A stretch of 64,000 nt of DNA from Thermococcaceae archaeon. GTDB lineage: Archaea; Methanobacteriota_B; Thermococci; Thermococcales; Thermococcaceae. The stretch spans positions 62,001-126,000 of the forward strand of contig JASGLT010000003.1 of assembly GCA_030156945.1 (NCBI GenBank), given 5' to 3'. Below the pieces are notes generated by a model that was not told where the DNA came from, did not search any database, and was given only the letters and a program-made list of their open reading frames with translations. This document shows, in pieces, positions 1-64,000 of this stretch (positions within the stretch are counted from its first letter, which is position 1; each line of letters begins with the position of its first letter). The position numbers were made by a program, and so were the translations under genes.

Positions 1-157
1 TCTCTATAGCCCCCCTCCGGTGTAGGTAGGCAAGGGTCTCTTTGGTAGTCCTGTCAAAGACCTCATTGGCTATCTTATAGAGCTCACTGTCCTTTTCTCG
101 CCTCTCCCTCAGGCCGAGCAGGGTCTCAATTTCCCTCTCAAGGGCATAATCACGCAT
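1..157 (-). CDS. rio1: Rio1-type atypical protein kinase, N-terminal part
   Basis: The gene starts at an ATG at 157 and runs off the left edge, so only about 52 N-terminal residues are visible. They read as a charged helical segment followed by TLAYLHRRGAI, which resembles the N-terminal winged-helix start of archaeal Rio1 kinases just before the kinase domain. Rio1 acts in late 40S/30S ribosome maturation in eukaryotes and archaea. It lies 21 bp downstream of aIF1A on the same strand, the usual Thermococcales order, which supports the call. The kinase catalytic residues are outside the window. Confidence 0.7.
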   Translation of the reverse strand, partial: MRDYALEREIETLLGLRERREKDSELYKIANEVFDRTTKETLAYLHRRGAIE

Positions 158-178
158 ACGAACCACTCTTAAATGCCT

Positions 179-529
179 TCAAAGCAGCATGTCTGCCCCG
201 CTGAGGAATTCCTGACTGATCTTCCCCTTTCTCAGGAGCCAGTCTACCTGGGTGCGGGTGTATCTGTACACTATATCTCCCCTCTCGTCGCTCTGAACCT
301 CCCAGGGCTGTACTATAACAACGTCCCCAACCCTCATCCACATTCTCCTTCTGAGCTTGCCCGGAATCCTGCATCTCCTGACCTTTCCGTCCGAACAGCG
401 AACGTCCATCCATCCCGAGCCGAGGGCCTGTTCTATGACTCCGAATAGCTGTCCGGGCTTCGGAAGAGGAACGCGAATAATCTCCTCACCTTCACCATTT
501 CTATTTTGACCTTTTCTCCTGTCCGCCAT
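179..529 (-). CDS. eif1A: Translation initiation factor aIF1A
   Basis: 116-residue aIF1A, an OB-fold factor that binds the A site of the small ribosomal subunit during initiation. The core [22 protein letters not shown] followed by [19 protein letters not shown] is characteristic of the family. A longer in-frame ORF exists, but the ATG at 529 is preceded by an AGGTGAT ribosome-binding site and the family starts with a short basic leader (MADRRKGQ). A TATA-like GCTTATAAG sits at about 562-571, giving a short leader. It is co-directional with rio1. Confidence 0.95.
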
Positions 530-705
530 AATTATCACCTCCCCGAAGTAGTTAGGGGGGCTTATAAGCTTGTCCCTGCAAAAATTCTCCAACTCCCCTA
601 CTCATAAAGCTTTTAAAAATTTTTGCAAATCCAGTACACAAATATGTCCCATAACTGCCCATCAAAGTTTAAAAGAGAACGAAGAATGATTTTTGGTGCG
701 AGGAG

Positions 706-1497
706 ATGAAGGCAATAAAGGCGAGGAATCTGAGCATAACCTACAACGGAAAGCCGGCTTTAACGGACGTGAGCTTTGAACTCGATGAGGGGAGAACTCT
801 CCTGCTCTTAGGACCAAACGGGGCAGGAAAAACAACGCTCCTGAGAACCATTGCCTGTTTTCACCGTGAGTACACTGGAGAACTGAGCGTATTTTCAAGG
901 GAGCCCTGCAACGCCCGGGAGCTTATAGGATACGTCCCCCAGAGCCACTCCCTCAACGAAAAGGTGCCGCTAACTGCCCTTGAAGTCGTGGCAATGGGCG
1001 GCATCTACAAGAGGGGCTTCGTGCACTTCAAAATACCTCCAGAGATTCTTGAAAAAGCGGAGAGCGCCCTTGAGTTCGTTGGACTTGGGGGAGTAGGAAA
1101 CAGACTCTTCCGCGAGCTGTCCGGCGGCCAGAAGCAGAGGGTCTTGCTGGCGAGGGCCCTCATGAGCGACCCGAGACTCCTACTGCTCGACGAGCCGCTG
1201 GCAGCCCTTGACCCAAGTGCGAGAGCGGAAGTCACGAACGTCCTCGACAGGATAAAAAAGGAGAAGGGAGTGACAATGGTGATAACAACTCACGACATAA
1301 ACCCCCTGCTTGAAATAGGGGACCTGGTAATGCTGATAAACAAGAGGCTGATAGCCTTCGGAAGACCAGAGGAGGTTCTCGTTGACGAGGTTATCAAATC
1401 CGTTTACGGCCCCATGGCGAGGGTCATCCCAGCCGGGGGGAAGATATACTGCATAACCGGTGACTTCCACATTCACAGTGGAGGTGGAGAGAGATGA
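706..1497 (+). CDS. Metal ABC transporter ATPase (ZnuC/MntB type)
   Basis: 263-residue ABC ATPase with Walker A GPNGAGKTT at residues 36-44, signature LSGGQ at 138-142 and Walker B LLLLDEP at about 158-164. It is followed, with a 4-bp ATGA overlap, by an eight-span permease of the zinc/manganese/iron chelate class, which sets the substrate class. No substrate-binding protein gene is adjacent, so this importer must use one encoded elsewhere. A TATA-like GTTTAAAAG at about 667-676 lies upstream, and the ATG at 706 has a GGAG ribosome-binding site. The exact metal cannot be told from the sequence. Confidence 0.88.
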   Translation: MKAIKARNLSITYNGKPALTDVSFELDEGRTLLLLGPNGAGKTTLLRTIACFHREYTGELSVFSREPCNARELIGYVPQSHSLNEKVPLTALEVVAMGGIYKRGFVHFKIPPEILEKAESALEFVGLGGVGNRLFRELSGGQKQRVLLARALMSDPRLLLLDEPLAALDPSARAEVTNVLDRIKKEKGVTMVITTHDINPLLEIGDLVMLINKRLIAFGRPEEVLVDEVIKSVYGPMARVIPAGGKIYCITGDFHIHSGGGER

Positions 1498-2315
1498 TAC
1501 CGGAGTTCATCCTCCGTGCAATCCTCGCGAGCATAATGGTGAGCGTCCTCTTGGGCCTCCTAAGCCCGATAATAAACACGAAGGGTCTGGCCTTCCTAAC
1601 GCACGCCCTATTCCATACACTCCTTTTTGGGGCCGTTTTGGGGATGATACTCGCACTAATCCTCAACAGCTACGGGGTGGTTCTCCTCGTGGCTCTCATA
1701 GTCACTATTCTCCTCCTCATACTCATAGCCCACCTGGAAAAGCTTGGATTCACTTCCGATTCTGCAGTGGGGATAATCTCGAGCTTTGTAGCAGGCCTCA
1801 CAGTCCTCGGTTTTGGAATCCTCTACAAAGTAATGGCAACCAGACCCTATTTTCCGCTCACCCAAAACATAGTCTCATACTTAACGGGCGACATATTCCT
1901 CCTCACCCTCGATGACCTCACAGTTCTAACTATAGGAGGGACGACAGCGTTCTTCGCCCTTCTGCTTCTCTACAGGGACTTTCTGTACCTCAGCTTCGAC
2001 CCCGAGGGGATGGAAAGCTACGGAGGAAACACAAGGGGATATCTAACTATCCTATACGTGCTGGTGGGGGTCATGGGGGCCCTAATAGTCCAGACTGTGG
2101 GGCTGATTACCCTGCAGGTCGTGGCGGTGCTTCCAGGAGCCATCGCAATCATGGTAAGCTCAGACCTTAGAAAGGTCCTCGCAGTAAGCCTTTTTCTAAC
2201 GATAACCGTTCAGCTATCATCCGTCGTTCTCGCCTATTTCACGGGCATACCCCCGAGCGGAATAGCCACAATACTCCTGGGAACCGTTTACGGCGCCCTG
2301 CTTTTCAGGAGGTGA
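1494..2315 (+). CDS. Metal ABC transporter permease (ZnuB-like, ABC-3 family)
   Basis: 273-residue polytopic membrane protein with about eight hydrophobic segments, typical of the ABC-3 family (ZnuB, MntC, TroC). The motif region GLITLQVVAVLPGAIAIM near residue 205 is the conserved cytoplasmic-loop area of this family. Its start codon overlaps the stop of the ATPase gene, so the two are translationally coupled. The following rnhB gene begins 5 bp downstream and may be co-transcribed. Confidence 0.87.
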   Translation: MIPEFILRAILASIMVSVLLGLLSPIINTKGLAFLTHALFHTLLFGAVLGMILALILNSYGVVLLVALIVTILLLILIAHLEKLGFTSDSAVGIISSFVAGLTVLGFGILYKVMATRPYFPLTQNIVSYLTGDIFLLTLDDLTVLTIGGTTAFFALLLLYRDFLYLSFDPEGMESYGGNTRGYLTILYVLVGVMGALIVQTVGLITLQVVAVLPGAIAIMVSSDLRKVLAVSLFLTITVQLSSVVLAYFTGIPPSGIATILLGTVYGALLFRR

Positions 2316-2319
2316 GCCG

Positions 2320-3039
2320 ATGAAGATAGCCGGGATCGACGAGGCCGGGAGAGGACCAGTTATCGGACCAATGGTGATAGCCGCTGTGGTCGTTGACGAA
2401 GCCAACCTGAAAAAACTGGAAGAGCTCAGGGTTAGAGACTCAAAAAAGCTGACCCCAAAGAGAAGAGAACGTCTCTTTAATGAGATAATTGGCATTTTAG
2501 ATGATTATGTAATTCTGGAATTATCGCCTGATGAGATAGGGTCGAGGGAAGGCACGCTGAACGAATTCGAAGTAGAAAACTTTGCAAAGGCCCTAAACTC
2601 TCTGAAGATTAAACCTGACGTCGTTTATGCTGACGCTGCGGACGTTGACGAGGAGAGATTTGCCCAGGAATTATCATCGAGGCTGAATTTCAAGACAGAG
2701 GTAATTGCAAAGCATAGGGCGGACGACATATTTCCCGTGGTCTCTGCAGCGTCCATTCTGGCCAAGGTCTCAAGGGATGCCGCGATTGAGAAGCTGAAAG
2801 AGGAGTACGGGGAGATAGGAAGCGGGTATCCCAGCGACCCAAGAACGAGGGAGTTTTTGGAGAGCTACTATCGCAAACACGGGATATTCCCTCCGATAGT
2901 CAGAAGGGGGTGGAAAACTCTAAAGAAGATAGAAGAAAAGCTCAAAGGAACTCCCAGACAGCAGAACCTGGAGGCGTTTTTGAATACTTCTCGGGGAAAA
3001 CTGAATAGGTTTAAAAACGGGGGCAATGAGGGAAGTTGA
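2320..3039 (+). CDS. rnhB: Ribonuclease HII
   Basis: 239-residue RNase HII that incises RNA in RNA-DNA hybrids. Active-site residues can be placed at D7 and E8 (GIDEAGRGPVIGP), D105 (YAD) and D135 (KHRADD). The C-terminal tail carries QQNLEAFL at 214-221, which fits the PCNA-interacting peptide pattern Qxxhxx-aromatic-hydrophobic. The length is slightly above the usual 220-230 residues because of this tail. The start at 2320 lies next to GGAGGTGAG and is 5 bp after the permease stop. Confidence 0.96.
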   Translation: MKIAGIDEAGRGPVIGPMVIAAVVVDEANLKKLEELRVRDSKKLTPKRRERLFNEIIGILDDYVILELSPDEIGSREGTLNEFEVENFAKALNSLKIKPDVVYADAADVDEERFAQELSSRLNFKTEVIAKHRADDIFPVVSAASILAKVSRDAAIEKLKEEYGEIGSGYPSDPRTREFLESYYRKHGIFPPIVRRGWKTLKKIEEKLKGTPRQQNLEAFLNTSRGKLNRFKNGGNEGS

Positions 3040-3053
3040 GCGGGTGATTGAAA

Positions 3054-3860
3054 ATGAGAATGGTCGAAACTCAAGAGGAGAGGCCAGAGATAATGGAGAG
3101 ACTTCACAGGGTTGGGATAACCAACCTCCGGACTGTCGCCAAGATAAACTGGAAAGGGAGAGAGTACACCTTCCTGCCCGTGATAGAGGTCACGATAGAC
3201 GTGCCGGCGGAGAAGAAGGGCATTCATATGAGCAGACTCGTCGAGAGCATAACGGAAGCCATGAGTGAGGCCGTTGAGGAGGAAGTGGCAAAGGTTCACA
3301 GCTCCCTCGAGGAGCTTGGAAAGTGCGTCATAGAGAGGCTCGAAGGGAAGCATCCTCACAGACGTGCCGAGGTGTGGATAAAGACCCACCTCATCATTCC
3401 GAGGACAACCCCCGCAAGCGGAAGAACGAGTTACGAGCCCTACGATGTCGAAGTGGGGGTTATCAAGCACGAGGAAGGCTCTTTCGAGAAGGTTCTTCGG
3501 GTCAGGGTGATAGGAAACACTGCCTGCCCCCACGCTATGGCAAACAACAACGGCAAAACCCACATCCAGAGGGCTATCGGTGAGCTGGAGATAAGGGCTG
3601 GCTTTGATGAAGAGATTCCGCTTGAAGAGATGATAGAGGTCGTCGAAAGCTCTTTCAGTCATCCAACCTATACGCTCCTAAAAACGGTGGACGAGAACGC
3701 AGTCGTGCAGGGAATGTACAGGAATCCAAAGTTCGTCGAGGATGTGGCGAGGGAAATCTTTGCCAAGGCAAAGGAGCGCTTTAACGGGAAGATTCACGTG
3801 AGGGTCGTCAGCAATGAAAGCATCCACAAGCATGATGTGATAGCGGAGACGTGGAATTAG
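3054..3860 (+). CDS. mptA: GTP cyclohydrolase MptA (type IB/IV)
   Basis: 268-residue archaeal GTP cyclohydrolase of the FolE2/MptA family, converting GTP to a 7,8-dihydroneopterin cyclic phosphate, the first pterin intermediate. Family-typical stretches are [13 protein letters not shown] near the N-terminus, [23 protein letters not shown], and [13 protein letters not shown] with the metal-site cysteine and histidine. ATG 3054 was chosen over TTG 3048 because GGTGAT then stands at the right distance. It is 15 bp after rnhB. In Thermococcales the product feeds folate-like pterins and archaeosine synthesis; which one dominates cannot be told here. Confidence 0.93.
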
Positions 3861-3895
3861 AGGACCAGTTTGCATTTTTAATTTCCTCCTTGTGG

Positions 3896-3945
3896 GGGGC
3901 TGCTCTCGAAACAGAGAGCGGACTAGGTTTTATGGAGAAAGCCCC
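3896..3945 (+). other. Foldable element, two nested stems (possible small RNA or processed 3' end)
   Basis: GGGGCT at 3896-3901 can pair with AGCCCC at 3940-3945, enclosing a perfect hairpin GCTCTC-GAAACA-GAGAGC at 3902-3919. No box C/D or ANA motif was found at the expected positions, and there is no T-run directly after it, so neither a guide RNA nor a simple terminator is assured. The strand is a guess. Confidence 0.35.
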
Positions 3946-4133
3946 GCATGTAGATGAAGAGGTGTGTTTCTATGTTATTCGTGTTTCAATCTCCTGTAGA
4001 TGCTGTACCAATTCGTCACAGGCATGATGTCAAACTGAACAATTTTAACGTTTAGCTATTTCTATAACTTGATTATGTAATTTTACAAATGCAGCCTTAT
4101 TTTTGAAGGATATTTTGTCCACTCATGGATGTG

Positions 4134-4169
4134 TCGAATTTCTCCCGTGAACTTTTTATTCTAATTCGA
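4134..4169. promoter_or_regulatory. Inverted repeat upstream of the exporter operon TATA box
   Basis: TCGAATT at 4134-4140 and its exact complement AATTCGA at 4163-4169 flank a 22-nt spacer, just upstream of the TATA-like CTTAAATAG at 4177-4185. The position suits a regulator site for the operon beginning at 4254. The arms are short and AT-rich, so chance is possible. Confidence 0.35.
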
Positions 4170-4227
4170 AGTAATTCTTAAATAGTAGTTTGTGTCCACA
4201 TTAATCACCCGGAATGGCGTATCAATC

Positions 4228-4250
4228 GCCCCTCGGGCAGGAGGGTCGGC
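4228..4250 (+). repeat. Leader hairpin plus 16-bp direct repeat, left copy
   Basis: In the predicted leader of the secreted-protein gene, GCCC-CTC-GGGC (4228-4238) can form a small hairpin and is followed by AGGAGGGTCGGC. GGGCAGGAGGGTCGGC at 4235-4250 is repeated exactly at 8667-8682, where it again follows a GCCCC/GGGGC hairpin. The GGAGG within it also serves as ribosome-binding site for the ATG at 4254, at somewhat long spacing. Confidence 0.6.
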
Positions 4251-4253
4251 GCC

Positions 4254-4592
4254 ATGAAGAAGCTGGTTGCCGTCTTGTTCGGTCTCTTGGTAGTGGCGGC
4301 AGGGTTCGCGGCAGCAACTCAGTGGAGAGTTACCTCAGTGCGTGACTCCACGAGTGGAAAATACGGGTGGGCCTATGCAGAAGTCGGGGTCAAGTATGAT
4401 GTCCAGCATCCATACACCAACTACGAGATAACCTACAGGTATGGAGATGGTGACCTGATTAACAAGCTTGATCCATACTCTTATGGTGTCTACAAGTATC
4501 CAGACAGCACGGGAATCACCGTGAAGACAGTAGTCCTTGCTCCAGATGCCCCAGAGACCGTAGTGGCGTCTGCCCACTGGCCAGCACATTGA
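4254..4592 (+). CDS. Small secreted Tyr-rich protein of unknown function
   Basis: 112 residues. A clear Sec signal peptide (KK, then a hydrophobic core, then AAGFAAA) gives a predicted mature protein of about 91 residues beginning TQWRV. The mature part has no cysteine, about eleven tyrosines and a repeated aromatic beta-strand pattern (KYGWAYAEVGVKYD, YTNYEITYRYGDGD). I do not recognise the family with confidence. There is a faint resemblance in size, export signal and tyrosine/tryptophan-rich strands to lactococcin-972-type bacteriocins, which are also linked to ABC exporters, but this is speculation. It has its own TATA box and folded leader and precedes the exporter genes on the same strand. 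Confidence 0.75.
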   Translation: MKKLVAVLFGLLVVAAGFAAATQWRVTSVRDSTSGKYGWAYAEVGVKYDVQHPYTNYEITYRYGDGDLINKLDPYSYGVYKYPDSTGITVKTVVLAPDAPETVVASAHWPAH

Positions 4593-4636
4593 GAGTGCCG
4601 TCCTCTTTTTCTTTATGAACTATTGGAGGTGATGTC

Positions 4637-5668
4637 TTGAAGGGCAAAAACCTGAAATTACTTTTCATTCTTTTGATTGTACTAATTGGTTCATATCCAG
4701 TTGAAGCCACGCCATACTGGGTCAAACCGGGAGTTTATGTTAAGTACGCCGCATTAAGACACGAAAAAATTGCTCAAAAGTACAAATCAGGGGACGTGTT
4801 CCTCTCAACGGGTGATGTTATTCTTGAGACCAATGGAACTTATATCCAGATGTCTGCTCGGGGAGACACATATTTGACATTCACAATCATGGGCGATGAA
4901 GGAGACTACCTGCTCATGAATCTGAGTTTGGAAATGTTTAACGTAACAATAAAGCAGTTTGGAGACAAGACGGTTATATTATGGCCAAAATCTGATCTGA
5001 TCTCAAAGAAGAATCTTAACAACGAGACGTTATTCAACGTCACAGAGGCAAGATACTCGTGCACTTACAAGATTAGAAAGGAGGACGGCATGGTCTTTGA
5101 CACCACAGGCACAAACTACGGCCACACAATCCTCTGGGATGATCTAGGCAATGCCCCTATAATGGTTGATCACCCGTTTCAGCTTGTTGGCTTCGCAGGC
5201 AATTCCGTTTCAAAGGTGGTGAACGTTACTCCTCTGGACGTGACTGTAATCACTAAAACTTCCAATTTCAAGAAGCCAGTGATCTACGTCAGAACCGCGG
5301 GAGGTGGGAGTATACAGACCCCTGTTGGGGAGGTTTCGTTCTCAGGAACCGATGCAATCCTGTATTTCGATGGATCTACCGGCATGTTCGTTACGGGCTT
5401 TTTCCCAACAGCTCCTGACCTCGCGGCATGCAGAATTAAGATGGTATACTTTATGGATCAGTGGGGCATGTACATGAGTGAGAACCACAAAGAGAAAGGA
5501 AAGCTCTACACATATGGAATAGGGTTTTACGATACCAATGCGGAGTTTGGGGTCGCTGAGACGGCACAGTTTTCAAAACCAGAAACAAGCACTAAGTATC
5601 TATACATAGTACCTATAGCCTTTCTTGTGTTACTTGTCGTGTTCGCACTGTGGAGGAATAAGCGATGA
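4637..5668 (+). CDS. Secreted ectodomain protein with C-terminal anchor, paralog A
   Basis: 343 residues of unknown function. An N-terminal signal sequence is followed by PYWVKPGVYVKYAALR, a large extracytoplasmic domain with many NxT/NxS sites, and a C-terminal membrane span followed by RNKR, so the bulk lies outside the cell. The start is TTG at 4637, chosen because GGAGGTGAT stands at ideal spacing. It is clearly paralogous to the next gene: both have PYWVKPGVY near the N-terminus and an NYGHT/DYGHT plus DD.xNP block in the middle. Its stop overlaps the next start (ATGA). Confidence 0.8.
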   Translation: MKGKNLKLLFILLIVLIGSYPVEATPYWVKPGVYVKYAALRHEKIAQKYKSGDVFLSTGDVILETNGTYIQMSARGDTYLTFTIMGDEGDYLLMNLSLEMFNVTIKQFGDKTVILWPKSDLISKKNLNNETLFNVTEARYSCTYKIRKEDGMVFDTTGTNYGHTILWDDLGNAPIMVDHPFQLVGFAGNSVSKVVNVTPLDVTVITKTSNFKKPVIYVRTAGGGSIQTPVGEVSFSGTDAILYFDGSTGMFVTGFFPTAPDLAACRIKMVYFMDQWGMYMSENHKEKGKLYTYGIGFYDTNAEFGVAETAQFSKPETSTKYLYIVPIAFLVLLVVFALWRNKR

Positions 5669-6729
5669 AAGCATTTCCCGGCTTGGTGTTTATAATGTTT
5701 CTTTTTGTTTCTCCTGTATATGCACTACCGTACTGGGTCAAACCGGGAGTTTACATCGAGTACGCGGCCACAAGGTATGAGCCGTACATCCAGTACCGGC
5801 TTTCTCAGGGAGACAGGCCGGAGTGGATTCAAACCTCGCTGATGGTTTACAATTATTCAGGGGTTCTATACATACTGAGGACGTTCAACGACACGATTGT
5901 AGAGTTCCGCCTCAAAAAGGAGGGGGATTACATACGCTCAAACGTACAGGTAACCCTTTACAACGTCAGCATAAGCACGACCCTCCCAAAGGATATATCG
6001 CCACCCGTATTCTGGAACGAGTCAGAGGTAATAGAGACCGAGGTCGAAAACAGCCACTATTTGGGGTTTGAAGACTGGAAATGGTACCGATTCCATGTGA
6101 AGAAAGTTGTCATCAGTGGAGAGTACCTAATCCGCGTGAAGGATTACCATGTCATAAAGGGAAATGTGGACTACGGGCACACGATGCTTTTTGATGACCC
6201 TGCGAACCCGTTAAACAAGGGGGACAGCTTCAGCTTATACCCGATAAGCATAAAGATTCAAGACGCCAGAATTGACAATGAGAGAGTCCTAAAAGGAAGA
6301 TACACCCAGTTCTATCCTCCCACAAAAACCGTAGTGACAGAGGCCTATGCTCTCAACATCACCCAGCCGTTTGGGAAGGGCTACAACATCCTCTCAACTC
6401 TGATGGGGACACTAATATACACCTTCGACGCTTCTGACGGAAAACTCATCACCACTTACAACGATGGACCTGACCTATGGGCAGTCGGCATCTTGGACAC
6501 TCAGTTCACGGACGAATACGGCCAGTATAAGATGGAGGTCGAGCATGAAGAGTCATGCGCCGGTGGCCTCGTCCTTAAATCGTTCAAAATTGCTGGGGAA
6601 AATGCTGAAGAGGAAGTTTCATTCAACAGGCCAAGATCAAAAGCTGCCTATCTCTTTTACACTTCCCTCGCACTGCTGAGCTTAAGCCTCGTGCTAGATA
6701 TCAGGAGGGATGACAAGAGAAGGAGGTGA
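5665..6729 (+). CDS. Secreted ectodomain protein with C-terminal anchor, paralog B
   Basis: 354 residues, paralog of the preceding protein. It has a signal peptide (to about residue 20), then PYWVKPGVYIEYAATRYE, a long extracytoplasmic domain containing DYGHTMLFDDPANP, and a C-terminal hydrophobic span (about 331-350) followed by a basic tail RRDDKRRR. The topology matches paralog A: outside domain, single anchor. Translational coupling on both sides suggests that A and B function with the exporter, for example as peptide receptors, immunity proteins or chaperones. This role is inference from context only. Confidence 0.8.
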   Translation: MKAFPGLVFIMFLFVSPVYALPYWVKPGVYIEYAATRYEPYIQYRLSQGDRPEWIQTSLMVYNYSGVLYILRTFNDTIVEFRLKKEGDYIRSNVQVTLYNVSISTTLPKDISPPVFWNESEVIETEVENSHYLGFEDWKWYRFHVKKVVISGEYLIRVKDYHVIKGNVDYGHTMLFDDPANPLNKGDSFSLYPISIKIQDARIDNERVLKGRYTQFYPPTKTVVTEAYALNITQPFGKGYNILSTLMGTLIYTFDASDGKLITTYNDGPDLWAVGILDTQFTDEYGQYKMEVEHEESCAGGLVLKSFKIAGENAEEEVSFNRPRSKAAYLFYTSLALLSLSLVLDIRRDDKRRR

Positions 6730-6733
6730 TCGA

Positions 6734-7501
6734 ATGGGACGGCTCTACACCCTATTCCGCTGGGAAATGAACGACCTGATAAAAGTCGTTCTGCTGTTTT
6801 TTGGAATAATGCTTGTTGGAATGTCAATGAAACAGGAACTAATGGGGGTTAGCAATTCTATGGGATTCATCTCCGGAACGGATCTACAGCTCTTTGAAGC
6901 TTCCCAGGCCAGGAGAGTATCAACGTCCATTCAAGGCATGCTCAGTCTCGAAGACGTCTGGACCCTCGCAGGTTTTCTGATACTGTTGCTCGGCGCGCTG
7001 ACCTTCCGCTATGACCGTGACAGCGGCGTTGCAAAGTCTGTCTACGCCCTCCCGTACTCTAACGACGAAATATTCGGCATCAAGCTCATCTCGTTGTTAA
7101 TCTACGGGTTCCTGATGCTCCTTCTTCCCTTCGCTTACGTTGCCATAACAACCTACGCCAGCATAGCCGGCTACCTCCCAGAGATAACCTCAAGATTCCT
7201 CAGCGATGCACTGCTCCTCGTTGCTTTCCTCGTGCTCTACCTAATAGCGGCCGCCACTCTGGTTTCCCTTGCCTCTCCAAACGCCTTCCTCGCCTTCATG
7301 GCAGGGTTTGCAGTCATATACGCGCCCAAAATACTCGGAAACTCGAGCATGCCACCAGCGCTCTTCATAAACGCCTTAAACCGCTGTGGAAATACCGACT
7401 TCAATGTGTTCAAGGCCGCCTACCTTGAGTGGGGGATCGTCGTCCCAATAGTGCTCTTCCTCCTCTCGTGGGTTCTCATCAGAAGGAGGGATGTCGTATG
7501 A
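6734..7501 (+). CDS. ABC-2 type transporter permease
   Basis: 255-residue membrane protein with about six hydrophobic spans and the layout of ABC-2 permeases: one N-terminal span, a long external loop, then paired spans (SVYALPYSNDEIFGIKLIS is the typical coupling region). ATG 6734 has a perfect GGAGGTGAT site; the longer frame upstream overlaps paralog B and lacks one. It partners the ATPase at 7953. ABC-2 systems usually export peptides, polysaccharides or lipids. Its stop overlaps the next start. Confidence 0.85.
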   Translation: MGRLYTLFRWEMNDLIKVVLLFFGIMLVGMSMKQELMGVSNSMGFISGTDLQLFEASQARRVSTSIQGMLSLEDVWTLAGFLILLLGALTFRYDRDSGVAKSVYALPYSNDEIFGIKLISLLIYGFLMLLLPFAYVAITTYASIAGYLPEITSRFLSDALLLVAFLVLYLIAAATLVSLASPNAFLAFMAGFAVIYAPKILGNSSMPPALFINALNRCGNTDFNVFKAAYLEWGIVVPIVLFLLSWVLIRRRDVV

Positions 7502-7956
7502 GGTTCTGGGCGGCCCTCCTTGCGGCCATGCTGATGCTCACCGTCGGCTCACTATGGGTCTACAGCTCCTACGAGGACAGGATAGGCTCCGCTGGGCCGG
7601 CCTTCCTCACGACATCAAAGGAGGGAAACCGCACCGACATGAGCCAGGTTACGATCTACACTCCCACGAGTTCGCTTGTAAATGTCTCCTGCAACGGCAA
7701 CGGAATAGTTGAGGTCTACGACATCATCACAGGGAAGCTGGTGGACAGGCACACCGTCTACGGCCATGCGAGGTACCAGATCGTTCTTCCAAGGGAAGGG
7801 GACTACCTGGTCATCAACAACTACACCGACAAGGTTTCATGTTCATTCCGCTTCGTAAAAAACTATCCAACCAAGGAAGTCCAGAACGCCCTCTACGTTA
7901 GCGGATCAATTTTTGCGCTACTCCTTGCCCTTATCATCTGGAGGTGGGGGAAATGA
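7498..7956 (+). CDS. Small double-span membrane protein of the exporter operon
   Basis: 152 residues. There is a hydrophobic segment at the N-terminus (about 2-24), a middle domain rich in beta-type residues with NGNG and two cysteines (SCNGNG and SCSFRF) that could form a disulfide, and a second span near the C-terminus (about 128-148). The middle part is most likely extracytoplasmic. It overlaps both the permease stop (ATGA) and the ATPase start (ATGA), so it is probably an accessory subunit of the transporter. No family recognised. Confidence 0.75.
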   Translation: MRFWAALLAAMLMLTVGSLWVYSSYEDRIGSAGPAFLTTSKEGNRTDMSQVTIYTPTSSLVNVSCNGNGIVEVYDIITGKLVDRHTVYGHARYQIVLPREGDYLVINNYTDKVSCSFRFVKNYPTKEVQNALYVSGSIFALLLALIIWRWGK

Positions 7957-8738
7957 AGACCATAATAGAGGCCAGAGACCTTAAAAAGCACTTCAGGAGC
8001 ATCAAGGCCCTTGACGGGATTACCGTTGAGATTCCTGAAGGCGTAACGCTCATTCTCGGTCCCAACGGTGGCGGAAAGAGCACGTTCCTCAAGCTGGCCA
8101 CAGGCGTTTACAGGCCGACCTCAGGAGAAATCCTCGTGTTCGGAGAGAAACCGTGGAACAACAGGAGAGTTAAAGAGCGCTTCAGCGTTGCCTATGACCC
8201 GCCCGCGTTTCCGCAGTTCGTGACGGGAAGGGAGTGGCTGAAGTTCTTCGCAGAGAGCAGGGGAGTTGGGGAGGAGTCCATAATTAAAGCTGCAGAGCTC
8301 TTCGATGCAACCTCCTTCCTGGACAAGAGGATAAGCGAGTACTCGTCTGGGATGCTGAAGAGGATTTCACTCGCTCAGGCCTTTGTGGGGGAGCCAGAGC
8401 TGGTTTTTCTCGACGAGCCGCTGGCCAACATTGACTTCGACAGCATGGAGAAAGTCATCGAAGTCATCGAGGGCATGAAAGGCAAGAGAAGCTTCGTGAT
8501 AATCAGCCACATCTGGGAGCCATTGATGCCGGTAGTGGACTGGGTCGTCGTGATTGGGAACGGGAAGCTCGTGTTGAGCGGAAGGGCCGAAGAAGTGCAG
8601 GAAGATGTCGAGAGGCTGTTCAAGCCCCGCCTAACAAAAAAGGGTGGGGGGAAGAAGCCCCTCCAGGGGCAGGAGGGTCGGCAGGTTTCACGCGGAGGTG
8701 AACCCAGTGAAGTGGAATTCCCCCCACCCGCAGAGTAA
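7953..8738 (+). CDS. ABC transporter ATPase of the exporter operon
   Basis: 261-residue ATPase with Walker A GPNGGGKST (36-44), a degenerate signature YSSGMLKRISLAQA typical of ABC-2 export ATPases, Walker B LVFLDEPLANID, and the switch histidine in VIISHIWE. ATG 7953 follows GGTGGGGG and overlaps the previous stop. The last 30 or so residues (from GGGKKPLQGQ) look unlike any ABC C-terminus; they are rich in Gly, Pro and Glu and are encoded by a strongly folded DNA element. The natural stop may have been lost by recombination at the 16-bp repeat. Confidence 0.88.
   Translation: MKTIIEARDLKKHFRSIKALDGITVEIPEGVTLILGPNGGGKSTFLKLATGVYRPTSGEILVFGEKPWNNRRVKERFSVAYDPPAFPQFVTGREWLKFFAESRGVGEESIIKAAELFDATSFLDKRISEYSSGMLKRISLAQAFVGEPELVFLDEPLANIDFDSMEKVIEVIEGMKGKRSFVIISHIWEPLMPVVDWVVVIGNGKLVLSGRAEEVQEDVERLFKPRLTKKGGGKKPLQGQEGRQVSRGGEPSEVEFPPPAE
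8642..8729 (+). other. Strongly folded 88-nt element inside the ATPase 3' end (possible embedded RNA)
   Basis: GGGTGGGGGGAA at 8642-8653 is perfectly complementary to TTCCCCCCACCC at 8718-8729. Inside lie a perfect hairpin GCCCC-TCCA-GGGGC (8657-8670) and a second hairpin GGTT(T)CAC-GCGGAG-GTGAACC (8684-8704). Together they make a three-way junction with a single-stranded AGGAGGGTCGGC between the two inner hairpins. Such structure within a coding 3' end is unusual. It could be an RNA processing or termination element, a stand-alone RNA, or one end of an acquired segment. Confidence 0.5.
8667..8682 (+). repeat. 16-bp direct repeat, right copy
   Basis: GGGCAGGAGGGTCGGC is identical to 4235-4250 and sits in the same context, directly after a GCCC-type hairpin. 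The two copies bracket the whole exporter operon. No third copy was noticed in the window. Confidence 0.7.
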
Positions 8739-8792
8739 TCGGGGGAATAACTATTTAAACTTTTTCGGTGTTTTCCATCGAACGGTGGTATG

Positions 8793-9905
8793 ATGAAACT
8801 CGTTCACGACCCCCTCCATGGCTACATAGAGCTCGATGACTTCGCGGTGAGGCTCGTTGATACCCCCGAGTTCCAGAGGCTGAGGAGGATAACACAGCTT
8901 GGCTTTGCATTTTTGGCCTATCCCTCAGCAAGACACACCCGTTTCGAGCACTCACTTGGGACCTTTCACCTCGCGAAGCGGGTAAGGGGATACAATCCCG
9001 AAGTCGAGGAGGGGGTAGTCTATGCCGCCCTCCTTCACGACCTCGGCCATTATCCTTTCTCTCACACGCTCGAAGGCATATTTCCGAAGCACGAGGAAAA
9101 CACGGCCTGGATAATAAAACACGGAAGTGTCGGAGACGTTATCCGGGAGAGGTACTCAATCCCCGAGTTTTTGAACCTCCTAAAACATCCCGTTGTGAGC
9201 GGCGACATCGATGTGGACAGGATGGACTACCTTGTTAGGGACGCCTATTACACGGGGGCGGCTTACGGGGTTGTCGACCTTGAGAGGCTCCTAAGGAACC
9301 TGAAGTTCGACGGCAGGAGGTTAATCGTTGAAGAGAAAGGACTGATAGCGGCTCAAAACCTCCTCCTCGCGAGAGCTATGATGCATCCCACTGTTTATTT
9401 CCACCACACCGCAAAGATAGCTGAAGCCATGCTGAGAAAAGCCGTTGAGCTCGAGGGAATACTCCTTGAGGAAATACGAACTATGGACGAGATAGACCTC
9501 ATTTCAAAGCTCAGGAATAGCGAGAAACCTGAAGTAAGAGACCTCATAAAAGCCATAGACAGCAGAAATCTCTACAAAAGGGCTTACTGCTCAAAGGTGG
9601 AGCTCGAAGGGAAGATCCTCGATGAGATGAAGGGAGTCCTTGAAGATGAGTTCGGCCATCTCGCCATCCTTAACTACCCTCCCAAGCCCAAGTACGAGGA
9701 GAGGAACGCATTCGTCATGACCGGTGGGGAGCTTAGGAGGCTGAGTGATGTTTCACCCCTTGTAAAGTCCCTTGTGGAAATGAAGGACGTTCACTGGGAA
9801 TGGTGCGTTTATGCCAAGAAGGAGATAAAAGAGGAGGTAGGAGCATTTCTGAAAAGCTTTTTAGACCCTTACCGCAGCAATTATTCGGGCAAGGAGCGTG
9901 GGTGA
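8793..9905 (+). CDS. HD-domain phosphohydrolase (COG1078, dGTPase-like)
   Basis: 370-residue HD-superfamily enzyme. The N-terminal motifs RLRRITQLG and HTRFEHSLGT, the metal-binding HDLGHYPFSH, and DVDRMDYLVRDAYYTG place it in the COG1078/SAMHD1-like dNTP triphosphohydrolase group. The substrate is unknown. ATG 8793 is preferred over 8790 for spacing to GGTGG. TATA-like TATTTAAAC at about 8751-8759. A second homolog lies at 60156 in this window. The small gene at 9898 overlaps its last codons. Confidence 0.85.
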   Translation: MKLVHDPLHGYIELDDFAVRLVDTPEFQRLRRITQLGFAFLAYPSARHTRFEHSLGTFHLAKRVRGYNPEVEEGVVYAALLHDLGHYPFSHTLEGIFPKHEENTAWIIKHGSVGDVIRERYSIPEFLNLLKHPVVSGDIDVDRMDYLVRDAYYTGAAYGVVDLERLLRNLKFDGRRLIVEEKGLIAAQNLLLARAMMHPTVYFHHTAKIAEAMLRKAVELEGILLEEIRTMDEIDLISKLRNSEKPEVRDLIKAIDSRNLYKRAYCSKVELEGKILDEMKGVLEDEFGHLAILNYPPKPKYEERNAFVMTGGELRRLSDVSPLVKSLVEMKDVHWEWCVYAKKEIKEEVGAFLKSFLDPYRSNYSGKERG

Positions 9906-10038
9906 GGTAGTAGTTACCGAGGACGAGATAATCATGTACGAAAAGCTTAAGCTGATTTCCGAGTTGGCGCCGATACGGAAAAGAATAGCCGAGTTCAAAA
10001 GAAAGGTTGAAAGAGATCAAGAATGCTCAGAGAGTTAG
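9898..10038 (+). CDS. Small charged protein, likely partner of the DUF6516 gene
   Basis: 46 codons from a GTG at 9898 overlapping the end of the HD gene, ending at TAG 10036-10038. The product is charged and helical (VGEVVVTEDEIIMYEKLKL..., with PIRKRIAEFKRKVERD). Its end overlaps the ATG of the DUF6516-like gene, the arrangement expected of an antitoxin-toxin pair. The ribosome-binding site AAGGAG is unusually close to the start, so ATG 9934 may be used instead. Function not established. Confidence 0.4.
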   Translation: MGEVVVTEDEIIMYEKLKLISELAPIRKRIAEFKRKVERDQECSES

Positions 10039-10369
10039 AATTGCTTGAGAAAAACGAGATAGTCAGGTCTTATGATATACTTGACTACAAAGAAGGTTCG
10101 GACTTCTATTCTGAAGATACGCGCGGAGCTAATTGATGGGAGTGTTCTCCATATTCGGGAGTTCGTATCCGACGAGGAATACAACTACTCCTTTCAAGGG
10201 CAGAGGAACCGTGAACTGGTAATACGGTGGGATAGCACCGCACCACCGGGACCTACCCACCTTCCCACACCACAAGCATGTTGGTAGTGAAAGGAACGTG
10301 CTTCCATCATCAGAAATCACTTTAGAGGAAGTGCTGGGGGTCATCTCTTTCCGCATACAAAACCCTTAA
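10023..10369 (+). pseudogene. DUF6516-family toxin-like protein, two frameshifts
   Basis: Translation in three successive frames rebuilds one protein. Frame 1 from ATG 10023 gives MLRELELLEKNEIVRSYDIL..GSDFY. Frame 2 gives LKIRAELIDGSVLHIREF..NYSFQ..LVIRWDS. Frame 3 gives APHHRDLPTFPHHKHVG..EITLEEVLGVISFRI and ends at TAA 10367-10369. The whole matches the DUF6516 pattern of small proteins common in Thermococcus, with the W-D...PHH..L..FPHHKH block. Two frameshifts (near 10112 and 10234) break it. No single frame encodes a complete product. Confidence 0.8.
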
Positions 10370-10477
10370 GTACTCCGACCTCAATTCCCAAGCTCCGATT
10401 CTCAACCGGGAAAAGCTTTATAACTGGACTTTTTAAGTTAAGCCGACAAGCTCATTCAAGAGGATAGGTGGTGTATT

Positions 10478-12676
10478 ATGGGAAGAAGGGAAGAGATGAT
10501 TGCGAAGATTAAGGAGTTGATGACCCAGCCTGAGAGGATCAGGAACATGGGTATTGCCGCTCACATTGACCATGGAAAGACGACGCTGAGCGACAACCTG
10601 CTTGCCGGGGCTGGGATGATAAGCGAGGAGCTCGCTGGGAAGCAACTCGTACTTGACTTCGACGAGCAGGAGCAGGCGAGGGGTATCACCATCAACGCGG
10701 CAAACGTTTCGATGGTCCACAACTACGAGGGCAACGACTACCTCATCAACCTCATCGACACCCCGGGCCACGTCGACTTCGGTGGTGACGTTACGAGAGC
10801 AATGAGAGCCATAGACGGTGCCATCATCGTCGTTGACGCGGTTGAGGGTGTCATGCCTCAGACAGAGACCGTTCTGAGACAGGCCCTCAGGGAGTACGTC
10901 AAGCCGGTTCTCTTCATCAACAAGGTTGACAGGCTTATCAAGGAGCTCAAGCTCACTCCCCAGCAGATGCAGGAGCGCTTCGTCAAGGTCATCACCGACG
11001 TGAACAGGCTCATCAAGAGGTACGCTCCGCCAGAGTTCAAGGACAAGTGGCTCGTCAAGGTCGAGGACGGTAGCGTCGCCTTCGGTAGCGCTTACTACAA
11101 CTGGGCCCTCAGCGTCCCGTTCATGAGGAAGACCGGCGTCTCATTCAAGGACATCATCGACCTCACCAACGCTGGTGACCTCAAGACCCTCAGGAAGAAG
11201 GCCCCGCTCCACGTCGTCGTCCTGGATATGGTCGTTAAGCACCTCCCGAACCCGCTCGAGGCCCAGAAATATAGAATCCCGCACCTCTGGAGGGGCGACA
11301 TAAACAGCGAGGTCGGCCAGGCAATGATGAACTGCGACCCGAAGGGCCCGATGACCATGGTCGTTACCAAGATCATCCTCGACAAGCACGCCGGTGAGGT
11401 AGCTACCGGCCGTGTCTGGAGCGGTACCGTCAAGACCGGCCAGGAGGTCTACCTCATCAACAGCAAGAGGAAATCCAGAATCCAGCAGGTCGGTATCTAC
11501 ATGGGTCCCGAGAGGGTCAACATGGAGGCCGTTCCCGCTGGAAACATCGTCGCCGTTACCGGTCTCCGAGATGCGATGGCTGGTGAAACAGTTTCAGTCC
11601 AGGAAATTGAACCGTTCGAAGCCCTCCACTACACCAGCGAGCCGGTCGTTACCGTTGCTATCGAGGCCAAGAACGTCAAGGACCTTCCGAAGCTCGTAGA
11701 GGCCCTCAGGCAGCTCGCCAAGGAGGACCCGACCCTCCACGTCAAGATCGACGAGGAAACCGGCCAGCACCTCCTCAGCGGTATGGGTGAGCTCCACCTT
11801 GAGGTCAAGCTCCACAGGCTCAAGACCGAATGGAAGCTCGACGTCGACGTTTCACCGCCGATCGTCGTCTACCGCGAGAGCGTCACCAAGCAGAGCCCGA
11901 TCGTCGAGGGCAAGTCACCCAACAAGCACAACAGGTTCTACATCACAGTCGAGCCGATGCCCGACGAAATTTACCAGGCTATCAGGGAGGGCGAGATTCC
12001 GGAGGGCAGGCCGAAGGACCCGAAGGCCGTTGCCAAGAAGCTCGCCGAGCTCGGCATGGACTACGAAATAGCGAAGGGCATCGTCGACGTCTACAACGGC
12101 AACATGTTCTTCGACAACACCAAGGGTATCCAGTACCTCAACGAGGTCATGGACCTCCTCGTTGACGGTTTCCACCAGGCCATGGATGAGGGACCGCTCG
12201 CGAGGGAGCCCGTCATGAAGGTCATCGTCAGGCTCCACGACGCCAAGATCCACGAGGACAACGTCCACCGCGGTCCGGCCCAGATTTACCCGGCCATCAG
12301 GACTGCCATCCACTGTGCCATGATGAAGGCCAACCCGGTCCTCTACGAGCCGTACCAGAAGGTCATCATCAACATACCCTACGAGTACATGGGTGCCGTC
12401 AGCAGGGAGATCAACCAGAGGCGCGGTCAGCTCATCGACATGAGACAGGAAGGAGAGGTTATGATAATCATCGCTGAGGCTCCGGTTGCCGAGATGTTCG
12501 GATTCGCGGCGGCTATACGTGGAGCCACCAGCGGAAAGGCCCTCTGGAGCACGGAGCACGCAGGATTCAAGCGCGTTCCGAACGAGCTGGCAGTGAACGT
12601 CATAAGGCAGATACGGCAGAGGAAGGGTCTCGATCCGAACCCGCCGAAGGAGCAGGACGTCTGCCCGCAGCAGTGA
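10478..12676 (+). CDS. fusA: Translation elongation factor EF-2
   Basis: 732-residue archaeal EF-2, the full family length. The G domain begins with AHIDHGKTT (28-36), followed by [10 protein letters not shown] and NKVD. The diphthamide histidine is His597 in NVHRGPAQ. Codon use is strongly biased (GAC, AAG, GTC), as expected of a very highly expressed gene. A TATA-like CTTTATAAC lies at about 10415-10423; the leader carries AGGTGG ahead of the ATG. Confidence 0.98.
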
Positions 12677-12720
12677 TGCGGGCTTTCTCCCAAAATTTCC
12701 AGGTTTTCAAAATTTTACGT

Positions 12721-13857
12721 CTAATTCCTTCTTTTCATGGCTTCAAGAACGACATCAAATGGAGCATCTGTTTTTATTGCTGTTGGGGAGAAGTGAGTTC
12801 TGGTTGCCTTGAAGCCCTCCTCCCTCAGGCGCTCCATAAGAGCTGAAAGCTTCCCAACTTGAATTCCATGGCGCCTGGCAATTGCATGGGTTTCGTAATA
12901 GAAGGGCAAATCCAGCTCCTCAAGTATTAGTTCAAGGAAGGGGAGGGTTTTTCTGCTTGCCAGGGGATGATCCTTTGCCTCTTGGAGCATTTTCTCGACG
13001 AATTCGTCATCCTTCAAGGGACCGAGCCACATCGGGCCATGAGCCCCTAACTTACCTGGTAAAAACTCCTCAGAGTACTCAAACTTCCCGTCCTTATCCT
13101 GCCACAGGTAACCGAGCCTCTTTAGGCTCCTATCTGCCACCCTTGCACCGCTCTCCATTCTCAGAAATACCCTGAAGTAATGATCCCTGTAATATGCCAG
13201 GAGAACCTCGATTCCCAGGTCGTATTTTGCGGCGTACCTTGCGATAGTGGCAACTAAAATCCGGAGGCCCGCCTCATGGCAGAGCTCTCCCCTAATCGGA
13301 ATCGAGAGATACTTTCTGAGGCATGCTTGCCTGTAAGCCCCACAGAGAACCCCCGTGTCGGTGGCGGTTACGGCCAGAACGCCATTTCTCCTGACGCTTC
13401 TCAAAGAGGTGTCAAGAAATTCCACGGGAGACCCAAAGGGATCCAGATCAAGAAAATCGAAGTATCGAAACTTTTCAGCCATCAGCCTGTTGGCGTCATC
13501 GAGGTTGGCAATCATCGGCTTTTCGCCGTCAAACCTTACCCTCTTCTCTCCAATATACTTCCCCTCGATACCGAAGTTCAGCTCAATGTTCTTCAGAATC
13601 AGCCTGAAAGCATGAGGGTTTATATCGTTAAGCCAGATTTCCTCAGCGGGTGTTTCGAGAGCATAGCGAATACCCCTTATTCCCGTTGCCGAAAGGGCAT
13701 CGAGTACAGTCCTGGGTTTAAGGACTTTTAGTGCAAACACGCTTATGTCCCGGTTTAAAGACATTTTAGGGTTGTAGAATACCGGAGAGTCGTAAATTCT
13801 CTCGGCCTTCGGCACAAGGATTCTCGCAAGACCTTCCTGGATTTCCTTGAGTTCCAT
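12721..13857 (-). CDS. trm1: tRNA (guanine26-N2)-dimethyltransferase Trm1
   Basis: 378-residue Rossmann methyltransferase. The start [16 protein letters not shown], the SAM motif [16 protein letters not shown], the D-aspartate loop WLNDINPHA and the catalytic LDLDPFGSP with TATD are typical of Trm1, which makes m2,2G at position 26 of tRNA using SAM. Length agrees with archaeal members. It converges on the EF-2 gene with 44 bp between stops and lies downstream of the L35Ae gene, probably in one unit. Confidence 0.95.
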
Positions 13858-13904
13858 GCTCCCACCAAAGAAAGGAAAAGTTCAGCCTTTTAAAGGATTT
13901 GCCG

Positions 13905-14171
13905 TCAGAGAATCTCTACGTAATCTCCAAGAGCCTGACCCGGAAGCCCGGACTTGAAGTAAGCTTTAACCTCTCCACCGTTCCCGTGGGTTCTGACTAT
14001 CTTTCCAAACATCTTCCTGCCGGTTGGCGTTTTCCAGACGACCTTTCTGCCAATGAGTCTGGCGGCACTTCCGCGGTCCTCAACGCCCAAAGGCTTCAGA
14101 ATCATCCTGTTGCTGTCCTGAGTCTCCTTAGAACCCGCGTAGGCAAGGACGATCGCCCTTCCCCTGGCCAT
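13905..14171 (-). CDS. rpl35ae: Ribosomal protein L35Ae
   Basis: 88-residue large-subunit protein of the L35Ae family, shared by archaea and eukaryotes. Typical motifs are [44 protein letters not shown] and the terminal [13 protein letters not shown]. The ATG at 14171 follows GGGTGAGG; an upstream GTG (14180) lies inside the ribosome-binding region and was not used. It is 47 bp upstream of trm1 on the same strand. Confidence 0.96.
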
Positions 14172-14214
14172 CGTCCTCACCCGGATGGGTTAAAATGGCA
14201 AGTTTTTATAAGTT

Positions 14215-14877
14215 TTATCCCTCCCCAAGAAGCTCTGAAAGGGCGTCATCTATCTCCAGAAGCTCCCTAAGGGAGTTTATCTTGAGGAAATTGTCCCTTT
14301 CAAAAAGCAGGGCAACGTCGCTCTTGTACGGAGAACTCTTCTGAACAAGAAGGGTGTTCTCATCGAGAATGTATGTGAACCTGCTCGGACTGTCGTCAAC
14401 CCACACTACTGGTTCCTCAGGATAAAGTGAGCGGAGCCCCCAGAACTTCTGGAGCATGTCTTTCGTGCTCTTGAACGTTATGACGTCATCAAACTCGTCG
14501 TACCAGTTGGTCCGCTTCATGAATATGGCCTTTCCACCTGGATAAGTGTGCTCGCCGGAGAAGCTTATAACGGTTCTTCCCCTCTTTCTGAGCTCCCTCA
14601 CAACACGTCTGGCCCAAGGGAGGTCCTTTATGTATTTTGGCATTAGATTGTAGTACTCATGTATGGTTCCCTGGGCCACCAGCTCGTGGATTACACCAAG
14701 ATGTCTGTAAGTAAGTTTTCCTTTGATGAAAAGGAAAAGTGCCTGGTAGTATTCATCATAAAGCTCGCTCTCGATTACTGCGGGCATCGTCTTCTCGATG
14801 GCTATCCTAAGGGCTTTTTCAACCGCACCGGTGCTGTCAACGAGGGTGCCGTCAAAATCAAAGAGGTAAACCACCAT
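14215..14877 (-). CDS. HAD-superfamily hydrolase
   Basis: 220-residue HAD enzyme. Motif I is FDFDGTLVD at residues 6-14, motif II the serine in ISFSGEH, motif III the lysine of FKSTK, and motif IV VDDSPS. Together these give an aspartate-based phosphatase active site. The substrate is unknown. ATG 14877 was preferred to TTG 14883 for its spacing to GGGGAT. It is probably the first gene of the unit with L35Ae and Trm1. Confidence 0.85.
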   Translation of the reverse strand: MVVYLFDFDGTLVDSTGAVEKALRIAIEKTMPAVIESELYDEYYQALFLFIKGKLTYRHLGVIHELVAQGTIHEYYNLMPKYIKDLPWARRVVRELRKRGRTVISFSGEHTYPGGKAIFMKRTNWYDEFDDVITFKSTKDMLQKFWGLRSLYPEEPVVWVDDSPSRFTYILDENTLLVQKSSPYKSDVALLFERDNFLKINSLRELLEIDDALSELLGEG

Positions 14878-14969
14878 GCTCAATCCCCTAAAAGATTTTT
14901 ATGACGTTGTTTATATCTCTTCCGAAATCATTTTATAGCTTCGATCCAACTAACCGGCGGGTGATTTGA

Positions 14970-16016
14970 ATGAGAATTGAAAAGCTCAAGGAGTTTATAG
15001 CTGAAAAGGAGCTTGATGGAGTGCTCATAACGTCAAAGCCGAACCTGTTTTACTTTACTGGCAGCGACCCCGTCCTCGGCGGCTACCTCATCATCAGACC
15101 CGATGAGGAGGTTTTTGTTGTGCCGGAACTTGAATATGAGGAGGCTAAGGAGACCTCCAGAGTTCCCGTCGAGAAGTTTAAAACCGGTTCGGAGCTTTAC
15201 GAGATGCTTAAATCCTTTGGGCTGAAAAGGCTTGGTATAGAAGGCAAAACTTCCTTCTCAACGGTAAAGTCCCTGAAAGAAAAAGCTGGAGTAGAGAACC
15301 TCGAAGTGGTTGACGAAGTCATAAGGGACTTAAGGATAGTAAAAACCCCGGAGGAGATAGAAGTCATAGAAGCCGCCTGCAAGATAGCTGACCAGGCCAT
15401 GATGGCGGCTCTCGAAGAGATAAGCGAGGGCAAAAGGGAAATTGAGGTAGCGGCCAGAATGGAGTACGTCATGAAAATGCAGGGGGCGGAAAAGCCAGCC
15501 TTCGACACGATAATAGCGAGCGGCTGGAGATCGGCACTCCCCCACGGGGTTGCGAGCGAGAAGAGGATTGAAAGGGGTGAACTTGTAGTTATAGATGAAG
15601 GAGCACTCTACAGACGCTACCACTCGGACATCACGAGAACGATCGTCGTCGGTTCCCCCACCGAGAAGCAGAGGGAAATCTATGAAATTGTCCTTGAAGC
15701 CCAGAAGAAGGGCGTTGAAGAGGCTAGGCCGGGGATAACTGCGAAAGAGCTCGACACTATCGTGAGGAACGTTATAGAGGAGTATGGATACGGAGACAAG
15801 TTCATTCATTCTACCGGTCACGGAGTTGGCCTGGAAATTCATGAGTGGCCGAGAATCAGCCAGTACGATGAAACCGTGCTCAAACCTGGCATGGTGGTAA
15901 CCATAGAACCCGGAATTTACATCCCCAAGTTTGGGGGAGTTAGAATAGAAGACACCATCCTCATAACTGAAAATGGGGCAAGGAGACTGACAAAGACTGA
16001 GAGAGAGCTTATCTGA
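14970..16016 (+). CDS. pepQ: Xaa-Pro dipeptidase (prolidase)
   Basis: 348-residue prolidase that cleaves dipeptides with C-terminal proline in the cytoplasm. It has an N-terminal creatinase domain and a C-terminal pita-bread metallopeptidase domain. Metal ligands are visible as the two Asp of VVIDEGALYRRYHSDITRT, the His of STGHGVGLEIHE, and the Glu residues of TIEPGIYIPKFGGVRIEDT. The length equals that of the Pyrococcus enzyme class. GGGTGAT precedes ATG 14970. Confidence 0.96.
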   Translation: MRIEKLKEFIAEKELDGVLITSKPNLFYFTGSDPVLGGYLIIRPDEEVFVVPELEYEEAKETSRVPVEKFKTGSELYEMLKSFGLKRLGIEGKTSFSTVKSLKEKAGVENLEVVDEVIRDLRIVKTPEEIEVIEAACKIADQAMMAALEEISEGKREIEVAARMEYVMKMQGAEKPAFDTIIASGWRSALPHGVASEKRIERGELVVIDEGALYRRYHSDITRTIVVGSPTEKQREIYEIVLEAQKKGVEEARPGITAKELDTIVRNVIEEYGYGDKFIHSTGHGVGLEIHEWPRISQYDETVLKPGMVVTIEPGIYIPKFGGVRIEDTILITENGARRLTKTERELI

Positions 16017-16073
16017 GTCCATTTCTTTTAACTTTTGCCAAAATCTGGAAAGAAAAGAAAGGCCCCTCACTTC

Positions 16074-16178
16074 TCAGTAATCTTCCCTTACGGACGGCTT
16101 TTTCCTGCGCTCTCTCAGCTCCTCCATAGCCTCCCTCTCGCGGGCAAGCAACCAAACGTAGGCCACGCTTACACTCAT
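16074..16178 (-). CDS. 34-residue putative small protein
   Basis: The ATG at 16178 is preceded by a textbook GGAGGTGATATAT site and opens a 34-codon frame, ending at TGA 16074-16076. The product starts hydrophobic (MSVSVAYVWLLARE) and then becomes strongly charged (REAMEELRERRKKPSVRE), compatible with a small membrane-associated or helical protein. No homolog is recognised. It is convergent with pepQ and divergent from pelota. Confidence 0.5.
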   Translation of the reverse strand: MSVSVAYVWLLAREREAMEELRERRKKPSVREDY

Positions 16179-16293
16179 ATATATCACCTCCAGTGATACA
16201 TATTTTTCATGGCTTATAAACTTTTCGGTGATGTTGAGAACCCCTTGACAACTTTTTAAACTTCACTCAACAAACACCTCCAGGGGTGAGTGA

Positions 16294-17367
16294 ATGCAAA
16301 TAATTCATCAGGATGTGAAAGAGGGCAAGGTCAAAGTGAAGGCGGAAACACTCGACGACCTCTGGCACCTCTACCACATAATAGACCCCGGGGACATCGT
16401 CTACGCCAAAACCCTCAGGAAGCAGGCCCAGAGGGCTGATTCTCTGAGGGCGGAGAAGGTCGAGGTCATTCCGGTCTTCCTCGGAGTCCAGGCGGAAAAG
16501 ATAAACTTCCACAAGTTTGCCAACCAGGTGCGCGTTACCGGGCCAATAGTCTACGCGAGCAGGGAAGATGTGCCTCTTGGCAAGTATCACACGATAGCGA
16601 TAGAGCAGGGGACGGTTGTTACAATCCAGAAGCCCCGCTGGAAGGAGCACCACATCGAGCGCCTTAAGGAAGCCGTTGAGGCATCTAAGAGGGCGCGTGT
16701 GATGATAGTGGTTATTGACGATGGCGAGGCTGATATGGCGCTCGTGAGGGAGTACGGGGTTGAGATACTAAACAGCATCCGTCACAACCTCGGCGGGAAG
16801 AGATACGCCACCGACAGGGAGAGCGAGGAGATGAGGTTCTTCCACGATGTGGCGAAGACGATGGAGGAAGTGATGAAGCGGGAGAACGTCGAGAAGGCAA
16901 TAGTGGCTGGCCCTGGCTTCGTCAAGGAGGACTTCTACAAGTTCCTGAAGGAAAAGTATCCTGAGCTGGCCAAGAAGGTCGTCATCGAAGACACCAGCGT
17001 CACTGGAAGGACGGGCATCTACGAGGTCATCAAGCGCGGGGTTGTTGACAGAGTCTATCAGGAAAACCGTGTCGCTAAGGAAGTCCAGCTGGTTGAGAAA
17101 GTCCTCGAAAACATCGCCAGGAACAACGGGCTGGTTGCCTACGGCCTTAAGGAGGTCGAGGAGGCTGTGAACTACGGCGCGGTTGAGACGCTCTTGGTCC
17201 TCGACGAGCTCCTCAAGGGGGAACTCAGAGAGAAGATCGAGGAGCTGATGGACGCGGTGAGGTACTCCCGCGGGGAGGTAATTGTGGTCAGCTCGGAGCA
17301 CGAGGGCGGGGAGAAACTGAAGGCCCTCGGCGGGCTGGCGGCTCTACTGAGGTTCAGAGTGAAGTAG
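16294..17367 (+). CDS. pelA: Pelota (mRNA surveillance and ribosome rescue factor)
   Basis: 357-residue archaeal pelota, an eRF1-like protein that with aEF1A and ABCE1 rescues stalled ribosomes. The Sm-like N-terminal domain is seen in DLWHLYHIIDPGDIVYAKTLR, followed by the eRF1-like middle domain (VIDDGEADMALV) and the C-terminal L30e-like domain (NYGAVETLLVLDELL). There is no GGQ motif, as expected for pelota. Start ATG 16294 follows GGGGTGAG. Confidence 0.96.
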   Translation: MQIIHQDVKEGKVKVKAETLDDLWHLYHIIDPGDIVYAKTLRKQAQRADSLRAEKVEVIPVFLGVQAEKINFHKFANQVRVTGPIVYASREDVPLGKYHTIAIEQGTVVTIQKPRWKEHHIERLKEAVEASKRARVMIVVIDDGEADMALVREYGVEILNSIRHNLGGKRYATDRESEEMRFFHDVAKTMEEVMKRENVEKAIVAGPGFVKEDFYKFLKEKYPELAKKVVIEDTSVTGRTGIYEVIKRGVVDRVYQENRVAKEVQLVEKVLENIARNNGLVAYGLKEVEEAVNYGAVETLLVLDELLKGELREKIEELMDAVRYSRGEVIVVSSEHEGGEKLKALGGLAALLRFRVK

Positions 17368-17368
17368 C

Positions 17369-18373
17369 CTAATCCCTTTTCTTTCTCTTGTATAGCATGG
17401 TGTAAGGATCCTCCGTGAACTCCGGGAAAGGTCTCTCCTCTTCCCCTTCAACCAGAACCCTGTCCTTCTCCCCCGTGAACTCGCCCAGCTCAAACCCCAG
17501 AATTCCATTTTTAAGTAATTCTGTAATTAGGGAATTAACTTTTTCTTGAGGCGTTATGGCTATAAGTGTCCCCGTAGAGGAGACGCTCCAGGGTTCGAGG
17601 TCATAGAAGTCGAGCACCTTCCTCACCAGCGGGTCAATGTGGAGCTTTTCAGAGTAGACCCTGAAGCCAACTCCCGAGTTGTCTGCTATCTCGTGGAGGG
17701 CCGTTAAACCTCCTTCCGTGGCGTCGTGCATGCCCCTCACAAAGGGTTTAGCTACGAGAGCGTCGGGAACAACCGTTTCGAAGTAGAAGGAGCGCTTGAG
17801 CATCATGAGCTCTTTTTTGGTCAAAACCTTTGAGAGTTCATCGGCCCTGAAATAGGCCGCTGAAACAGCGAACTCAAGGCCGACTTTAGCTGTTACGACT
17901 ATTCTATCTCCTGGTTTTGCAAGGGGAAGTTTCAGCTCACTTTTCCTAACTACCCCCATTGCTGTCGTTGTCGCCGTTGGCTCGGAAATGCTTGGATAAA
18001 CACCTGTGTGGCCTCCGACTATCGCTGATCCGTACTTGCAGCATTCGGCATTAAGGTCTTTCATCGTTGCCTCCAGAAATTCCCGCGAAGTCCCTTCGGG
18101 GAAGAGAAGGTCAACGATGAGCCACCTCGGCCTTGCCCCGAAAACCGCCACATCACTTGAAGCAAAGTGGTAGGTAAAGAAGCCGAATGTCTCCTCCGGA
18201 ACGCCAAGCGTTGGGTCGGTGGCGACCACAAGGTAGTGATCCTCATCGTATTCAAGAACAGCTGAGTCAAAGCCCTCCCTAGGCCCGTAGACTACCTTAC
18301 TATCCTCCACTCCAAGATTGGGAAAGACGACCTCGCGAAGGAGTTCATTCCTCAGCTTTCCCGGCGGGAGCAT
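17369..18373 (-). CDS. AIR-synthase-superfamily protein (PurM/ThiL/HypE/SelD-like)
   Basis: 334 residues with the two-domain layout of the AIR synthase superfamily of ATP-binding enzymes: DSAVLEYDEDHYLVVATDP for the N-terminal ATP/metal site, GGHTGVYPS for the glycine-rich loop, and GMHDATEGGLTALHEIA in the C-terminal domain. It lacks SelD's and HypE's catalytic Cys signatures, so the substrate is open. ATG 18373 is supported by GGAGGG. The start lies inside the upstream PP-loop gene (29-bp overlap), suggesting linked function. Confidence 0.75.
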   Translation of the reverse strand: MLPPGKLRNELLREVVFPNLGVEDSKVVYGPREGFDSAVLEYDEDHYLVVATDPTLGVPEETFGFFTYHFASSDVAVFGARPRWLIVDLLFPEGTSREFLEATMKDLNAECCKYGSAIVGGHTGVYPSISEPTATTTAMGVVRKSELKLPLAKPGDRIVVTAKVGLEFAVSAAYFRADELSKVLTKKELMMLKRSFYFETVVPDALVAKPFVRGMHDATEGGLTALHEIADNSGVGFRVYSEKLHIDPLVRKVLDFYDLEPWSVSSTGTLIAITPQEKVNSLITELLKNGILGFELGEFTGEKDRVLVEGEEERPFPEFTEDPYTMLYKRKKRD

Positions 18374-19163
18374 CAACGTTCCCTCCAAAGCGTCTGATTA
18401 TTGACCTGACCTCCTCCAGCGTCTCCTCGTCGCAGTCCCAGCACATTATCTCGAAGCTCGGGACGCGGACGCTGACCCTGACCTTTCTCCTCCTCGCTAC
18501 CTTGCTCACCTCGTAGTTCACCTTGTAAGCTAAATCCATGAGTTCGGGAGTGACTATTTTCTCCTTGTCTATGTACTGGAGCGGACAGCCCTCCCTCCAC
18601 TGCCTCCTCCTCGCGTGCTCGTACATGCGGTAGGGCTTTATTCCAGCCTCTTCTGCAAGTTCTTCAATGACATCAGCAGGGTACTTGATAAGGGGGCGGA
18701 AGAACGGGATACCTATTCTTGGAATATCGCAGAGCCGTATGTCTCCTTCGCACTGGTCGAGGAGAGCCCCGATTATCTTGTCGTTCGCGTTGTCGCCCTT
18801 GGCCAAAACATCGAAGCCGTTGTTGAGGGCAAACCACTTGGCGTTCCAGAGCATCACCTTCTTGCAGTTTATGCAGACTGACCCTTTCCTGCCAACGGCC
18901 TCGCGGAGAAGTCCCTCTGTTATGTCCACAAGATAGTGCTCGACGCCGAGCTTTTTGGTGAACTTCATCGCCCAGTTTAAGGGTTCCCTCCAGCTCCAGC
19001 GGTGGAAGAAAGTCAGGGAAGAAACATTTAGACCGGCTTCTTTAAGAATGTAAAGGGCAAGGGAACTGTCCTTTCCCCCAGAGAACAGCATAAGGATTCG
19101 TTTTTCATAAAGGCCAGACTCCTCAGCGAACTTTCTCGTGTCTTCAATGACTTCCGCCAGCAT
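18345..19163 (-). CDS. PP-loop ATP pyrophosphatase, possible tRNA/RNA or cofactor thiolase-type enzyme
   Basis: 272 residues with an adenylating PP-loop LMLFSGGKDSSLAL near residue 26. Cysteines occur as CINCKK, CDIPR, CPLQY and CWDCDEE; these could bind a metal or Fe-S centre as in TtuA/NcsA-like sulfur-transfer enzymes, though the N-terminal zinc fingers of TtuA are missing. It overlaps the AIR-synthase-like gene by 29 bp; an ATP-activating pair is plausible. The precise product is unknown. Confidence 0.72.
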   Translation of the reverse strand: MLAEVIEDTRKFAEESGLYEKRILMLFSGGKDSSLALYILKEAGLNVSSLTFFHRWSWREPLNWAMKFTKKLGVEHYLVDITEGLLREAVGRKGSVCINCKKVMLWNAKWFALNNGFDVLAKGDNANDKIIGALLDQCEGDIRLCDIPRIGIPFFRPLIKYPADVIEELAEEAGIKPYRMYEHARRRQWREGCPLQYIDKEKIVTPELMDLAYKVNYEVSKVARRRKVRVSVRVPSFEIMCWDCDEETLEEVRSIIRRFGGNVDAPAGKAEE

Positions 19164-19194
19164 GAAAAAAGTTGGGGAAGAACATTAAAAACCT

Positions 19195-19557
19195 TCAGAC
19201 GTTCACCTTGCCGAGCCACTGCTCGGCGAGGTCTCCCACAATCGGGAACTTGTAGCGCTCTCCCTGGTAGGCCTTGACCATGCCGACAATCCAAACAACA
19301 AGGGCTATTAAACCTAGGAGATATACGATAATCCCGCCCAGGAGAGGTATGTACGAGAAGATCTTTATGGCAATCCACAGCGGGAGAAAGATTATCGTTG
19401 ACTGCATAGCGTGGAAACGGACGAAATCGCTTTCCTTCTCAAGGAGCAGGAGTATTATCCCTGTGACCCACCCCAGGAGATATGCCAATAAGGCTTCGAC
19501 ATTCTCTTCGAGGCCAAGGGAAGTTTTCTTTGGTTCCGACTGAGGAGCTCCTTCCAT
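19195..19557 (-). CDS. DUF4870-type small membrane protein
   Basis: 120 residues with three hydrophobic segments (AYLLGWVTGIILLLL, STIIFLPLWIAIKIF, GGIIVYLLGLIALVVWIVGM) and the sequence VRFHAMQS between the first two, which is diagnostic of the DUF4870/Tic20-like family. The role is unknown. The ATG at 19557 follows GAGGTGGT. It ends 31 bp upstream of the PP-loop gene start on the same strand. Confidence 0.8.
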   Translation of the reverse strand: MEGAPQSEPKKTSLGLEENVEALLAYLLGWVTGIILLLLEKESDFVRFHAMQSTIIFLPLWIAIKIFSYIPLLGGIIVYLLGLIALVVWIVGMVKAYQGERYKFPIVGDLAEQWLGKVNV

Positions 19558-19793
19558 ATTACCACCTCCAACTTCTTCCAGACAAGGAGGGAGCAATCCA
19601 TTGACAATAAGTTGATAGCATTACTTAAAGCTTTTGTTGAAGATTATTGCATAGGAACTTGCCCTATTCAAGCGATTTGACACGTCAACTCCGGGAGATT
19701 CGCAAATTGAGAACGTCGAGTTTGTAATGATGCTTCATATACCGGGTTTCTTTTGAAACCACCAAAAGACTCTATCCGAACCTGCAAGTTTTT

Positions 19794-19807
19794 TTAGGCT
19801 CACCAAA
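19794..19807. promoter_or_regulatory. Putative iron-regulator half-conserved operator upstream of feo TATA
   Basis: TTAGG-CTCA-CCAAA, an imperfect version (4 of 5 pairs in the right arm) of the perfect repeat at 19842-19855 with identical 4-nt spacing. It lies immediately upstream of the TATA box. Confidence 0.4.
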
Positions 19808-19841
19808 GGTTTTTAAGGCTATCGAGGGACTAAAATTTGGA

Positions 19842-19855
19842 TTAGGAGAACCTAA
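19842..19855. promoter_or_regulatory. Putative DtxR/IdeR-type operator at the feo transcription start
   Basis: TTAGG-AGAA-CCTAA is a perfect inverted repeat placed about 25-40 bp downstream of the TATA box and just upstream of feoA, where a bound repressor would block initiation. The half-site TTAGG/CCTAA resembles the DtxR/IdeR iron-box core. The regulator gene is not in the window. Confidence 0.6.
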
Positions 19856-19866
19856 CGGTGATGCTC

Positions 19867-20094
19867 ATGATAGTTCCACTGAGTTCGCTAAAGCCGGGGG
19901 AGAGGGGTATAGTCGTTAACCTCCAGGGAGGCCCAGGGTTTAGAAACAGAGTGCTCGGAATGGGAATAGCCCCAGGTGCAGTAGTTCAGGTAGTCGAAGC
20001 TTATAATCCTGGTCCAATGGTCATCAGCGTTAGCGGTACTCGATTTGCAGTTGGTAGGGGAATGGCTTCACGAATCCTTGTAAGGAAGCTTTAG
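19867..20094 (+). CDS. feoA: Ferrous iron transport protein A
   Basis: 75-residue SH3-like FeoA. Motifs are LSSLKPGERGIVVNLQGG, RVLGMGIAPGAVVQVVE and FAVGRGMASRILV. FeoA is a small cytoplasmic protein that supports FeoB. Three in-frame starts exist (19858, 19861, 19867); 19867 is best spaced from GGTGAT. The feoB ATG lies 19 bp after the feoA stop. Putative iron operators lie upstream. Confidence 0.93.
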   Translation: MIVPLSSLKPGERGIVVNLQGGPGFRNRVLGMGIAPGAVVQVVEAYNPGPMVISVSGTRFAVGRGMASRILVRKL

Positions 20095-20113
20095 AATACC
20101 TAAGGTGGTTAAA

Positions 20114-22096
20114 ATGGCAATGAAGGTCGTTGCTCTCGCTGGGAATCCCAACGTTGGTAAAACAACGGTTTTTAACAGCCTAACGGGGATGAGGCAGCAC
20201 GTTGGCAACTGGCCCGGCGTTACTGTCGAGAAAAAAGAGGGTGTTTTCGAGTATAAAGGCGAGAAGTTTCTCGTGGTAGACCTGCCCGGTACTTACTCCC
20301 TCACCGCCCACTCAATAGACGAGCTGGTTGCGAGGAACTTCCTCCTCAATGGGAACCCCGACGTTGTTGTGAACGTTGTTGATGCGACCTCTCTCCTGAG
20401 AAATCTCCTCCTAACCATGGAAATCTTTGAGATGGGTCTGAAGAACGTGGTAATTGCTCTCAACAAGATCGACCTGGCGGAGAAAAAAGGGATAAGGATA
20501 GACCCCTTAAAGATGTCAAAGGCTCTCGGAGTTCCGGTCGTAGCGATGAGCGCCAAGGAAGGCATAGGTATCGAGGAGCTGAAGGATAAAATATACGAGA
20601 TGGCCCAGGGAAGAATAAAGACGAACCCCGTCGTCCCGAGGTACGATCCTGAAGTTGAGAGGGAGATAGAGCATATAACCAACTCCCTCAAGGGAACTAA
20701 ACTTGAAAGGCGCTATCCTCTCCGCTGGTTGGCAATAAAGCTCCTACAGCGCGACGACGAAGTTATGAAGCTCGTCCTCAGACATATAGGTGAGGAGAGG
20801 CTGAGGGAAATAATGACCCATATAGGAGAGGCCGAGGCGCGCTACGGAAGAGCTATGGACCTCATCATAGCCAGCCAGAAGTACGAGTTCATAGACAGAT
20901 TAACCCACGAGTTCATGAGCTATGTGGGCAAAGAGAAGGAAAGCCTGACTGACCAGCTCGACAGGATTCTGATACACCCAGTTTACGGCTTCATTGCACT
21001 TGCCATGGTTTTCTACGCAGTTTTCAAGTTCATATTTGCCCTTGGCTTGCCCCTCCAGGAGTGGCTAGACGGGCTGTTCGCTTCGTTTGGTGAGTGGCTT
21101 GCCCCACAAATAGCAAACGAGACTCTTAGGGGCCTTCTTGTCGATGGTATAATAGGCGGCGTTGGCTCGGTGCTAAGCTTCTTCCCGCTCGTCTTCCTCC
21201 TCTTCTTTGCCCTCTCTATACTGGAGGACGTCGGCTACATGGCAAGGGTAGCGGCGCTTATGGAGGGAATCATGCGGAAGTTCGGCCTCCCTGGAAAGTC
21301 CGTAATTCCCCTAGTCTTGGGCCTCGGCTGCAACGTCCCAGCGGTGATGGCGACGAGAACCCTTGAGGACGAGAGAGAAAGGCTCGTGACGATGTTGGTC
21401 AGCCCGTTTATCCCCTGCTCCGCTCGACTGAGTGTCATAAGCTTCCTCGCTGGGGCATTTTTCGGTTCCAACCACTCAATAGTCGCCCTAAGCGTTTACC
21501 TGATTGCAATACTGGTAGCGCTGCTTTCAGCGTGGCTCGTGGGGCGCTTTGTTGTTAAGGGGGAGGAAAGCCCCTTCGTCATCGAGCTGCCTGAATATCT
21601 CATCCCGAGCTGGAAGACAGTGGTAACCCATTCCTGGGAGAGGAGCAAAGAGTTCGTAAAGAAAGCCGGGACAATCATACTCCTCGGTGCGATAGCCATC
21701 TGGTACCTCAGCAACTATCCGGTTGAAATCGGGAGCGGAAAGAGCTACGCCGAGAAGCTGGGTTATCTCTTCGAGCCTTACATGAGATTGATGGGCCTCG
21801 ATTGGAAAGCTGCTGTAAGCCTGCTCTTTGGAATAATCGCGAAAGAGAATGTCATATCCACTTACGGCGTTATCTATGGAACAACGGAGGCCATAAAGAA
21901 CGCCATGACACCGCTCCAGGCATACGTATTAGCAGTTGTCACGACTCTCTACATTCCGTGCATAGCCACTATCGGGGCCATAAGGGCCGAGAGCAACTGG
22001 AAGTGGGCCCTCTTCACAACAGCTTACATGATAGCCGTGGCCTCAATAGTGGGCATTCTAATATGGCACGCAGGCGTTGCCCTTGGCCTTGCGTGA
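20114..22096 (+). CDS. feoB: Ferrous iron transport protein B
   Basis: 660-residue FeoB, the GTPase-coupled ferrous iron permease of the cytoplasmic membrane. The N-terminal G domain shows GNPNVGKTTVFN, the switch threonine in NWPGVTVEKKEG, DLPGTYSL and NKIDLAEK. It is followed by about eight membrane spans with the conserved ILEDVGYMARVA, the metal-site cysteines of GLGCNVPAVMATRTLE and FIPCSARL. ATG 20114 follows GGTGGT. Confidence 0.97.
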   Translation: MAMKVVALAGNPNVGKTTVFNSLTGMRQHVGNWPGVTVEKKEGVFEYKGEKFLVVDLPGTYSLTAHSIDELVARNFLLNGNPDVVVNVVDATSLLRNLLLTMEIFEMGLKNVVIALNKIDLAEKKGIRIDPLKMSKALGVPVVAMSAKEGIGIEELKDKIYEMAQGRIKTNPVVPRYDPEVEREIEHITNSLKGTKLERRYPLRWLAIKLLQRDDEVMKLVLRHIGEERLREIMTHIGEAEARYGRAMDLIIASQKYEFIDRLTHEFMSYVGKEKESLTDQLDRILIHPVYGFIALAMVFYAVFKFIFALGLPLQEWLDGLFASFGEWLAPQIANETLRGLLVDGIIGGVGSVLSFFPLVFLLFFALSILEDVGYMARVAALMEGIMRKFGLPGKSVIPLVLGLGCNVPAVMATRTLEDERERLVTMLVSPFIPCSARLSVISFLAGAFFGSNHSIVALSVYLIAILVALLSAWLVGRFVVKGEESPFVIELPEYLIPSWKTVVTHSWERSKEFVKKAGTIILLGAIAIWYLSNYPVEIGSGKSYAEKLGYLFEPYMRLMGLDWKAAVSLLFGIIAKENVISTYGVIYGTTEAIKNAMTPLQAYVLAVVTTLYIPCIATIGAIRAESNWKWALFTTAYMIAVASIVGILIWHAGVALGLA

Positions 22097-22133
22097 CTTT
22101 TCGAGTTTGTGGGTTATCTAAAGAGGTGAGCAC

Positions 22134-22397
22134 ATGGGGAAGCTGGAAGAAGTCCTGGATTTGATCAATAGCGGAGTGACCCAAGAGATGGAGATTGCTA
22201 AAAGGCTTGGTCTAGCAAAGGAGGAGGTAAGTGACATAATAAAAATCCTCGAAAACCTTGGATACGTTGAGAAGGTGGAGGCGGGTTCAAAGACTTGTGA
22301 GAGCTGTCCCCTGAAAAAGGTATGCTATGGCTCTTGTCTGAAGCCAACGGGAGTTGTTGCATACAGGATTAGAGAAAATGTCCAAGAAAAGGGTTAA
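22134..22397 (+). CDS. FeoC-like winged-helix protein with a cysteine cluster
   Basis: 87 residues. The N-terminal two thirds reads as a winged helix (EVLDLINSGVTQEMEIAKRLGLAKEEVSDIIKIL) and the C-terminal part carries CESCPLKKVCYGSC, four cysteines suited to an Fe-S or zinc site. Position directly after feoB and this layout match FeoC-type regulators, which sense iron or oxygen and tune FeoB. GGTGAG precedes ATG 22134. Confidence 0.8.
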   Translation: MGKLEEVLDLINSGVTQEMEIAKRLGLAKEEVSDIIKILENLGYVEKVEAGSKTCESCPLKKVCYGSCLKPTGVVAYRIRENVQEKG

Positions 22398-22435
22398 ACA
22401 AATACGTGTCAACCACTACGATGTTTCACTCCCGG

Positions 22436-22465
22436 TTATATATTTTATGGCCGTAAAATATATAA
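22436..22465. promoter_or_regulatory. 30-bp near-perfect palindrome over the promoter of the nucleotidyltransferase gene
   Basis: TTATATATTTTA (22436-22447) and its exact complement TAAAATATATAA (22454-22465) flank TGGCCG. The right arm contains the likely TATA box (AAATATATAA), about 35 bp upstream of ATG 22499, so a protein bound here would compete with TBP. It is not the known TATCAC-N5-GTGATA glycolytic motif. Confidence 0.65.
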
Positions 22466-22498
22466 GCCCTTCTGGAGTAGGCATTACTGGTGAGAACC

Positions 22499-23740
22499 AT
22501 GAAAGCCGTAATTCTTGCTGGTGGTTTTGGGACGAGGCTGAGGCCAATCTCTTCAACACGGCCCAAGCCAATGGTCCCTGTTCTTGGAAAGCCCAATCTG
22601 CAGTACATCCTCGAAACCCTCAAAAAAGTCCCTCAGGTAGACGAAATCATTCTCTCAGTGCACTACATGCGCGGCGAGATTAGGGAGTTCATTGACGAGA
22701 AAATGGCAGACTATCCAAAGACAATTCGCTTCGTCAACGATCCAATGCCCCTTGAAACCGGCGGAGCCCTTAAAAACGTTGAGAACTACGTAAGCGAAGA
22801 TTTTCTCGTGATTTACGGAGACGTCTTCACGAACTTCAACTACCAGGAGATTATAGAAGCTCACGAGAAAAACGATGGCCTCATAACGGTTGCAGTGACT
22901 AAGGTATACGACCCAGAACGCTTTGGCGTCGTTGAAGTGGACGAAGAGGGCAGGATTACCTCATTTGAGGAGAAACCTCACAGGCCAAGGAGGAACCTCA
23001 TCGACGCAGGAATATACGTCGTAAACAAAAAAGTCCTTGAAGAGATTCCCACTGGAAAGGAGGTTTACTTTGAGAGAGAGGTCCTTCCCAAGTTCGTCTC
23101 CAGAGGAGAGGTCTATGCATGCAGAATGCCAAAAGATGTGTACTGGGTTGACCTCGGGACTCCAGAAGATCTGTTCTATGCCCACCAGATAGCTCTCGAT
23201 GAGATATCCAAAGAAAACGGGTACATTACCATCAAAGAGGGTGCCGAAGTCCCAGAAGATGTGGAGATTCAGGGGCCCGTCTACATTGACGAAGGAGCCA
23301 AGATCGGCCACGGTGTCAAGATAAAGGCCTACACCTACATCGGCCCGAGGACCATCGTGGAGGACAAGGCCTACCTAAAGCGCTCTATACTTATCGGGAG
23401 CGACATAATCAAGGAGCGTGCCGAGCTGAAGGACACGATCCTCGGCGAGGGTGTTGTGGTGGGCAGGAACGTAATCATCAAAGAAAACGCCGTCGTCGGC
23501 GATTATGCAAAGATTGCAGATGACCTCGTGATCTATGGTGCAAAGATACTCCCGTGGAAAAAGGTCGAGGAGTACGAGGCCTACATAAAGGTCAAACTTG
23601 ACCCGACGAAGGTCAGGCCAGGCCAGTATCCAGATCGCTGCCCGCTCGGCCTCCCGGAGTGTATCTACAAGAAGTTCAAGGCGATAGCTGGAGAAAAGCC
23701 GCCGTGCGACGAGTGCATCGAGAACCAGTGGCTGTTCTGA
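22499..23740 (+). CDS. Sugar-1-phosphate nucleotidyltransferase (mannose-1-phosphate guanylyltransferase-like)
   Basis: 413 residues. The N-terminal nucleotidyltransferase domain has the NTP loop ILAGGFGTRLRPIS with TRPKPMVPV, and GDVFTN for the metal aspartate. The C-terminal part is a left-handed beta helix with hexapeptide repeats (VEIQGPVYIDEGAKIGHGVKI...). It ends with two cysteine pairs (CPLGLPEC and CDEC). It activates a hexose phosphate with GTP or another NTP for glycan or compatible-solute synthesis; the exact sugar is unknown. ATG 22499 has GGTGAG. Confidence 0.88.
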   Translation: MKAVILAGGFGTRLRPISSTRPKPMVPVLGKPNLQYILETLKKVPQVDEIILSVHYMRGEIREFIDEKMADYPKTIRFVNDPMPLETGGALKNVENYVSEDFLVIYGDVFTNFNYQEIIEAHEKNDGLITVAVTKVYDPERFGVVEVDEEGRITSFEEKPHRPRRNLIDAGIYVVNKKVLEEIPTGKEVYFEREVLPKFVSRGEVYACRMPKDVYWVDLGTPEDLFYAHQIALDEISKENGYITIKEGAEVPEDVEIQGPVYIDEGAKIGHGVKIKAYTYIGPRTIVEDKAYLKRSILIGSDIIKERAELKDTILGEGVVVGRNVIIKENAVVGDYAKIADDLVIYGAKILPWKKVEEYEAYIKVKLDPTKVRPGQYPDRCPLGLPECIYKKFKAIAGEKPPCDECIENQWLF

Positions 23741-23797
23741 ATTCCTCCTCTACTTTTTAGTCTTTTTAATTCCAAGGGCAATAACGGGAACCATGCA

Positions 23798-24598
23798 TCA
23801 ATACCTTATTCTCGGGTTGTACTCGAGTAGCATCATGCCCTTTTTGAAAATCCTAATTGTACCGCTCTCTGAGAGGGTTATGGAAGTGGCGTTGGTGAGC
23901 TTTGTGATGCCTGCGGCGGCTATATGTCTGCTTCCAAGCCCCGGGGGAAGCATGAGGTCTATCACCTTGGGTTTAATCTCAAGGTAGAGTCCGGAGGCCA
24001 CTATTTTTCCGTCTTCGCGTATTAGAAACGCACCATCAAGCTGGGCAAACTCCTTTATTATCTCCTTGCTCTCCTTGTCGAGAACGTTTATTTTATGCCC
24101 CTTAAAGGGGTTCGGGATCATGGGATGGGAGTGTTTTATGACCCTCCTCGTGTCTCCAACAACAAATATTGTACCCACGGGAGTCCCCTCTCTTCCTTCT
24201 ATGCTGAGCTCTATCGCTATTTCCAGGAGTCGCTGGATAACGTCCTGTCCCTTGGAGAAGAAACCCTTCATGACGACCATTCCCTTTCTTACTGTTTTAA
24301 CGCCTATCAACCCCTCGGTAACGTAAACGAATTTATCACCCTCCTGAACCATATCATGTTCAAGAAGGAATGCAGATACGAGGTTAAGGCTGTTCTCAAG
24401 ATCAAGACTCTTGGGAATGGATATCTTTTTTATTCTATCTTCCAGCTCAAACTTAGAACCCACTACAACCACGGGGACGTTAACTTCAACGAGTTCCTCC
24501 TCCGGAATATCCATAAAAACGACTAACGCTTTACCCCCAATCTCATTTAACAGATTCTGGGCTGTCTTCAGCAGCACATGAGATGTGGAGAGACCCAT
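23798..24598 (-). CDS. dacZ: Diadenylate cyclase (archaeal DacZ type)
   Basis: 266 residues. The C-terminal half is a DAC (DisA_N) domain with GTIFVVGDTRRV, the catalytic LDGAFLIREDG, and GLGSRHIAAAGITK in place of the bacterial GTRHRAA. This is the enzyme that makes c-di-AMP from two ATP. The N-terminal half (VLLKTAQNLLNEIGGKALVVFMDIP) matches the extra alpha/beta domain of archaeal DacZ proteins. ATG 24598 is backed by GGTGGGAG. It stands alone, convergent with the sugar nucleotidyltransferase. Confidence 0.9.
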   Translation of the reverse strand: MGLSTSHVLLKTAQNLLNEIGGKALVVFMDIPEEELVEVNVPVVVVGSKFELEDRIKKISIPKSLDLENSLNLVSAFLLEHDMVQEGDKFVYVTEGLIGVKTVRKGMVVMKGFFSKGQDVIQRLLEIAIELSIEGREGTPVGTIFVVGDTRRVIKHSHPMIPNPFKGHKINVLDKESKEIIKEFAQLDGAFLIREDGKIVASGLYLEIKPKVIDLMLPPGLGSRHIAAAGITKLTNATSITLSESGTIRIFKKGMMLLEYNPRIRY

Positions 24599-24696
24599 AA
24601 ACTCCCACCAAATTATCTTCACTGAAATCTATAAAAAGTTAGCCCCAGGGGAAAGGATTAAAAGTCCCCCTCCAATGAAAGCATCGGGGACGCAGT

Positions 24697-25254
24697 GTGA
24701 AAATTGTCGTTGCAATAACTGGAGCCAGCGGTGCAATTTACGGTATCAGGCTTATCGAGGAACTTAGAAAAAGGGGACACGAGGTTATAGTTCTTGCCTC
24801 AAAAACTGGAATCTGGACCGCTAAATACGAAACCGGAATAGATTTGAAACCGGATTTCCGGGAAGACGACCTTTCCGCTCCTACTGCCTCAGGAACCCAC
24901 AAAATAGATGCCATGGTCATTGCCCCCTGTTCAATGAAGACCCTCTCGGCCATTGCGAACGGCTACGCCGACAACCTTATAACGAGAACCGCCGACGTGG
25001 TCCTGAAGGAGCGCAGAAAGCTGATCCTGTTAGTTAGAGAAACTCCTCTAAACTTGATCCACATCCAAAATATGCTGAAAGTTACCATGGCTGGGGCAAT
25101 TGTTATGCCCGCCTCACCTGGATTTTACACAAAGCCTAAAAATTTGGAGGATTTGGTAAACTTTATAACTGGAAAAGTCCTAGATATTCTTGGAATAGAG
25201 CACGATTTGTACAAAGAATGGGGGACTGACGATGACCCAGCTGGACGACCTTGA
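24697..25254 (+). CDS. ubiX: UbiX-type flavin prenyltransferase
   Basis: 185-residue UbiX/Pad1 homolog that makes prenylated FMN for UbiD-type decarboxylases. Motifs are [16 protein letters not shown] at the N-terminus, [30 protein letters not shown], and [10 protein letters not shown] with [10 protein letters not shown]. It starts with GTG at 24697. No ubiD lies in the window. The last residues overlap the Lrp-type regulator gene by 23 bp, so the two are coupled. Confidence 0.94.
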
Positions 25255-25711
25255 TAGGGCGATTCTCCGCCTGCTGAAAGAGGATGCGAGGTTAACAATT
25301 TCAGAACTTGCAGAAAAGCTCAACAGGCCAGAATCCACAATACATTTCAGAATCAAAAAGCTCCAAGAGCGGAATGTTATAGACAGATACACCATTATTT
25401 TAGGGGAAGACCTGAGACCCTCTTCCCTCGCTCTGGTCTACGTTCAGGCAAAAACCCCGATAATAGAGGACTTCCTCGAGAAATACCTAACCCACATCAT
25501 AAAAACCCTGTCAATGCTGCCAAATGTTCTCCTCGTTGCAAGAAGCGGGGAAGGGATAGTAGTCCTAATAGGGGACGAGAGTCTGGATAAAATAAAGAGC
25601 TTCGTCGAAGAGACTATAGAGGTCCTCCCCGGACTGGAGAGAGTTGAATTCTTCCCAATCGATAAGATCGAGAAAGGCTCCGACATAGCTGGCTTCCTGG
25701 TGGACGTCTGA
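25232..25711 (+). CDS. Lrp/AsnC-family transcriptional regulator
   Basis: 159 residues: an N-terminal winged helix-turn-helix ([40 protein letters not shown]) and a C-terminal ligand-binding domain of RAM type. The N-terminal part is highly typical of archaeal Lrp proteins; the effector is unknown. It overlaps ubiX by 23 bp and the CYTH gene by 1 bp, so this regulator is probably expressed with both. Confidence 0.92.
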
Positions 25712-26220
25712 TGGAAGTTGAGATAAAATTCAGAGTGAACTTGGAGGATATCACAACTAAACTCAAGAGGCTTGGCGCCTCCTTCGTCCGCGAAGAATTC
25801 CAGGAAGACCTCTATTTTTCCCTTCCCCTTCCCAACCTCCTCAGAGTGAGGAGAATCACTAACCTCGGGAAGGTCTTTCTGACGTACAAGTTCATTAAAG
25901 ACCCCGGAAGAAACGAGGAGTTCGAGGAGTTGGAGGTCGAGGTCTCCGACTTCGATACAACGGTTGAAATCCTCAAAAGACTGGGCTTTAAAGAGGACGT
26001 GTGGGTCAGGAAGAGGAGGCTCGTTTACAAACTTTACGATGCCACTTTCGAGCTTAGCGATGTTGAAGGGTTGGGCGCTTTTCTCGATATCGAAGTCATG
26101 AGTGAGGACGTCAAATACGCCAAAAGAAGGATATGGGAGATTGCCGAAAAGCTCGGGCTCAGTGAGAAGGACGTTGAACCGAGGCTCTACCAGGAGTTAA
26201 TGAAGGAAAGTGGGAAGTGA
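25711..26220 (+). CDS. CYTH-domain protein (class IV adenylate cyclase / triphosphatase family)
   Basis: 169 residues. The N-terminal MEVEIKFRV contains the ExExK signature of the triphosphate tunnel; further acidic and basic strands (RVRRIT, EELEVEV, FELSDVEGLGAFLDIEV) line it. Archaeal CYTH proteins of this type have been assigned cAMP-forming or triphosphatase activity; the sequence does not decide between these. Its ATG overlaps the regulator stop. Confidence 0.88.
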   Translation: MEVEIKFRVNLEDITTKLKRLGASFVREEFQEDLYFSLPLPNLLRVRRITNLGKVFLTYKFIKDPGRNEEFEELEVEVSDFDTTVEILKRLGFKEDVWVRKRRLVYKLYDATFELSDVEGLGAFLDIEVMSEDVKYAKRRIWEIAEKLGLSEKDVEPRLYQELMKESGK

Positions 26221-26233
26221 GCCCACCCGGGAC

Positions 26234-27427
26234 TCACCTAGCCGTTGCCACTATCTTTATGATGTCGTTGAACTGGAGTTCGTAGTCCTCACCGACGCGT
26301 CTCTTTGTTCTCGCGTTGACGGCATAGAGGAAGGTCTTTCCAAGGTCAGTATGCACCTTGTAGGCCAGGTCTTTTGGCGTTGAGCCCTTTGGGAGCAGGT
26401 AAACGTGCGGTAAGACGTTCCCAAACTGGTCTGTGAGCTTGTTTTCGTCCTGGACAGGATAGACGGGAATCAGCTTGAGGAGCTCAAAGGTCGCCCTGTT
26501 TATTACCTCCTGCACACCCGTCGAACCGAAGCGCTGGAGAACCTTCTCCCTTATGAGCTCAAGTGCCTTCTCCTGCTTCGGGCTGAGCTTTTTGAGAACC
26601 TTGAAGTCTGAGCTTCCAGGGACATAGTCTATAAAGCCCGCCTTGGCGGCCTTCCTCAGCGTTAGCTCGGCCGCCGCCGAGGTCGGGATTACTATGTAGC
26701 CCCTCTTTTCACCCTCTTTCTTCAGCCTCTCTAGCTGCTCATCGCTGGCAGTATCCGCCTTGTTGGCCGCTATGATTATCGGCTTGTTTACCTTTCTGAG
26801 CTCGCGGACGAAGTTGAACAGGTCTTCATCAGTCCACTTCGTTGGGTCGTCGCTGAGGCCGAGCCTGTGAATGGCTTCCCACACATCCTCCTCGCTCACG
26901 CCGATTCCGGAGAGATGGTCGGCTATCGCCCCCTCAAGCTTCATATGCTGGAGCTTTATTCTCTTGGCGAACTTTTCCCAGCCTTTCTTGAGTATCCCGA
27001 GTATCCAGTAGTCTATCTCCCTCTCAAGGAACTCTATGTCCTCAACGGGGTCGTGGTAGTCAGTCGGCTGTCCCTCTGCGTCTGTCTTTCCGGTTGCGTC
27101 AACGACGTGTATCAGCGCTGACGCCATTCTGAGATCATCAAGGAACTTGTTGCCAAGGCCGCGCCCCTCGTGCGCCCCAGGAACGAGGCCAGCAACGTCT
27201 ATCATCTTTATCGGGATCAGCGCCTTTCCGCCCCTGTACTCATAGTTCTGGGGGTTCGGCGTGCATCCGAGTTCTTTGCACGGGTGCTCTGCTATCGCGT
27301 AGGTAACCCCAACGTTAGCGTCTATCGTCGTGAACGGGTAATTGGCGATGTCCACGTCAACGAGAGTTGCCGCCGAGAAGAATGTGGACTTTCCAACGTT
27401 TGGCTTTCCAACGAGGCCTATCTCCAT
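26234..27427 (-). CDS. ychF: YchF/OLA1-type GTP/ATP-binding protein
   Basis: 397 residues. The G domain shows GLVGKPNVGKSTFFSA, the G3-region DVAGLVPGAHEGRGLGNKFLDDLR and a G4 NKAD, and a C-terminal TGS domain begins near VYPVQDENKLTDQFGNVLPHVYLLPKG. Obg-family members of this type act in translation-linked stress responses. ATG 27427 is chosen because GGTGGTGG precedes it. It is divergent from corA. Confidence 0.94.
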   Translation of the reverse strand: MEIGLVGKPNVGKSTFFSAATLVDVDIANYPFTTIDANVGVTYAIAEHPCKELGCTPNPQNYEYRGGKALIPIKMIDVAGLVPGAHEGRGLGNKFLDDLRMASALIHVVDATGKTDAEGQPTDYHDPVEDIEFLEREIDYWILGILKKGWEKFAKRIKLQHMKLEGAIADHLSGIGVSEEDVWEAIHRLGLSDDPTKWTDEDLFNFVRELRKVNKPIIIAANKADTASDEQLERLKKEGEKRGYIVIPTSAAAELTLRKAAKAGFIDYVPGSSDFKVLKKLSPKQEKALELIREKVLQRFGSTGVQEVINRATFELLKLIPVYPVQDENKLTDQFGNVLPHVYLLPKGSTPKDLAYKVHTDLGKTFLYAVNARTKRRVGEDYELQFNDIIKIVATAR

Positions 27428-27545
27428 GTTCTCCACCACCAGCCCAAATTCGCCACTAGCTTTTAAGTCCTTTCGGCCGAAAACTATAATTTCTTCTTTT
27501 ACTATTCTCTACCAACTGCCCGTGCTGTGGAACGGGGGAAGAGAA

Positions 27546-28520
27546 ATGAAAAGACAGGAAGAGTCGAAGATTACTGTGATAGCTTATTCAAAAGACAAAT
27601 TCGTTAGCAGGAAACTCTCAAATATCGAAGAGGCCCTTGGATTCCAAGATTATCGGGTTGTCTGGATCAACGTTGACAGTCTTTCTTTGGGGGAGAAGCT
27701 GAGAGATGTTTTTAAAATCCACGAGAGGCCCATAAGGGCTCTTCAAAGACAGACCTCCCGTGTCAGAGTCTTCGTGTTTCCAGAATATCTGTTTCTCATC
27801 GTCCACCAGGTTTACGAGAGCGAGGGAGCTTAAAAAGGGAGAGTCGGCATCATCCTGAAAGACAACTTCCTGATAACAATTCAGGAGATACCTGGGGATG
27901 TTTTTGACCTCATAAGGGAAGGTATCCGCGAGGGAGAGGGCCTTTTCAGAGAACAGGGAGCAGACTACCTTCTCTTTGCTCTCCTTGAGGCAATAGTGGA
28001 GAACTACGTCCCGATAATTGAGGCCATAAGCTCCAAAATCGAGGGGCTTGAGAACGAGATACTTTCGAGAAGCTACACAAGAACCCTTAGAAAGATACAC
28101 CGCATACGGCAGGACATCCTCTTCATGCGGAGAACAGTTTTTCCGCTCCTTGAGGCCTTCAGACGGCTCGAAATTGAGGGGTCAAGGTTTTTCAGTGAAG
28201 GTACACGGCCTTTTCTTGACGAGCTCCACGACCATGTTCGTGAGGTTCTGGAAATCCTAGAGGGCCAGCGTGAGCTCGCCAACAGCCTGATAGACCTATA
28301 CTACTCCAGGATCTCGATGAAAACCAACGACATAATCAGAATCTTAACGGTTGTTTCGACGATATTCATCCCTTTGACATTCATCACAGGTATCTACGGC
28401 ATGAACTTTAGGTATATGCCCGAACTCCAGTGGCGCTACGGTTATCCTGCAGTCCTAACAACGATGCTCGTGATAGCGGTAGGCATGCTCCTCTACTTTA
28501 GAAGAAAGGGGTGGATTTAG
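27546..28520 (+). pseudogene. corA: CorA-family magnesium/cobalt channel, interrupted by an in-frame stop
   Basis: From ATG 27546 the frame encodes the cytoplasmic N-terminal domain of CorA (FVSRKLSNIEEALGFQDYRVVWINVD), meets TAA at 27831-27833, then continues in the same frame with GRVGIILKDNFLITIQEIPGDVFDLIREGI and ends with the two spans and GIYGMNF selectivity motif. Removing that single stop gives 324 residues, the normal family size. A substitution such as GAA to TAA would suffice. The downstream part has an internal ATG at 27996, which would lack the N-terminal domain. Native readthrough is not excluded. Confidence 0.85.
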
Positions 28521-29216
28521 AAGTCTTCAAGACCAAGTGCCAGCTTTAAAGCCCTCTCAGCTATTACGTCCATCGGGTCTATTAGGGGGACGGTCAGGTC
28601 CTCCTGCCTTAGGACGACACTTACCTCCGTGCAACCGGCTATTATCCCCTCGCTTCTCCTCTCAAGTTTCTTTGCAACCTTTAAGAGAAGCTCCCTGCCG
28701 AGTTCGAGGTTTCCGGCCTTGACGCCTTCATAGATCCCTTTCATGATGAGCCCCTGATCCTTTTTGTTCGGCACTGCTATTTGGATGCCCCTCTTAAGGA
28801 GTGCTCTGTGGTAGACCATTCCCTTTATCGTTCCGTCGGTGGCAAGGAGGCCAACCTTCCTGAGCCCCATTGATTCAATCTTCTTTGCAGTTTCCTCTAT
28901 CATGCTTACTAGGGGGGATGTTTATCGCCCTCTGAATTGTCTCGGCGAAGAAGTGGGCGGTATTGCAGGGCATTATTATGAAGTCCGCGCCACATTCTTC
29001 GAGCTTCCTCGCGCTGGCTATGAGCTCCGGCCTCGGATCGGGGCCGTTTCCAAGGATGAATGCCGTTCTATCTGGTATTTTGGGGTTGTTGTAGATTATT
29101 ATTCTCGGGTGATCCTGATCTCTCTTGGCCGGTGTCTTCTCGACTATCCTCCGAAATAGGTCTGCCGTTGCCAGCGGGCCCATCCCACCGAGGATTCCGA
29201 TTACCCTCTCGGGCAT
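28517..29216 (-). pseudogene. Aspartate/glutamate racemase family protein, +1 frameshift in a C tract
   Basis: The N-terminal half starts at ATG 29216 (VIGILGGMGPLATADL, then CNTAH with the first catalytic cysteine). It changes frame at a run of six C on the coding strand near 28910-28917. With five C the frame would continue [18 protein letters not shown], which is the frame of the second half ([13 protein letters not shown] ... GCTEVSVVL with the second catalytic cysteine). Both halves look under selection. A sequencing error in the homopolymer or a phase-variable tract are alternatives to true loss. It converges on corA with a 4-bp overlap. Confidence 0.85.
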
Positions 29217-29228
29217 GCTCTCACCCGC

Positions 29229-29573
29229 TCATTCATCGAGCCAGACGGAGTCGTCGCCGTAGTAGTTCAGCTTAACGACGAAGAGTCTGAAGGGTTTATC
29301 TTTTTCGTTGACAACCCAGTGAACGGTCTTCGGCTTTACAAGGAAAATGTCGCCCGGTTTTGCTAGGTACTCCTTCTCACCGATCCCCAGCCTCGCTTCG
29401 CCGCTCATGATGTAGAACAGCTCGTACTGGTGCTCGTGATAGTGTTTCTTAACCCTCTGTCTCGGTTTGACCTCAACTATCTGCGCGTAGCTACCCTCGG
29501 GCAGTTCGCCCTCGAAGAGCGGGAGCTTTCTGTAAGTACCGCGGTCGATGAGGTCTTTGATTTCGGCCTTCAT
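29229..29573 (-). CDS. Cupin-domain protein
   Basis: 114-residue single cupin. Motif 1 reads HYHEHQYELFYIMSGEARLGIG and motif 2 PGDIFLVKPKTVHWVVN, so a metal site of two or three histidines and a glutamate is present. Function unspecified, possibly a sugar-phosphate isomerase-like or sensor protein. GGAGGTGG precedes the ATG at 29573. It stands 12 bp upstream of the racemase gene on the same strand. Confidence 0.85.
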   Translation of the reverse strand: MKAEIKDLIDRGTYRKLPLFEGELPEGSYAQIVEVKPRQRVKKHYHEHQYELFYIMSGEARLGIGEKEYLAKPGDIFLVKPKTVHWVVNEKDKPFRLFVVKLNYYGDDSVWLDE

Positions 29574-29713
29574 ATGACCACCTCCTTGCTACGCTTTTCA
29601 TTGGGATTGAAAAGCTTTCGCTTTCGAACTTCATCGAAATGTTCAATAGGCATCAAAAGACTTTTATATGTTGCTGAGTAACAATCCCTGAACAAACCTC
29701 AACGGTGGTGGAC

Positions 29714-31081
29714 ATGGAAGCACTTGAAAAGGCCCTCCGCTGGGCGGAGGAGAACCTGAAGGCGGAGTACATAGAGCTCCGCTATGAGGACTTAAAGAAG
29801 ACAACGCTCGGCCTCAAGGACGGCGTTTTTACCAGCTTCACTGGAAAGCTCCACAGGGGCGTCGCAATAAGGGTTCTGGCTGACGGGGCATGGGGTTTTG
29901 CTTCAACCAGCGACCTCACCAACCTTGAAAAGAAAATCGAAGAGGCATACAAGTTAGCCAAGGCCGCGGCGCAGACCAAAAGGGAAAAGATAGTGCTGGC
30001 CGAGATAAAGCCCGTGGAGGACTTCGTGAAGAGCAAGATGAAGATCAAGCCGAGGGAAGTTGACATCGAGGAGAAGGTCTCCCACCTCCGCGAGCTGGAG
30101 AAGATTCTCAAGGAGGATGAAGCCGTAAAGAGCGTCCAGATACGCTACGAGGACGGCGGCGGTAAAAAGCTCCTGCTGACCAACGAGGGGACGAGGATAG
30201 AGTGGGACTACAACTATCTCTACCAGGGAGCATACGTCACCGGCAAGGCCGACGGCAAGCTCGCTATGGCCAGAGACAGCATCGGCGCGGTTGACTACGG
30301 CTGGGAGCTCATGACCGAGAAGGAGCCGAACGAGAAGGTCGCCGAGAGACTCAAGAGGAAGATGTGGAGTCAGCTCAAAGGGGTTTCTCCGAAGCGCGGC
30401 GAGTTCCCAATCGTCGCCGGACCGATAGTGGTAGGCCTCATAGCTCACGAGGCTCTGGGTCACCTTGCCGAGGCTGACCTGACGATAAACTCGCCCTTCA
30501 AGGACTTAATCGGCAAGCAAATCGCCCCAGAGTTCGTCACGATGAGCGAGAGGATTGTTGAGGGCGGCTTTGGAAACGACAAGTACGACGACGAGGGCGT
30601 TCCCGTCAAGGACATCCACATTATTGAGAACGGAATCCTCAAGGAGATAATGCTCAACCGCGAGTATGCGGCCAAGTGGGGCATGGAGCCGAACGGACAC
30701 GCGAGGGCCGAGAGCTACCGCTATCCGCCGATAATCAGAATGAGAAACACCATCTTCGAGCCCGGCGACCACTCCTTCGAGGAGCTCATAGAGGACATCA
30801 AGTTCGGTTACTACGTCGTCGACTTCCGCGGCGGCCAGGCCCAGCTCAACTCGGCCTTCCAGGTTGGAATCCAGGAGGGCTACGTCATCAGAAACGGTGA
30901 GATAGCCGAGCCGATAAGGGACACCTCGATCACCGGAGTCGCCATCGAGGCCCTCAAGAAGATTTCAGCAGTTGGCAATGACTTCGGCCTTGAAGTCGGG
31001 TTCTGCGGCAAGGGGCAGACAGCCTTCGTAAGCTCCGGCGGCCCGCACATGCGCTTCGACGGAGGAATAATCATCGGGTGA
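29714..31081 (+). CDS. tldD: TldD-family metalloprotease
   Basis: 455 residues. The zinc-binding motif HEALGH is at 245-250, with a downstream region GGHARAESYRYPPIIRMRNT and a C-terminal beta-domain. TldD forms a heterodimer with TldE that degrades or trims unfolded peptides in the cytosol. ATG 29714 has GGTGGTGG; GTG codons further up lie within this site. The TldE homolog starts 10 bp downstream. Confidence 0.94.
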   Translation: MEALEKALRWAEENLKAEYIELRYEDLKKTTLGLKDGVFTSFTGKLHRGVAIRVLADGAWGFASTSDLTNLEKKIEEAYKLAKAAAQTKREKIVLAEIKPVEDFVKSKMKIKPREVDIEEKVSHLRELEKILKEDEAVKSVQIRYEDGGGKKLLLTNEGTRIEWDYNYLYQGAYVTGKADGKLAMARDSIGAVDYGWELMTEKEPNEKVAERLKRKMWSQLKGVSPKRGEFPIVAGPIVVGLIAHEALGHLAEADLTINSPFKDLIGKQIAPEFVTMSERIVEGGFGNDKYDDEGVPVKDIHIIENGILKEIMLNREYAAKWGMEPNGHARAESYRYPPIIRMRNTIFEPGDHSFEELIEDIKFGYYVVDFRGGQAQLNSAFQVGIQEGYVIRNGEIAEPIRDTSITGVAIEALKKISAVGNDFGLEVGFCGKGQTAFVSSGGPHMRFDGGIIIG

Positions 31082-31091
31082 GGTGGTGGAG

Positions 31092-32417
31092 ATGGAGAAC
31101 CTCATACGCTTCGGCGAGAAGTTTTTTGACGAGCTTGAGATAGCCGTTTACCGCTCAAGGGACGTTTCGGCGAACGTGGAGCTCAACGAGGTTTCAATGG
31201 CAGGAACGACGAGCGGGGCGCTGACGATAGTCCGCGGAATAAAGGACAAGCGCCTCGGGCTAGCTATCGTGGACAGCGACGAGCCGGAGAAGGTGAAGGA
31301 GGCCATAGAGCAAGCAGCAAAGATGGCGAAGCTGAACTCACCAGACGAAAAGTGGGTCTCCCTCCCAGAACCCGGGAAGTACAGAGAAAAACCGAAGCCG
31401 AACTATGAACTTAGGGAGGCTTCTCCTGATATTCTGGTCGAGAAGCTTGTCAAGGGGATAAAGCTCGCCCGCGAGAAGGACGAGAACGCAGTAGTTGCAG
31501 GTGGCTTCGCTGGCGTTGAATGGAGAGAAACCCACATCCTGAACTCCCACGGTCTTGACGTCTTCCAGGAAGGTGGAGCGGCGTACATGTACCTTGAGCT
31601 TGTGGGAAGGAAGGGAAACGTCGTCACGCCGGGAATCTTCGACTTCGACGCACGCAGAGACCTCAATCTTGATGTTGAAGGGGTCGTCGAGAGAGCCGTC
31701 CAGAAGGTGAGATGGGCCTACAACGTCCTCCCGAGCAAGAACGAAGAAGTACCTCTAATCTTCGGCCCGTGGGCGATTGCTGGGCTCTTCAGCTACGCTC
31801 TCCTTCCAGCATTCAGCGGTGAGCGCCTGGTAAAGGAGACCACGCCGCTCGTTGAGAAGGTTGGGGAGAAGATAGCGAGTGAAGTCATAACGCTCTACGA
31901 CGACCCGTTCCATCCGCTCTCCCTCAGGCCAACAATAGCCGACGATGAAGGAGTCCCGACCAGGAAGAACGTCCTCATTGAAAACGGGACCTTCAAGGGG
32001 TTTGTCTGGGACAACTACTGGGCGAAGATTTACGGCACCGAGAGCACTGGAAACGGGAAGAGAGACATTAGAAGCGGAGGAATAAACATAGGCTTCCACA
32101 GTGTTGTCATTGAAAACGGCAAGCGCTCCCTTGATGACATCATAGGGGAGATAGACAGGGGCTACCTTGTGGACGGTCTCCAGGGTGCGCATTCAAGCAA
32201 TCCGGACAACGGAAACTTCGCGGTAACGGCAAACCCTGCATTCCTCATCGAGGACGGCGAAGTGAAGGGTTCAGCGGTCTTTCTCATAGCCGGCAACGTC
32301 TACGAACTCCTCCAGCAGGCGAGCGAGGTCTCCAAGGAGCAGACTTTAATGCCCTTCATGAACACGATGATAACGCCGCACATAAAGTTCGAGAACGTGA
32401 AGATAGCGGGCAAGTGA
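31092..32417 (+). CDS. tldE: TldE/PmbA-family protein
   Basis: 441 residues, similar in fold to TldD but without HExxxH, as is normal for TldE/PmbA. Landmarks are ANVELNEVSMAG near the N-terminus, GPWAIAGLFSYALLPAFSG, DDPFHPLSLRPTIADDEGVPT and the C-terminal MPFMNTMITPHIKFENVKI. It works as the non-catalytic partner of the preceding protein. ATG 31092 follows GGTGGTGG, 10 bp after tldD. Confidence 0.93.
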   Translation: MENLIRFGEKFFDELEIAVYRSRDVSANVELNEVSMAGTTSGALTIVRGIKDKRLGLAIVDSDEPEKVKEAIEQAAKMAKLNSPDEKWVSLPEPGKYREKPKPNYELREASPDILVEKLVKGIKLAREKDENAVVAGGFAGVEWRETHILNSHGLDVFQEGGAAYMYLELVGRKGNVVTPGIFDFDARRDLNLDVEGVVERAVQKVRWAYNVLPSKNEEVPLIFGPWAIAGLFSYALLPAFSGERLVKETTPLVEKVGEKIASEVITLYDDPFHPLSLRPTIADDEGVPTRKNVLIENGTFKGFVWDNYWAKIYGTESTGNGKRDIRSGGINIGFHSVVIENGKRSLDDIIGEIDRGYLVDGLQGAHSSNPDNGNFAVTANPAFLIEDGEVKGSAVFLIAGNVYELLQQASEVSKEQTLMPFMNTMITPHIKFENVKIAGK

Positions 32418-33683
32418 TCATTCCCGGGCCCACTCTTCAAATGGGACCACTCTTATGTTTTTTTCTCCCACTTTTACTTCCTCTACCGGGTACTGCTCCC
32501 ACGTTATCAGTGTTAACTTTTCAATTCCCGTCTCATCAGCAGCATCCACCAGTGCGGAAAGCTCACGCTTCTCGTTTCCAGGGTGGAGCTCCCAAGAGAC
32601 CTGAATTAGTTCCTCCCCAGGAAGTATGAAGTCTACCTCCTTGCCAGACTGAGTAACGTAATAGAACAGGTCTCTGTTGGGCTCAAGGCCGCGCTTTAGA
32701 AGCTCCGTGAAAACGAGGTTCTCCAGTAATCTGCTCCAATCCCTAACGCCCAGCACCATGAGGAGACCGTTATCCACAAAGTAGGGTTTGAATCCAAGGA
32801 GCTCCCTCTTCTTCTCCGACCTCACGTAAGCCCTGAGGGGAAATACGACGAGAGCATCGGCTAGATATTCAAGGTAGTTCGCCAGAGTGGGCTTTCCAAC
32901 CGCTATCCCCAGGCTTTTCATGGTAGAATGCAGTTTGGTTACCGTTGCGTGGCTCGAAAAAGCAAGGAGCTTAAAGAGGAATCGGAGCGCCTTTAGATTG
33001 TCCACCCGCCACCTCTCGACGACGTCCCTATAAATAGTGACTTCCAGGATTTCTCGCAGTATCTCTCGCCTCAGCTCCGGCTGAAGAACTACCTCGGGAT
33101 ACAATCCCCATTCCAGGCACTCTCTGAGGACTCTCCGGATTTCCGCCACTGTTTCCAGGCTGGGAAGCTTTCCCTTCAAACCCTTGACCTTGAGAACCTC
33201 GGATAGGGAAAAGGGGTAAAGGTTGAGATTTATCGACCTTCCCCTGAGAACCGTTGCAACCTCTTTTGAGAGAAGCTTTGAAGAGGAACCCGTCACCACG
33301 ACCCTGTGTCCCCTGTCGAGAAGATAGCGAACGAACCGCTCCCAACCCTCAACCACCTGTATCTCATCGAGTAGGAAGGTAAGTTTTGCGCCCTTAGGAT
33401 GCCGCAGAAGGGAGTAGTAAGTCTTGAGCATTTCCATAAGGTCGCCAGCAGTTACTCCAATCAACCTCGGGTCTTCAAAGTTCACGTAAAGACTCCTTTT
33501 TCGCTCGCTGTCGATGACGTCCCAAAGCTGAAAGAGGAAATAAGTCTTTCCTGCCCTCCTCGGTCCGATTATGGCCAGTGCACGGCTTTTTGGAAAAATA
33601 ACCCTCACTTCACGTTCTACATAATTCACTCGTAGTTCAAGGTTATCACCTATGACTTCTTCCCAGACCCTTTGTCCAATCAT
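32418..33683 (-). CDS. AAA ATPase with DUF4143-type C-terminal domain
   Basis: 421 residues. The N-terminal ATPase has Walker A IIGPRRAGKTYF near residue 40, Walker B LTFLLDEIQ near 104 and sensor VTGSSS. The C-terminal part contains GFKPYFVDNGLLM and the nuclease-like EVDFIL as in the ATPases annotated AAA/DUF4143. These proteins are numerous in Thermococcales and their role is unknown. The stop abuts the tldE stop (convergent). Two palindromes overlie the promoter. Confidence 0.85.
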   Translation of the reverse strand: MIGQRVWEEVIGDNLELRVNYVEREVRVIFPKSRALAIIGPRRAGKTYFLFQLWDVIDSERKRSLYVNFEDPRLIGVTAGDLMEMLKTYYSLLRHPKGAKLTFLLDEIQVVEGWERFVRYLLDRGHRVVVTGSSSKLLSKEVATVLRGRSINLNLYPFSLSEVLKVKGLKGKLPSLETVAEIRRVLRECLEWGLYPEVVLQPELRREILREILEVTIYRDVVERWRVDNLKALRFLFKLLAFSSHATVTKLHSTMKSLGIAVGKPTLANYLEYLADALVVFPLRAYVRSEKKRELLGFKPYFVDNGLLMVLGVRDWSRLLENLVFTELLKRGLEPNRDLFYYVTQSGKEVDFILPGEELIQVSWELHPGNEKRELSALVDAADETGIEKLTLITWEQYPVEEVKVGEKNIRVVPFEEWARE

Positions 33684-33736
33684 GTTTTGTTAATGAAACA
33701 TTCTCTTTATAAACATTGTTCTCTATACAAAACAAT
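33682..33736. promoter_or_regulatory. Two AT-rich inverted repeats flanking the TATA box of the DUF4143 ATPase gene
   Basis: ATGTTT (33682-33687) with AAACAT (33696-33701) overlaps the start codon region, and ATTGTT (33715-33720) with AACAAT (33731-33736) lies upstream of TATA-like TTTATAAAG at about 33705-33713. The arms are short, but the two repeats share sequence (TGTTTTGT elements on both sides). Confidence 0.4.
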
Positions 33737-33739
33737 ACC

Positions 33740-34735
33740 TCACTTCCAAACCCTGAAGTCTATCGCAATGTTGAACTGCCTTGGCGCGTAGGGACGGGCT
33801 CTCCTCTCATCTAGAAACTCAACTTTAAAGCCCAGTTCCCTCGCGACATCTTTTATCTTCCGCTCGTGCTCGGAGAACAGGTCTTCCTCTGGACCGAAGC
33901 CATAGTAGTGAACTATTCCACCGGATTTCACGCTCATCATGGCCTCCTTCAAAAACTTGTCCGCGAACTTGGGGAGGTTCATGATCACTCGGTCAGCCTT
34001 AATCTGACCTGCTACTTTCCGCACATCGCCAAGGATGGGAACGACGTTGGGAGTTTTGTTGAGCTTTATGTTCTCCTCAAGACACCTTATCGCCCAGGGA
34101 TTTATGTCGCAGGCAAAGACCAGCTTTGCCTTTTTGGCGAGGAGGACTGAATAAGGACCAACGCCAGCAAACATGTCAAAGACAATCTCACCCGGTTGAG
34201 TCTTCTCGAAGACCCTCATCCTCTCGGTAGCGAGTCTTGGGGAGAAATATACTTTAGATACGTCGAGCTTCAGCCTTATTCCGTTCTCACGGTGGAGAGT
34301 TTCAGTCCTCTTTTCACCAGCGAGGTGGATAAGTTCTCTTACGCGGTATTCCCCCGAAACCTTGCTACCCTTCGCAAAGATGGCCTTTATGTGGCGGTGG
34401 ACTTTGAGAATTGCCTCTCCAATGGCTTTTCCATATTCCATGAGCTCTTCGGGAAGCTCGATTATCGCAATGTCGCCTATGATGTCAAAGGAGCTTGGCA
34501 GGAGCGGTTTAATCTCATCTGGGACTTCGACGACCTCACGGTAGCTGTGGGGCCGTCTTTCAGTTTTTTTGAACTCGGTCTCGATTAGCTCGAACCCCTC
34601 CACAGGCCCTGTGACTGGGAACAACACAAAATTACCTTCTCGTTTGGGGGAATATCCCTTAGCCAAGACGTCGAGCTCAATAAGCTTCCTTCTGACTTTT
34701 TCCGCTTCTCTCTTTGGAACTTTTACGGCGAGCAT
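33740..34735 (-). CDS. tRNA (guanine37-N1)-methyltransferase Trm5
   Basis: 331-residue class I methyltransferase that makes m1G at position 37 of tRNA. It has the D1/D2 domain start (GDIAIIELPEELMEYGKAIGEAIL), the RVRELIHLAGEK segment, SAM motif I FDMFAGVGPYSV, VFACDINPWA and the catalytic region NLPKFADKFL. The ATG at 34735 lies about 25 bp after a TATA-like TTTTTTAAATTG and has no ribosome-binding site, so a leaderless mRNA is likely. Subtype (Trm5a, b or c) was judged b-like by overall form. Confidence 0.9.
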   Translation of the reverse strand: MLAVKVPKREAEKVRRKLIELDVLAKGYSPKREGNFVLFPVTGPVEGFELIETEFKKTERRPHSYREVVEVPDEIKPLLPSSFDIIGDIAIIELPEELMEYGKAIGEAILKVHRHIKAIFAKGSKVSGEYRVRELIHLAGEKRTETLHRENGIRLKLDVSKVYFSPRLATERMRVFEKTQPGEIVFDMFAGVGPYSVLLAKKAKLVFACDINPWAIRCLEENIKLNKTPNVVPILGDVRKVAGQIKADRVIMNLPKFADKFLKEAMMSVKSGGIVHYYGFGPEEDLFSEHERKIKDVARELGFKVEFLDERRARPYAPRQFNIAIDFRVWK

Positions 34736-34880
34736 CAGGTGGGGTTGGAAAATCAATTTAAAAAATTGAGGTATGCTCCGGATGAATGGCCATCAAAGCC
34801 CCAGTTTTGAATTCCAAGGCACGATTTTGGACATCAACAACCCTTTTAACATGAAGGCTAAAATTCTTTGGGGATTAAGA

Positions 34881-35609
34881 ATGGAGCTAAAGGGGAAGGT
34901 CGCTCTGGTTACCGGGGCATCAAGGGGTATTGGAAGGGCGATAGCAATAGCTCTGGCAGAAAAAGGATGCAACATCGGCATAAACTACTCGCATGACGAG
35001 AAGAACGCGAGGCTGACAGAAAATCTCTGCAGGGACAATGGAGTTAAAACTCTCCTCGTGAAAGCCGATGTGAGTAAGAGGGACGAGGTTCGGAGGATGG
35101 TGGAGCAGGTCGTTAATGAATTCGGAAGAATCGACATTCTCGTGAACAATGCGGGAATTCTTGGAGAGCACTCAAACCCTCTGGAGATAACGGATGAAGA
35201 ATGGGACAGAGTTCTGAGCGTCAACCTGAAGGGGGCTTTTATAGTCACGCAGGAAGTCTTGAAGTACATGAAAAAAGGAAAAATAGTTAACATAGCCTCG
35301 ATAGCGGGGAAAGGAGGGATAAGTCCCCATGTTGGGGCCCATTACTCTGCCTCAAAGGGAGGACTGATAGCACTCACGTTCAATCTGGCGAGGCACTTAG
35401 CGCCAAACATCCTTGTGAACGCGGTTGCTCCTGGGAGCGTTGAAACGGAGATGCTTGCCAGCGTAGACAAAGAAGGTCTAAAGAAGCTGACGATGACAGG
35501 GGGTATAGCCAAGCCCGAAGACATTGCAAAAGCCGTGATTTTCCTCCTCGAAAACGACCACGTGACGGGAGAAGTCCTAGACGTCAACGGAGGTCGCCTC
35601 ATGGACTGA
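34881..35609 (+). CDS. Short-chain dehydrogenase/reductase
   Basis: 242-residue SDR. It has the dinucleotide loop VTGASRGIGRA at about residue 9, NNAG near 85, and the catalytic Ser...Tyr-x-x-x-Lys (SIAGKGG then YSASK). It resembles FabG-type 3-ketoacyl or sugar-alcohol reductases; the substrate is unknown. The ATG at 34881 has GGGGAT at ordinary spacing; the upstream extension of the frame to 34773 has no site and was dropped. Confidence 0.9.
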   Translation: MELKGKVALVTGASRGIGRAIAIALAEKGCNIGINYSHDEKNARLTENLCRDNGVKTLLVKADVSKRDEVRRMVEQVVNEFGRIDILVNNAGILGEHSNPLEITDEEWDRVLSVNLKGAFIVTQEVLKYMKKGKIVNIASIAGKGGISPHVGAHYSASKGGLIALTFNLARHLAPNILVNAVAPGSVETEMLASVDKEGLKKLTMTGGIAKPEDIAKAVIFLLENDHVTGEVLDVNGGRLMD

Positions 35610-35728
35610 GTCTCTTAGGAATCTCAAGGGCTCTATGCAAACTCATGAAATAACCCCTGAGTACCTTGCCAGCATTTACCGGAGGAAGAACGAAAGATTT
35701 TTAAACGCTCTCCCACCCCTAATATCGA

Positions 35729-35806
35729 GCCCCGGTGGTGTAGCCCGGTCAAACATGCGGGCCTTTCGAGCCCGCGCCCCGGGTTCAAATCCCGGCCGGG
35801 GCACCA
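35729..35806 (+). tRNA. tRNA-Glu (anticodon TTC)
   Basis: Acceptor GCCCCGG (35729-35735) pairs with CCGGGGC (35796-35802). Anticodon stem CGGGC/GCCCG with loop CTTTCGA gives anticodon TTC. T arm CCGGG-TTCAAAT-CCCGG is standard. The CCA end is encoded at 35804-35806. A TATA-like TTTTTAAACG lies at about 35697-35706, fitting a start near the 5' end. No intron. Confidence 0.97.
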
Positions 35807-35967
35807 TAAGAAACTTTTGTCAAGCAAAAGTTTCATCAAAGTTCATATGTCACTTCTAAACACGCAGATACATTTTCAGCTCGTTTTAACAGGACCCCCT
35901 TTTTGAGCAAACTCTTCAGAGCAAAGTTTGCAACAACATTTTTAACCCCTCTTCCAACCTCCCACCG

Positions 35968-37086
35968 ATGCCAATGAAGACCCTCGCCGATGTTTTCAGG
36001 GAGGCCCTGAAAGAGAAAGGGATAACCAGTATAGGAACACTCTCAAAACGCTTTAGAAAGTCAAAGAACAAGCTCCAGGACATAGCGATCGAGATAGTCC
36101 ACGGAAAAGGGGCAATCTTCAGGGTTCCAGAGAAGACGGCCGTTGCATGGGATTTGGGCGGAAACAAAGTTGACGGCTCTTATTACGCTTACGCTCCACT
36201 TTGCATGATGGACAAGTTTGAACCTGTTCTTACGCCTGAGGAGCTCCGCTCGAAGCTCCCCAACTGGCCTTACTTCATCATCGATCTCTACCACTGGGAT
36301 AAGCACACCCAAAAGGAGAAGGGAAAAATCTGCCTCCAGGTAACCCAGAGCTACGGCCTCCTGAGGGACTACTTCACAGGGAGTGAGCTGGCCGTAACCT
36401 GGGCCAATGACGAGTTCAAAAAGATGTACAACGGCCCTCTCGACAGGATAACTGCCCACGAGGGGCCAACCGCGGAGTTCCTGAAGGAAGAGGGAATAGA
36501 CGAGGTCGTCCTCCTCGACCCCTGGGCAGATGAAGTTCTGAGCAAGAAGGACTTCAACGTTAGGGCCTTCATAATCGGGGGCATAGTGGACACCGGAGGG
36601 ACCAAGAAGAAGACAACCCCGAAGATCGGCGAGGAGCTTGAAAAATCTGGAATAAAAGTCCGCAGGAGGAAAATCGTTCTCAAAGGCGACGTCGTCGGCG
36701 TCCCGGACAGGATAAACAGGATCCTCGGGATAATCCTCAAGATGATGGTTGAGGGCAAGTCGATGGACGAGGCCGTTTACGAGATGCAGGAGCCGCTCCA
36801 TGCCCGCTGGCGCCTGAGGAAGGAGCTTCCCAAGCACGCCGTCCGCTATAAAGTGAACGGGAAGACTTACCGCGTTGTTGAAAAGGAGCTCTTCGACGAG
36901 TATTCCAGATGGCTGAAAATCCGCTGGGAGGACTTCGTGAAGGTTCTCCGTGAGCTCGACCTTATAGCCCTGGAGAGAAAGAGGATCCACCACCTCAACA
37001 AGATATCCAACGCGAGGATAATCAACGGCAAGCTCTATAGGATTATTCTGCTGAAGAGGGCCGCGATGCTGTGCTACAACTGCTGA
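35968..37086 (+). CDS. trm10: tRNA (adenine/guanine9-N1)-methyltransferase, archaeal Trm10 type
   Basis: 372-residue protein with the arrangement of the archaeal Trm10 SPOUT methyltransferases described from Thermococcus kodakarensis as making m1A9/m1G9 in tRNA. The middle carries FIIDLYHWDKHTQKEKGKICLQVTQSYGLLRDY and AFIIGGIVDTGGTKK, the SPOUT cofactor-knot region. N- and C-terminal extensions, the last with CYNC at the end, complete it. The first ATG 35968 was taken; a second ATG two codons later is possible. Confidence 0.85.
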   Translation: MPMKTLADVFREALKEKGITSIGTLSKRFRKSKNKLQDIAIEIVHGKGAIFRVPEKTAVAWDLGGNKVDGSYYAYAPLCMMDKFEPVLTPEELRSKLPNWPYFIIDLYHWDKHTQKEKGKICLQVTQSYGLLRDYFTGSELAVTWANDEFKKMYNGPLDRITAHEGPTAEFLKEEGIDEVVLLDPWADEVLSKKDFNVRAFIIGGIVDTGGTKKKTTPKIGEELEKSGIKVRRRKIVLKGDVVGVPDRINRILGIILKMMVEGKSMDEAVYEMQEPLHARWRLRKELPKHAVRYKVNGKTYRVVEKELFDEYSRWLKIRWEDFVKVLRELDLIALERKRIHHLNKISNARIINGKLYRIILLKRAAMLCYNC

Positions 37087-37112
37087 ACACTTTTTTGTTC
37101 CAAAAACCTTAT

Positions 37113-37132
37113 AACTTACGGTACCGTAAGTT
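37113..37132. promoter_or_regulatory. Perfect 20-bp palindrome at the promoter of the AAA ATPase gene
   Basis: AACTTACGGTACCGTAAGTT is its own reverse complement. It starts at the TATA-like CTTATAAC (about 37108-37115) and extends to where transcription would begin. An adjoining second palindrome follows directly. Confidence 0.75.
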
Positions 37133-37150
37133 ACTTACGGGGGCGTAAGT
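37133..37150. promoter_or_regulatory. Second palindrome, ACTTACG arms with GGGG spacer
   Basis: ACTTACG (37133-37139), GGGG, CGTAAGT (37144-37150). It shares the CTTACG/CGTAAG arms with the perfect palindrome immediately upstream and ends two bases before ATG 37153. Confidence 0.7.
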
Positions 37151-37152
37151 GC

Positions 37153-38211
37153 ATGCTGTTTGACTTGAGACCCAAGAGGAGGAGGGAGGAGATCTTCGAC
37201 AGGGAGAAGGAGTTTAAAGAGATTGAACAAAGCCTGAGTTCCTATCCAATGGTCCTCATACTGGGAATCCGGCGTGTTGGAAAGAGTTCCATTTTGCAGG
37301 CCTACCTAAATGAAAATCCAGGAATTTTGATTGATTGCAGAGAACTTTATGCAGAGAGTGGGCATCTTACGAAAGATGACCTCATAAGGGAGCTCCAGTC
37401 AAAGGCTGGGACGTTGAGGAGGATAACATCAAAATTCAAAATCTCGCTCAACCTGAGGTTCTTGAATATAGAACCTAGGGAAACGTCCTTAAGAGAGGTT
37501 TTCAAAGAACTCGATAGGATTGGGAGGGAAACGGGAAAATTCATAATCGCCTTTGATGAAGCCCAGTACCTCCGGTTCTACGGATCAAGGGGTGGAAAAG
37601 AACTCTTAGCACTGTTTGCATACGCATACGACAACCTTCCAAACCTGAGACTCGTTCTAACGGGCTCTGAAATTGGGCTCCTCCATGATTTCCTCGACAT
37701 AACAAACTACGAGAGCCCGCTTTATGGAAGACCAGCCGGAGAGATTATTGTGGAGCCATTTAACAGAGAAACTTCGTTTGAGTTCCTTAAATCTGGATTT
37801 GAAGAAGCGGGGATTAATGTCGATGAAAAAGAGATAGAGAGTGCTGTGGAGCTTTTGGATGGAGTGCCCGGTTGGCTCGTGACTTTTGGAGTGGAGTATC
37901 TGAGGGAGAAAGATTTCGAAAAAGCCATTCAGAGAACGTTTGAGATTGCAAGAGGTCTTTTGATGGGAGAATTAAAGGAACTGAGGGGGAGAAGCCCAAG
38001 ATACATCGAGATTCTAAAGGCCATAGCCCTAGGCTACAACAGATGGAGCCTCATACGGGACTATCTAAGGGTTAGAGGAGATAGGATACCCGACCCAAGG
38101 CTGTATGCGTTAATCGAGAACCTGAAAAAGATGAGCTGGATCAGCGAGGAAAACGAAACCTACAGGATAACTGATCCAGTTGTGGCAACGGTGCTAAAAA
38201 ACCCAAAATAA
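37153..38211 (+). CDS. Archaeal AAA ATPase (PF01637-like) with C-terminal winged helix
   Basis: 352 residues with Walker A ILGIRRVGKSS near residue 35-45, Walker B FIIAFDEAQYL, sensor LVLTGSE and a C-terminal winged-helix segment (YIEILKAIALGYNRWSLIRDYLRVRG). It belongs to the large STAND-like archaeal ATPase group, whose members are often linked to mobile or defence regions but have no established role. Two palindromes cover its promoter and would suit self-repression through the winged helix; this is inference. It converges on valS with 9 bp between stops. Confidence 0.85.
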   Translation: MLFDLRPKRRREEIFDREKEFKEIEQSLSSYPMVLILGIRRVGKSSILQAYLNENPGILIDCRELYAESGHLTKDDLIRELQSKAGTLRRITSKFKISLNLRFLNIEPRETSLREVFKELDRIGRETGKFIIAFDEAQYLRFYGSRGGKELLALFAYAYDNLPNLRLVLTGSEIGLLHDFLDITNYESPLYGRPAGEIIVEPFNRETSFEFLKSGFEEAGINVDEKEIESAVELLDGVPGWLVTFGVEYLREKDFEKAIQRTFEIARGLLMGELKELRGRSPRYIEILKAIALGYNRWSLIRDYLRVRGDRIPDPRLYALIENLKKMSWISEENETYRITDPVVATVLKNPK

Positions 38212-38220
38212 AGAATGGGT

Positions 38221-40887
38221 TCAGAAGAAGAGTATCACAGCGTCTCCAACGACCGCCGTCTCGACCTCTTCTCCCTCGCTGAAGACGGCCTTCCTGAGCA
38301 CGACCTCGTCCTTGCCCAGCTCGACCTTCTGACCATCGACCTCGAACTCGACCTTTCCGCTCTCCTTGAGGGCCTTTGCCACCTCTTCCGCGTTCTCCTT
38401 GAGGTAGGCGGTGATCTTCGGCACGAGCTTTCCATAGCGCGGTCCTACCGTCTTGAAGTTTGGCTTTATCTCGATGATCCTCTCTTCAAGCTCGGGCTCG
38501 CCCCTGATTATCTCAAGCTTCTCGATGTTCATGGTTCCAGCTATGTCCTTCTCTATTGTCTTGAGTGCCTCGTAAGAATCGGTGGCGTAGATTGCCACGT
38601 GCCTGAGCTTGGCGTTGAGCGAGAGGCCGTGGCTGTTCTTGTAGCGCCTCATGGCACCTATTATCTCGCGAGCGAGCTCTCCGAGCTTTTCAGCCTCCTC
38701 GTCAATCCTGGCCTCGCTGTACTTCGGCCACTCGAGGAGGTGGACGCTCTTGGCCCCAATCCTCTCGCGGAAGAGGTTCTGGTAGAGCTCCTCCGTGATG
38801 TGCGGCACGAACGGAGCCAGCAGGAGCATCACGTTGTATAGCAGCTCGTAGAGGGCAGCCTTCGCCTTCAGCTTGCTCTCCTCGTCGTCGCCGTAGAGCC
38901 TGTACTTAATCATCTCGATGTAGTCATCCGCGACCTCATGCCAGACGAAGGTTATCAGCTCTCTTGTAAGGAGGTTGAAGCGGTACTTCTCCATCTCCTC
39001 GGTCGCGAACTTGATAAGCCTGTGGAGCCTGCTGAGTATCCAGCGGTCGAGCGGCTCAAGCTCTTCTGGGGCGTTTGAAGGATCAAAGCCTTCAAGGTGC
39101 CTCTCCGCGAAGCGGTAGATGTTCCAGACCTTCTGGAGGAAGCGGTAGTTGTAGTCAACGGTCTCCCACTTGAACGGGTGGTCTTCTCCGGGCGGCGCTA
39201 AAGCCGTCCAGAGCCTGAGGGCATCGGCGCCGTACTTCGGAATGACCTCGTCCGGAGCGACAACGTTGCCGTAGCTCTTGCTCATCTTCCTTCCGTCAGG
39301 TCCGGCGACCATACCGTTGATGAGAATGTCGTGCCAGGGCTTTTCTCCCGTGAGGACCCACGTCCTGAATATCGTGTAGAACGCCCACGTTCTTATGATG
39401 TCCGTTCCCTGCGGCCTCAGAGCCGTCGGGAAGTTGTGCTCGAACCACTTTTTGCCCTCTTCATCGCCCTTAATGGCCTCGTGCCACTTGGTGATTATGA
39501 GAGGGGTTATGCTCGAGTCAACCCAGCAGTCGAGGACGTCAGTGACAGGCTTAGGCTCGCTTCCGTCAGAGCACTTCCTCGGTGGCTTGTCAAAGCGCGG
39601 ATCAACTGGCAAATCCTCCTCGTTCGGCAGGATTATCTCGCCGTTATCGCAGACCCAGAACGGGATGGGCGTTCCGAAGACCCTCTGCCTGCTGATGACC
39701 CAGTCCCAGTCCATTGACTCCGCCCAGTCCTTGAGGCGGAGGAACATGTCCGGTGGGTACCAGTTGATCTGCTCCGCCACCTTGACTATCTCGTCCGTGA
39801 AGTCCTTAACCTTGATGAACCACTGCTTCTTCGGCAGGAGCTCGATGGGGGCCATACAGGAGCTCCTCTCGGTGTGGCGGAGAACCCTGTGGTGTATCTT
39901 CTCCTTCTTGTAGAGGAGGCCCATCTTTTCAAGGTCTTCGGCTATCTTCTTCCTGGCTTCCTCTGTCTTAAGGCCGGCGTAGGGCCCGGCGTTCTCGTTC
40001 ATCGTTCCGTCCTCGTTGATGGCAATGATAACTGGAAGGTTGTAGCGCTTCTGCCAGACGACGTCCTGTTCGTCGCCGTAGGTACAGTTGTAAACCACTC
40101 CCGTTCCAAAGCTCGGATCAACGTCTTCATCCGCCAAAACGGGAACTTCCCTCTCGAATATCGGGAGCTTCACCTTCTTGCCGACCACGTCCTTGTAGCG
40201 CTCGTCCTCGGGGTGGACGAAGACTGCCACACAGGCGGGCATGAGCTCGGGCCTGGTAGTGGCTATTGGCACGTAACCACTTCCGTCAGCGAGCGGGAGC
40301 TTGATGTAGTAGAGGAAACCGTCCTCTTCTACGTAACCTACCTCTGCCTTTGCTAAACTCGTCCTGCAGCGCGGGCACCAATAGACTGGGTGCTCGGCCT
40401 GGTAGAGCATTCCCTTCTTGTAGAATTCGATGAGGGATTTCTGAACGGCCGCTTTATACCAGTCGTCCATCGTGTGGTACTCAAGGTCCCAGTCGGCGGA
40501 ATAGCCTATCCTTATGAACTGGTTCCTCATGGCCTCAATGGCCTGCCAAGTCCACTCGATGCATTTCTGGAGGAAGAGTTCGGGCTGGTCCTTGCTTATT
40601 CCAAACTCCTTCTCGACCTTAAGCTCGGTCGGGAGGCCGTGGTTGTCGAAGCCCTGCGGGAAGAGCACGTTGTAGCCAGTCATTCTCTTGTAACGCGCCA
40701 CGATGTCGATCCAGGTGTGGCTGAGAACGTGGCCGAGGTGGAGCGTTCCGCTCGTGAACGGTGGGGGCGTATCAATCGCGTAGCTCGGCCTCTTTTCGTC
40801 CAGTTCGTACTTGTATATCTTCTCATCGAGCCAGAACTTCTGCCACTTGGGCTCAATCTCGTTGGGGTTGTAGTTTTTGGGGAGCAT
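38221..40887 (-). CDS. valS: Valyl-tRNA synthetase
   Basis: 888-residue class I synthetase charging tRNA-Val. The HIGH-type motif is in PPFTSGTLHLGHVLS, the editing-domain region TTRPELMPACVAVFVHPED, and the KMSKS motif in GRKMSKSYGNVV; the anticodon-binding domain follows. ATG 40887 has GGTGAT with correct spacing. A TATA-like TTTTTAAAAGG lies at about 40938-40948. Confidence 0.98.
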   Translation of the reverse strand: MLPKNYNPNEIEPKWQKFWLDEKIYKYELDEKRPSYAIDTPPPFTSGTLHLGHVLSHTWIDIVARYKRMTGYNVLFPQGFDNHGLPTELKVEKEFGISKDQPELFLQKCIEWTWQAIEAMRNQFIRIGYSADWDLEYHTMDDWYKAAVQKSLIEFYKKGMLYQAEHPVYWCPRCRTSLAKAEVGYVEEDGFLYYIKLPLADGSGYVPIATTRPELMPACVAVFVHPEDERYKDVVGKKVKLPIFEREVPVLADEDVDPSFGTGVVYNCTYGDEQDVVWQKRYNLPVIIAINEDGTMNENAGPYAGLKTEEARKKIAEDLEKMGLLYKKEKIHHRVLRHTERSSCMAPIELLPKKQWFIKVKDFTDEIVKVAEQINWYPPDMFLRLKDWAESMDWDWVISRQRVFGTPIPFWVCDNGEIILPNEEDLPVDPRFDKPPRKCSDGSEPKPVTDVLDCWVDSSITPLIITKWHEAIKGDEEGKKWFEHNFPTALRPQGTDIIRTWAFYTIFRTWVLTGEKPWHDILINGMVAGPDGRKMSKSYGNVVAPDEVIPKYGADALRLWTALAPPGEDHPFKWETVDYNYRFLQKVWNIYRFAERHLEGFDPSNAPEELEPLDRWILSRLHRLIKFATEEMEKYRFNLLTRELITFVWHEVADDYIEMIKYRLYGDDEESKLKAKAALYELLYNVMLLLAPFVPHITEELYQNLFRERIGAKSVHLLEWPKYSEARIDEEAEKLGELAREIIGAMRRYKNSHGLSLNAKLRHVAIYATDSYEALKTIEKDIAGTMNIEKLEIIRGEPELEERIIEIKPNFKTVGPRYGKLVPKITAYLKENAEEVAKALKESGKVEFEVDGQKVELGKDEVVLRKAVFSEGEEVETAVVGDAVILFF

Positions 40888-41085
40888 GGACATCACCTTT
40901 CGGGTTTTCTGAAGATGGGATAACCTCAGAAGGGCCTTTTAAAAACCTTAGCCGCGGTGGTGTCAGAACTTGAGCTAACCCAGAAGTGCAAAACACGTCG
41001 AATTCAGGGGCTGAAATCCGCGTTACGGTGGACGATAGGCACCACCAGGGTATAGGAATGGCCACCGTATTTAAAAAAGTTTGGG
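40888..41085 (-). other. Intergenic region upstream of valS with pairing potential
   Basis: 198 bp with two TATA-like elements on the minus strand (near 41070 and near 40943). Between them, GGTGGTG and CACCACC about 65 nt apart can pair, with GTCCACCG and CCGCGG between or beside them. No box C/D motif was found and no ANA box follows the stem, so I do not name an RNA. It may be a leader or a small RNA ahead of valS. Confidence 0.35.
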
Positions 41086-41835
41086 TCACTTCACGGCCAC
41101 CAGCCAGTACCTCCTGTCGCTGGGGGCGAGGCTCCTCCTTAGGTTCCCGTAGATTCTGACATCTTTGAAGTACTTCTCTGCCATGAGTCTCATCTCCCTC
41201 GGCGTGTAGATATTGAGTTCGTCATCGACGAAGAACGCCTTTGTCTCCCCGTTTGGCCTGATTATCTGCACAAGTCTCTTGAAGTGGAGCTTTTGAAAGG
41301 CCGGCTCAACCTCCCGCCAGTCGGTTATCACAAGCCTTTCATATCCTCTCCTTTCGTCCCACACTATCGGGCCATCGTTCCCGCCGTAGAACCAGCATGG
41401 GAAGTCCGCGATAAAGACCCCTCCCGGCCTTAGAGCTCTCTTTACTGAATTAAATAATTCCCGAATTGCAGAATCATCGAAATACATGATTGAGGAGAAG
41501 AACATCGTTACCGCGTCGAACTCTTCCTCAAAGCTCATGTCGAGGGCGTTGCCCTGGATGAATTTGATGTTTAAACCCCGAGCCTCTGCCTTACGCCTTG
41601 CAACCCTCAACATCTCCTCGTGAAGATCAAGACCGAGGACCTCGTAGCCCCTCTCTTCAAGTTCTAGCGTTGGGATTCCAGTCCCACAGGCTAGGTCGAG
41701 AACGCGATTTACCTCTCTCTTCGCGTCCTCCCTAAAGATTTCCTCGACGAAGTCAATCTCTTCCTTAACCCCCTCAGCTCTCCTTCTGTAGATTGTGTCT
41801 TAGTATTCAGCTAGCACCGTGTAGAGCTCGTGCAT
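41086..41835 (-). pseudogene. SAM-dependent methyltransferase, nonsense codon at position 12
   Basis: ATG 41835 opens MHELYTVLAEY, then TAA (41800-41802), then continues in frame DTIYRRRAEGVKEEIDFVEEIF, SAM motif I LDLACGTGIPTLELEERG, the acidic LGLDLHEEML, and MFFSSIMYFDD. The whole would be 249 residues, typical of a class I methyltransferase with unknown substrate. YY-D is the likely ancestral reading. The internal ATG at 41613 would miss the SAM-binding loop. A single substitution or a sequence error explains it. Confidence 0.85.
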
Positions 41836-41878
41836 GGGACCACCAAAAGGTGAAAGGGACTTCACCTTAAAAGAATTC

Positions 41879-42676
41879 CTAAAACACTGGGTAACTTCCG
41901 AGCGGTTTTATGAACTTTGCATAGCTCTCAAGCTCCAGGAAAAGGTCCCCATCCGGGAGGCCCTCAAAGTCCAGGTAAAAGACGTAGTAGCCGAGGTCTA
42001 TCCTGGAGGGGCGGGACTCTATCCTGGTCAGGTTTATGCCCCTCTTCGCAAAGATGCCCAGGGCCCTGTAGAGGGAACCCGGGACGTTCTCCAGCTCAAT
42101 GAAGAGGGAGGTCTTTACGGGAGGGCCTAACTGCTGGGAAAGGGACTTTCCCTCTGGACCGATCAGGATGAAGCGGGTCTTGTTGTTGGGGTAATCCTGG
42201 ACGTCCTCCTCAAGCACTTTGAGGCCGTAGAGCTCTCCTGTTTCCTTCGAGGCTATCGCGGCCAGCCTGGGATCCCCCAATTCGGAAACTATCTTAGCGG
42301 CCTCGGAGGTGCTTTTGGTTGCAACTGCTTCCCAGCCGTGCTCCCTTATGAATTTCCTGCACTGGGCGAGGGCCTGGGGATGAGAGAGGACTTTCTCAAT
42401 CTTTTTCTCATCGAATCCGAGGAGCGAGTGCCTTATCTCCAAGCTGGTCTCTGCCAGTATTCTAACCTGGTTTTCGAAGAGGAGATCAAGGGTCAAATTG
42501 ACTGAACCCTCCACCGAGTTCTCTGTCGGGACGACGCCGTAGTTGCCTTCCAGAACCTCCTCGAAAACGGAATAGATTGAATCTGCGGGAGTCGTTTCTA
42601 TTCCCATCAGCTCAGAGAACTTCAACGCGGCCCTCTCGGTGTGGCTACCCCTGGGTCCGAGGTAGTAGAGCATCAT
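41879..42676 (-). CDS. pheA: Prephenate dehydratase
   Basis: 265 residues. The dehydratase domain opens with YLGPRGSHTERAA and includes VPTENSVEGSVNLTLDLL and ATKSTSEAAKIV. The C-terminal ACT regulatory domain starts near SLFIELENVPGSLYRALGIFAKRGINLTRIESRPS, where phenylalanine would bind. It converts prephenate to phenylpyruvate for phenylalanine synthesis. No other aromatic pathway gene is adjacent. Either of two adjacent ATGs (42676, 42673) may start it. Confidence 0.95.
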   Translation of the reverse strand: MMLYYLGPRGSHTERAALKFSELMGIETTPADSIYSVFEEVLEGNYGVVPTENSVEGSVNLTLDLLFENQVRILAETSLEIRHSLLGFDEKKIEKVLSHPQALAQCRKFIREHGWEAVATKSTSEAAKIVSELGDPRLAAIASKETGELYGLKVLEEDVQDYPNNKTRFILIGPEGKSLSQQLGPPVKTSLFIELENVPGSLYRALGIFAKRGINLTRIESRPSRIDLGYYVFYLDFEGLPDGDLFLELESYAKFIKPLGSYPVF

Positions 42677-42698
42677 CGACTGTCCTATGAGTCACGGA

Positions 42699-43694
42699 TT
42701 ATATCTTTTTCCCATTGCCTTCCGTCGTAGTGACAAAAGCGGCAAGGGCTTCAATCAGCTTATCGTTCTCCTCCGGCTTCCTTACCGAAAATCGGACATA
42801 TTGCGGAAGGCCAAAGCTTGCACAGTCTCTCACGAGTATTCCCTTTTTCTTCAGCTCCTCAACTGTCTTTTTTGCGTCTCCAACGTACTTTATGAAGAAG
42901 TTCGCATCGCTCCTGACTCCAAGGGCTTTCTCAATCCGCCTCTTCTCCCGCCAGATCAGGGGCATCGTCCCCTTTAAGTGCTGGAACCTGTCCTCCAGCA
43001 GGAACTCAAGGAAGGCAACACCAACCGATCCTATCGCCCACGGCATTCTGACGCTTCTAAAAGCTTGATCAAAACCAACAACGTAGCCTACCCTTATCCC
43101 GGGAAGGCCGTAGCTCTTCGTGAACGTCCTCAGCTTCACTACGTTCTCACTTTCAGGACTTTCAGGTTTTTCCACGAAGTCTATGAAAGCTTCATCCAGA
43201 ACCAAAAGGGCGTTTTTATCCCCGACGGCGTCGAGGAGCGGTTTGAGATCCCGTTCTCTGTAGAACCTCCCGTCCGGGTTGTTCGGGTTACAGAAGAAAA
43301 CTATTGAATCCTTCTCCACGAGCTGAGAAAGTCCCTCGGGGTCGTTCGGACCTTTGATTACCTCTGCACCAAAGATTCTAGCGACCCTCTCGTACTCGCC
43401 GTAGGTGTGGGCTGGCACTATCACCTTCCTGTCCCTCAGCGCGAGGATTCCGAGGAGGTAGAGGGACTCGGTTATTCCTGCAGTTACGGTGATCGGTTCG
43501 CCCACAAGCTCTGACAGGCCTTCTTCAAGCTCTCCATAGTAAGGATAGCGGCCGCTTATTTTCCTGGCCCTTTCGAACATCTCATCCAGCCACTCGGGCG
43601 GATAAGGATTCAGGGAAGCCGAGAAGTCTACCAAACCTTCCTCTTTTCTCCTTGCTCCACCGTGGTACGTCGAAAACTTTACAGGCTCAAGCAT
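42699..43694 (-). CDS. cobD: Threonine-phosphate decarboxylase (CobD), PLP-dependent
   Basis: 331-residue class I aminotransferase-fold enzyme. N-terminal [20 protein letters not shown] and the PLP lysine within [15 protein letters not shown] identify the CobD/histidinol-phosphate aminotransferase group. Position directly beside cbiB (16-bp overlap) favours L-threonine O-3-phosphate decarboxylase, which makes aminopropanol phosphate for the cobalamin nucleotide loop. ATG 43694 was chosen by family N-terminus. Confidence 0.88.
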
Positions 43695-44563
43695 GGACAG
43701 ACCCCCGTTGCGAGCAGTAATATCACAACTATAACCCACTCAGTTACAACCAGCCAGTAAACCCTTAAAGCTCGTTTTATGTCCTCGTTTTTCGGCTCTT
43801 TCCCTGGAAAGCGGTAAACACCCCGTTTCTCAAGCCAGACCCCCAGAACTGCACTCATCGCCGCCATTGGCTTGTCGGAGTTTATCTTGAACCTCGCCAG
43901 CCTGGAGTACTCAATAACTTTCCTCCCGCCGAGGGGAAGGTAGAGAAGAACGGTCAGCCGGGCAGGGATGAAGTTCAGAACATCGTCAAACCTCGCCGAG
44001 AACTTTCCGAAGAACTCATAACGCTCGTTCCGATAGCCGAGCATTGCATCGAGCGTGTTCACGGCGCGGTACACTACCGCTCCCGAAAGTCCAAAGAGGA
44101 GGAAGTAGAAGAGAGGAGCAATGACTGAATCGTTCAGGTTCTCCGCGAGGCTCTCTATGGCGGCGGAGTTCAGATGAGCCTCGTCGAGGGCTTTCGTGTT
44201 CCTGCTCACTATCATTGAGACTGCCCTTCTCTTTTCCTCGATATCATCCGTTATCGTCCTCGAAACGTGTTCGTGGAGGCTTCTTATGGCAAAAGAGCTC
44301 TTGAGGAGGTAAACAGCGAAGAAATAGTTTAAGGGAAAGGGCGCGTAAAACGGCACGATCGAGAGCAGAAACGCGAAGGCAATCACAATAAGCGCCGTGA
44401 GTGAGCCACTAAGGAAATCAAGGACTGGAGAGCGCCTTTTGTAGCGGGAGTCAACAAAGCCCGCTATCCTCCCGAACCAGACTACGGGATGGAGCTTTGC
44501 AGGAGGTTCGCCAAGGGTTAAGTCCCACGCGAGGGCCAGCAGAAGGAGAACTAAAGCGTCCAT
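43679..44563 (-). CDS. cbiB: Adenosylcobinamide-phosphate synthase CbiB
   Basis: 294-residue membrane protein. The start [24 protein letters not shown] is the CbiB signature, followed by [33 protein letters not shown] and the C-terminal spans. It joins aminopropanol phosphate to adenosylcobyric acid, the step after CobD and CobQ. It overlaps cobD at its end and the uracil-DNA glycosylase gene stop at its start. Confidence 0.95.
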
Positions 44564-45297
44564 TCCCCAAAGACCCCCTTTATTCCGCTGTATTCCTTGA
44601 GGATTTCCTCGTTTGGCTCCCTAACTCCTTTCCTCACGTACCAGGCCGGGTGGTGGAGGTAAACTGTCTCAAAGCCGAGTTCAGTTAAGGCCCTCTCTGC
44701 CGTCTTGCCGATGGCAAAAGTTGCTTTCGGCTTTAGAATTTCCAGTTCTTCAGCCAGAAGCTCCAGTGCGCCCTCTGGGACACCTCTCAGCCTGTTTTGC
44801 GGTGGATTGCACTTGACGACGTTGGTTATATACACGAAGTCAGGGTTCACTCCAAGCGCGAACAGAACATTCCTGAGGAGCATCCCCGAGGCGTCGCGGT
44901 AGAAGCATATCCCGGTCTTTCCACAACCCCCTCTCCCAGGGGCTTCTCCCACAAGTGCCACACCTGAACCTGGCCAGCCGTTGGCGAAGGGCAGTCCGTT
45001 AAACTCCCCAACCTGGAGCTGACAGTGGTAGTTCTCTTCGCCGCAGAAATAGGTGGGATTCTCCAAAAGTTCCTGGTAGAGCTCTGTAAGCCTTTTTCCC
45101 ACACTAACATCTCGCTTTCCAGCAACAAGAAACCTCTCAGAGGGATTGTAGATAGTCCTAGCGTAAACTCCGTAGGTTTTCTCGTCGAGCGATAGGAAGT
45201 CCCTCCAGTCCCGGATAAGCAGGGGAGTAGTCTTTAGGTTCCTCGGGTTAAGGTGAACCTCTCCAACCTTTCTGAGCCTTTCGAGTTCCAGGAGCAT
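44551..45297 (-). CDS. Uracil-DNA glycosylase superfamily protein
   Basis: 248 residues with the UDG-fold active-site pattern [12 protein letters not shown] followed by [30 protein letters not shown] and a C-terminal [14 protein letters not shown] supplies a cysteine pair. The GEAPG motif suits family 4/6-type uracil or hypoxanthine glycosylases. The ATG at 45297 sits about 25 bp from ATCTATAAACC and lacks a ribosome-binding site, so a leaderless transcript is likely. It is divergent from the zinc-ribbon gene. Confidence 0.82.
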
Positions 45298-45340
45298 AAT
45301 GGATAAAAACTCCATGGGGTTTATAGATTTGGTGGTGACC

Positions 45341-45589
45341 ATGGAAACCAAAAGGTGTCCCATGTGCGGTGGAACGATGATAAAAGGCAAAAACTACCAA
45401 TCCGGATACGCTCGATACTTCTGGGAGGCGCCCTGGAAGCACGGCCTTAGAGATGCCATAAAAGGCCCTACTCACGCATATCCTTGGCTCTGCCTTGATT
45501 GTGGGGCCGTGATTCCCTACGTGGATGAAAAGGAGCTCCAGAAAATACGAGAGGAATATGAGAGAGTTAAAATGGAGGGGAGGCTTTGA
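45341..45589 (+). CDS. Small zinc-ribbon protein
   Basis: 82 residues with two CxxC pairs, CPMCGG at 6-11 and CLDCGA in the middle, that would hold one zinc. Between them is a Trp/Tyr-rich stretch (YARYFWEAPWKHGL). No further family is recognised. ATG 45341 follows GGTGGTGACC. Its TGA overlaps the TTG start of the following PP-loop gene. Confidence 0.78.
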   Translation: METKRCPMCGGTMIKGKNYQSGYARYFWEAPWKHGLRDAIKGPTHAYPWLCLDCGAVIPYVDEKELQKIREEYERVKMEGRL

Positions 45590-46227
45590 GGGGAATCGCG
45601 TTCTTCTCGGGCGGCAAGGACGGGCTTTATGCCCTCTACCTCGCAGAGAGAAAAGGAGTAGACGTGCCCTACCTCCTTACGCTAAAAACCACGATAGGTC
45701 TCTCGCCTCACTGGGAGAACTTTGAAGCGCTGAAGACGCTGGCTGATGTCATGGGAAAGGAGATGCTCACTTTTGACATGAAGGAGGGAAGCGACGCTCT
45801 GGCGGAGTTCATAGGGTCACTCGGCGTGGACTATCTCATAGCTGGCGACGTTTACCTCGAAGACCACCTGAGGTGGGTAAAGCTCCTTGCCGAGAAAGCG
45901 GGCGTAAAACCGCTCGAACCCCTCTGGGGGAGGGACACGAGAGAACTTGCTGAGGAGATGCTCAATGAGGGATTTAAGTGGGCCATAATAGCGGTGAACA
46001 AAGAAAAGCTCGGGAAGGGGTGGTTAGGCTACATCTTCCGCTCGGTTGCGGATTTGGAGAAGTTCCTGGAAGCGAACCCCAGTGTTGACCCCGTCGGGGA
46101 AGCAGGGGAGTTTCACACTGCCCTTTTGGAATCCCCACTCTTTAATGGGGGATTCGACATCGAAGTAAAGTCGGTTGAGGAGAGCGAGAGGTACCTGTGG
46201 GCGAGGTTTGGGTTGAGAAAGACATAA
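45586..46227 (+). CDS. Dph6-like ATP-dependent amide ligase (PP-loop)
   Basis: 213 residues. The PP-loop FFSGGKDGLYALYLA opens the protein, and DPVGEAGEFHTALLESPLF is the motif region of diphthine-ammonia ligase/Dph6-type proteins. In archaea these homologs may finish diphthamide on EF-2 or act in cobalamin-related amidations. The flanking cobalamin genes hint at the second, but the motif favours the first. The start is TTG 45586, overlapping the previous stop, with GGAGGGG upstream. Confidence 0.78.
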   Translation: MRGIAFFSGGKDGLYALYLAERKGVDVPYLLTLKTTIGLSPHWENFEALKTLADVMGKEMLTFDMKEGSDALAEFIGSLGVDYLIAGDVYLEDHLRWVKLLAEKAGVKPLEPLWGRDTRELAEEMLNEGFKWAIIAVNKEKLGKGWLGYIFRSVADLEKFLEANPSVDPVGEAGEFHTALLESPLFNGGFDIEVKSVEESERYLWARFGLRKT

Positions 46228-46264
46228 TAACGTTATAGGTGTTAGGAGTATTGAGGTGAGGATT

Positions 46265-46498
46265 ATGGGGACGTCCGAGATCGTCATACGGCTCAAGGTG
46301 CCTCCCGAGTGGGAGGGGATGTCCGAGGCCATTAAGGAAAAGGTGATCCTTGAGGTCTCCCAGGAGATACAGCGGAGGATTGAGGAGGCAAGAAAGTTTG
46401 AGGAGATCCTGAAAAAAGCTCAACCAGATGAGGAAGGACTCAAAAAGCTCGAAGAGGAGATAAAAGAGTCAATAGCCCGGAGATACGGGGCGGTGTGA
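46265..46498 (+). CDS. Putative antitoxin paired with the PIN protein
   Basis: 77 residues, acidic and basic helical (EKVILEVSQEIQRRIEEARKFEEIL, KKLEEEIKESIARRYG). It starts at ATG 46265 after GAGGTGAG and is followed without a gap by a PIN-domain gene, the usual order in VapBC-like pairs. It has an N-terminal strand (EIVIRLKVP) that could dimerise. No specific family recognised. Confidence 0.7.
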   Translation: MGTSEIVIRLKVPPEWEGMSEAIKEKVILEVSQEIQRRIEEARKFEEILKKAQPDEEGLKKLEEEIKESIARRYGAV

Positions 46499-46936
46499 AT
46501 GGAGCTTGTGCTCGATTTCAAAGTCATCTTCTCGGCACTCTACGGAAGGGACGTTGCCTATAGGATTTTTATGGAGAACCACGTCCTTGAGAAGTTCCGA
46601 TTCTTGATTCCAGCCTATTTATGGGAAGAGCTTGACTCCAAGCGCGAAAGAATATCTAGGCTCACGCATTTGAGTGAAGACGAAGTTGCCTACGTGCTTT
46701 CGATTATACGGAGACATATTGTTGTAATTCCTGAAAACATAGTCCTTCAGGGAGTGGAAAAGGCCAGGGAAATTTGTCCTTATCCAAAAGACATCCCATA
46801 TGTAGCCCTCACTCTGGCACTCAACGTCCCGCTTCTCACGGGAGACAAGAAGCTTGCGGAATCTGTTGGCGGATATATCAAGGTTTACACTCCCAGAGAA
46901 GTTTTGGACTTCCTTGAAGGCAGGTCTGAGGTATGA
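46499..46936 (+). CDS. PIN-domain ribonuclease (VapC-like toxin)
   Basis: 145 residues with a PIN fold: the first acidic motif VLDFKVIFSALYG, then VPENIV, YPKDIPYVALTLALNVPLLTGDKKLAE with the later Asp residues. A lysine stands where Thr or Asn is common after the first Asp, so activity is uncertain. The predicted antitoxin lies directly upstream. The toxin stop overlaps the cobZ start by 4 bp. Confidence 0.85.
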   Translation: MELVLDFKVIFSALYGRDVAYRIFMENHVLEKFRFLIPAYLWEELDSKRERISRLTHLSEDEVAYVLSIIRRHIVVIPENIVLQGVEKAREICPYPKDIPYVALTLALNVPLLTGDKKLAESVGGYIKVYTPREVLDFLEGRSEV

Positions 46937-47346
46937 ACGCCCAGGAACTCCTTCAAAGGCTCGAATCGAAAGGAATAACCCTTGAAAAGATGCTCGACAC
47001 AGCCATGGAGCTCTACATCGGAGAGGAAAAAGAAGCCGTCAGAGAAAAGCTCATAGGTTTGATGCTCCGTTACTTAAACGACATCAACGTCCAGGCCCTT
47101 TTGATGGCGGCTTTACTGCTTGAGGAGGGCTTTAAAGTAGAAGGCGACCCCGTGAACCTCGTGGCTGATGAGCTCATCGGGATAAACCTAGCGGAGTACA
47201 TCGGCGGAAAGATGGCGCTCTTCAACTTCTTCTACTACGACACGAGGAAGCCCGGAATTCTGGCGGAACTTCCACCGTTCCTTGATGACGCCATCGGGGG
47301 GTTTATAGCTGGGTGCATGACAAAGCTGTTCGAGGGAGAATTATGA
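46933..47346 (+). CDS. cobZ: Alpha-ribazole phosphatase CobZ
   Basis: 137 residues of the PgpA-related archaeal CobZ type. The conserved block [35 protein letters not shown] and the C-terminal [13 protein letters not shown] are diagnostic. It removes phosphate from alpha-ribazole phosphate or cobalamin phosphate and is not homologous to bacterial CobC. Its stop overlaps the start of cobS (ATGA), in agreement with pathway order. Confidence 0.92.
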
Positions 47347-48038
47347 GGAACATCCTGTCCTTTCTCACGAGAATCCCGGTCAAAGGGGATTTTGAAAGGG
47401 CCCGAAACGAACTGTGGGCATTTCCACTCGTGGCACTGATTAGCTCGGCCCTTCCAACTCTCATCTTATACCTCAACCTCCGCCTCGCCAATTTACTAGC
47501 TCTTCTGGCGCTCTACTGGGTGATAGGCCTCCTCCACCTTGATGGTTTAGCGGACTGGGCCGACGGGATAATGGTCAAAGGCGATAGGGAAAGGAAAATT
47601 GAGGTTATGAAGGACGTGAACACTGGCATAGCGGGGCTTTTTGCCGTCGTTATGGTTCTTCTCATTCAAGTTTACTCGCTCCAGCTCCTCCCGTTCTACG
47701 CGCTCTTTCTGGCGGAGCTGAATTCCAAATACGCCATGTTGCTGGCTCTAGCAACTAAACGGCCCCTCGGAAAAGGATTGGGTGCGTACTTCATGGAGGG
47801 GATGAACGGAAGACAGCTGGCACTTGGAACTATTCTCTATGTTTTGCTGGGCCTCTCTGTTGTCCTATTTGAGCCAGAAGCTTTAGTTGGGAGCCTTGGG
47901 CTCCTCTTTGGGGCCTACGTCGTTAGACTCTCGCTGAAGGACTTTGGGAGTTTGAACGGGGACTGCATTGGCGCGGTGGCGGAGATAACGCGGGCAGGGA
48001 CGCTCTTGATTATGGCTTTAGTGTGGTGGTACGGGTGA
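47343..48038 (+). CDS. cobS: Adenosylcobinamide-GDP ribazoletransferase CobS
   Basis: 231-residue membrane enzyme that joins GDP-cobinamide and alpha-ribazole to cobalamin. N-terminal [14 protein letters not shown], the metal-binding [15 protein letters not shown] and later [15 protein letters not shown] are the family markers; about six spans are visible. It starts at ATG 47343 inside the cobZ stop. Confidence 0.96.
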
Positions 48039-48089
48039 GTTGTGCGATGGGTTTAAATTCGCGGAAGACAAAGAAGGAATGGTGAGAGC

Positions 48090-48275
48090 ATGGAGAACGT
48101 TGAAAAGGTGCTGGCCGAGCTTCCTCCCGCGGCGAGAAAGGAGCTTCTCGATTACGCCGAGTTCCCCAGGGAGAAATACAAAAAGAAGGGCAGAGGGTTT
48201 ACCTTCTCCTGGGAGGGAAAGCTGAAGGACGTTAAAATGAGCTCCTTAGAGCTCCAGCGCAGGGCACTGGAGTGA
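48090..48275 (+). CDS. DUF2281-like antitoxin
   Basis: 61 residues, starting MENVEKVLAELPPAARKELLDYAEF, which is the helix-rich pattern of DUF2281/VapB-type antitoxins, followed by RGFTFSWEGKLKD, a typical toxin-contact segment. GGTGAG precedes ATG 48090. The matching toxin gene downstream is reduced to its first codons. Confidence 0.82.
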   Translation: MENVEKVLAELPPAARKELLDYAEFPREKYKKKGRGFTFSWEGKLKDVKMSSLELQRRALE

Positions 48276-48282
48276 AGGAAGG

Positions 48283-48312
48283 ATGTATCTGATTGACACG
48301 AACGTCTTCTAA
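48283..48312 (+). pseudogene. VapC toxin remnant (N-terminal nine codons)
   Basis: ATG 48283, 7 bp after the antitoxin and with AGGAAGG upstream, reads MYLIDTNVF and then TAA at 48310-48312. LIDTNVF is the first acidic motif of a PIN toxin. The next gene, cobY, begins within 40 bp, so the rest of the toxin has been deleted. Confidence 0.8.
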
Positions 48313-48350
48313 GGACCCATGAACAAACAAGAAAACGCACTTTTGAGCTT

Positions 48351-48917
48351 ATGGTGATGGGCTTGATAATCATCCTCTCGGGAGGCAAGTCCACACGCAT
48401 GGGGAGGGAAAAGCCCGTTCTTAAAATAGCTGGCAGGGAGATGCTCCTCTGGGTTTACGGAGCGGCTTTTCGCGTTGATGATGTCCTCGTGGCCCTCTCA
48501 AAAAACACGCCGAAAACGAAGGAACTTTGCATCAAGGAGAGAATTCCCTTCGTTGAGACACCCGGTAAGGGGTACGTTGAGGACGTTCAGTGGCTTTTGG
48601 ACGAGTTCGGACCTTTCATAAGCTCCTCCGCGGATATTCCCTTCGTAAAGCCGAGCGATTTCTATGCCGTTAAAAAGGCCTTCAACGGAAAAACGAGCCT
48701 GACCGGAGTTTTGCCTTTACAGAAGGTCCCAAAAGACCTTAAGCCACTCGTTTATCGGGGCTACGCAATAGTGGGTCTCAACGCGGTTGGCTTCGAGGGG
48801 GAGGGGTTCTTTGAGCTTGATAACCCGCTTTTGGCCCTGAACGTGAACACGCCGGAGGATTTAAAGCTCGCGGAGAGGATAGCAAAGATGGTGGGAAGAT
48901 GGACTCAAGAGAAATAA
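48351..48917 (+). CDS. cobY: Adenosylcobinamide-phosphate guanylyltransferase CobY
   Basis: 188-residue archaeal CobY, the non-homologous replacement of bacterial CobU guanylyltransferase. It begins IIILSGGKSTRMGREKPVLKIAGREML, the GTP-binding loop, and has ISSSADIPFVKPSD for the metal site. It transfers GMP from GTP to adenosylcobinamide phosphate ahead of CobS. Start is ATG 48351 or the in-frame ATG 48357. The small membrane gene overlaps its end. Confidence 0.93.
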   Translation: MVMGLIIILSGGKSTRMGREKPVLKIAGREMLLWVYGAAFRVDDVLVALSKNTPKTKELCIKERIPFVETPGKGYVEDVQWLLDEFGPFISSSADIPFVKPSDFYAVKKAFNGKTSLTGVLPLQKVPKDLKPLVYRGYAIVGLNAVGFEGEGFFELDNPLLALNVNTPEDLKLAERIAKMVGRWTQEK

Positions 48918-49111
48918 AAGAGGCATTGGTCTTCGTAGGCTTCCTTTTCATCGCGGGCCTTCTCTTCCTTGGCCTCATTCTGGTCGCGCTGGTATTCATA
49001 GCCCTGGCTGTGGTTCTATTCCTTGGATTCTACGCCTACATTAGGATTAAGCTCTGGAGGCTCAAGAGGCATCCACCCAAGATATTGGAAGGGCCGGAGG
49101 ACTATTTTTAA
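48899..49111 (+). CDS. Small membrane protein in the cobalamin cluster
   Basis: 70 residues, mostly two closely spaced hydrophobic segments (ALVFVGFLFIAGLLFLGLIL and ALVFIALAVVLFLGFYAYI) and a basic C-terminus. No family recognised. The ATG at 48899 overlaps the cobY end by 19 bp and has GGTGGGAAG upstream, so it is likely co-translated. Confidence 0.65.
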   Translation: MDSREIKEALVFVGFLFIAGLLFLGLILVALVFIALAVVLFLGFYAYIRIKLWRLKRHPPKILEGPEDYF

Positions 49112-49161
49112 AGAAGAGAGAAAGATTTTTAACCCAAGGCGTTTAGAAATTTTGAGCGAAA

Positions 49162-49776
49162 ATGGAGGGTGCAACAGTAGCCCTTATCATCCTAAATCTG
49201 CTCATCGGCGGGATTATAGCTGCGATGTATCGAGTGGGGAAAAGACGAGAGAACGAGTATCCGGGGCTCAAAAAGTACTTGACCAGAATTAGTGTAATTC
49301 TCGCAGGATTCTTGGCGGTCTTAGATTTAGCCTACTACTTAAACAGCAGGGTTATGGCGTTGATATCGTTTGTTCTCTTTTTAAGTCTGGTCCCTATTTC
49401 GCACAAAGACGAAGACAATTTGCTCCGCAGAAGATTCGAAGTAGAGTCCAAAAAACCTTGCGAGACGATAACAGTGAAGGCTCTGCTCTTGTCCAAGGAC
49501 TACTCCTGCCTCATTGAGCTGGCCAGAAGGACCTCGGTAAGCTTTGCAATAACTGTGTACTACCTTTTGACGGTAGCTATTCTTGTACCCGTATTCAGCG
49601 GTATCCTCTTCATTTTCTTCTGGTTTGAAGGGGTTATTTATTTCATCTCCCTCTTAGAGGTGGTCGGGTATTCCCTCATAATCGCGGCAGTTGCCCTAGC
49701 ACCCACCGCGTACTTACTGAAGAGAAACCTCCTCAAGGTGAGAGTTCGGGAGCTGTCAGAGTCCAAGCTCACTTAG
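49162..49776 (+). CDS. Membrane protein of unknown function
   Basis: 204 residues with about five hydrophobic segments: one at the N-terminus, two around residues 45-78, two to three after 130. A cytoplasmic stretch in the middle contains [30 protein letters not shown] do not recognise it. The TATA-like GATTTTTAAC at about 49125-49134 suggests its own promoter. Its end overlaps the cobQ end by 21 bp (convergent). Confidence 0.6.
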
Positions 49777-51207
49777 AATTCTCCCGACATCAACGCTATC
49801 CCTCACAACCCGGGCAAACCTCTCTATCTCCTCCTCGATGCTCCAGCTTTCCATTTTCACGGGCTCAAGGCCCTTCTCAGCCCTCAGCATGTTCAGCAAC
49901 TTCTCCGTGAAGGTGAAGTTGTGAAAGATGCCGTGGAGGTAGGTGCCGAAGGCCCTCTCGCCTATCGCTCCCTCAGGCTCGAAGGCTTTGGCCCCGTTTA
50001 TTGAGGTTATTACCGAGAAGGGCTTTTCAGACGTTGAGCGCCCCATTCTTATCTCGTACCCCTCAACGATCATCCCCCTCGCAGGTTCCCAAAGCACCTC
50101 GGCATTCAGGTGGTTTGTTCTCTTCTGCCTCTTGAAGACCGTTTTGGCCGGCAGGAGGCCGATGCCCTTAACTCTGCCCCTCTTCGACTCGACATCATCG
50201 ATTATCTCCTTCCCAAGCATCTGGAAGCCGCCGCATATACCAACGACGAAAGAACCTTCGCGGTGAGCCTCGATTATCGCATCTTCAATCCCGTTCTCCC
50301 TCATCCAGAGCAAGTCCCCAACCGTGTTCTTGCTTCCCGGGATTATTATGAGGTCGCCCTTTATTTCCTCGGCCCTGGTCACATAATCCACGCCGTTCGC
50401 CCAGTGGAGCGGTTCAAAGTCCGTGAAGTTGCTTATGTGAGGGAGCTTGATTATCTGGATGTGAAGGTCGCCCTTAACCTTAGGGAACTCGGCGAGCGAG
50501 TCCTCTTCCGGAAGGCGGTGCTCAACGTAGGGAACAACGCCGAGAACTGGCTTCCCGTAGCGCTTTTCGAGGAACTCGAAGCCCGGCTTCAGGAGGGAAG
50601 GGTCACCCCTGAACTTGTTGAAGACGAAGCCCATAACGAGCTCCCGCTCCTCCTCGCTCAGGAGCTCCATAGTTCCAACTATCTGGGCGAAGCTCCCGCC
50701 CCTGTCTATGTCCGCCACTAAGATGACGGGGGCGTTAACAGCTTTTGCCACGCGCATGTTGGCTATGTCGTAGTCCTTTAGGTTTATCTCGACAGGGGAT
50801 CCAGCGCCCTCGATTATAACAAGGTCGTGTTTCTCCATAAGCTCTTTCAAGACCGCGACGGCCTTTTCAAAGAGCTCGGCCTTCTTCGAGAGCATGTAAT
50901 CCCTTGCTGAGACGCTCCCTATCGGCTTGCCCATGAAAACGACCTGGCTTTTCATGTTGCCCTCCGGCTTGAGGAGTATCGGGTTGAACTTCACGCTCGG
51001 CTTTTTTCTGCAGGCGAGGGCCTGAAGGTACTGGGCTCTGCTTATCTCTCCCCCTTCGATGCTTGGGGCGGAGTTTAGGCTCATGTTCTGGCTCTTGAAG
51101 GGAACCACATCGTAACCGCGGTTCGTGAATATTCTGCAGAGGGCCGCAACGAGGAGGGACTTTCCGGCCCCAGACATAGTCCCCTGAACCATCAGTGCCT
51201 TCCCCAT
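49756..51207 (-). CDS. cobQ: Cobyric acid synthase CobQ/CbiP
   Basis: 483 residues. The N-terminal ATP-dependent domain opens with [19 protein letters not shown] and includes [11 protein letters not shown], and the C-terminal glutaminase domain has [13 protein letters not shown] with the catalytic cysteine and [10 protein letters not shown]. It amidates adenosylcobyrinic diamide at four carboxyl groups. ATG 51207 follows GGAGGTG and overlaps the radical SAM gene stop. Confidence 0.96.
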
Positions 51208-51209
51208 CT

Positions 51210-51932
51210 TCACACCTCCGGGTAGAGGACTTCGGGAGGCTCAACGCTTTCCTTAACGCGTATCCTATCCGTTTTCGGCAGAATTTCCCTCACGCGCTCT
51301 ATGCATTCGTCCACCTTCTCAATGGTAGCCCCTTGAACAAGCGGGTCTATTCTGAGCTTCATTTCTGGATTAATGGACGCTATGAAGCGTGCTATTCTCT
51401 CTATTTCCTCGCACTCCACGAGGCCGGGCACAAAGACCGTCTCCGCGACAAGCTTCCCTGTCCTCCCATAGCGCCTGAAGTTCTCGATCACCTTTCCGTT
51501 TGAGGCTCCCGTTATTCTGCGGTGGAGTTCCTCGTCGAGGGCCTTTATGCTGAAGGTCGCCCCCTCGGCAAGCTCCACCATCTCGTCGTCGAGGTTCTCG
51601 CCGTTGGTGACGAGCCAGGGTTTTATCCCCTCGCGTCTAAAGGCCCGCATTAGAGCCTTGAGCTCGGGGTCCAAGGTTGGTTCTCCTCCGCCAAGGAAGG
51701 CCGTTGTTACCCTTGCTTTTTTCAGGAGGTCCACGACTTCATTAACGGAGAGGTACCTAACTCTACCTGTCCTCCACATGTAGTCAAGCCTTCTGCGCGT
51801 CTCCAACGGCAAGCAGAGGCTCCAGCGCGTTACCTCCCTCCATACGCAGAAAGAGCAGTTCCAGTTACAGCCGTCGAATAACACGTAGGCGCTTCCGCCC
51901 TTGAACCTGACCGCGTGGTAAACCCTCGTCAT
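51210..51932 (-). CDS. Radical SAM protein in the cobalamin cluster
   Basis: 240 residues. The Fe-S motif is CNWNCSFC (CxxxCxxC) near residue 22, with LFDG before it and [11 protein letters not shown] as the SAM-binding GGE motif. The fold is complete but short, and the target is unknown. It overlaps or touches cobQ and is divergent from cobT, so a role in cobamide metabolism, perhaps lower-ligand or amidation-related, is possible but unproven. ATG 51932 was selected with GGTGTGGGA upstream. Confidence 0.8.
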
Positions 51933-51987
51933 TCCCACACCCAACAAGTTTAAATTGGCTCTGGATAAAAAGTCCACGGTGGTCGAA

Positions 51988-52995
51988 GTGAAGAGCCTCT
52001 TCGTTCTGGTTCTGGGAAACACCGAGGTCAGCCTGATACCTGGAATAAGCGTGGCGGGGGCTACTCCTGAATTGACAAAGCTAACTCCACCGGCTGACGC
52101 AGAGTACCTCTTCTATGAGAAGCCTAGGATAATAGACGCCATTCCCGTGACACCAGAAGGACACCCGACGCCAGCTATAATAACCAAGGCCGCGAGGGAG
52201 CTTGCGAACTTTTCGATACTCGTGGTCAGGGGCGGGACTTATTTAGCTCCCCTCGTGCCCCACGTTCACATAAGCTCTGCAGTCGGAAGGGACTTCAGGA
52301 GAGAGCCGGCACTCCCAGAATTCGGTGAGATTATCAGAACGGCAAAGCTCCTCGGCGAGGAATTAAACAAAACCACGATAGAAGAGCTCGTGATCGGCGA
52401 ATCAACCCCAGGCGGAACCACAACGGCCCAGGCAGTCCTCTGGGCTATGGGTTACGATGCGAGGACGAGCTCAGCTTCACCTGAGAACCCCCAGAGCCTC
52501 AAGGAGCAGGTGATAGCCGAAGGGTTCAAGAGAGCGGGGATCGAGAGGGGCCAGCTGAAAGACAATCCGCTCGAAGCGCTCAGGCAGTTTGGAGACCCGA
52601 TGATGGCGGCCGTCGTAGGCTTAGCTCTCGGCTTCAGGAAAAATATAGTCTTAGCCGGCGGAACGCAAATGCTTGCAGTGTCAGCCCTTTTGAGGGCCAT
52701 AGGAGAGGACATGAGCAGGTTCATGATAGCCACGACAAAGTGGGTGGTAAACGACAGGAGCGCGACCCTCATCGAAACGGCTAAGGAGATAGGAATAATC
52801 ACCTATGCAGCTGATCTCGACTTCTCGAAGAGTGAGTTCAAAGGATTGAGGGACTACGAGAACGGCTACGTCAAGGAGGGCGTGGGAGCTGGAGGAGCGA
52901 CCTGGCTCGCCGTCAAGGCAGGCTTCTCGCCCGAGGAGGTCTCCGCGAAGGTGGGGGAGCTCTACAGAAGGCTTATGGAGATGAAATCTCCCTGA
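51988..52995 (+). CDS. cobT: Nicotinate-nucleotide-dimethylbenzimidazole phosphoribosyltransferase family CobT
   Basis: 335 residues of the archaeal CobT form. Signatures are [62 protein letters not shown] and [15 protein letters not shown]. It makes the alpha-ribazole phosphate of the lower ligand. A GTG at 51988 is preferred because GGTGGTC stands ahead and the extended frame lies in the divergent promoter. Confidence 0.92.
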
Positions 52996-53434
52996 GAAGC
53001 TGATTCTTTATTCCAATTTCTTTTGCCTTTTCATACATCTTTAGATCGTCTGTTATGAGAACGGCCCCACAAGCCTTTGCACAGGCCAGGAAAAGAACGT
53101 CAAAGCCGCTCATCTTTGTCTGAATTCCGAGTTCTATGGCTTCGTCGAGAAGATAAATATCGGAATAAAATCGGGAGTGCTGGGTCAGAAACTGGAGGGC
53201 AGCCTTTGAGAGAGTCTCACTGCTTGAAAGCCTTGAGACGACTGTTGCAACTTCGACAAGCATAATAAGAGGTTCATGAAGGATTATTTCTCCACGCTCC
53301 ACTTTACGGAGAAGAGATTCGGCTTTCTTGTGGAGGGCAAGTCTTTGGAGATAGATATCATCCCTCTTCTTTCGCCTCGGAGGAACAAAACCCTTGACGA
53401 AGACGCTGGTGTCCAAGACAGCTTCAATAGTCAT
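52973..53434 (-). CDS. PIN-domain VapC-like toxin
   Basis: 153 residues. The PIN motifs are [12 protein letters not shown] at the start, [41 protein letters not shown] at the end with the later acidic residues. All four usual acidic positions appear present. The antitoxin lies upstream and overlaps its start by 11 bp. Convergent with cobT (23-bp overlap). Confidence 0.88.
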
Positions 53435-53624
53435 AGTCTTTCTCCCTTATTTTCCTTATTATCTCTGTAATGTCTTCAACGTCCTCGTCGTAGCTGGTGA
53501 GGGTCTCAGCTAAGCGTTTAATCTCGTCAAGGGTGATCCGTTTCATTCCAAGTTTTTTGAACTTCACTTCAAGCATTAGATCCTGCACATCAAGGAAAAT
53601 CCTCCCGATTTTTGCTTCTTCCAT
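53424..53624 (-). CDS. VapB-like antitoxin
   Basis: 66 residues, starting MEEAKIGRIFLDVQDLMLEVKFKKLG and ending in a charged helix with [14 protein letters not shown]. Strong negative charge in the middle (SYDEDVEDITE) suits toxin binding. It overlaps the PIN gene. No specific DNA-binding fold was recognised. Confidence 0.75.
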   Translation of the reverse strand: MEEAKIGRIFLDVQDLMLEVKFKKLGMKRITLDEIKRLAETLTSYDEDVEDITEIIRKIREKDYDY

Positions 53625-53658
53625 TTTCCCACCGGTACGAATTTTGATGAACGTGTAT

Positions 53659-54249
53659 TTAACCCTTTCTCGATGACTCCCACTTCCTCAGACTCTCCTC
53701 CAGCGCCTCTCTAACTGCCCGGCCGATGTTTATTCCGAGCTCCGTTGCAGTTCCAGCCCATTCTTGTTCTCCCTCGAAGGCGAAAACTCCTATCCCATCG
53801 CTCGTCGTTCCCGTCGCGTTGTAGCCGAGCTTCAGCAGGGTGTAGGTCTTCGCTTCAGTTGCAGTCATTATCGCGTTGGCCATAGCACCTACCGTCAGGC
53901 CGTCCTCGATTATAACTGCTATGTTTATTGTCCCTGGCTTCCAAGGAGGCGGCACTTCGCCGGCTATTGCCGGATTAGTAACTCCCGCCGTCACGTAGGC
54001 TGTAACGCTTCCGCTCCTTGAAACTGCCAGAACTTTCCCGATGTTAGCCGCCGTCATGAAGCCGACGAAGTCTTTTAGACCGTTTTCCTGTTCGAACTTC
54101 AGGCAGTCGGTTTTATAGTCGCCCGAATAGTTCTTGGGAACCATCATGAAGAAGAAGCCGGTTGTCCTAAAGAGACCCCCGTTGTGAGGTGCGTTGCTGA
54201 GTGCGAGCATTGGCTCTCTGAATGGGGTTATGAGATGGGTGAACCTCAT
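53659..54249 (-). CDS. cbiZ: Adenosylcobinamide amidohydrolase CbiZ
   Basis: 196 residues. Typical CbiZ blocks are FVGFMTAANIGKVLAVSRSGSVTAYVTAGVTNPA, PGTINIAVIIEDGLTVGAMANAIMTATEAKTYTLL and NATGTTSDGIGVF. The enzyme removes the aminopropanol tail of imported cobinamide, so salvaged precursors can be rebuilt through CbiB. ATG 54249 has AAAGGAAC; the frame is open far upstream, but that part overlaps moaB on the other strand and is not coding. Confidence 0.92.
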   Translation of the reverse strand: MRFTHLITPFREPMLALSNAPHNGGLFRTTGFFFMMVPKNYSGDYKTDCLKFEQENGLKDFVGFMTAANIGKVLAVSRSGSVTAYVTAGVTNPAIAGEVPPPWKPGTINIAVIIEDGLTVGAMANAIMTATEAKTYTLLKLGYNATGTTSDGIGVFAFEGEQEWAGTATELGINIGRAVREALEESLRKWESSRKG

Positions 54250-54351
54250 GGATGTTCCTTTCGAGAGCCCCAATATAACCCTTGCTGTGTTAAGCAGTAC
54301 TGTTTTCTGAAAGGTTATTAAGACCAAAGAGCAGTTTAACTGGGTGGTATC

Positions 54352-54864
54352 ATGGGCGTTAAGGATCACAAGGAGAAGGCCCCGCGGAAGTTTAAGTTTG
54401 CCGTCATAACAGTCAGCGATACGGCGAGCAGGGGAGAGAAAGAGGATAAGAGCGGGAAATTTCTGGTTGAGGAGCTTGAGAAGGCCGGCCACGAGAAGGT
54501 TCTCTACAAGGTTGTGCCCGATGAGAAAATGGAAATCATCGGGGCTGTTGTTGAGGCTTTTCGCGCGGGGGCAGATGTGGTAATAACCTCTGGAGGAACG
54601 GGGATAGCGAGCAGAGACGTGACAATAGAGAGCCTCAAACCGCTCTTCGACAAGGAGCTTTCGTTTGGGGACATATTCAGGCTCGTCAGCTACGAGGAGA
54701 TAGGGAGTGCCGCGATAATGACGAGAGCAACCGGGGGAATAATAAGGAGCTCGGGCAGGGCAATGGCAGTCTTCTGCCTCCCTGGAAGCCTTGGTGCTGC
54801 TAAAACTGGGGTAAAGCTCATACTTGCAGAGGCTGGTCACGTGCTCAAACACGGGAGGGAGTGA
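54352..54864 (+). CDS. moaB: Molybdenum/tungsten cofactor protein MoaB
   Basis: 170 residues of the MoaB/Mog fold. FAVITVSDTASRGEKEDKSG, VVITSGGTGIASRDVTIE and the C-terminal FCLPGSLGAAKTGVKLIL are the family motifs. It adenylates molybdopterin before metal insertion; in this lineage the metal is usually tungsten. moeA follows one base later. Confidence 0.95.
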   Translation: MGVKDHKEKAPRKFKFAVITVSDTASRGEKEDKSGKFLVEELEKAGHEKVLYKVVPDEKMEIIGAVVEAFRAGADVVITSGGTGIASRDVTIESLKPLFDKELSFGDIFRLVSYEEIGSAAIMTRATGGIIRSSGRAMAVFCLPGSLGAAKTGVKLILAEAGHVLKHGRE

Positions 54865-54865
54865 A

Positions 54866-56056
54866 ATGAGGGAGTTTAAGAAGCTCACGCCCTATAAAGA
54901 GGCCCTGGGCCTTCTCCTCAACGATCTGAGCGAGATCCAAGAAGTTGAGGAAGTTCCTCTCGACGAGGCTCTTGGGAGAGTCCTGGCCGAGGACGTCGTG
55001 TCACCCATAGACAGTCCACCTTTTGACAGGTCTGCCGTTGATGGCTATGCACTCCGCGCCGAGGATACGTTCCAAGCAAGGGAGTACAGCCCGGTGGAGC
55101 TCAGGGTAATAGACGAAATTCCCGCCGGTGGAGAGAGTAAAAAGACCGTTGAGCCCGGAACGGCAGTTAAGCTCCTGACCGGGGCCAAGATTCCGGAGGG
55201 AGCAAACGCCGTTCTGATGCAGGAGATGGCCGAGCGCGAGGGGGATGTTATAAGAGTCCTACGCCCCGTTGCTCCTGGCCAGAACGTTGCAATGAAGGGT
55301 GAAGACGTCAGAAAGGGGCAGGTTGTCCTCAAAAAGGGTCAGATTCTAAGGCCTCAGGACTTGGCAATTCTCAAGAGCATAGGCTTCAGGACGGTTCGAG
55401 TCAGGAGAAAGCCCAGAGTCGGCATAATCGTTACAGGAAGCGAGCTCATCGAGGAATTTGATGAGGAGGCCCTGAACCATGGGAAAATACTTGAGAGCAA
55501 CTCCGTCATGCTGAAAGGTCTTGTCAGGCAGTACTTTGGAGAGCCGAGGTTCTATGGGGTAATTCCGGATGACGAGGAGAAAATAGGGGAGGCAATAAGG
55601 AAAGCACGCTCCGAAAACGACCTCGTCCTCGTCACTGGAGGTTCAGCTTTCGGCGATATGGACTTTGCCCACCGTTTTGTGAACCTCCTCTTCCACGGGA
55701 CGACGATAAAGCCCGGAAGGCCGATAGGATACGGAGAGAGAGTCTTTGTAATGAGCGGCTATCCAGCAGCGGTCCTCACTCAGTTCCACCTCTACGTCAA
55801 GCACGCGCTTGCGAAGCTTATGGGGGCAAGAAACTACGAAACCCGGGTCAGGGCAAGGCTTACCGAGAGGGTTCCGAGCCAGCTCGGCCGCTACGAGTTT
55901 GTCAAGGTCTGGTACGAAAACGGTGAGGCAAGGCCGATAAAGAAGAAGGGCAGTGGTATAATAAGCTCGCTTGTGGAGAGCAACGGGTACATAACGATTC
56001 CAGAGGACAGCGAAGGGTATTTAGAAGGAGAGGTCGTCCTCGTCGTCCTTTATTAG
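54866..56056 (+). CDS. moeA: Molybdopterin molybdenumtransferase MoeA
   Basis: 396 residues with the four-domain MoeA layout: DSPPFDRSAVDGYAL, GTAVKLLTGAKIPEGANAVLMQE, RKPRVGIIVTGSELIE, LVTGGSAFGDMDF and the C-terminal beta-barrel domain. It inserts molybdate or tungstate into the cofactor adenylated by MoaB. The start at 54866 immediately follows the moaB stop. Confidence 0.95.
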   Translation: MREFKKLTPYKEALGLLLNDLSEIQEVEEVPLDEALGRVLAEDVVSPIDSPPFDRSAVDGYALRAEDTFQAREYSPVELRVIDEIPAGGESKKTVEPGTAVKLLTGAKIPEGANAVLMQEMAEREGDVIRVLRPVAPGQNVAMKGEDVRKGQVVLKKGQILRPQDLAILKSIGFRTVRVRRKPRVGIIVTGSELIEEFDEEALNHGKILESNSVMLKGLVRQYFGEPRFYGVIPDDEEKIGEAIRKARSENDLVLVTGGSAFGDMDFAHRFVNLLFHGTTIKPGRPIGYGERVFVMSGYPAAVLTQFHLYVKHALAKLMGARNYETRVRARLTERVPSQLGRYEFVKVWYENGEARPIKKKGSGIISSLVESNGYITIPEDSEGYLEGEVVLVVLY

Positions 56057-56251
56057 CTCCTCTTTCTTCGGTTTCTTTAAAAGAGGCTTCAATTCATCGG
56101 GAACATCTTCAATGGAGAGGCCTTCAACGAGCTCGAGAATCTCAAGTTTTTCCTTCTTCTTCTCCTCAATTACTTCCACAAGGAAGTCAGGCTTATTCCA
56201 TGGAAGTATATCGTTTACAGGACTTTTTTTCTTTGAGTCCTCCCCCTCCAA
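56021..56251 (-). CDS. Small acidic protein of unknown function
   Basis: 76 residues from TTG 56251, very charged, ending LIKDDEDDLSF. Hydrophobic positions in DFLVEVIEEKKKEKLEILELVEGL suggest a helical or coiled core. It overlaps the end of moeA by 36 bp in the opposite direction. The start is uncertain because of the unusual TTG and the GA-rich leader. No family recognised. Confidence 0.5.
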   Translation of the reverse strand: MEGEDSKKKSPVNDILPWNKPDFLVEVIEEKKKEKLEILELVEGLSIEDVPDELKPLLKKPKKEELIKDDEDDLSF

Positions 56252-56269
56252 TTTATACCCCCCTATTTG

Positions 56270-56491
56270 GAGACATCTTATGGCCCGCCCGTAACCCCCG
56301 CCCTCATCGGTGCCATGCGGCGAACTTGGGCGGGTTAACCCAGGCGGGCCCCTGTACCCGGTCTGGGTTTCCCGCGGTCATCGTGCTCCGGGACGCGGAA
56401 GGCCCTTCCGCGGGGACCTCGCTGAGACCGGGCTGTTGCCCCCGCATCGCCCCCCGGTTCATTCTCCCCGGGGTCCTCGCGCAGGGGCATT
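56270..56491 (-). ncRNA. Three-unit H/ACA guide RNA (pseudouridylation guide)
   Basis: On the minus strand three consecutive hairpins each end in a box ANA. Unit I: stem TGCCCC/GGGGCA (56489-56484 with 56442-56437) followed by ACA (56436-56434). Unit II: CCCGGTCT/AGACCGGG (56432-56425 with 56364-56357), then T and ACA (56355-56353). Unit III: GGCCCGCC/GGCGGGCC (56350-56343 with 56289-56282) followed by ATA (56281-56279). Each has an internal loop above the basal stem and an ATGA near the apex that fits a K-turn/K-loop for L7Ae. A TATA box TTTATAAAGG at about 56511-56518 sits about 25 nt upstream. Targets were not assigned. Confidence 0.8.
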
Positions 56492-56536
56492 ATGGGTTAG
56501 TGATCGAACCTTTATAAAAACTTGGCTTGGGGCCTA

Positions 56537-57628
56537 TTACTCCAACAGCTTTTGAAGTTGGGAATACATTTTTGGCTCCAAGCTTTCCCTGTCGAAAACC
56601 AGCACCACAGTGCCAACATGCATTAGGGCAAAATCCCTGAGCTTGGAGAGGAACTTCAGAAGTGATTCCCAGGAGTTGTGGATTGCCAAGTACTCAAGAC
56701 AGTCTATCACGACGACGCCTCTGACACCGCTCTTTGCAGAATCGCGAAGATACTGATAGGCAAGCTCCGTCATCCTTGCAAGATTCGTGGGTGAGATAGG
56801 TTTCCCAATTTCTTTCTCGTTATCCACTGTGGTAACAAAGTAGACGTTCCACTGCTCCGGCGCTTCCCTAATCTCTCTGACAAAAGCCAGGACCGGAATT
56901 TCACTGAGGGTTTCACGCAGGATTCTGTACTTGCTGGGATCAATTATAATGACTCCAGGAGTAATTTCAAGGCTCTTTGGAACGCTCCTTGGAAGCTTGA
57001 ACCTTTCAGACCTTGTAAGCCTAACCATTGCCGTTGTCATAATGACTATGAGGATGGCCGAGAGAGTGAAGCCTATTGGCATGTACCACTCATGAACCCC
57101 AAATAGGGCAGCTGGAATTAAGTGCAACCCAAAGAGTATCAGGCTAAGATAGACGTAGCGGATAGCCCTCTCATATATCTCCTTCACTTCCATCAGGAGG
57201 ATTCCTCCAGCCGTTACTGCAACCCCTGCAACTCCCAGTCCAGAGGCGGCCAATGCTATCCACTCCGGGTCTTTAACAAGGTAATAGACTGCCGCAATGT
57301 AAACCATGTACGTGGGGGGCACCACTACAAAAAGCTTAACAAGAGAGTGCCTTATTGAAATCCCCTCCTCCTCAAGAAACTCGATCGACCCCCAGAAAAC
57401 GCAGGCTCCAAACGTTGCAAGGAAAAAGGGGCTTAAGAAACTCGAACCAGTAACATTCACTCCCGAAAACAGGACTCCCAAGAAATCAAAGAGCCATCCC
57501 ACCGAGAAAGCCAGTGCGGACTTTCTCTTGTGCTGTAGGTATATCCTCATGATGATCCCAAATGCCAGTATATCAGCAAGGAGGACGACCACAAAATCGG
57601 CGTAAACAAGAAGACTTACACCATCCAT
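56537..57628 (-). CDS. DUF835-domain membrane protein
   Basis: 363 residues. Seven hydrophobic segments cover the first 210 residues, and the C-terminal domain (LEITPGVIIIDPSKYRILRETL ... RGVVVIDCLEYLAIHN ... LMHVGTVVLVFDRESLEPKMYSQLQKLL) is DUF835, a domain found in Thermococcales proteins of unknown function with a RecA/KaiC-like look. ATG 57628 follows GGAGGGAT. It lies 15 bp after a disrupted adenylating-enzyme gene on the same strand. Confidence 0.82.
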   Translation of the reverse strand: MDGVSLLVYADFVVVLLADILAFGIIMRIYLQHKRKSALAFSVGWLFDFLGVLFSGVNVTGSSFLSPFFLATFGACVFWGSIEFLEEEGISIRHSLVKLFVVVPPTYMVYIAAVYYLVKDPEWIALAASGLGVAGVAVTAGGILLMEVKEIYERAIRYVYLSLILFGLHLIPAALFGVHEWYMPIGFTLSAILIVIMTTAMVRLTRSERFKLPRSVPKSLEITPGVIIIDPSKYRILRETLSEIPVLAFVREIREAPEQWNVYFVTTVDNEKEIGKPISPTNLARMTELAYQYLRDSAKSGVRGVVVIDCLEYLAIHNSWESLLKFLSKLRDFALMHVGTVVLVFDRESLEPKMYSQLQKLLE

Positions 57629-57642
57629 TTTTATCCCTCCAA

Positions 57643-58695
57643 CTACCTCCTGGGGTCTCCAATACCATCCCACGTAAAGGGGCCTTGGGGCGGAACCCTC
57701 AACACATCTTCGTTCTCAACCTTTATGACGAGTACTTCCGGTCTGGCAATTATCAGGCCAAGCCTGCCCCGCTCCTTTCGCTTTACGATCCTCCACTCCC
57801 TCTCGGAGGTCTTCAGAGGGAACATAACTGTGAACGGATAGTTTGGGTAGTACCAGAAGCTCTTTCCCTTTTTCATGCCAACGATGTCCCCGAAAAGGTA
57901 GTAGCCATAGAGAGGTATCAGTTTTGCCCCCTCAAATTTCCCGGAGAAATACTCGTAAAATTTGTGATCTATTCAGACCCCACTAACCATTGCGACCTCT
58001 ATTGACTCAGAGCTTTCTTCGAAGAGGTTCATTAGGGGTGGAGCGGTCCTAACCATGTTTATCCTGTCCGCTTTCAAAACGCGGTGAGTGTACTTAACGA
58101 GGGGCTGCAGCATGCGAAGAAGAGCTTCCATGCCCTCCCTCTCATAGACCTTTTTCAGCCCATCAGTTTCCATTCCTATAAAGTACAAAGCCCCTCCATA
58201 CGACCAGACCAGCTCGCTTATCTCCTCCTGGAACCATCCATAAGGTCCATGAGCAAGGGCTCTCATGGGGCTATCTTCGTTGAACGTCTCATTAAGTCCA
58301 TAGAGCTTATCCAGGGCAGTTCTCAAGTATTTCAAAAGTACGAAGAGGTAATCCCTGTCCCAATGACCTATGGCCCTTTCCCGGGTTGTGCCAGATGACT
58401 GGTAGAACCGTATTCTTCCCCCGTAGTTTTGCGGGAGAAAATCGAGCCAGTTGTTGCGGAGGTACTCTTCATCGACTGCCAATCCGGAGTTGAAGATTTT
58501 CTCAAAAACTTCTTTAAGGCTCCCCTGAAAAATCTCGTCCAAGTCAATGTTCTTGAGCGCGTTCCCCCAGTAGGGAGTTTCCGAAGCATGGAATTCAAAA
58601 ACCCTTCTAAGGTACTCCAGAATGCTTTCCTCACTTAATCTCAACGGCTCTCTATAAAAAGCGTTGCAGAAGGAATCGTAGTAGGAGCTGGGCAT
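57643..58695 (-). pseudogene. LuxE/PaaK-like adenylate-forming enzyme, interrupted by in-frame TGA
   Basis: From ATG 58695 the protein reads as an acyl-protein synthetase/phenylacetyl-CoA-ligase-like enzyme: RFYQSSGTTRERAIGHWDRDY is the P-loop-like adenylation motif. After AMVSGV a TGA at 57973-57975 stops it, yet the same frame continues IDHKFYEYFSGKFEGAKLIPLYGYYLFGDIVG and ends with the C-terminal lobe at 57643. The full protein would be about 350 residues. Selenocysteine is unlikely as the lineage lacks it. Single substitution or error is the simple view. Confidence 0.8.
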
Positions 58696-58808
58696 TACGG
58701 ATCCCCACCCATATTTTGCCGAACAATGCTTAAATACCTTTCGTTAAATAACAGGCAGATTCGAAAAGATTATATAATAGAACGACATACAATGTAAAGG
58801 TGATTCCA
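58696..58808. promoter_or_regulatory. Divergent promoter of the two adenylating-enzyme genes
   Basis: A 113-bp region with a TATA-like GATTATATAATAG at about 58767-58779 for the plus gene and GGTATTTAAGC at about 58731-58741 on the minus strand. Shared control of both genes is likely. No strong operator was identified. Confidence 0.5.
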
Positions 58809-60092
58809 ATGTTCACTGTTCTTGGTAGGACCACCCAAAGAGATTTAGGGGATTTTAGGTACACTGTGGAAACCGCCACAAAGACCACCGAATTCTGGAG
58901 AGAAAAGTTCGATGGTATTGAGGTAGAAAGCCTAACCGCCGAGAAGCTCGCGGATTTGACGGACAGGGTGAGTATAACACCCCAAGACCTCTACAAGACT
59001 GACCTCATATGGCCGGACTACATCAAAACGCCCAAGGTGTTCTACGCGGTCATGAGGACAAGCGGAACAACTGGAAAACCAAAGAGGATACCCTACACAC
59101 GAGACGACCGCTCAAGAACCACGAGACAGCTCGCCCCATGGATCAGGGAGTACGTAGACAGGAGCGATAGGGTAGCGTCTTTCTTCCCGATGCTCCCGTC
59201 TTCATCTGGAATGTTTGCATTCGGCCCCCTTGAGGCTCTAAACGCAAAATGTGCCTACTACCAAGTACCAATACAGTACCTCCAAGACAGGAACCTCCTC
59301 CTGAGAGAGCTCGAAGACATACGGCCTACAGTGCTGTATGCACTCACCGCCACAGCCTACAACCTCGGCCTAATCCTCCCCGAGAGGATAACGAAGGACA
59401 TCCAAACCATAGTTGTCGGTGGAGAGACCCTAACTCCCGCTCTAGCCAAGGCCATGCTCGAGATATTCGAGAACGCCGTGATAATAGACAACTTTGGCTC
59501 CACTGAAGACGCGGTGACTGGCTACAGGGTGGTAACCCACAGGAAGACTACCGAGTTCACCTTCAGTGAGTCCATTGTAATACTGAAAGAGAGGGACGAA
59601 CAGTACCCAGAGTATCACAAAGTCTACATAACGAAAGTTATGAGGAATGGGGAACTCACAGGACTTCCCCTCTTCAACTATGACATAGGCGACCTGGCCA
59701 GAGTAGAAAACGGCCGGGTAACGAGCATTATCCGTACAAAGGATGCCATAATACTCTCCGGAGCAAAGCTTCACATAGACCAGCTTATGGACATCGTATA
59801 CAGCCACCCAGAGCTTCAAGATTTCGTGGTAATTTACTACCCCCTGTCTCCAGAGAATCCTAAGCCCAAGGCAATAATCAGGGTTGGTTACAGCGGCCAA
59901 AAACCCTCGGGAATAGAGGACGAGATTAGAGAGATGATATACAGCGTAAACAACCCAGTCAGATATGAAGTTGAAGAGTCAAAGCTCTCGGAACTTGAAA
60001 TCGTCGCCCTCCCGGTGGAGAAGCTGAGAGAGGACCTTCCAAAGAAGCCTGGGAAGACCAAAAGGCTGTACATCGTTGGGAGGGATATCTAG
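58809..60092 (+). CDS. Phenylacetate-CoA-ligase-like adenylating enzyme (AMP-forming)
   Basis: 427 residues. Adenylation motifs are VMRTSGTTGKPKRIPYTRDD near residue 78, VGGETLT, DNFGSTEDAVTGY and LFNYDIGDLARVE, followed by a C-terminal domain ending in KKPGKTKRLYIV with the conserved lysine. It activates a carboxylic acid with ATP and may transfer it to CoA or protein; the substrate is unknown. ATG 58809 is set by GGTGAT. It is divergent from a broken homolog. Confidence 0.82.
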   Translation: MFTVLGRTTQRDLGDFRYTVETATKTTEFWREKFDGIEVESLTAEKLADLTDRVSITPQDLYKTDLIWPDYIKTPKVFYAVMRTSGTTGKPKRIPYTRDDRSRTTRQLAPWIREYVDRSDRVASFFPMLPSSSGMFAFGPLEALNAKCAYYQVPIQYLQDRNLLLRELEDIRPTVLYALTATAYNLGLILPERITKDIQTIVVGGETLTPALAKAMLEIFENAVIIDNFGSTEDAVTGYRVVTHRKTTEFTFSESIVILKERDEQYPEYHKVYITKVMRNGELTGLPLFNYDIGDLARVENGRVTSIIRTKDAIILSGAKLHIDQLMDIVYSHPELQDFVVIYYPLSPENPKPKAIIRVGYSGQKPSGIEDEIREMIYSVNNPVRYEVEESKLSELEIVALPVEKLREDLPKKPGKTKRLYIVGRDI

Positions 60093-60155
60093 CCCCTAAA
60101 CCCGAGAGCCCAAAACCTATTAACACCAATGTGCAAAAATTAAACGGTGATTGCA

Positions 60156-61406
60156 GTGGATGGCAAAATCATCCATGACGGGATCCACGGTAGTATGAAA
60201 CTCACCGGGATTATTTTGGACCTCGTCAAGACCCCAGAATTTCAGAGACTCAGAAACATCAAGCAACTGGGGCTGGCGTACCTCGTCTACCCTGGGGCCA
60301 ACCACACACGGTTCGAACACTCACTAGGAACTTGGTACGTGGCTAAAAGACTTGCAACGGAGCTTGGTCTGGAAAAAGATGAAAGCATGTTACTCCAGGT
60401 TGGGAGCCTCCTCCACGATATAGGGCATGGGCCGCTAAGCCATACCTTCGAGACCATATACAAGCACTACGTCAAAGAAAAAGACCACATGGCCCTGGGG
60501 CAGGAAATCATTCTCGGAAATATAAACATAACCGAGGAGGAGGACGGGGGCAGGATACCGGAGATTCTGGAGAGCTACGACTACGACTTTACTCCAAAGG
60601 ACGTTGCAAGACTTCTAAGAGGAGATCACGAGAAAAAATACCTCGGCCAGATGCTGCACGGGGATGTTGATGTTGACCAGATAGACTACTTAATCAGGGA
60701 TGCACACTACACTGGGGTTGCCCATGGAATCATCGACCTTGAGCGGCTCCTGAAGGTTCTGAGGATTCACGAAGGGGAGCTGATGGTGGACGAGAAGGGA
60801 ATTGAAGCCGTGGAGGGAATGATGGTAGCACGCTCTCTCATGTATTCCCGAGTTTACTTCCACCACACCGTGAAGATAGCGGAGGGTATGCTCTCAAGGG
60901 CCCTCGAATTCGCCCTCGAAGAGGGCTACCTCTGGGACTTCTGGAAGATGACCGATTGCAGGGTCTTGGTAGAGCTCGAAGACCTCGAGGGCGCTCCGGC
61001 AGAAATAGTCAGGCGCATAAGGTACAGGAAACTCTACAAGGCAGCGGTTCTAGCAGGGGCGAACCAGCTAACAGGAGAAGAGAAGAAAGAGCTCCTAAAT
61101 GCGTACAAGAACGTAAAACGCCGCCAGGAAATGGAAAGGGCACTCGCAGATGCAGTCGGTGCAAGGGAGAGTGAAATAATCCTGGAATTCAGCGTTGCTG
61201 ATCTTATGATAAGCGAACCGAGGCTCAAAGCCACGGAGATAAACGTTCTGCTTGGAGACGGCAGCGTGGAGCCCTTTACGAAAGTGACCCCCCTAGCGAA
61301 CGCCCTGAAGAGAAGGCAGACTCCAAGATGGGCAGTTCTGATAGCATCTCCCGAGAAATACGTTCCAAAGATCAGAGAAGTGTGGAAAAAAGTCCTATTC
61401 AGCTGA
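60156..61406 (+). CDS. HD-domain phosphohydrolase (COG1078 family), second copy
   Basis: 416 residues. RLRNIKQLG, HTRFEHSLGTWYVAKRLA, LLHDIGHGPLSHTFE and DVDVDQIDYLIRDAHYTGV repeat the pattern of the homolog at 8793, with an extra C-terminal region of about 50 residues. It starts with GTG 60156, for which GGTGAT is at the right spacing. Role as in the paralog: dNTP or nucleotide hydrolysis, unproven. It follows the adenylating enzyme by 63 bp and may be in its operon. Confidence 0.85.
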   Translation: MDGKIIHDGIHGSMKLTGIILDLVKTPEFQRLRNIKQLGLAYLVYPGANHTRFEHSLGTWYVAKRLATELGLEKDESMLLQVGSLLHDIGHGPLSHTFETIYKHYVKEKDHMALGQEIILGNINITEEEDGGRIPEILESYDYDFTPKDVARLLRGDHEKKYLGQMLHGDVDVDQIDYLIRDAHYTGVAHGIIDLERLLKVLRIHEGELMVDEKGIEAVEGMMVARSLMYSRVYFHHTVKIAEGMLSRALEFALEEGYLWDFWKMTDCRVLVELEDLEGAPAEIVRRIRYRKLYKAAVLAGANQLTGEEKKELLNAYKNVKRRQEMERALADAVGARESEIILEFSVADLMISEPRLKATEINVLLGDGSVEPFTKVTPLANALKRRQTPRWAVLIASPEKYVPKIREVWKKVLFS

Positions 61407-62355
61407 AAAGCTCCCTCTTTATTTCCTTCTTCAGTGCCTCTATCATCTCTATGAGTTCATCGGCATCCCTGACCTCTTTGAGACTCTCCTTTGGTATAAT
61501 AGGAATCTCCCCCACGACTTCTGTTTTCGTTTTTTCAAGAATAAAGACACCTTCGCTGTTTACTATTTTGCCGACTTCTGCCACCATCTCAGCCCGTTTT
61601 ACCGTCGATCGGGTTTTCTTCTCATCAATCCCAGTCAGAATCTTCAGTTCGTCCTCCCTAGAGACGGCATTAAAGGGGGCCCTCTTAACCTTAACCACTC
61701 CGAGACCCAGGGACTTCAAGCGCTCAAATATCTCCTTTTCCAGAGGATTTTCGGGTTCAGCATCGAGTTTGGTCTCCAGGGGGGCATTAAGGACGTTTAT
61801 GGGCTCAGCAAGGGCCTCGTTGAATATTTCCTCAAGCCTCATGGCGACTTCGAGGGATACGGCGCTTTCATTCCTCTCATAGTTGAGGATGCTCTTTCTG
61901 GAAACTCCAACAAGCTCAGCAAGCTCCCCGACCGAATAACCGTGCTTTTCACGCAATGCCCTCAGCAGCTGACCGTTTATCCTCACGTACAGACCTCCCC
62001 TTTCGGCAAAGACTGCGGGGAGCTCGTTCTCGGCAATGATCTCGTAAAGAGTTTCTGGTCTCAGGGCATATACACCGAAACGCTCGTAAACAACCCCCTC
62101 CTCCAAGTCGGTGTTCTTGCTTTTCAGCCCCACTATAAGCGGAGATGCGTTGAAAAACCGGGCCAGCCTCTTAAGGTCTTCAACCTGCTCCTCGGTTATC
62201 GTGTCTATATTCACCACGACCTTCAGGAAAAGAAGCAGGAACAACCTACTCGCAGCTATGTCAAAACAGGCCCCTCTAAGGTCCAGCCGGGCAGTCCTAT
62301 ACCCTGCAGTCTGGAGTATCCTCTCAACAGTCTTTATCAGCCTCTCCCTCTCCAT
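61399..62355 (-). CDS. COG1395-like transcriptional regulator (XRE-type HTH)
   Basis: 318 residues. The N-terminal half (CFDIAASRLFLLLFLKVVVNIDTI) is a nuclease-like fold used for sensing, and an XRE-type helix-turn-helix follows at about 130-185 (LRALREKHGYSVGELAELVGVSRKSILNYERNESAVSLEVAMRLEEIF), then a C-terminal domain. This layout is COG1395, an archaeal family of predicted regulators. ATG 62355 has AAAGGTG; the upstream extension overlaps the divergent gene. Its stop overlaps the HD gene end by 8 bp. Confidence 0.85.
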   Translation of the reverse strand: MERERLIKTVERILQTAGYRTARLDLRGACFDIAASRLFLLLFLKVVVNIDTITEEQVEDLKRLARFFNASPLIVGLKSKNTDLEEGVVYERFGVYALRPETLYEIIAENELPAVFAERGGLYVRINGQLLRALREKHGYSVGELAELVGVSRKSILNYERNESAVSLEVAMRLEEIFNEALAEPINVLNAPLETKLDAEPENPLEKEIFERLKSLGLGVVKVKRAPFNAVSREDELKILTGIDEKKTRSTVKRAEMVAEVGKIVNSEGVFILEKTKTEVVGEIPIIPKESLKEVRDADELIEMIEALKKEIKRELFS

Positions 62356-62399
62356 CACCTTTAAATACGCTTTTCCCTTAATAAACTTAAGGTGTCTCC

Positions 62400-62933
62400 A
62401 TGCGCCCAAAAATAATCTCCGGAAGAAAAGTTTTCCTGAGCGTCCCCACTAAAGAGGACATGAAAAAAGCCTGGCTGTGGTACAACGACCGGGACGTGAG
62501 GAGGTACCTCTCCCACCCCGAGGCTATCTTCTTCTATGAGGATGAGATGGAATGGTACGAAAGCCTCAGGCGAGAAAAGCACAAAGAACGCGTTTTTTCG
62601 GTTATAGAGAACAGCTCGGAATCTCTGGTTGGGTTCGTAGGGCTTCACCAGATAGACATGTACAACAGGCATGCAGAGCTTGGATACTTCATTTCAAAGG
62701 AGTTCTGGGGAAGAGGATACGCCACGGAAGCGGTCCGACTTGCCCTTCTGTATGCATTCAACTGGCTCAACCTCAGAAAGGTTTACGCCAGGGTCTATGA
62801 GAGCAACCTGGCTTCAATAAGGGTTCTGGAAAAGAACGGTTTTGTGCTCTCCGGAAGGTTGCACAAGCACGAATACATTCCTGAGGAAGGTTTCGTTGAC
62901 CTCCTCATCTACGAGAGATTCCGCCAGGGATGA
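62400..62933 (+). CDS. GNAT-family N-acetyltransferase (RimJ/RimL-like)
   Basis: 177 residues. The GNAT acetyl-CoA site is ELGYFISKEFWGRGYATEAVRLAL, followed by YARVYESNLASIRVLEKNGFVLSGRLHKHEY and FVDLLIYER, the RimJ/RimL/SpeG-like pattern. The substrate is unknown. The start lies about 20 bp from TTAATAAAC, and AAGGTG provides a ribosome-binding site. It is divergent from the regulator. Confidence 0.88.
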   Translation: MRPKIISGRKVFLSVPTKEDMKKAWLWYNDRDVRRYLSHPEAIFFYEDEMEWYESLRREKHKERVFSVIENSSESLVGFVGLHQIDMYNRHAELGYFISKEFWGRGYATEAVRLALLYAFNWLNLRKVYARVYESNLASIRVLEKNGFVLSGRLHKHEYIPEEGFVDLLIYERFRQG

Positions 62934-63014
62934 AGGGAAGAATACCCTTTAGCCAACACTGTTAAGTGGACAAACATTAAAAAGTTGGACCGTACACTCT
63001 CCGGAGGTTGGAAA

Positions 63015-64000
63015 ATGAGGAAGCTACTCCTGGTTTTGCTCCTGATAGTTATCATCTCAAGCGGCTGTATAGGAAGTTCACCCAGCTCAAAAACATCAAC
63101 GACTACCAGTGGGAGCATTACAAGTTCAACGGGTACTTCGATTTCCCCTCAAACCACCACGACAACGTCACCGGTTCCCTCGAACTCAACGGAAACTCCC
63201 GAAAACCCCGAGACCCCTATTCCGTCATGGGACTCTAACGTGACCGGAATGAAAGCGGCCCAGGGGATTTATGTTGAAGTTGATCCAAGGACTGTCCTTA
63301 TTGAAGTGATAATCAGACTTGCAAACTCCAAAACTCTAAAAGACAACAGGCCAGAGGCGCTCGGGATTTCTCCCTCACGCTATCAGTACCTAAAGGACAT
63401 TGACGAATACTTTGGGCCCTACCAGGATTCCAGAGCGGTAGAAATTGCAAAGAAATTGGCTGACAAGGGAATGGACGTAGGAGACATGATTTACTTTGCC
63501 TTACAGCTTGATCCGCGGGATTTTTCAAAGGCTGGAAATTGGGAAATTCTGCTCTCTAAAAACCCAGCCCTAAGCGAAGAAGAGCTCGATGAGTTTGCTA
63601 GGGCAGTTAGGGATTTTGCGGTGGAAAGCAACTTTCAGAAGTTCTACAGGGCAAAGAAGGAGTTTTATGGAGACGTGGTTCAAAAATTCATTGAGGAAAA
63701 TCCTGAACTCGAAGAGATTAAAGACCTTGGCAGCTCATACTTCAGGACAAACGTGTCTTCTTGGCATCTGGTACTCCTCCCGGCCACTTCAAGGGTGGTT
63801 TACGCCAAATCATTCCAAGGAGACGAAGGGATCGTTTTATATGGAGCACTCGGCCTTTCTGGCGAAAAAGAGGGAATTCCCGAGTTCCATACTGGCAGGG
63901 GGCCTCAAGTAGAGTGGATTCCGGCTTACATTCTGTGGATGTTTTCAAATCCACTTGTTGAACCCGTTGTGGAGCAGAACAGTGAGGCCATCGGCAAGTA
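63015..64000 (+). CDS. DUF4932-like lipoprotein, C-terminus beyond the window
   Basis: The frame from ATG 63015 is open to the right edge (328 codons). A lipoprotein signal (LLLVLLLIVIISSGC, Cys18 for lipidation) is followed by a Ser/Thr/Pro-rich linker to about residue 70, then YVEVDPRTVLIEVIIRL and EYFGPYQDSRAVEIAKKL, which resemble the DUF4932 domain. It is anchored to the outer face of the membrane. GGAGGT precedes the start by 6 nt. Function unknown. Confidence 0.82.
   Translation, partial: MRKLLLVLLLIVIISSGCIGSSPSSKTSTTTSGSITSSTGTSISPQTTTTTSPVPSNSTETPENPETPIPSWDSNVTGMKAAQGIYVEVDPRTVLIEVIIRLANSKTLKDNRPEALGISPSRYQYLKDIDEYFGPYQDSRAVEIAKKLADKGMDVGDMIYFALQLDPRDFSKAGNWEILLSKNPALSEEELDEFARAVRDFAVESNFQKFYRAKKEFYGDVVQKFIEENPELEEIKDLGSSYFRTNVSSWHLVLLPATSRVVYAKSFQGDEGIVLYGALGLSGEKEGIPEFHTGRGPQVEWIPAYILWMFSNPLVEPVVEQNSEAIGK

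What the first reader, a model, noticed from the sequence alone, without database searches (positions are those of the whole stretch)
4254..8738. Six-gene operon: secreted Tyr-rich protein, twin ectodomain proteins and an ABC-2 exporter
Sequence shows a small Sec-signal protein (112 aa), two coupled paralogs with signal peptide plus C-terminal anchor, an ABC-2 permease, a small double-span protein and an ABC ATPase, joined by ATGA overlaps from 5665 on. From known biology, small secreted proteins coupled to dedicated ABC exporters and immunity-type membrane proteins are seen in bacteriocin and peptide-pheromone loci. My inference is an archaeal secreted-peptide or surface-assembly system in which the twin ectodomain proteins recognise or protect against the small product. 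I know of no described system with this composition.
Basis: partly seen in the sequence, partly recalled or inferred. Interest (0 to 1): 0.72.

Follow-up and report, generated by a model that had tools for sequence, protein, structure and literature searches.

The report
Swappable secreted-protein and partner operon
Thermococcus archaea carry an operon in which a small variable secreted protein is always paired with a matching membrane-anchored partner, the pairs are swapped between species like toxin and antidote genes, and the whole operon sits between two copies of one 16-letter DNA repeat at which it seems to be cut out cleanly; this would be an unrecognised archaeal weapon-and-immunity or self-recognition system.

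Summary
The six genes are real and conserved across the genus Thermococcus, in the order P1, one to four E genes, ABC-2 permease, P5, ATPase. P1, both E proteins and P5 match no known family. Three new facts change the picture. (1) P1 and the E gene directly downstream are a cognate pair: their distances correlate at r=0.83 (p=0.0002; replicated on 7 loci fetched later, r=0.84), but correlate with neither the permease nor a neighbouring chromosomal gene. (2) Extra E genes belong to clades whose matching P1 lies in other genomes; P1 is often broken while E stays intact. The window's second E is such an extra, so the 'twins' are probably specific for different P1 types. This is the pattern of a polymorphic toxin or bacteriocin with cognate and orphan immunity genes. 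(3) A 16-bp direct repeat flanks the operon, occurs exactly twice in the genome, varies in concert between its two copies across genomes (p=5e-5), and remains as a single exact copy in three operon-less genomes. Most likely P1 is an archaeocin-like antagonist, E its specific immunity protein and the ABC unit a shared immunity pump. Toxicity and the recombination mechanism are inferred, not shown. I found no published description.

The parts
4177..4184 (+). TATA-like box (cttaaata) of the operon, conserved at this place in relatives
   Evidence: Alignment of 17 upstream regions; sequence. Promoter activity not tested.
4206..4250 (+). 5' leader with potential hairpin, ending in the left repeat
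   Evidence: Conserved in 22 loci; the covariation test was not significant, so the RNA structure is unproven.
4235..4250 (+). left copy of the 16-bp direct repeat GGGCAGGAGGGTCGGC
   Evidence: only two copies in the whole genome at up to 1 mismatch on the 15-mer.
4254..4592 (+). P1: small Sec-signal protein (112 aa), predicted signal helix plus six beta strands; type I
   Evidence: pLDDT 89.5; no Pfam, NCBIfam or PDB match.
4637..5668 (+). E1: signal peptide, beta-rich ectodomain, C-terminal membrane anchor; clade B, cognate partner of P1 type I
5665..6729 (+). E2: paralog of E1 (27% identical), clade E; extra partner whose matching P1 (type II) is found in other genomes
6734..7501 (+). ABC-2-like permease (255 aa)
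   Evidence: Weak Pfam ABC2_membrane_5, below cut-off; conserved in all loci
7498..7956 (+). P5: small protein with N- and C-terminal membrane spans and an outer domain; always linked to the permease
   Evidence: distances follow the permease (r=0.84)
7953..8738 (+). ABC ATPase; its C-terminal tail reads through the right repeat
   Evidence: Pfam ABC_tran 1e-20; best NCBIfam subfamily TIGR03740, lantibiotic protection ATPase, below cut-off
8667..8682 (+). right copy of the 16-bp direct repeat GGGCAGGAGGGTCGGC

Best explanation
The locus is a polymorphic secreted-effector and immunity operon of Thermococcus, working like a bacteriocin (archaeocin) locus. P1 is exported by the Sec pathway, folds outside as a small beta protein and acts on other Thermococcus cells (inferred). 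The E protein encoded directly downstream is anchored in the producer's membrane and specifically binds or neutralises that P1 type (pairing shown by co-variation, binding inferred). Extra E genes protect against P1 types made by relatives (pattern shown, function inferred). Permease, P5 and ATPase form a shared ABC unit that E proteins feed, removing bound P1 from the membrane, as LanI with LanFEG does for lantibiotics (inferred). P1-E cassettes are swapped between species against a conserved chassis (shown). The operon is bounded by 16-bp direct repeats, and the operon-free state differs by exact exchange at that repeat (shown in three genomes; enzyme unknown).
For: P1-E1 distance correlation r=0.825, p=2e-4 on 11 pairs, r=0.828 on 17, and r=0.842, p=0.005 on 7 loci fetched afterwards; P1-permease -0.06 and E1-permease 0.04; P1 and E1 do not track the neighbouring HD gene while the permease does (r=0.32, p=0.008). 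Swaps between near relatives: window and G011 share a 95% identical permease, but P1 is 51% and E1 29% identical; G012 and G014 share 95%, but 41% and 26%. E genes fall into well-supported clades matched one-to-one with P1 types, without exception in new loci; clade F, which had no P1 at first, gained one in L184. Genomes rarely hold two E of one clade (1 of 26 pairs against 5.1 expected, p=0.018). P1 is broken or lost with E1 intact in G001, G007, G010, G031, G022 (late stop) and G003. Repeats: exactly two per genome, concerted variants, single-copy scars in G013, G006 and G088.
Against: No toxin motif or toxin-like fold: P1 and E have no significant match in Pfam, NCBIfam, the PDB by sequence, or the PDB by fold. 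In G024 P1 is intact while both E genes carry frameshifts, though the assembly is a draft. Toxicity, binding and the ABC role are untested. Correlations between related sequences can be inflated, although the controls on the same genomes are flat. The E superfamily is Thermococcales-wide and often occurs with an ABC unit but no P1, so its original function was probably different.
Confidence: 0.5

Rival explanations
1. P1 is a non-toxic kin or pheromone signal and E1 its receptor. The pairs diversify as in mating-type or quorum-sensing specificity systems, and the ABC unit takes up or clears the signal.
For: Cognate co-variation and cassette exchange fit ligand-receptor specificity as well as toxin-immunity.
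Against: Receptor-only relics and several non-cognate E genes per genome fit orphan immunity better; no cytoplasmic signalling domain or regulator in the operon.
Confidence: 0.2
2. P1 and E are surface components under diversifying selection by viruses or vesicle fusion. Co-variation reflects a physical surface complex, not antagonism.
For: P1 and E are secreted or surface-exposed; mosaic, recombining E sequences; high divergence of P1 and E against the chassis (51% and 36% against 73%).
Against: Does not predict non-redundant extra E genes matched to P1 types of other genomes, nor frequent loss of P1 alone.
Confidence: 0.15
3. The ABC unit is the dedicated exporter or extractor of P1, with E proteins as substrate adaptors.
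For: All genes lie in one operon.
Against: P1 has its own Sec signal; permease does not co-vary with P1 (r=-0.06); ABC cores without P1 exist (L047-L050); the ABC unit is kept where P1 is broken.
Confidence: 0.1
4. On the repeats only (independent of the function of P1): the 16-bp repeats are not recombination sites but two copies of a regulatory site (DNA or RNA) read by one factor; the operon-less genomes are ordinary deletions at the longest repeat available.
For: The left copy contains the ribosome-binding AGGAGG before P1; short-repeat deletion needs no special enzyme; no recombinase in the operon; most operon-less genomes have no scar.
Against: The right copy is followed by no gene start; copies vary together within each genome, including a shared 1-nt deletion in G089, which fits recombination or conversion at least as well.
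Confidence: 0.45

Closest known systems
VARTIG modules of Thermococcales (PMC8416519, Makarova et al. 2021)
   Same: Thermococcales-specific, hypervariable, polymorphic-toxin-like layout: a variable secreted or surface protein followed by matched small membrane proteins, with recombination between species; function unknown.
   Different: VARTIG centres on a large multi-Ig protein (arCOG07710, over 500 aa). Here the variable product is about 90 residues when mature, with an ABC unit and flanking 16-bp repeats. 'ABC transporter' does not occur in the main text of that paper.
Lantibiotic immunity LanI plus LanFEG
   Same: Peptide-specific membrane-anchored protein plus a shared ABC-2 unit (from own knowledge); the ATPase's best NCBIfam subfamily is lantibiotic protection TIGR03740.
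   Different: Score far below that model's cut-off (119.8 against 309.75); E matches no immunity-protein family and is anchored by a C-terminal helix; no lanthipeptide precursor or modification enzyme seen nearby.
Lactococcin 972 family (Sec-exported small beta bacteriocin with ABC-type immunity; from own knowledge)
   Same: Small Sec-signal protein, predicted all-beta, followed by membrane and ABC ATPase genes.
   Different: No Pfam or NCBIfam match of P1 and no significant fold match; membrane partners are unrelated in design.
Polymorphic toxin systems and colicin-like orphan immunity arrays
   Same: Exchangeable effector-immunity pairs, extra immunity genes for foreign types, effector decay with immunity kept.
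   Different: No large trafficking protein and no recognisable toxin domain; the variable part of P1 is inside one small domain.

Membership tests
Polymorphic toxin / bacteriocin with cognate immunity | Effector variants matched to the adjacent partner gene | tested here: met
   r=0.83, p=2e-4; replicated r=0.84, p=0.005; one-to-one type-clade match
Polymorphic toxin / bacteriocin with cognate immunity | Orphan immunity genes matching effectors of other strains | tested here: met
   Extra E genes fall in clades whose P1 is in other genomes; within-operon redundancy 1 of 26 against 5.1 expected, p=0.018
Polymorphic toxin / bacteriocin with cognate immunity | Toxic activity or recognised toxin domain | not testable with these tools
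   No domain match by sequence or fold; activity needs the bench
Lactococcin 972 family | Sequence match of the secreted protein to the family model | tested here: not met
   No hit in Pfam or NCBIfam scans at E up to 1
Lantibiotic protection transporter (LanFEG) | ATPase above the TIGR03740 cut-off | tested here: not met
   119.8 bits against 309.75
VARTIG | Large upstream Ig-domain protein (arCOG07710) | tested here: not met
   First gene is 112 aa with no Ig-family hit
ABC-2 transporter | ABC ATPase plus ABC-2 permease in one operon | tested here: met
   ABC_tran 1e-20; ABC2_membrane_5 E 0.0013 but below the curated cut-off
Site-specifically excised element | Identical short repeats at both ends and an exact single-copy empty site | tested here: met
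Site-specifically excised element | Recombinase encoded in or acting on the element | tested here: inconclusive
   None among the operon genes; a trans-acting enzyme cannot be excluded. IntpTN3 acts at low specificity on segments as short as 104 bp (PMC5495485), longer than 16 bp

The most novel reading that the evidence does not exclude
A new archaeal antagonism or self-recognition system built as an excisable module: specificity cassettes (P1-E) are swapped in and out, and the whole operon is reversibly removed and regained by recombination at a dedicated 16-bp direct repeat acted on by an unknown host or plasmid recombinase.
Probability: 0.2. Interest if true: 0.85.

Novelty: new variant of a known kind. 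Interest (0 to 1): 0.7.

Why it matters
Protein weapons and self-recognition in hyperthermophilic archaea are almost unknown, and none of the four variable or small proteins here belongs to a described family. The P1-E pairing gives a directly testable prediction of who binds whom for seven P1 types. The co-varying 16-bp repeats and exact empty sites point to an undescribed way of losing or exchanging an operon in Thermococcales.

Tried and rejected
Known-family search of P1, E and P5: nothing in Pfam, NCBIfam, PADLOC or PDB. Fold search of P1 (best weak hits lmo2686/Zea, 4k15, prob 0.90 but E 0.16; and 3kny) and of E (none): not significant, not used. Riboswitch or known RNA in the leader: no credible Rfam match. 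Leader hairpin: covariation not above shuffles, left open. P1 homologous to the E N-terminus: no. P1 in viruses: none; E on plasmids: none. A 2-mismatch genome search for the repeat gave only background. Permease as part of the exchanged cassette: rejected. First try at reading empty-site loci used wrong locus numbers, redone.

Full report
What is there. The window lies in a Thermococcus-type genome (contig C6 of G000). Between mptA (3048-3860) and an HD-domain gene (8790-9905) followed by EF-2, six ORFs run on the + strand: P1 (4254-4592), E1 (4637-5668), E2 (5665-6729), ABC-2 permease (6734-7501), P5 (7498-7956) and ABC ATPase (7953-8738). ATGA overlaps join E1-E2, permease-P5 and P5-ATPase; the conserved permease start leaves 4 bp after E2. 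Only the ATPase, and weakly the permease, match known families. In this report the twins are called E1 and E2.

Conservation. With the second E protein as query, the E family is found in 23 of 61 genomes, all of them of the same genus. With a profile of all E types it appears in 61 of 115 genomes of the class, all in one family, with up to 12 hits per genome. P1 is found only at this locus and convincingly only in the genus. The order P1-E(1-4)-permease-P5-ATPase recurs in about 20 genomes, usually between mptA and the HD gene. A more distant set of operons elsewhere (L047-L050) has E-permease-P5-ATPase without P1.

P1. All P1 proteins share a nearly identical signal peptide (MKKLVAVLFGLLVVAAGFAAAT), a conserved first half (YGWAYAEVGVKYDVQHPYTNYEITYR) and a variable second half with insertions, ending in ASAGWP-like residues. 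AlphaFold2 predicts the signal helix plus six strands (mean pLDDT 89.5). Foldseek finds nothing significant in the PDB. E is predicted as a large beta ectodomain with a C-terminal membrane helix (pLDDT 87), also without a PDB match.

P1 and the adjacent E are a cognate pair. Over 11 intact pairs, P1 and E1 distances correlate at r=0.825 (permutation p=2e-4), while P1-permease (-0.10) and E1-permease (-0.11) do not; permease and P5 correlate at 0.84. Seven loci fetched afterwards give r=0.842 (p=0.005), and all 17 give 0.828. The last E in the operon follows the permease (0.76), not P1 (-0.13). Against the chromosomal neighbour HD, the permease shows some vertical signal (r=0.32, p=0.008), P1 and E1 none. 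The swap is visible directly: window and G011 have 95% identical permeases but 51% (P1) and 29% (E1) identity; G012 and G014 95%, 41% and 26%; G023 and G032 91%, 47% and 38%. So P1+E1 is a specificity cassette exchanged against a stable chassis.

Extra E genes look like orphan immunity genes. The E tree has six well-supported clades, plus one more from L177, whose first E is only 34% like its nearest clade but intact on inspection. Each clade matches one P1 type: I-B, II-E, III-D, IV-A, V-C, VI-F, VII-G. Types V, VI and VII rest on one intact locus each. Clade F had no P1 in the first sample; L184, fetched later, has a P1 next to a clade F gene. The window's E2 is clade E, whose P1 (type II) sits in other genomes. 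Operons avoid two E of one clade (1 of 26 pairs, that one being the divergent L177 gene, against 5.1 expected; p=0.018). P1 is truncated or stopped while E1 is intact in G001, G007, G010 and G031, has a late stop in G022 and is absent in G003. The only reverse case is G024, a draft with frameshifts in both E genes.

Direct repeats. GGGCAGGAGGGTCGGC stands 3 bp before the P1 start (4235-4250) and again in the ATPase tail (8667-8682); the 15-mer occurs nowhere else in the genome at up to one mismatch. Relatives carry the same pair, with shared stretches up to 25 bp, and G035, which has P1-E-P1-E, has three copies, one before each P1 and one at the end. The copies vary together: G007 has GGGTTGGC at both ends, G003 CCACCCGGGCAGGGGG at both, and G089 a one-base deletion at both. 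Over 22 genomes there are 15 mismatches between the two copies against a permuted mean of 34.9 (minimum 17 of 20,000 shuffles; p=5e-5). Relatedness of genomes contributes to this contrast. Distant P1-less operons have no such repeats.

Exact empty sites. Three operon-less genomes, G013, G006 and G088, read promoter-leader, one repeat, then the 3' flank, with no operon. Each has a different 3' flank type found next to the right repeat in other operon-bearing genomes, so these are probably three separate events. They are most simply excisions; a pre-insertion site would look the same, but the broad presence of the operon and decay of the G006 copy favour loss. Many other operon-less genomes show mptA directly joined to the HD gene without a scar, so scarless absence is commoner. 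Whether a recombinase acts here, or short-repeat deletion suffices, is open. IntpTN3 of Thermococcus nautili recombines segments as short as 104 bp at low specificity (PMC5495485), longer than these repeats.

Mechanism. Shown: gene content, conservation, pairing, exchange, orphan pattern, repeats and empty sites. Inferred: P1 acts on other cells, E binds and neutralises its own P1 type, and the ABC unit helps, as LanI and LanFEG do for lantibiotics. A non-toxic recognition signal or a virus-driven surface complex cannot be excluded. An exporter role for the ABC unit is unlikely because P1 has a Sec signal and the ABC genes ignore P1 type.

Known or new. VARTIG (PMC8416519) is the nearest published idea, but has a different, large Ig protein. 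Sequence tests for lactococcin 972 and LanFEG membership fail. I found no description of this operon in the open-access papers searched; subscription papers were not available, including a 2019 survey of archaeal toxins.

Noticed in passing
L047 7016-9894, L048 7057-12175, L049 7179-10058, L050 4024-6939: Distant paralogous operons E-permease-P5-ATPase without P1, two of them (L048, L049) beside what look like sugar-phosphate metabolism genes; L048 holds two sets in tandem. Suggests an older function of the E-ABC unit.
   Followed up: partly
L050 6975-7391 (-): A 138-aa protein starting with a hydrophobic stretch is encoded directly upstream of a distant E gene; possibly an unrelated secreted partner there.
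   Followed up: no
L036 10765-11031, L046 10998-11273, L113, L118, L119: A small RelE-like gene (MGFENRVLISRKALKEL...) lies between mptA and the operon or the HD gene in several genomes; this gap collects accessory genes.
   Followed up: no
L031 (G011:C1:275197-279721): In G011 the operon stands about 7 kb from the HD gene in the opposite direction and carries a remnant of an HD-type promoter, so the region was rearranged.
   Followed up: partly
L037 7679-8758 (G007): A lone E gene away from any ABC unit, 92% identical to the E gene of the same genome's operon.
   Followed up: no
L043 8440-9489, L042 7253-8308, L046 9400-10470: E proteins are mosaics: for example L043's second E has an L042-like front and an L046-like rear, so recombination also acts inside the gene.
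   Followed up: partly
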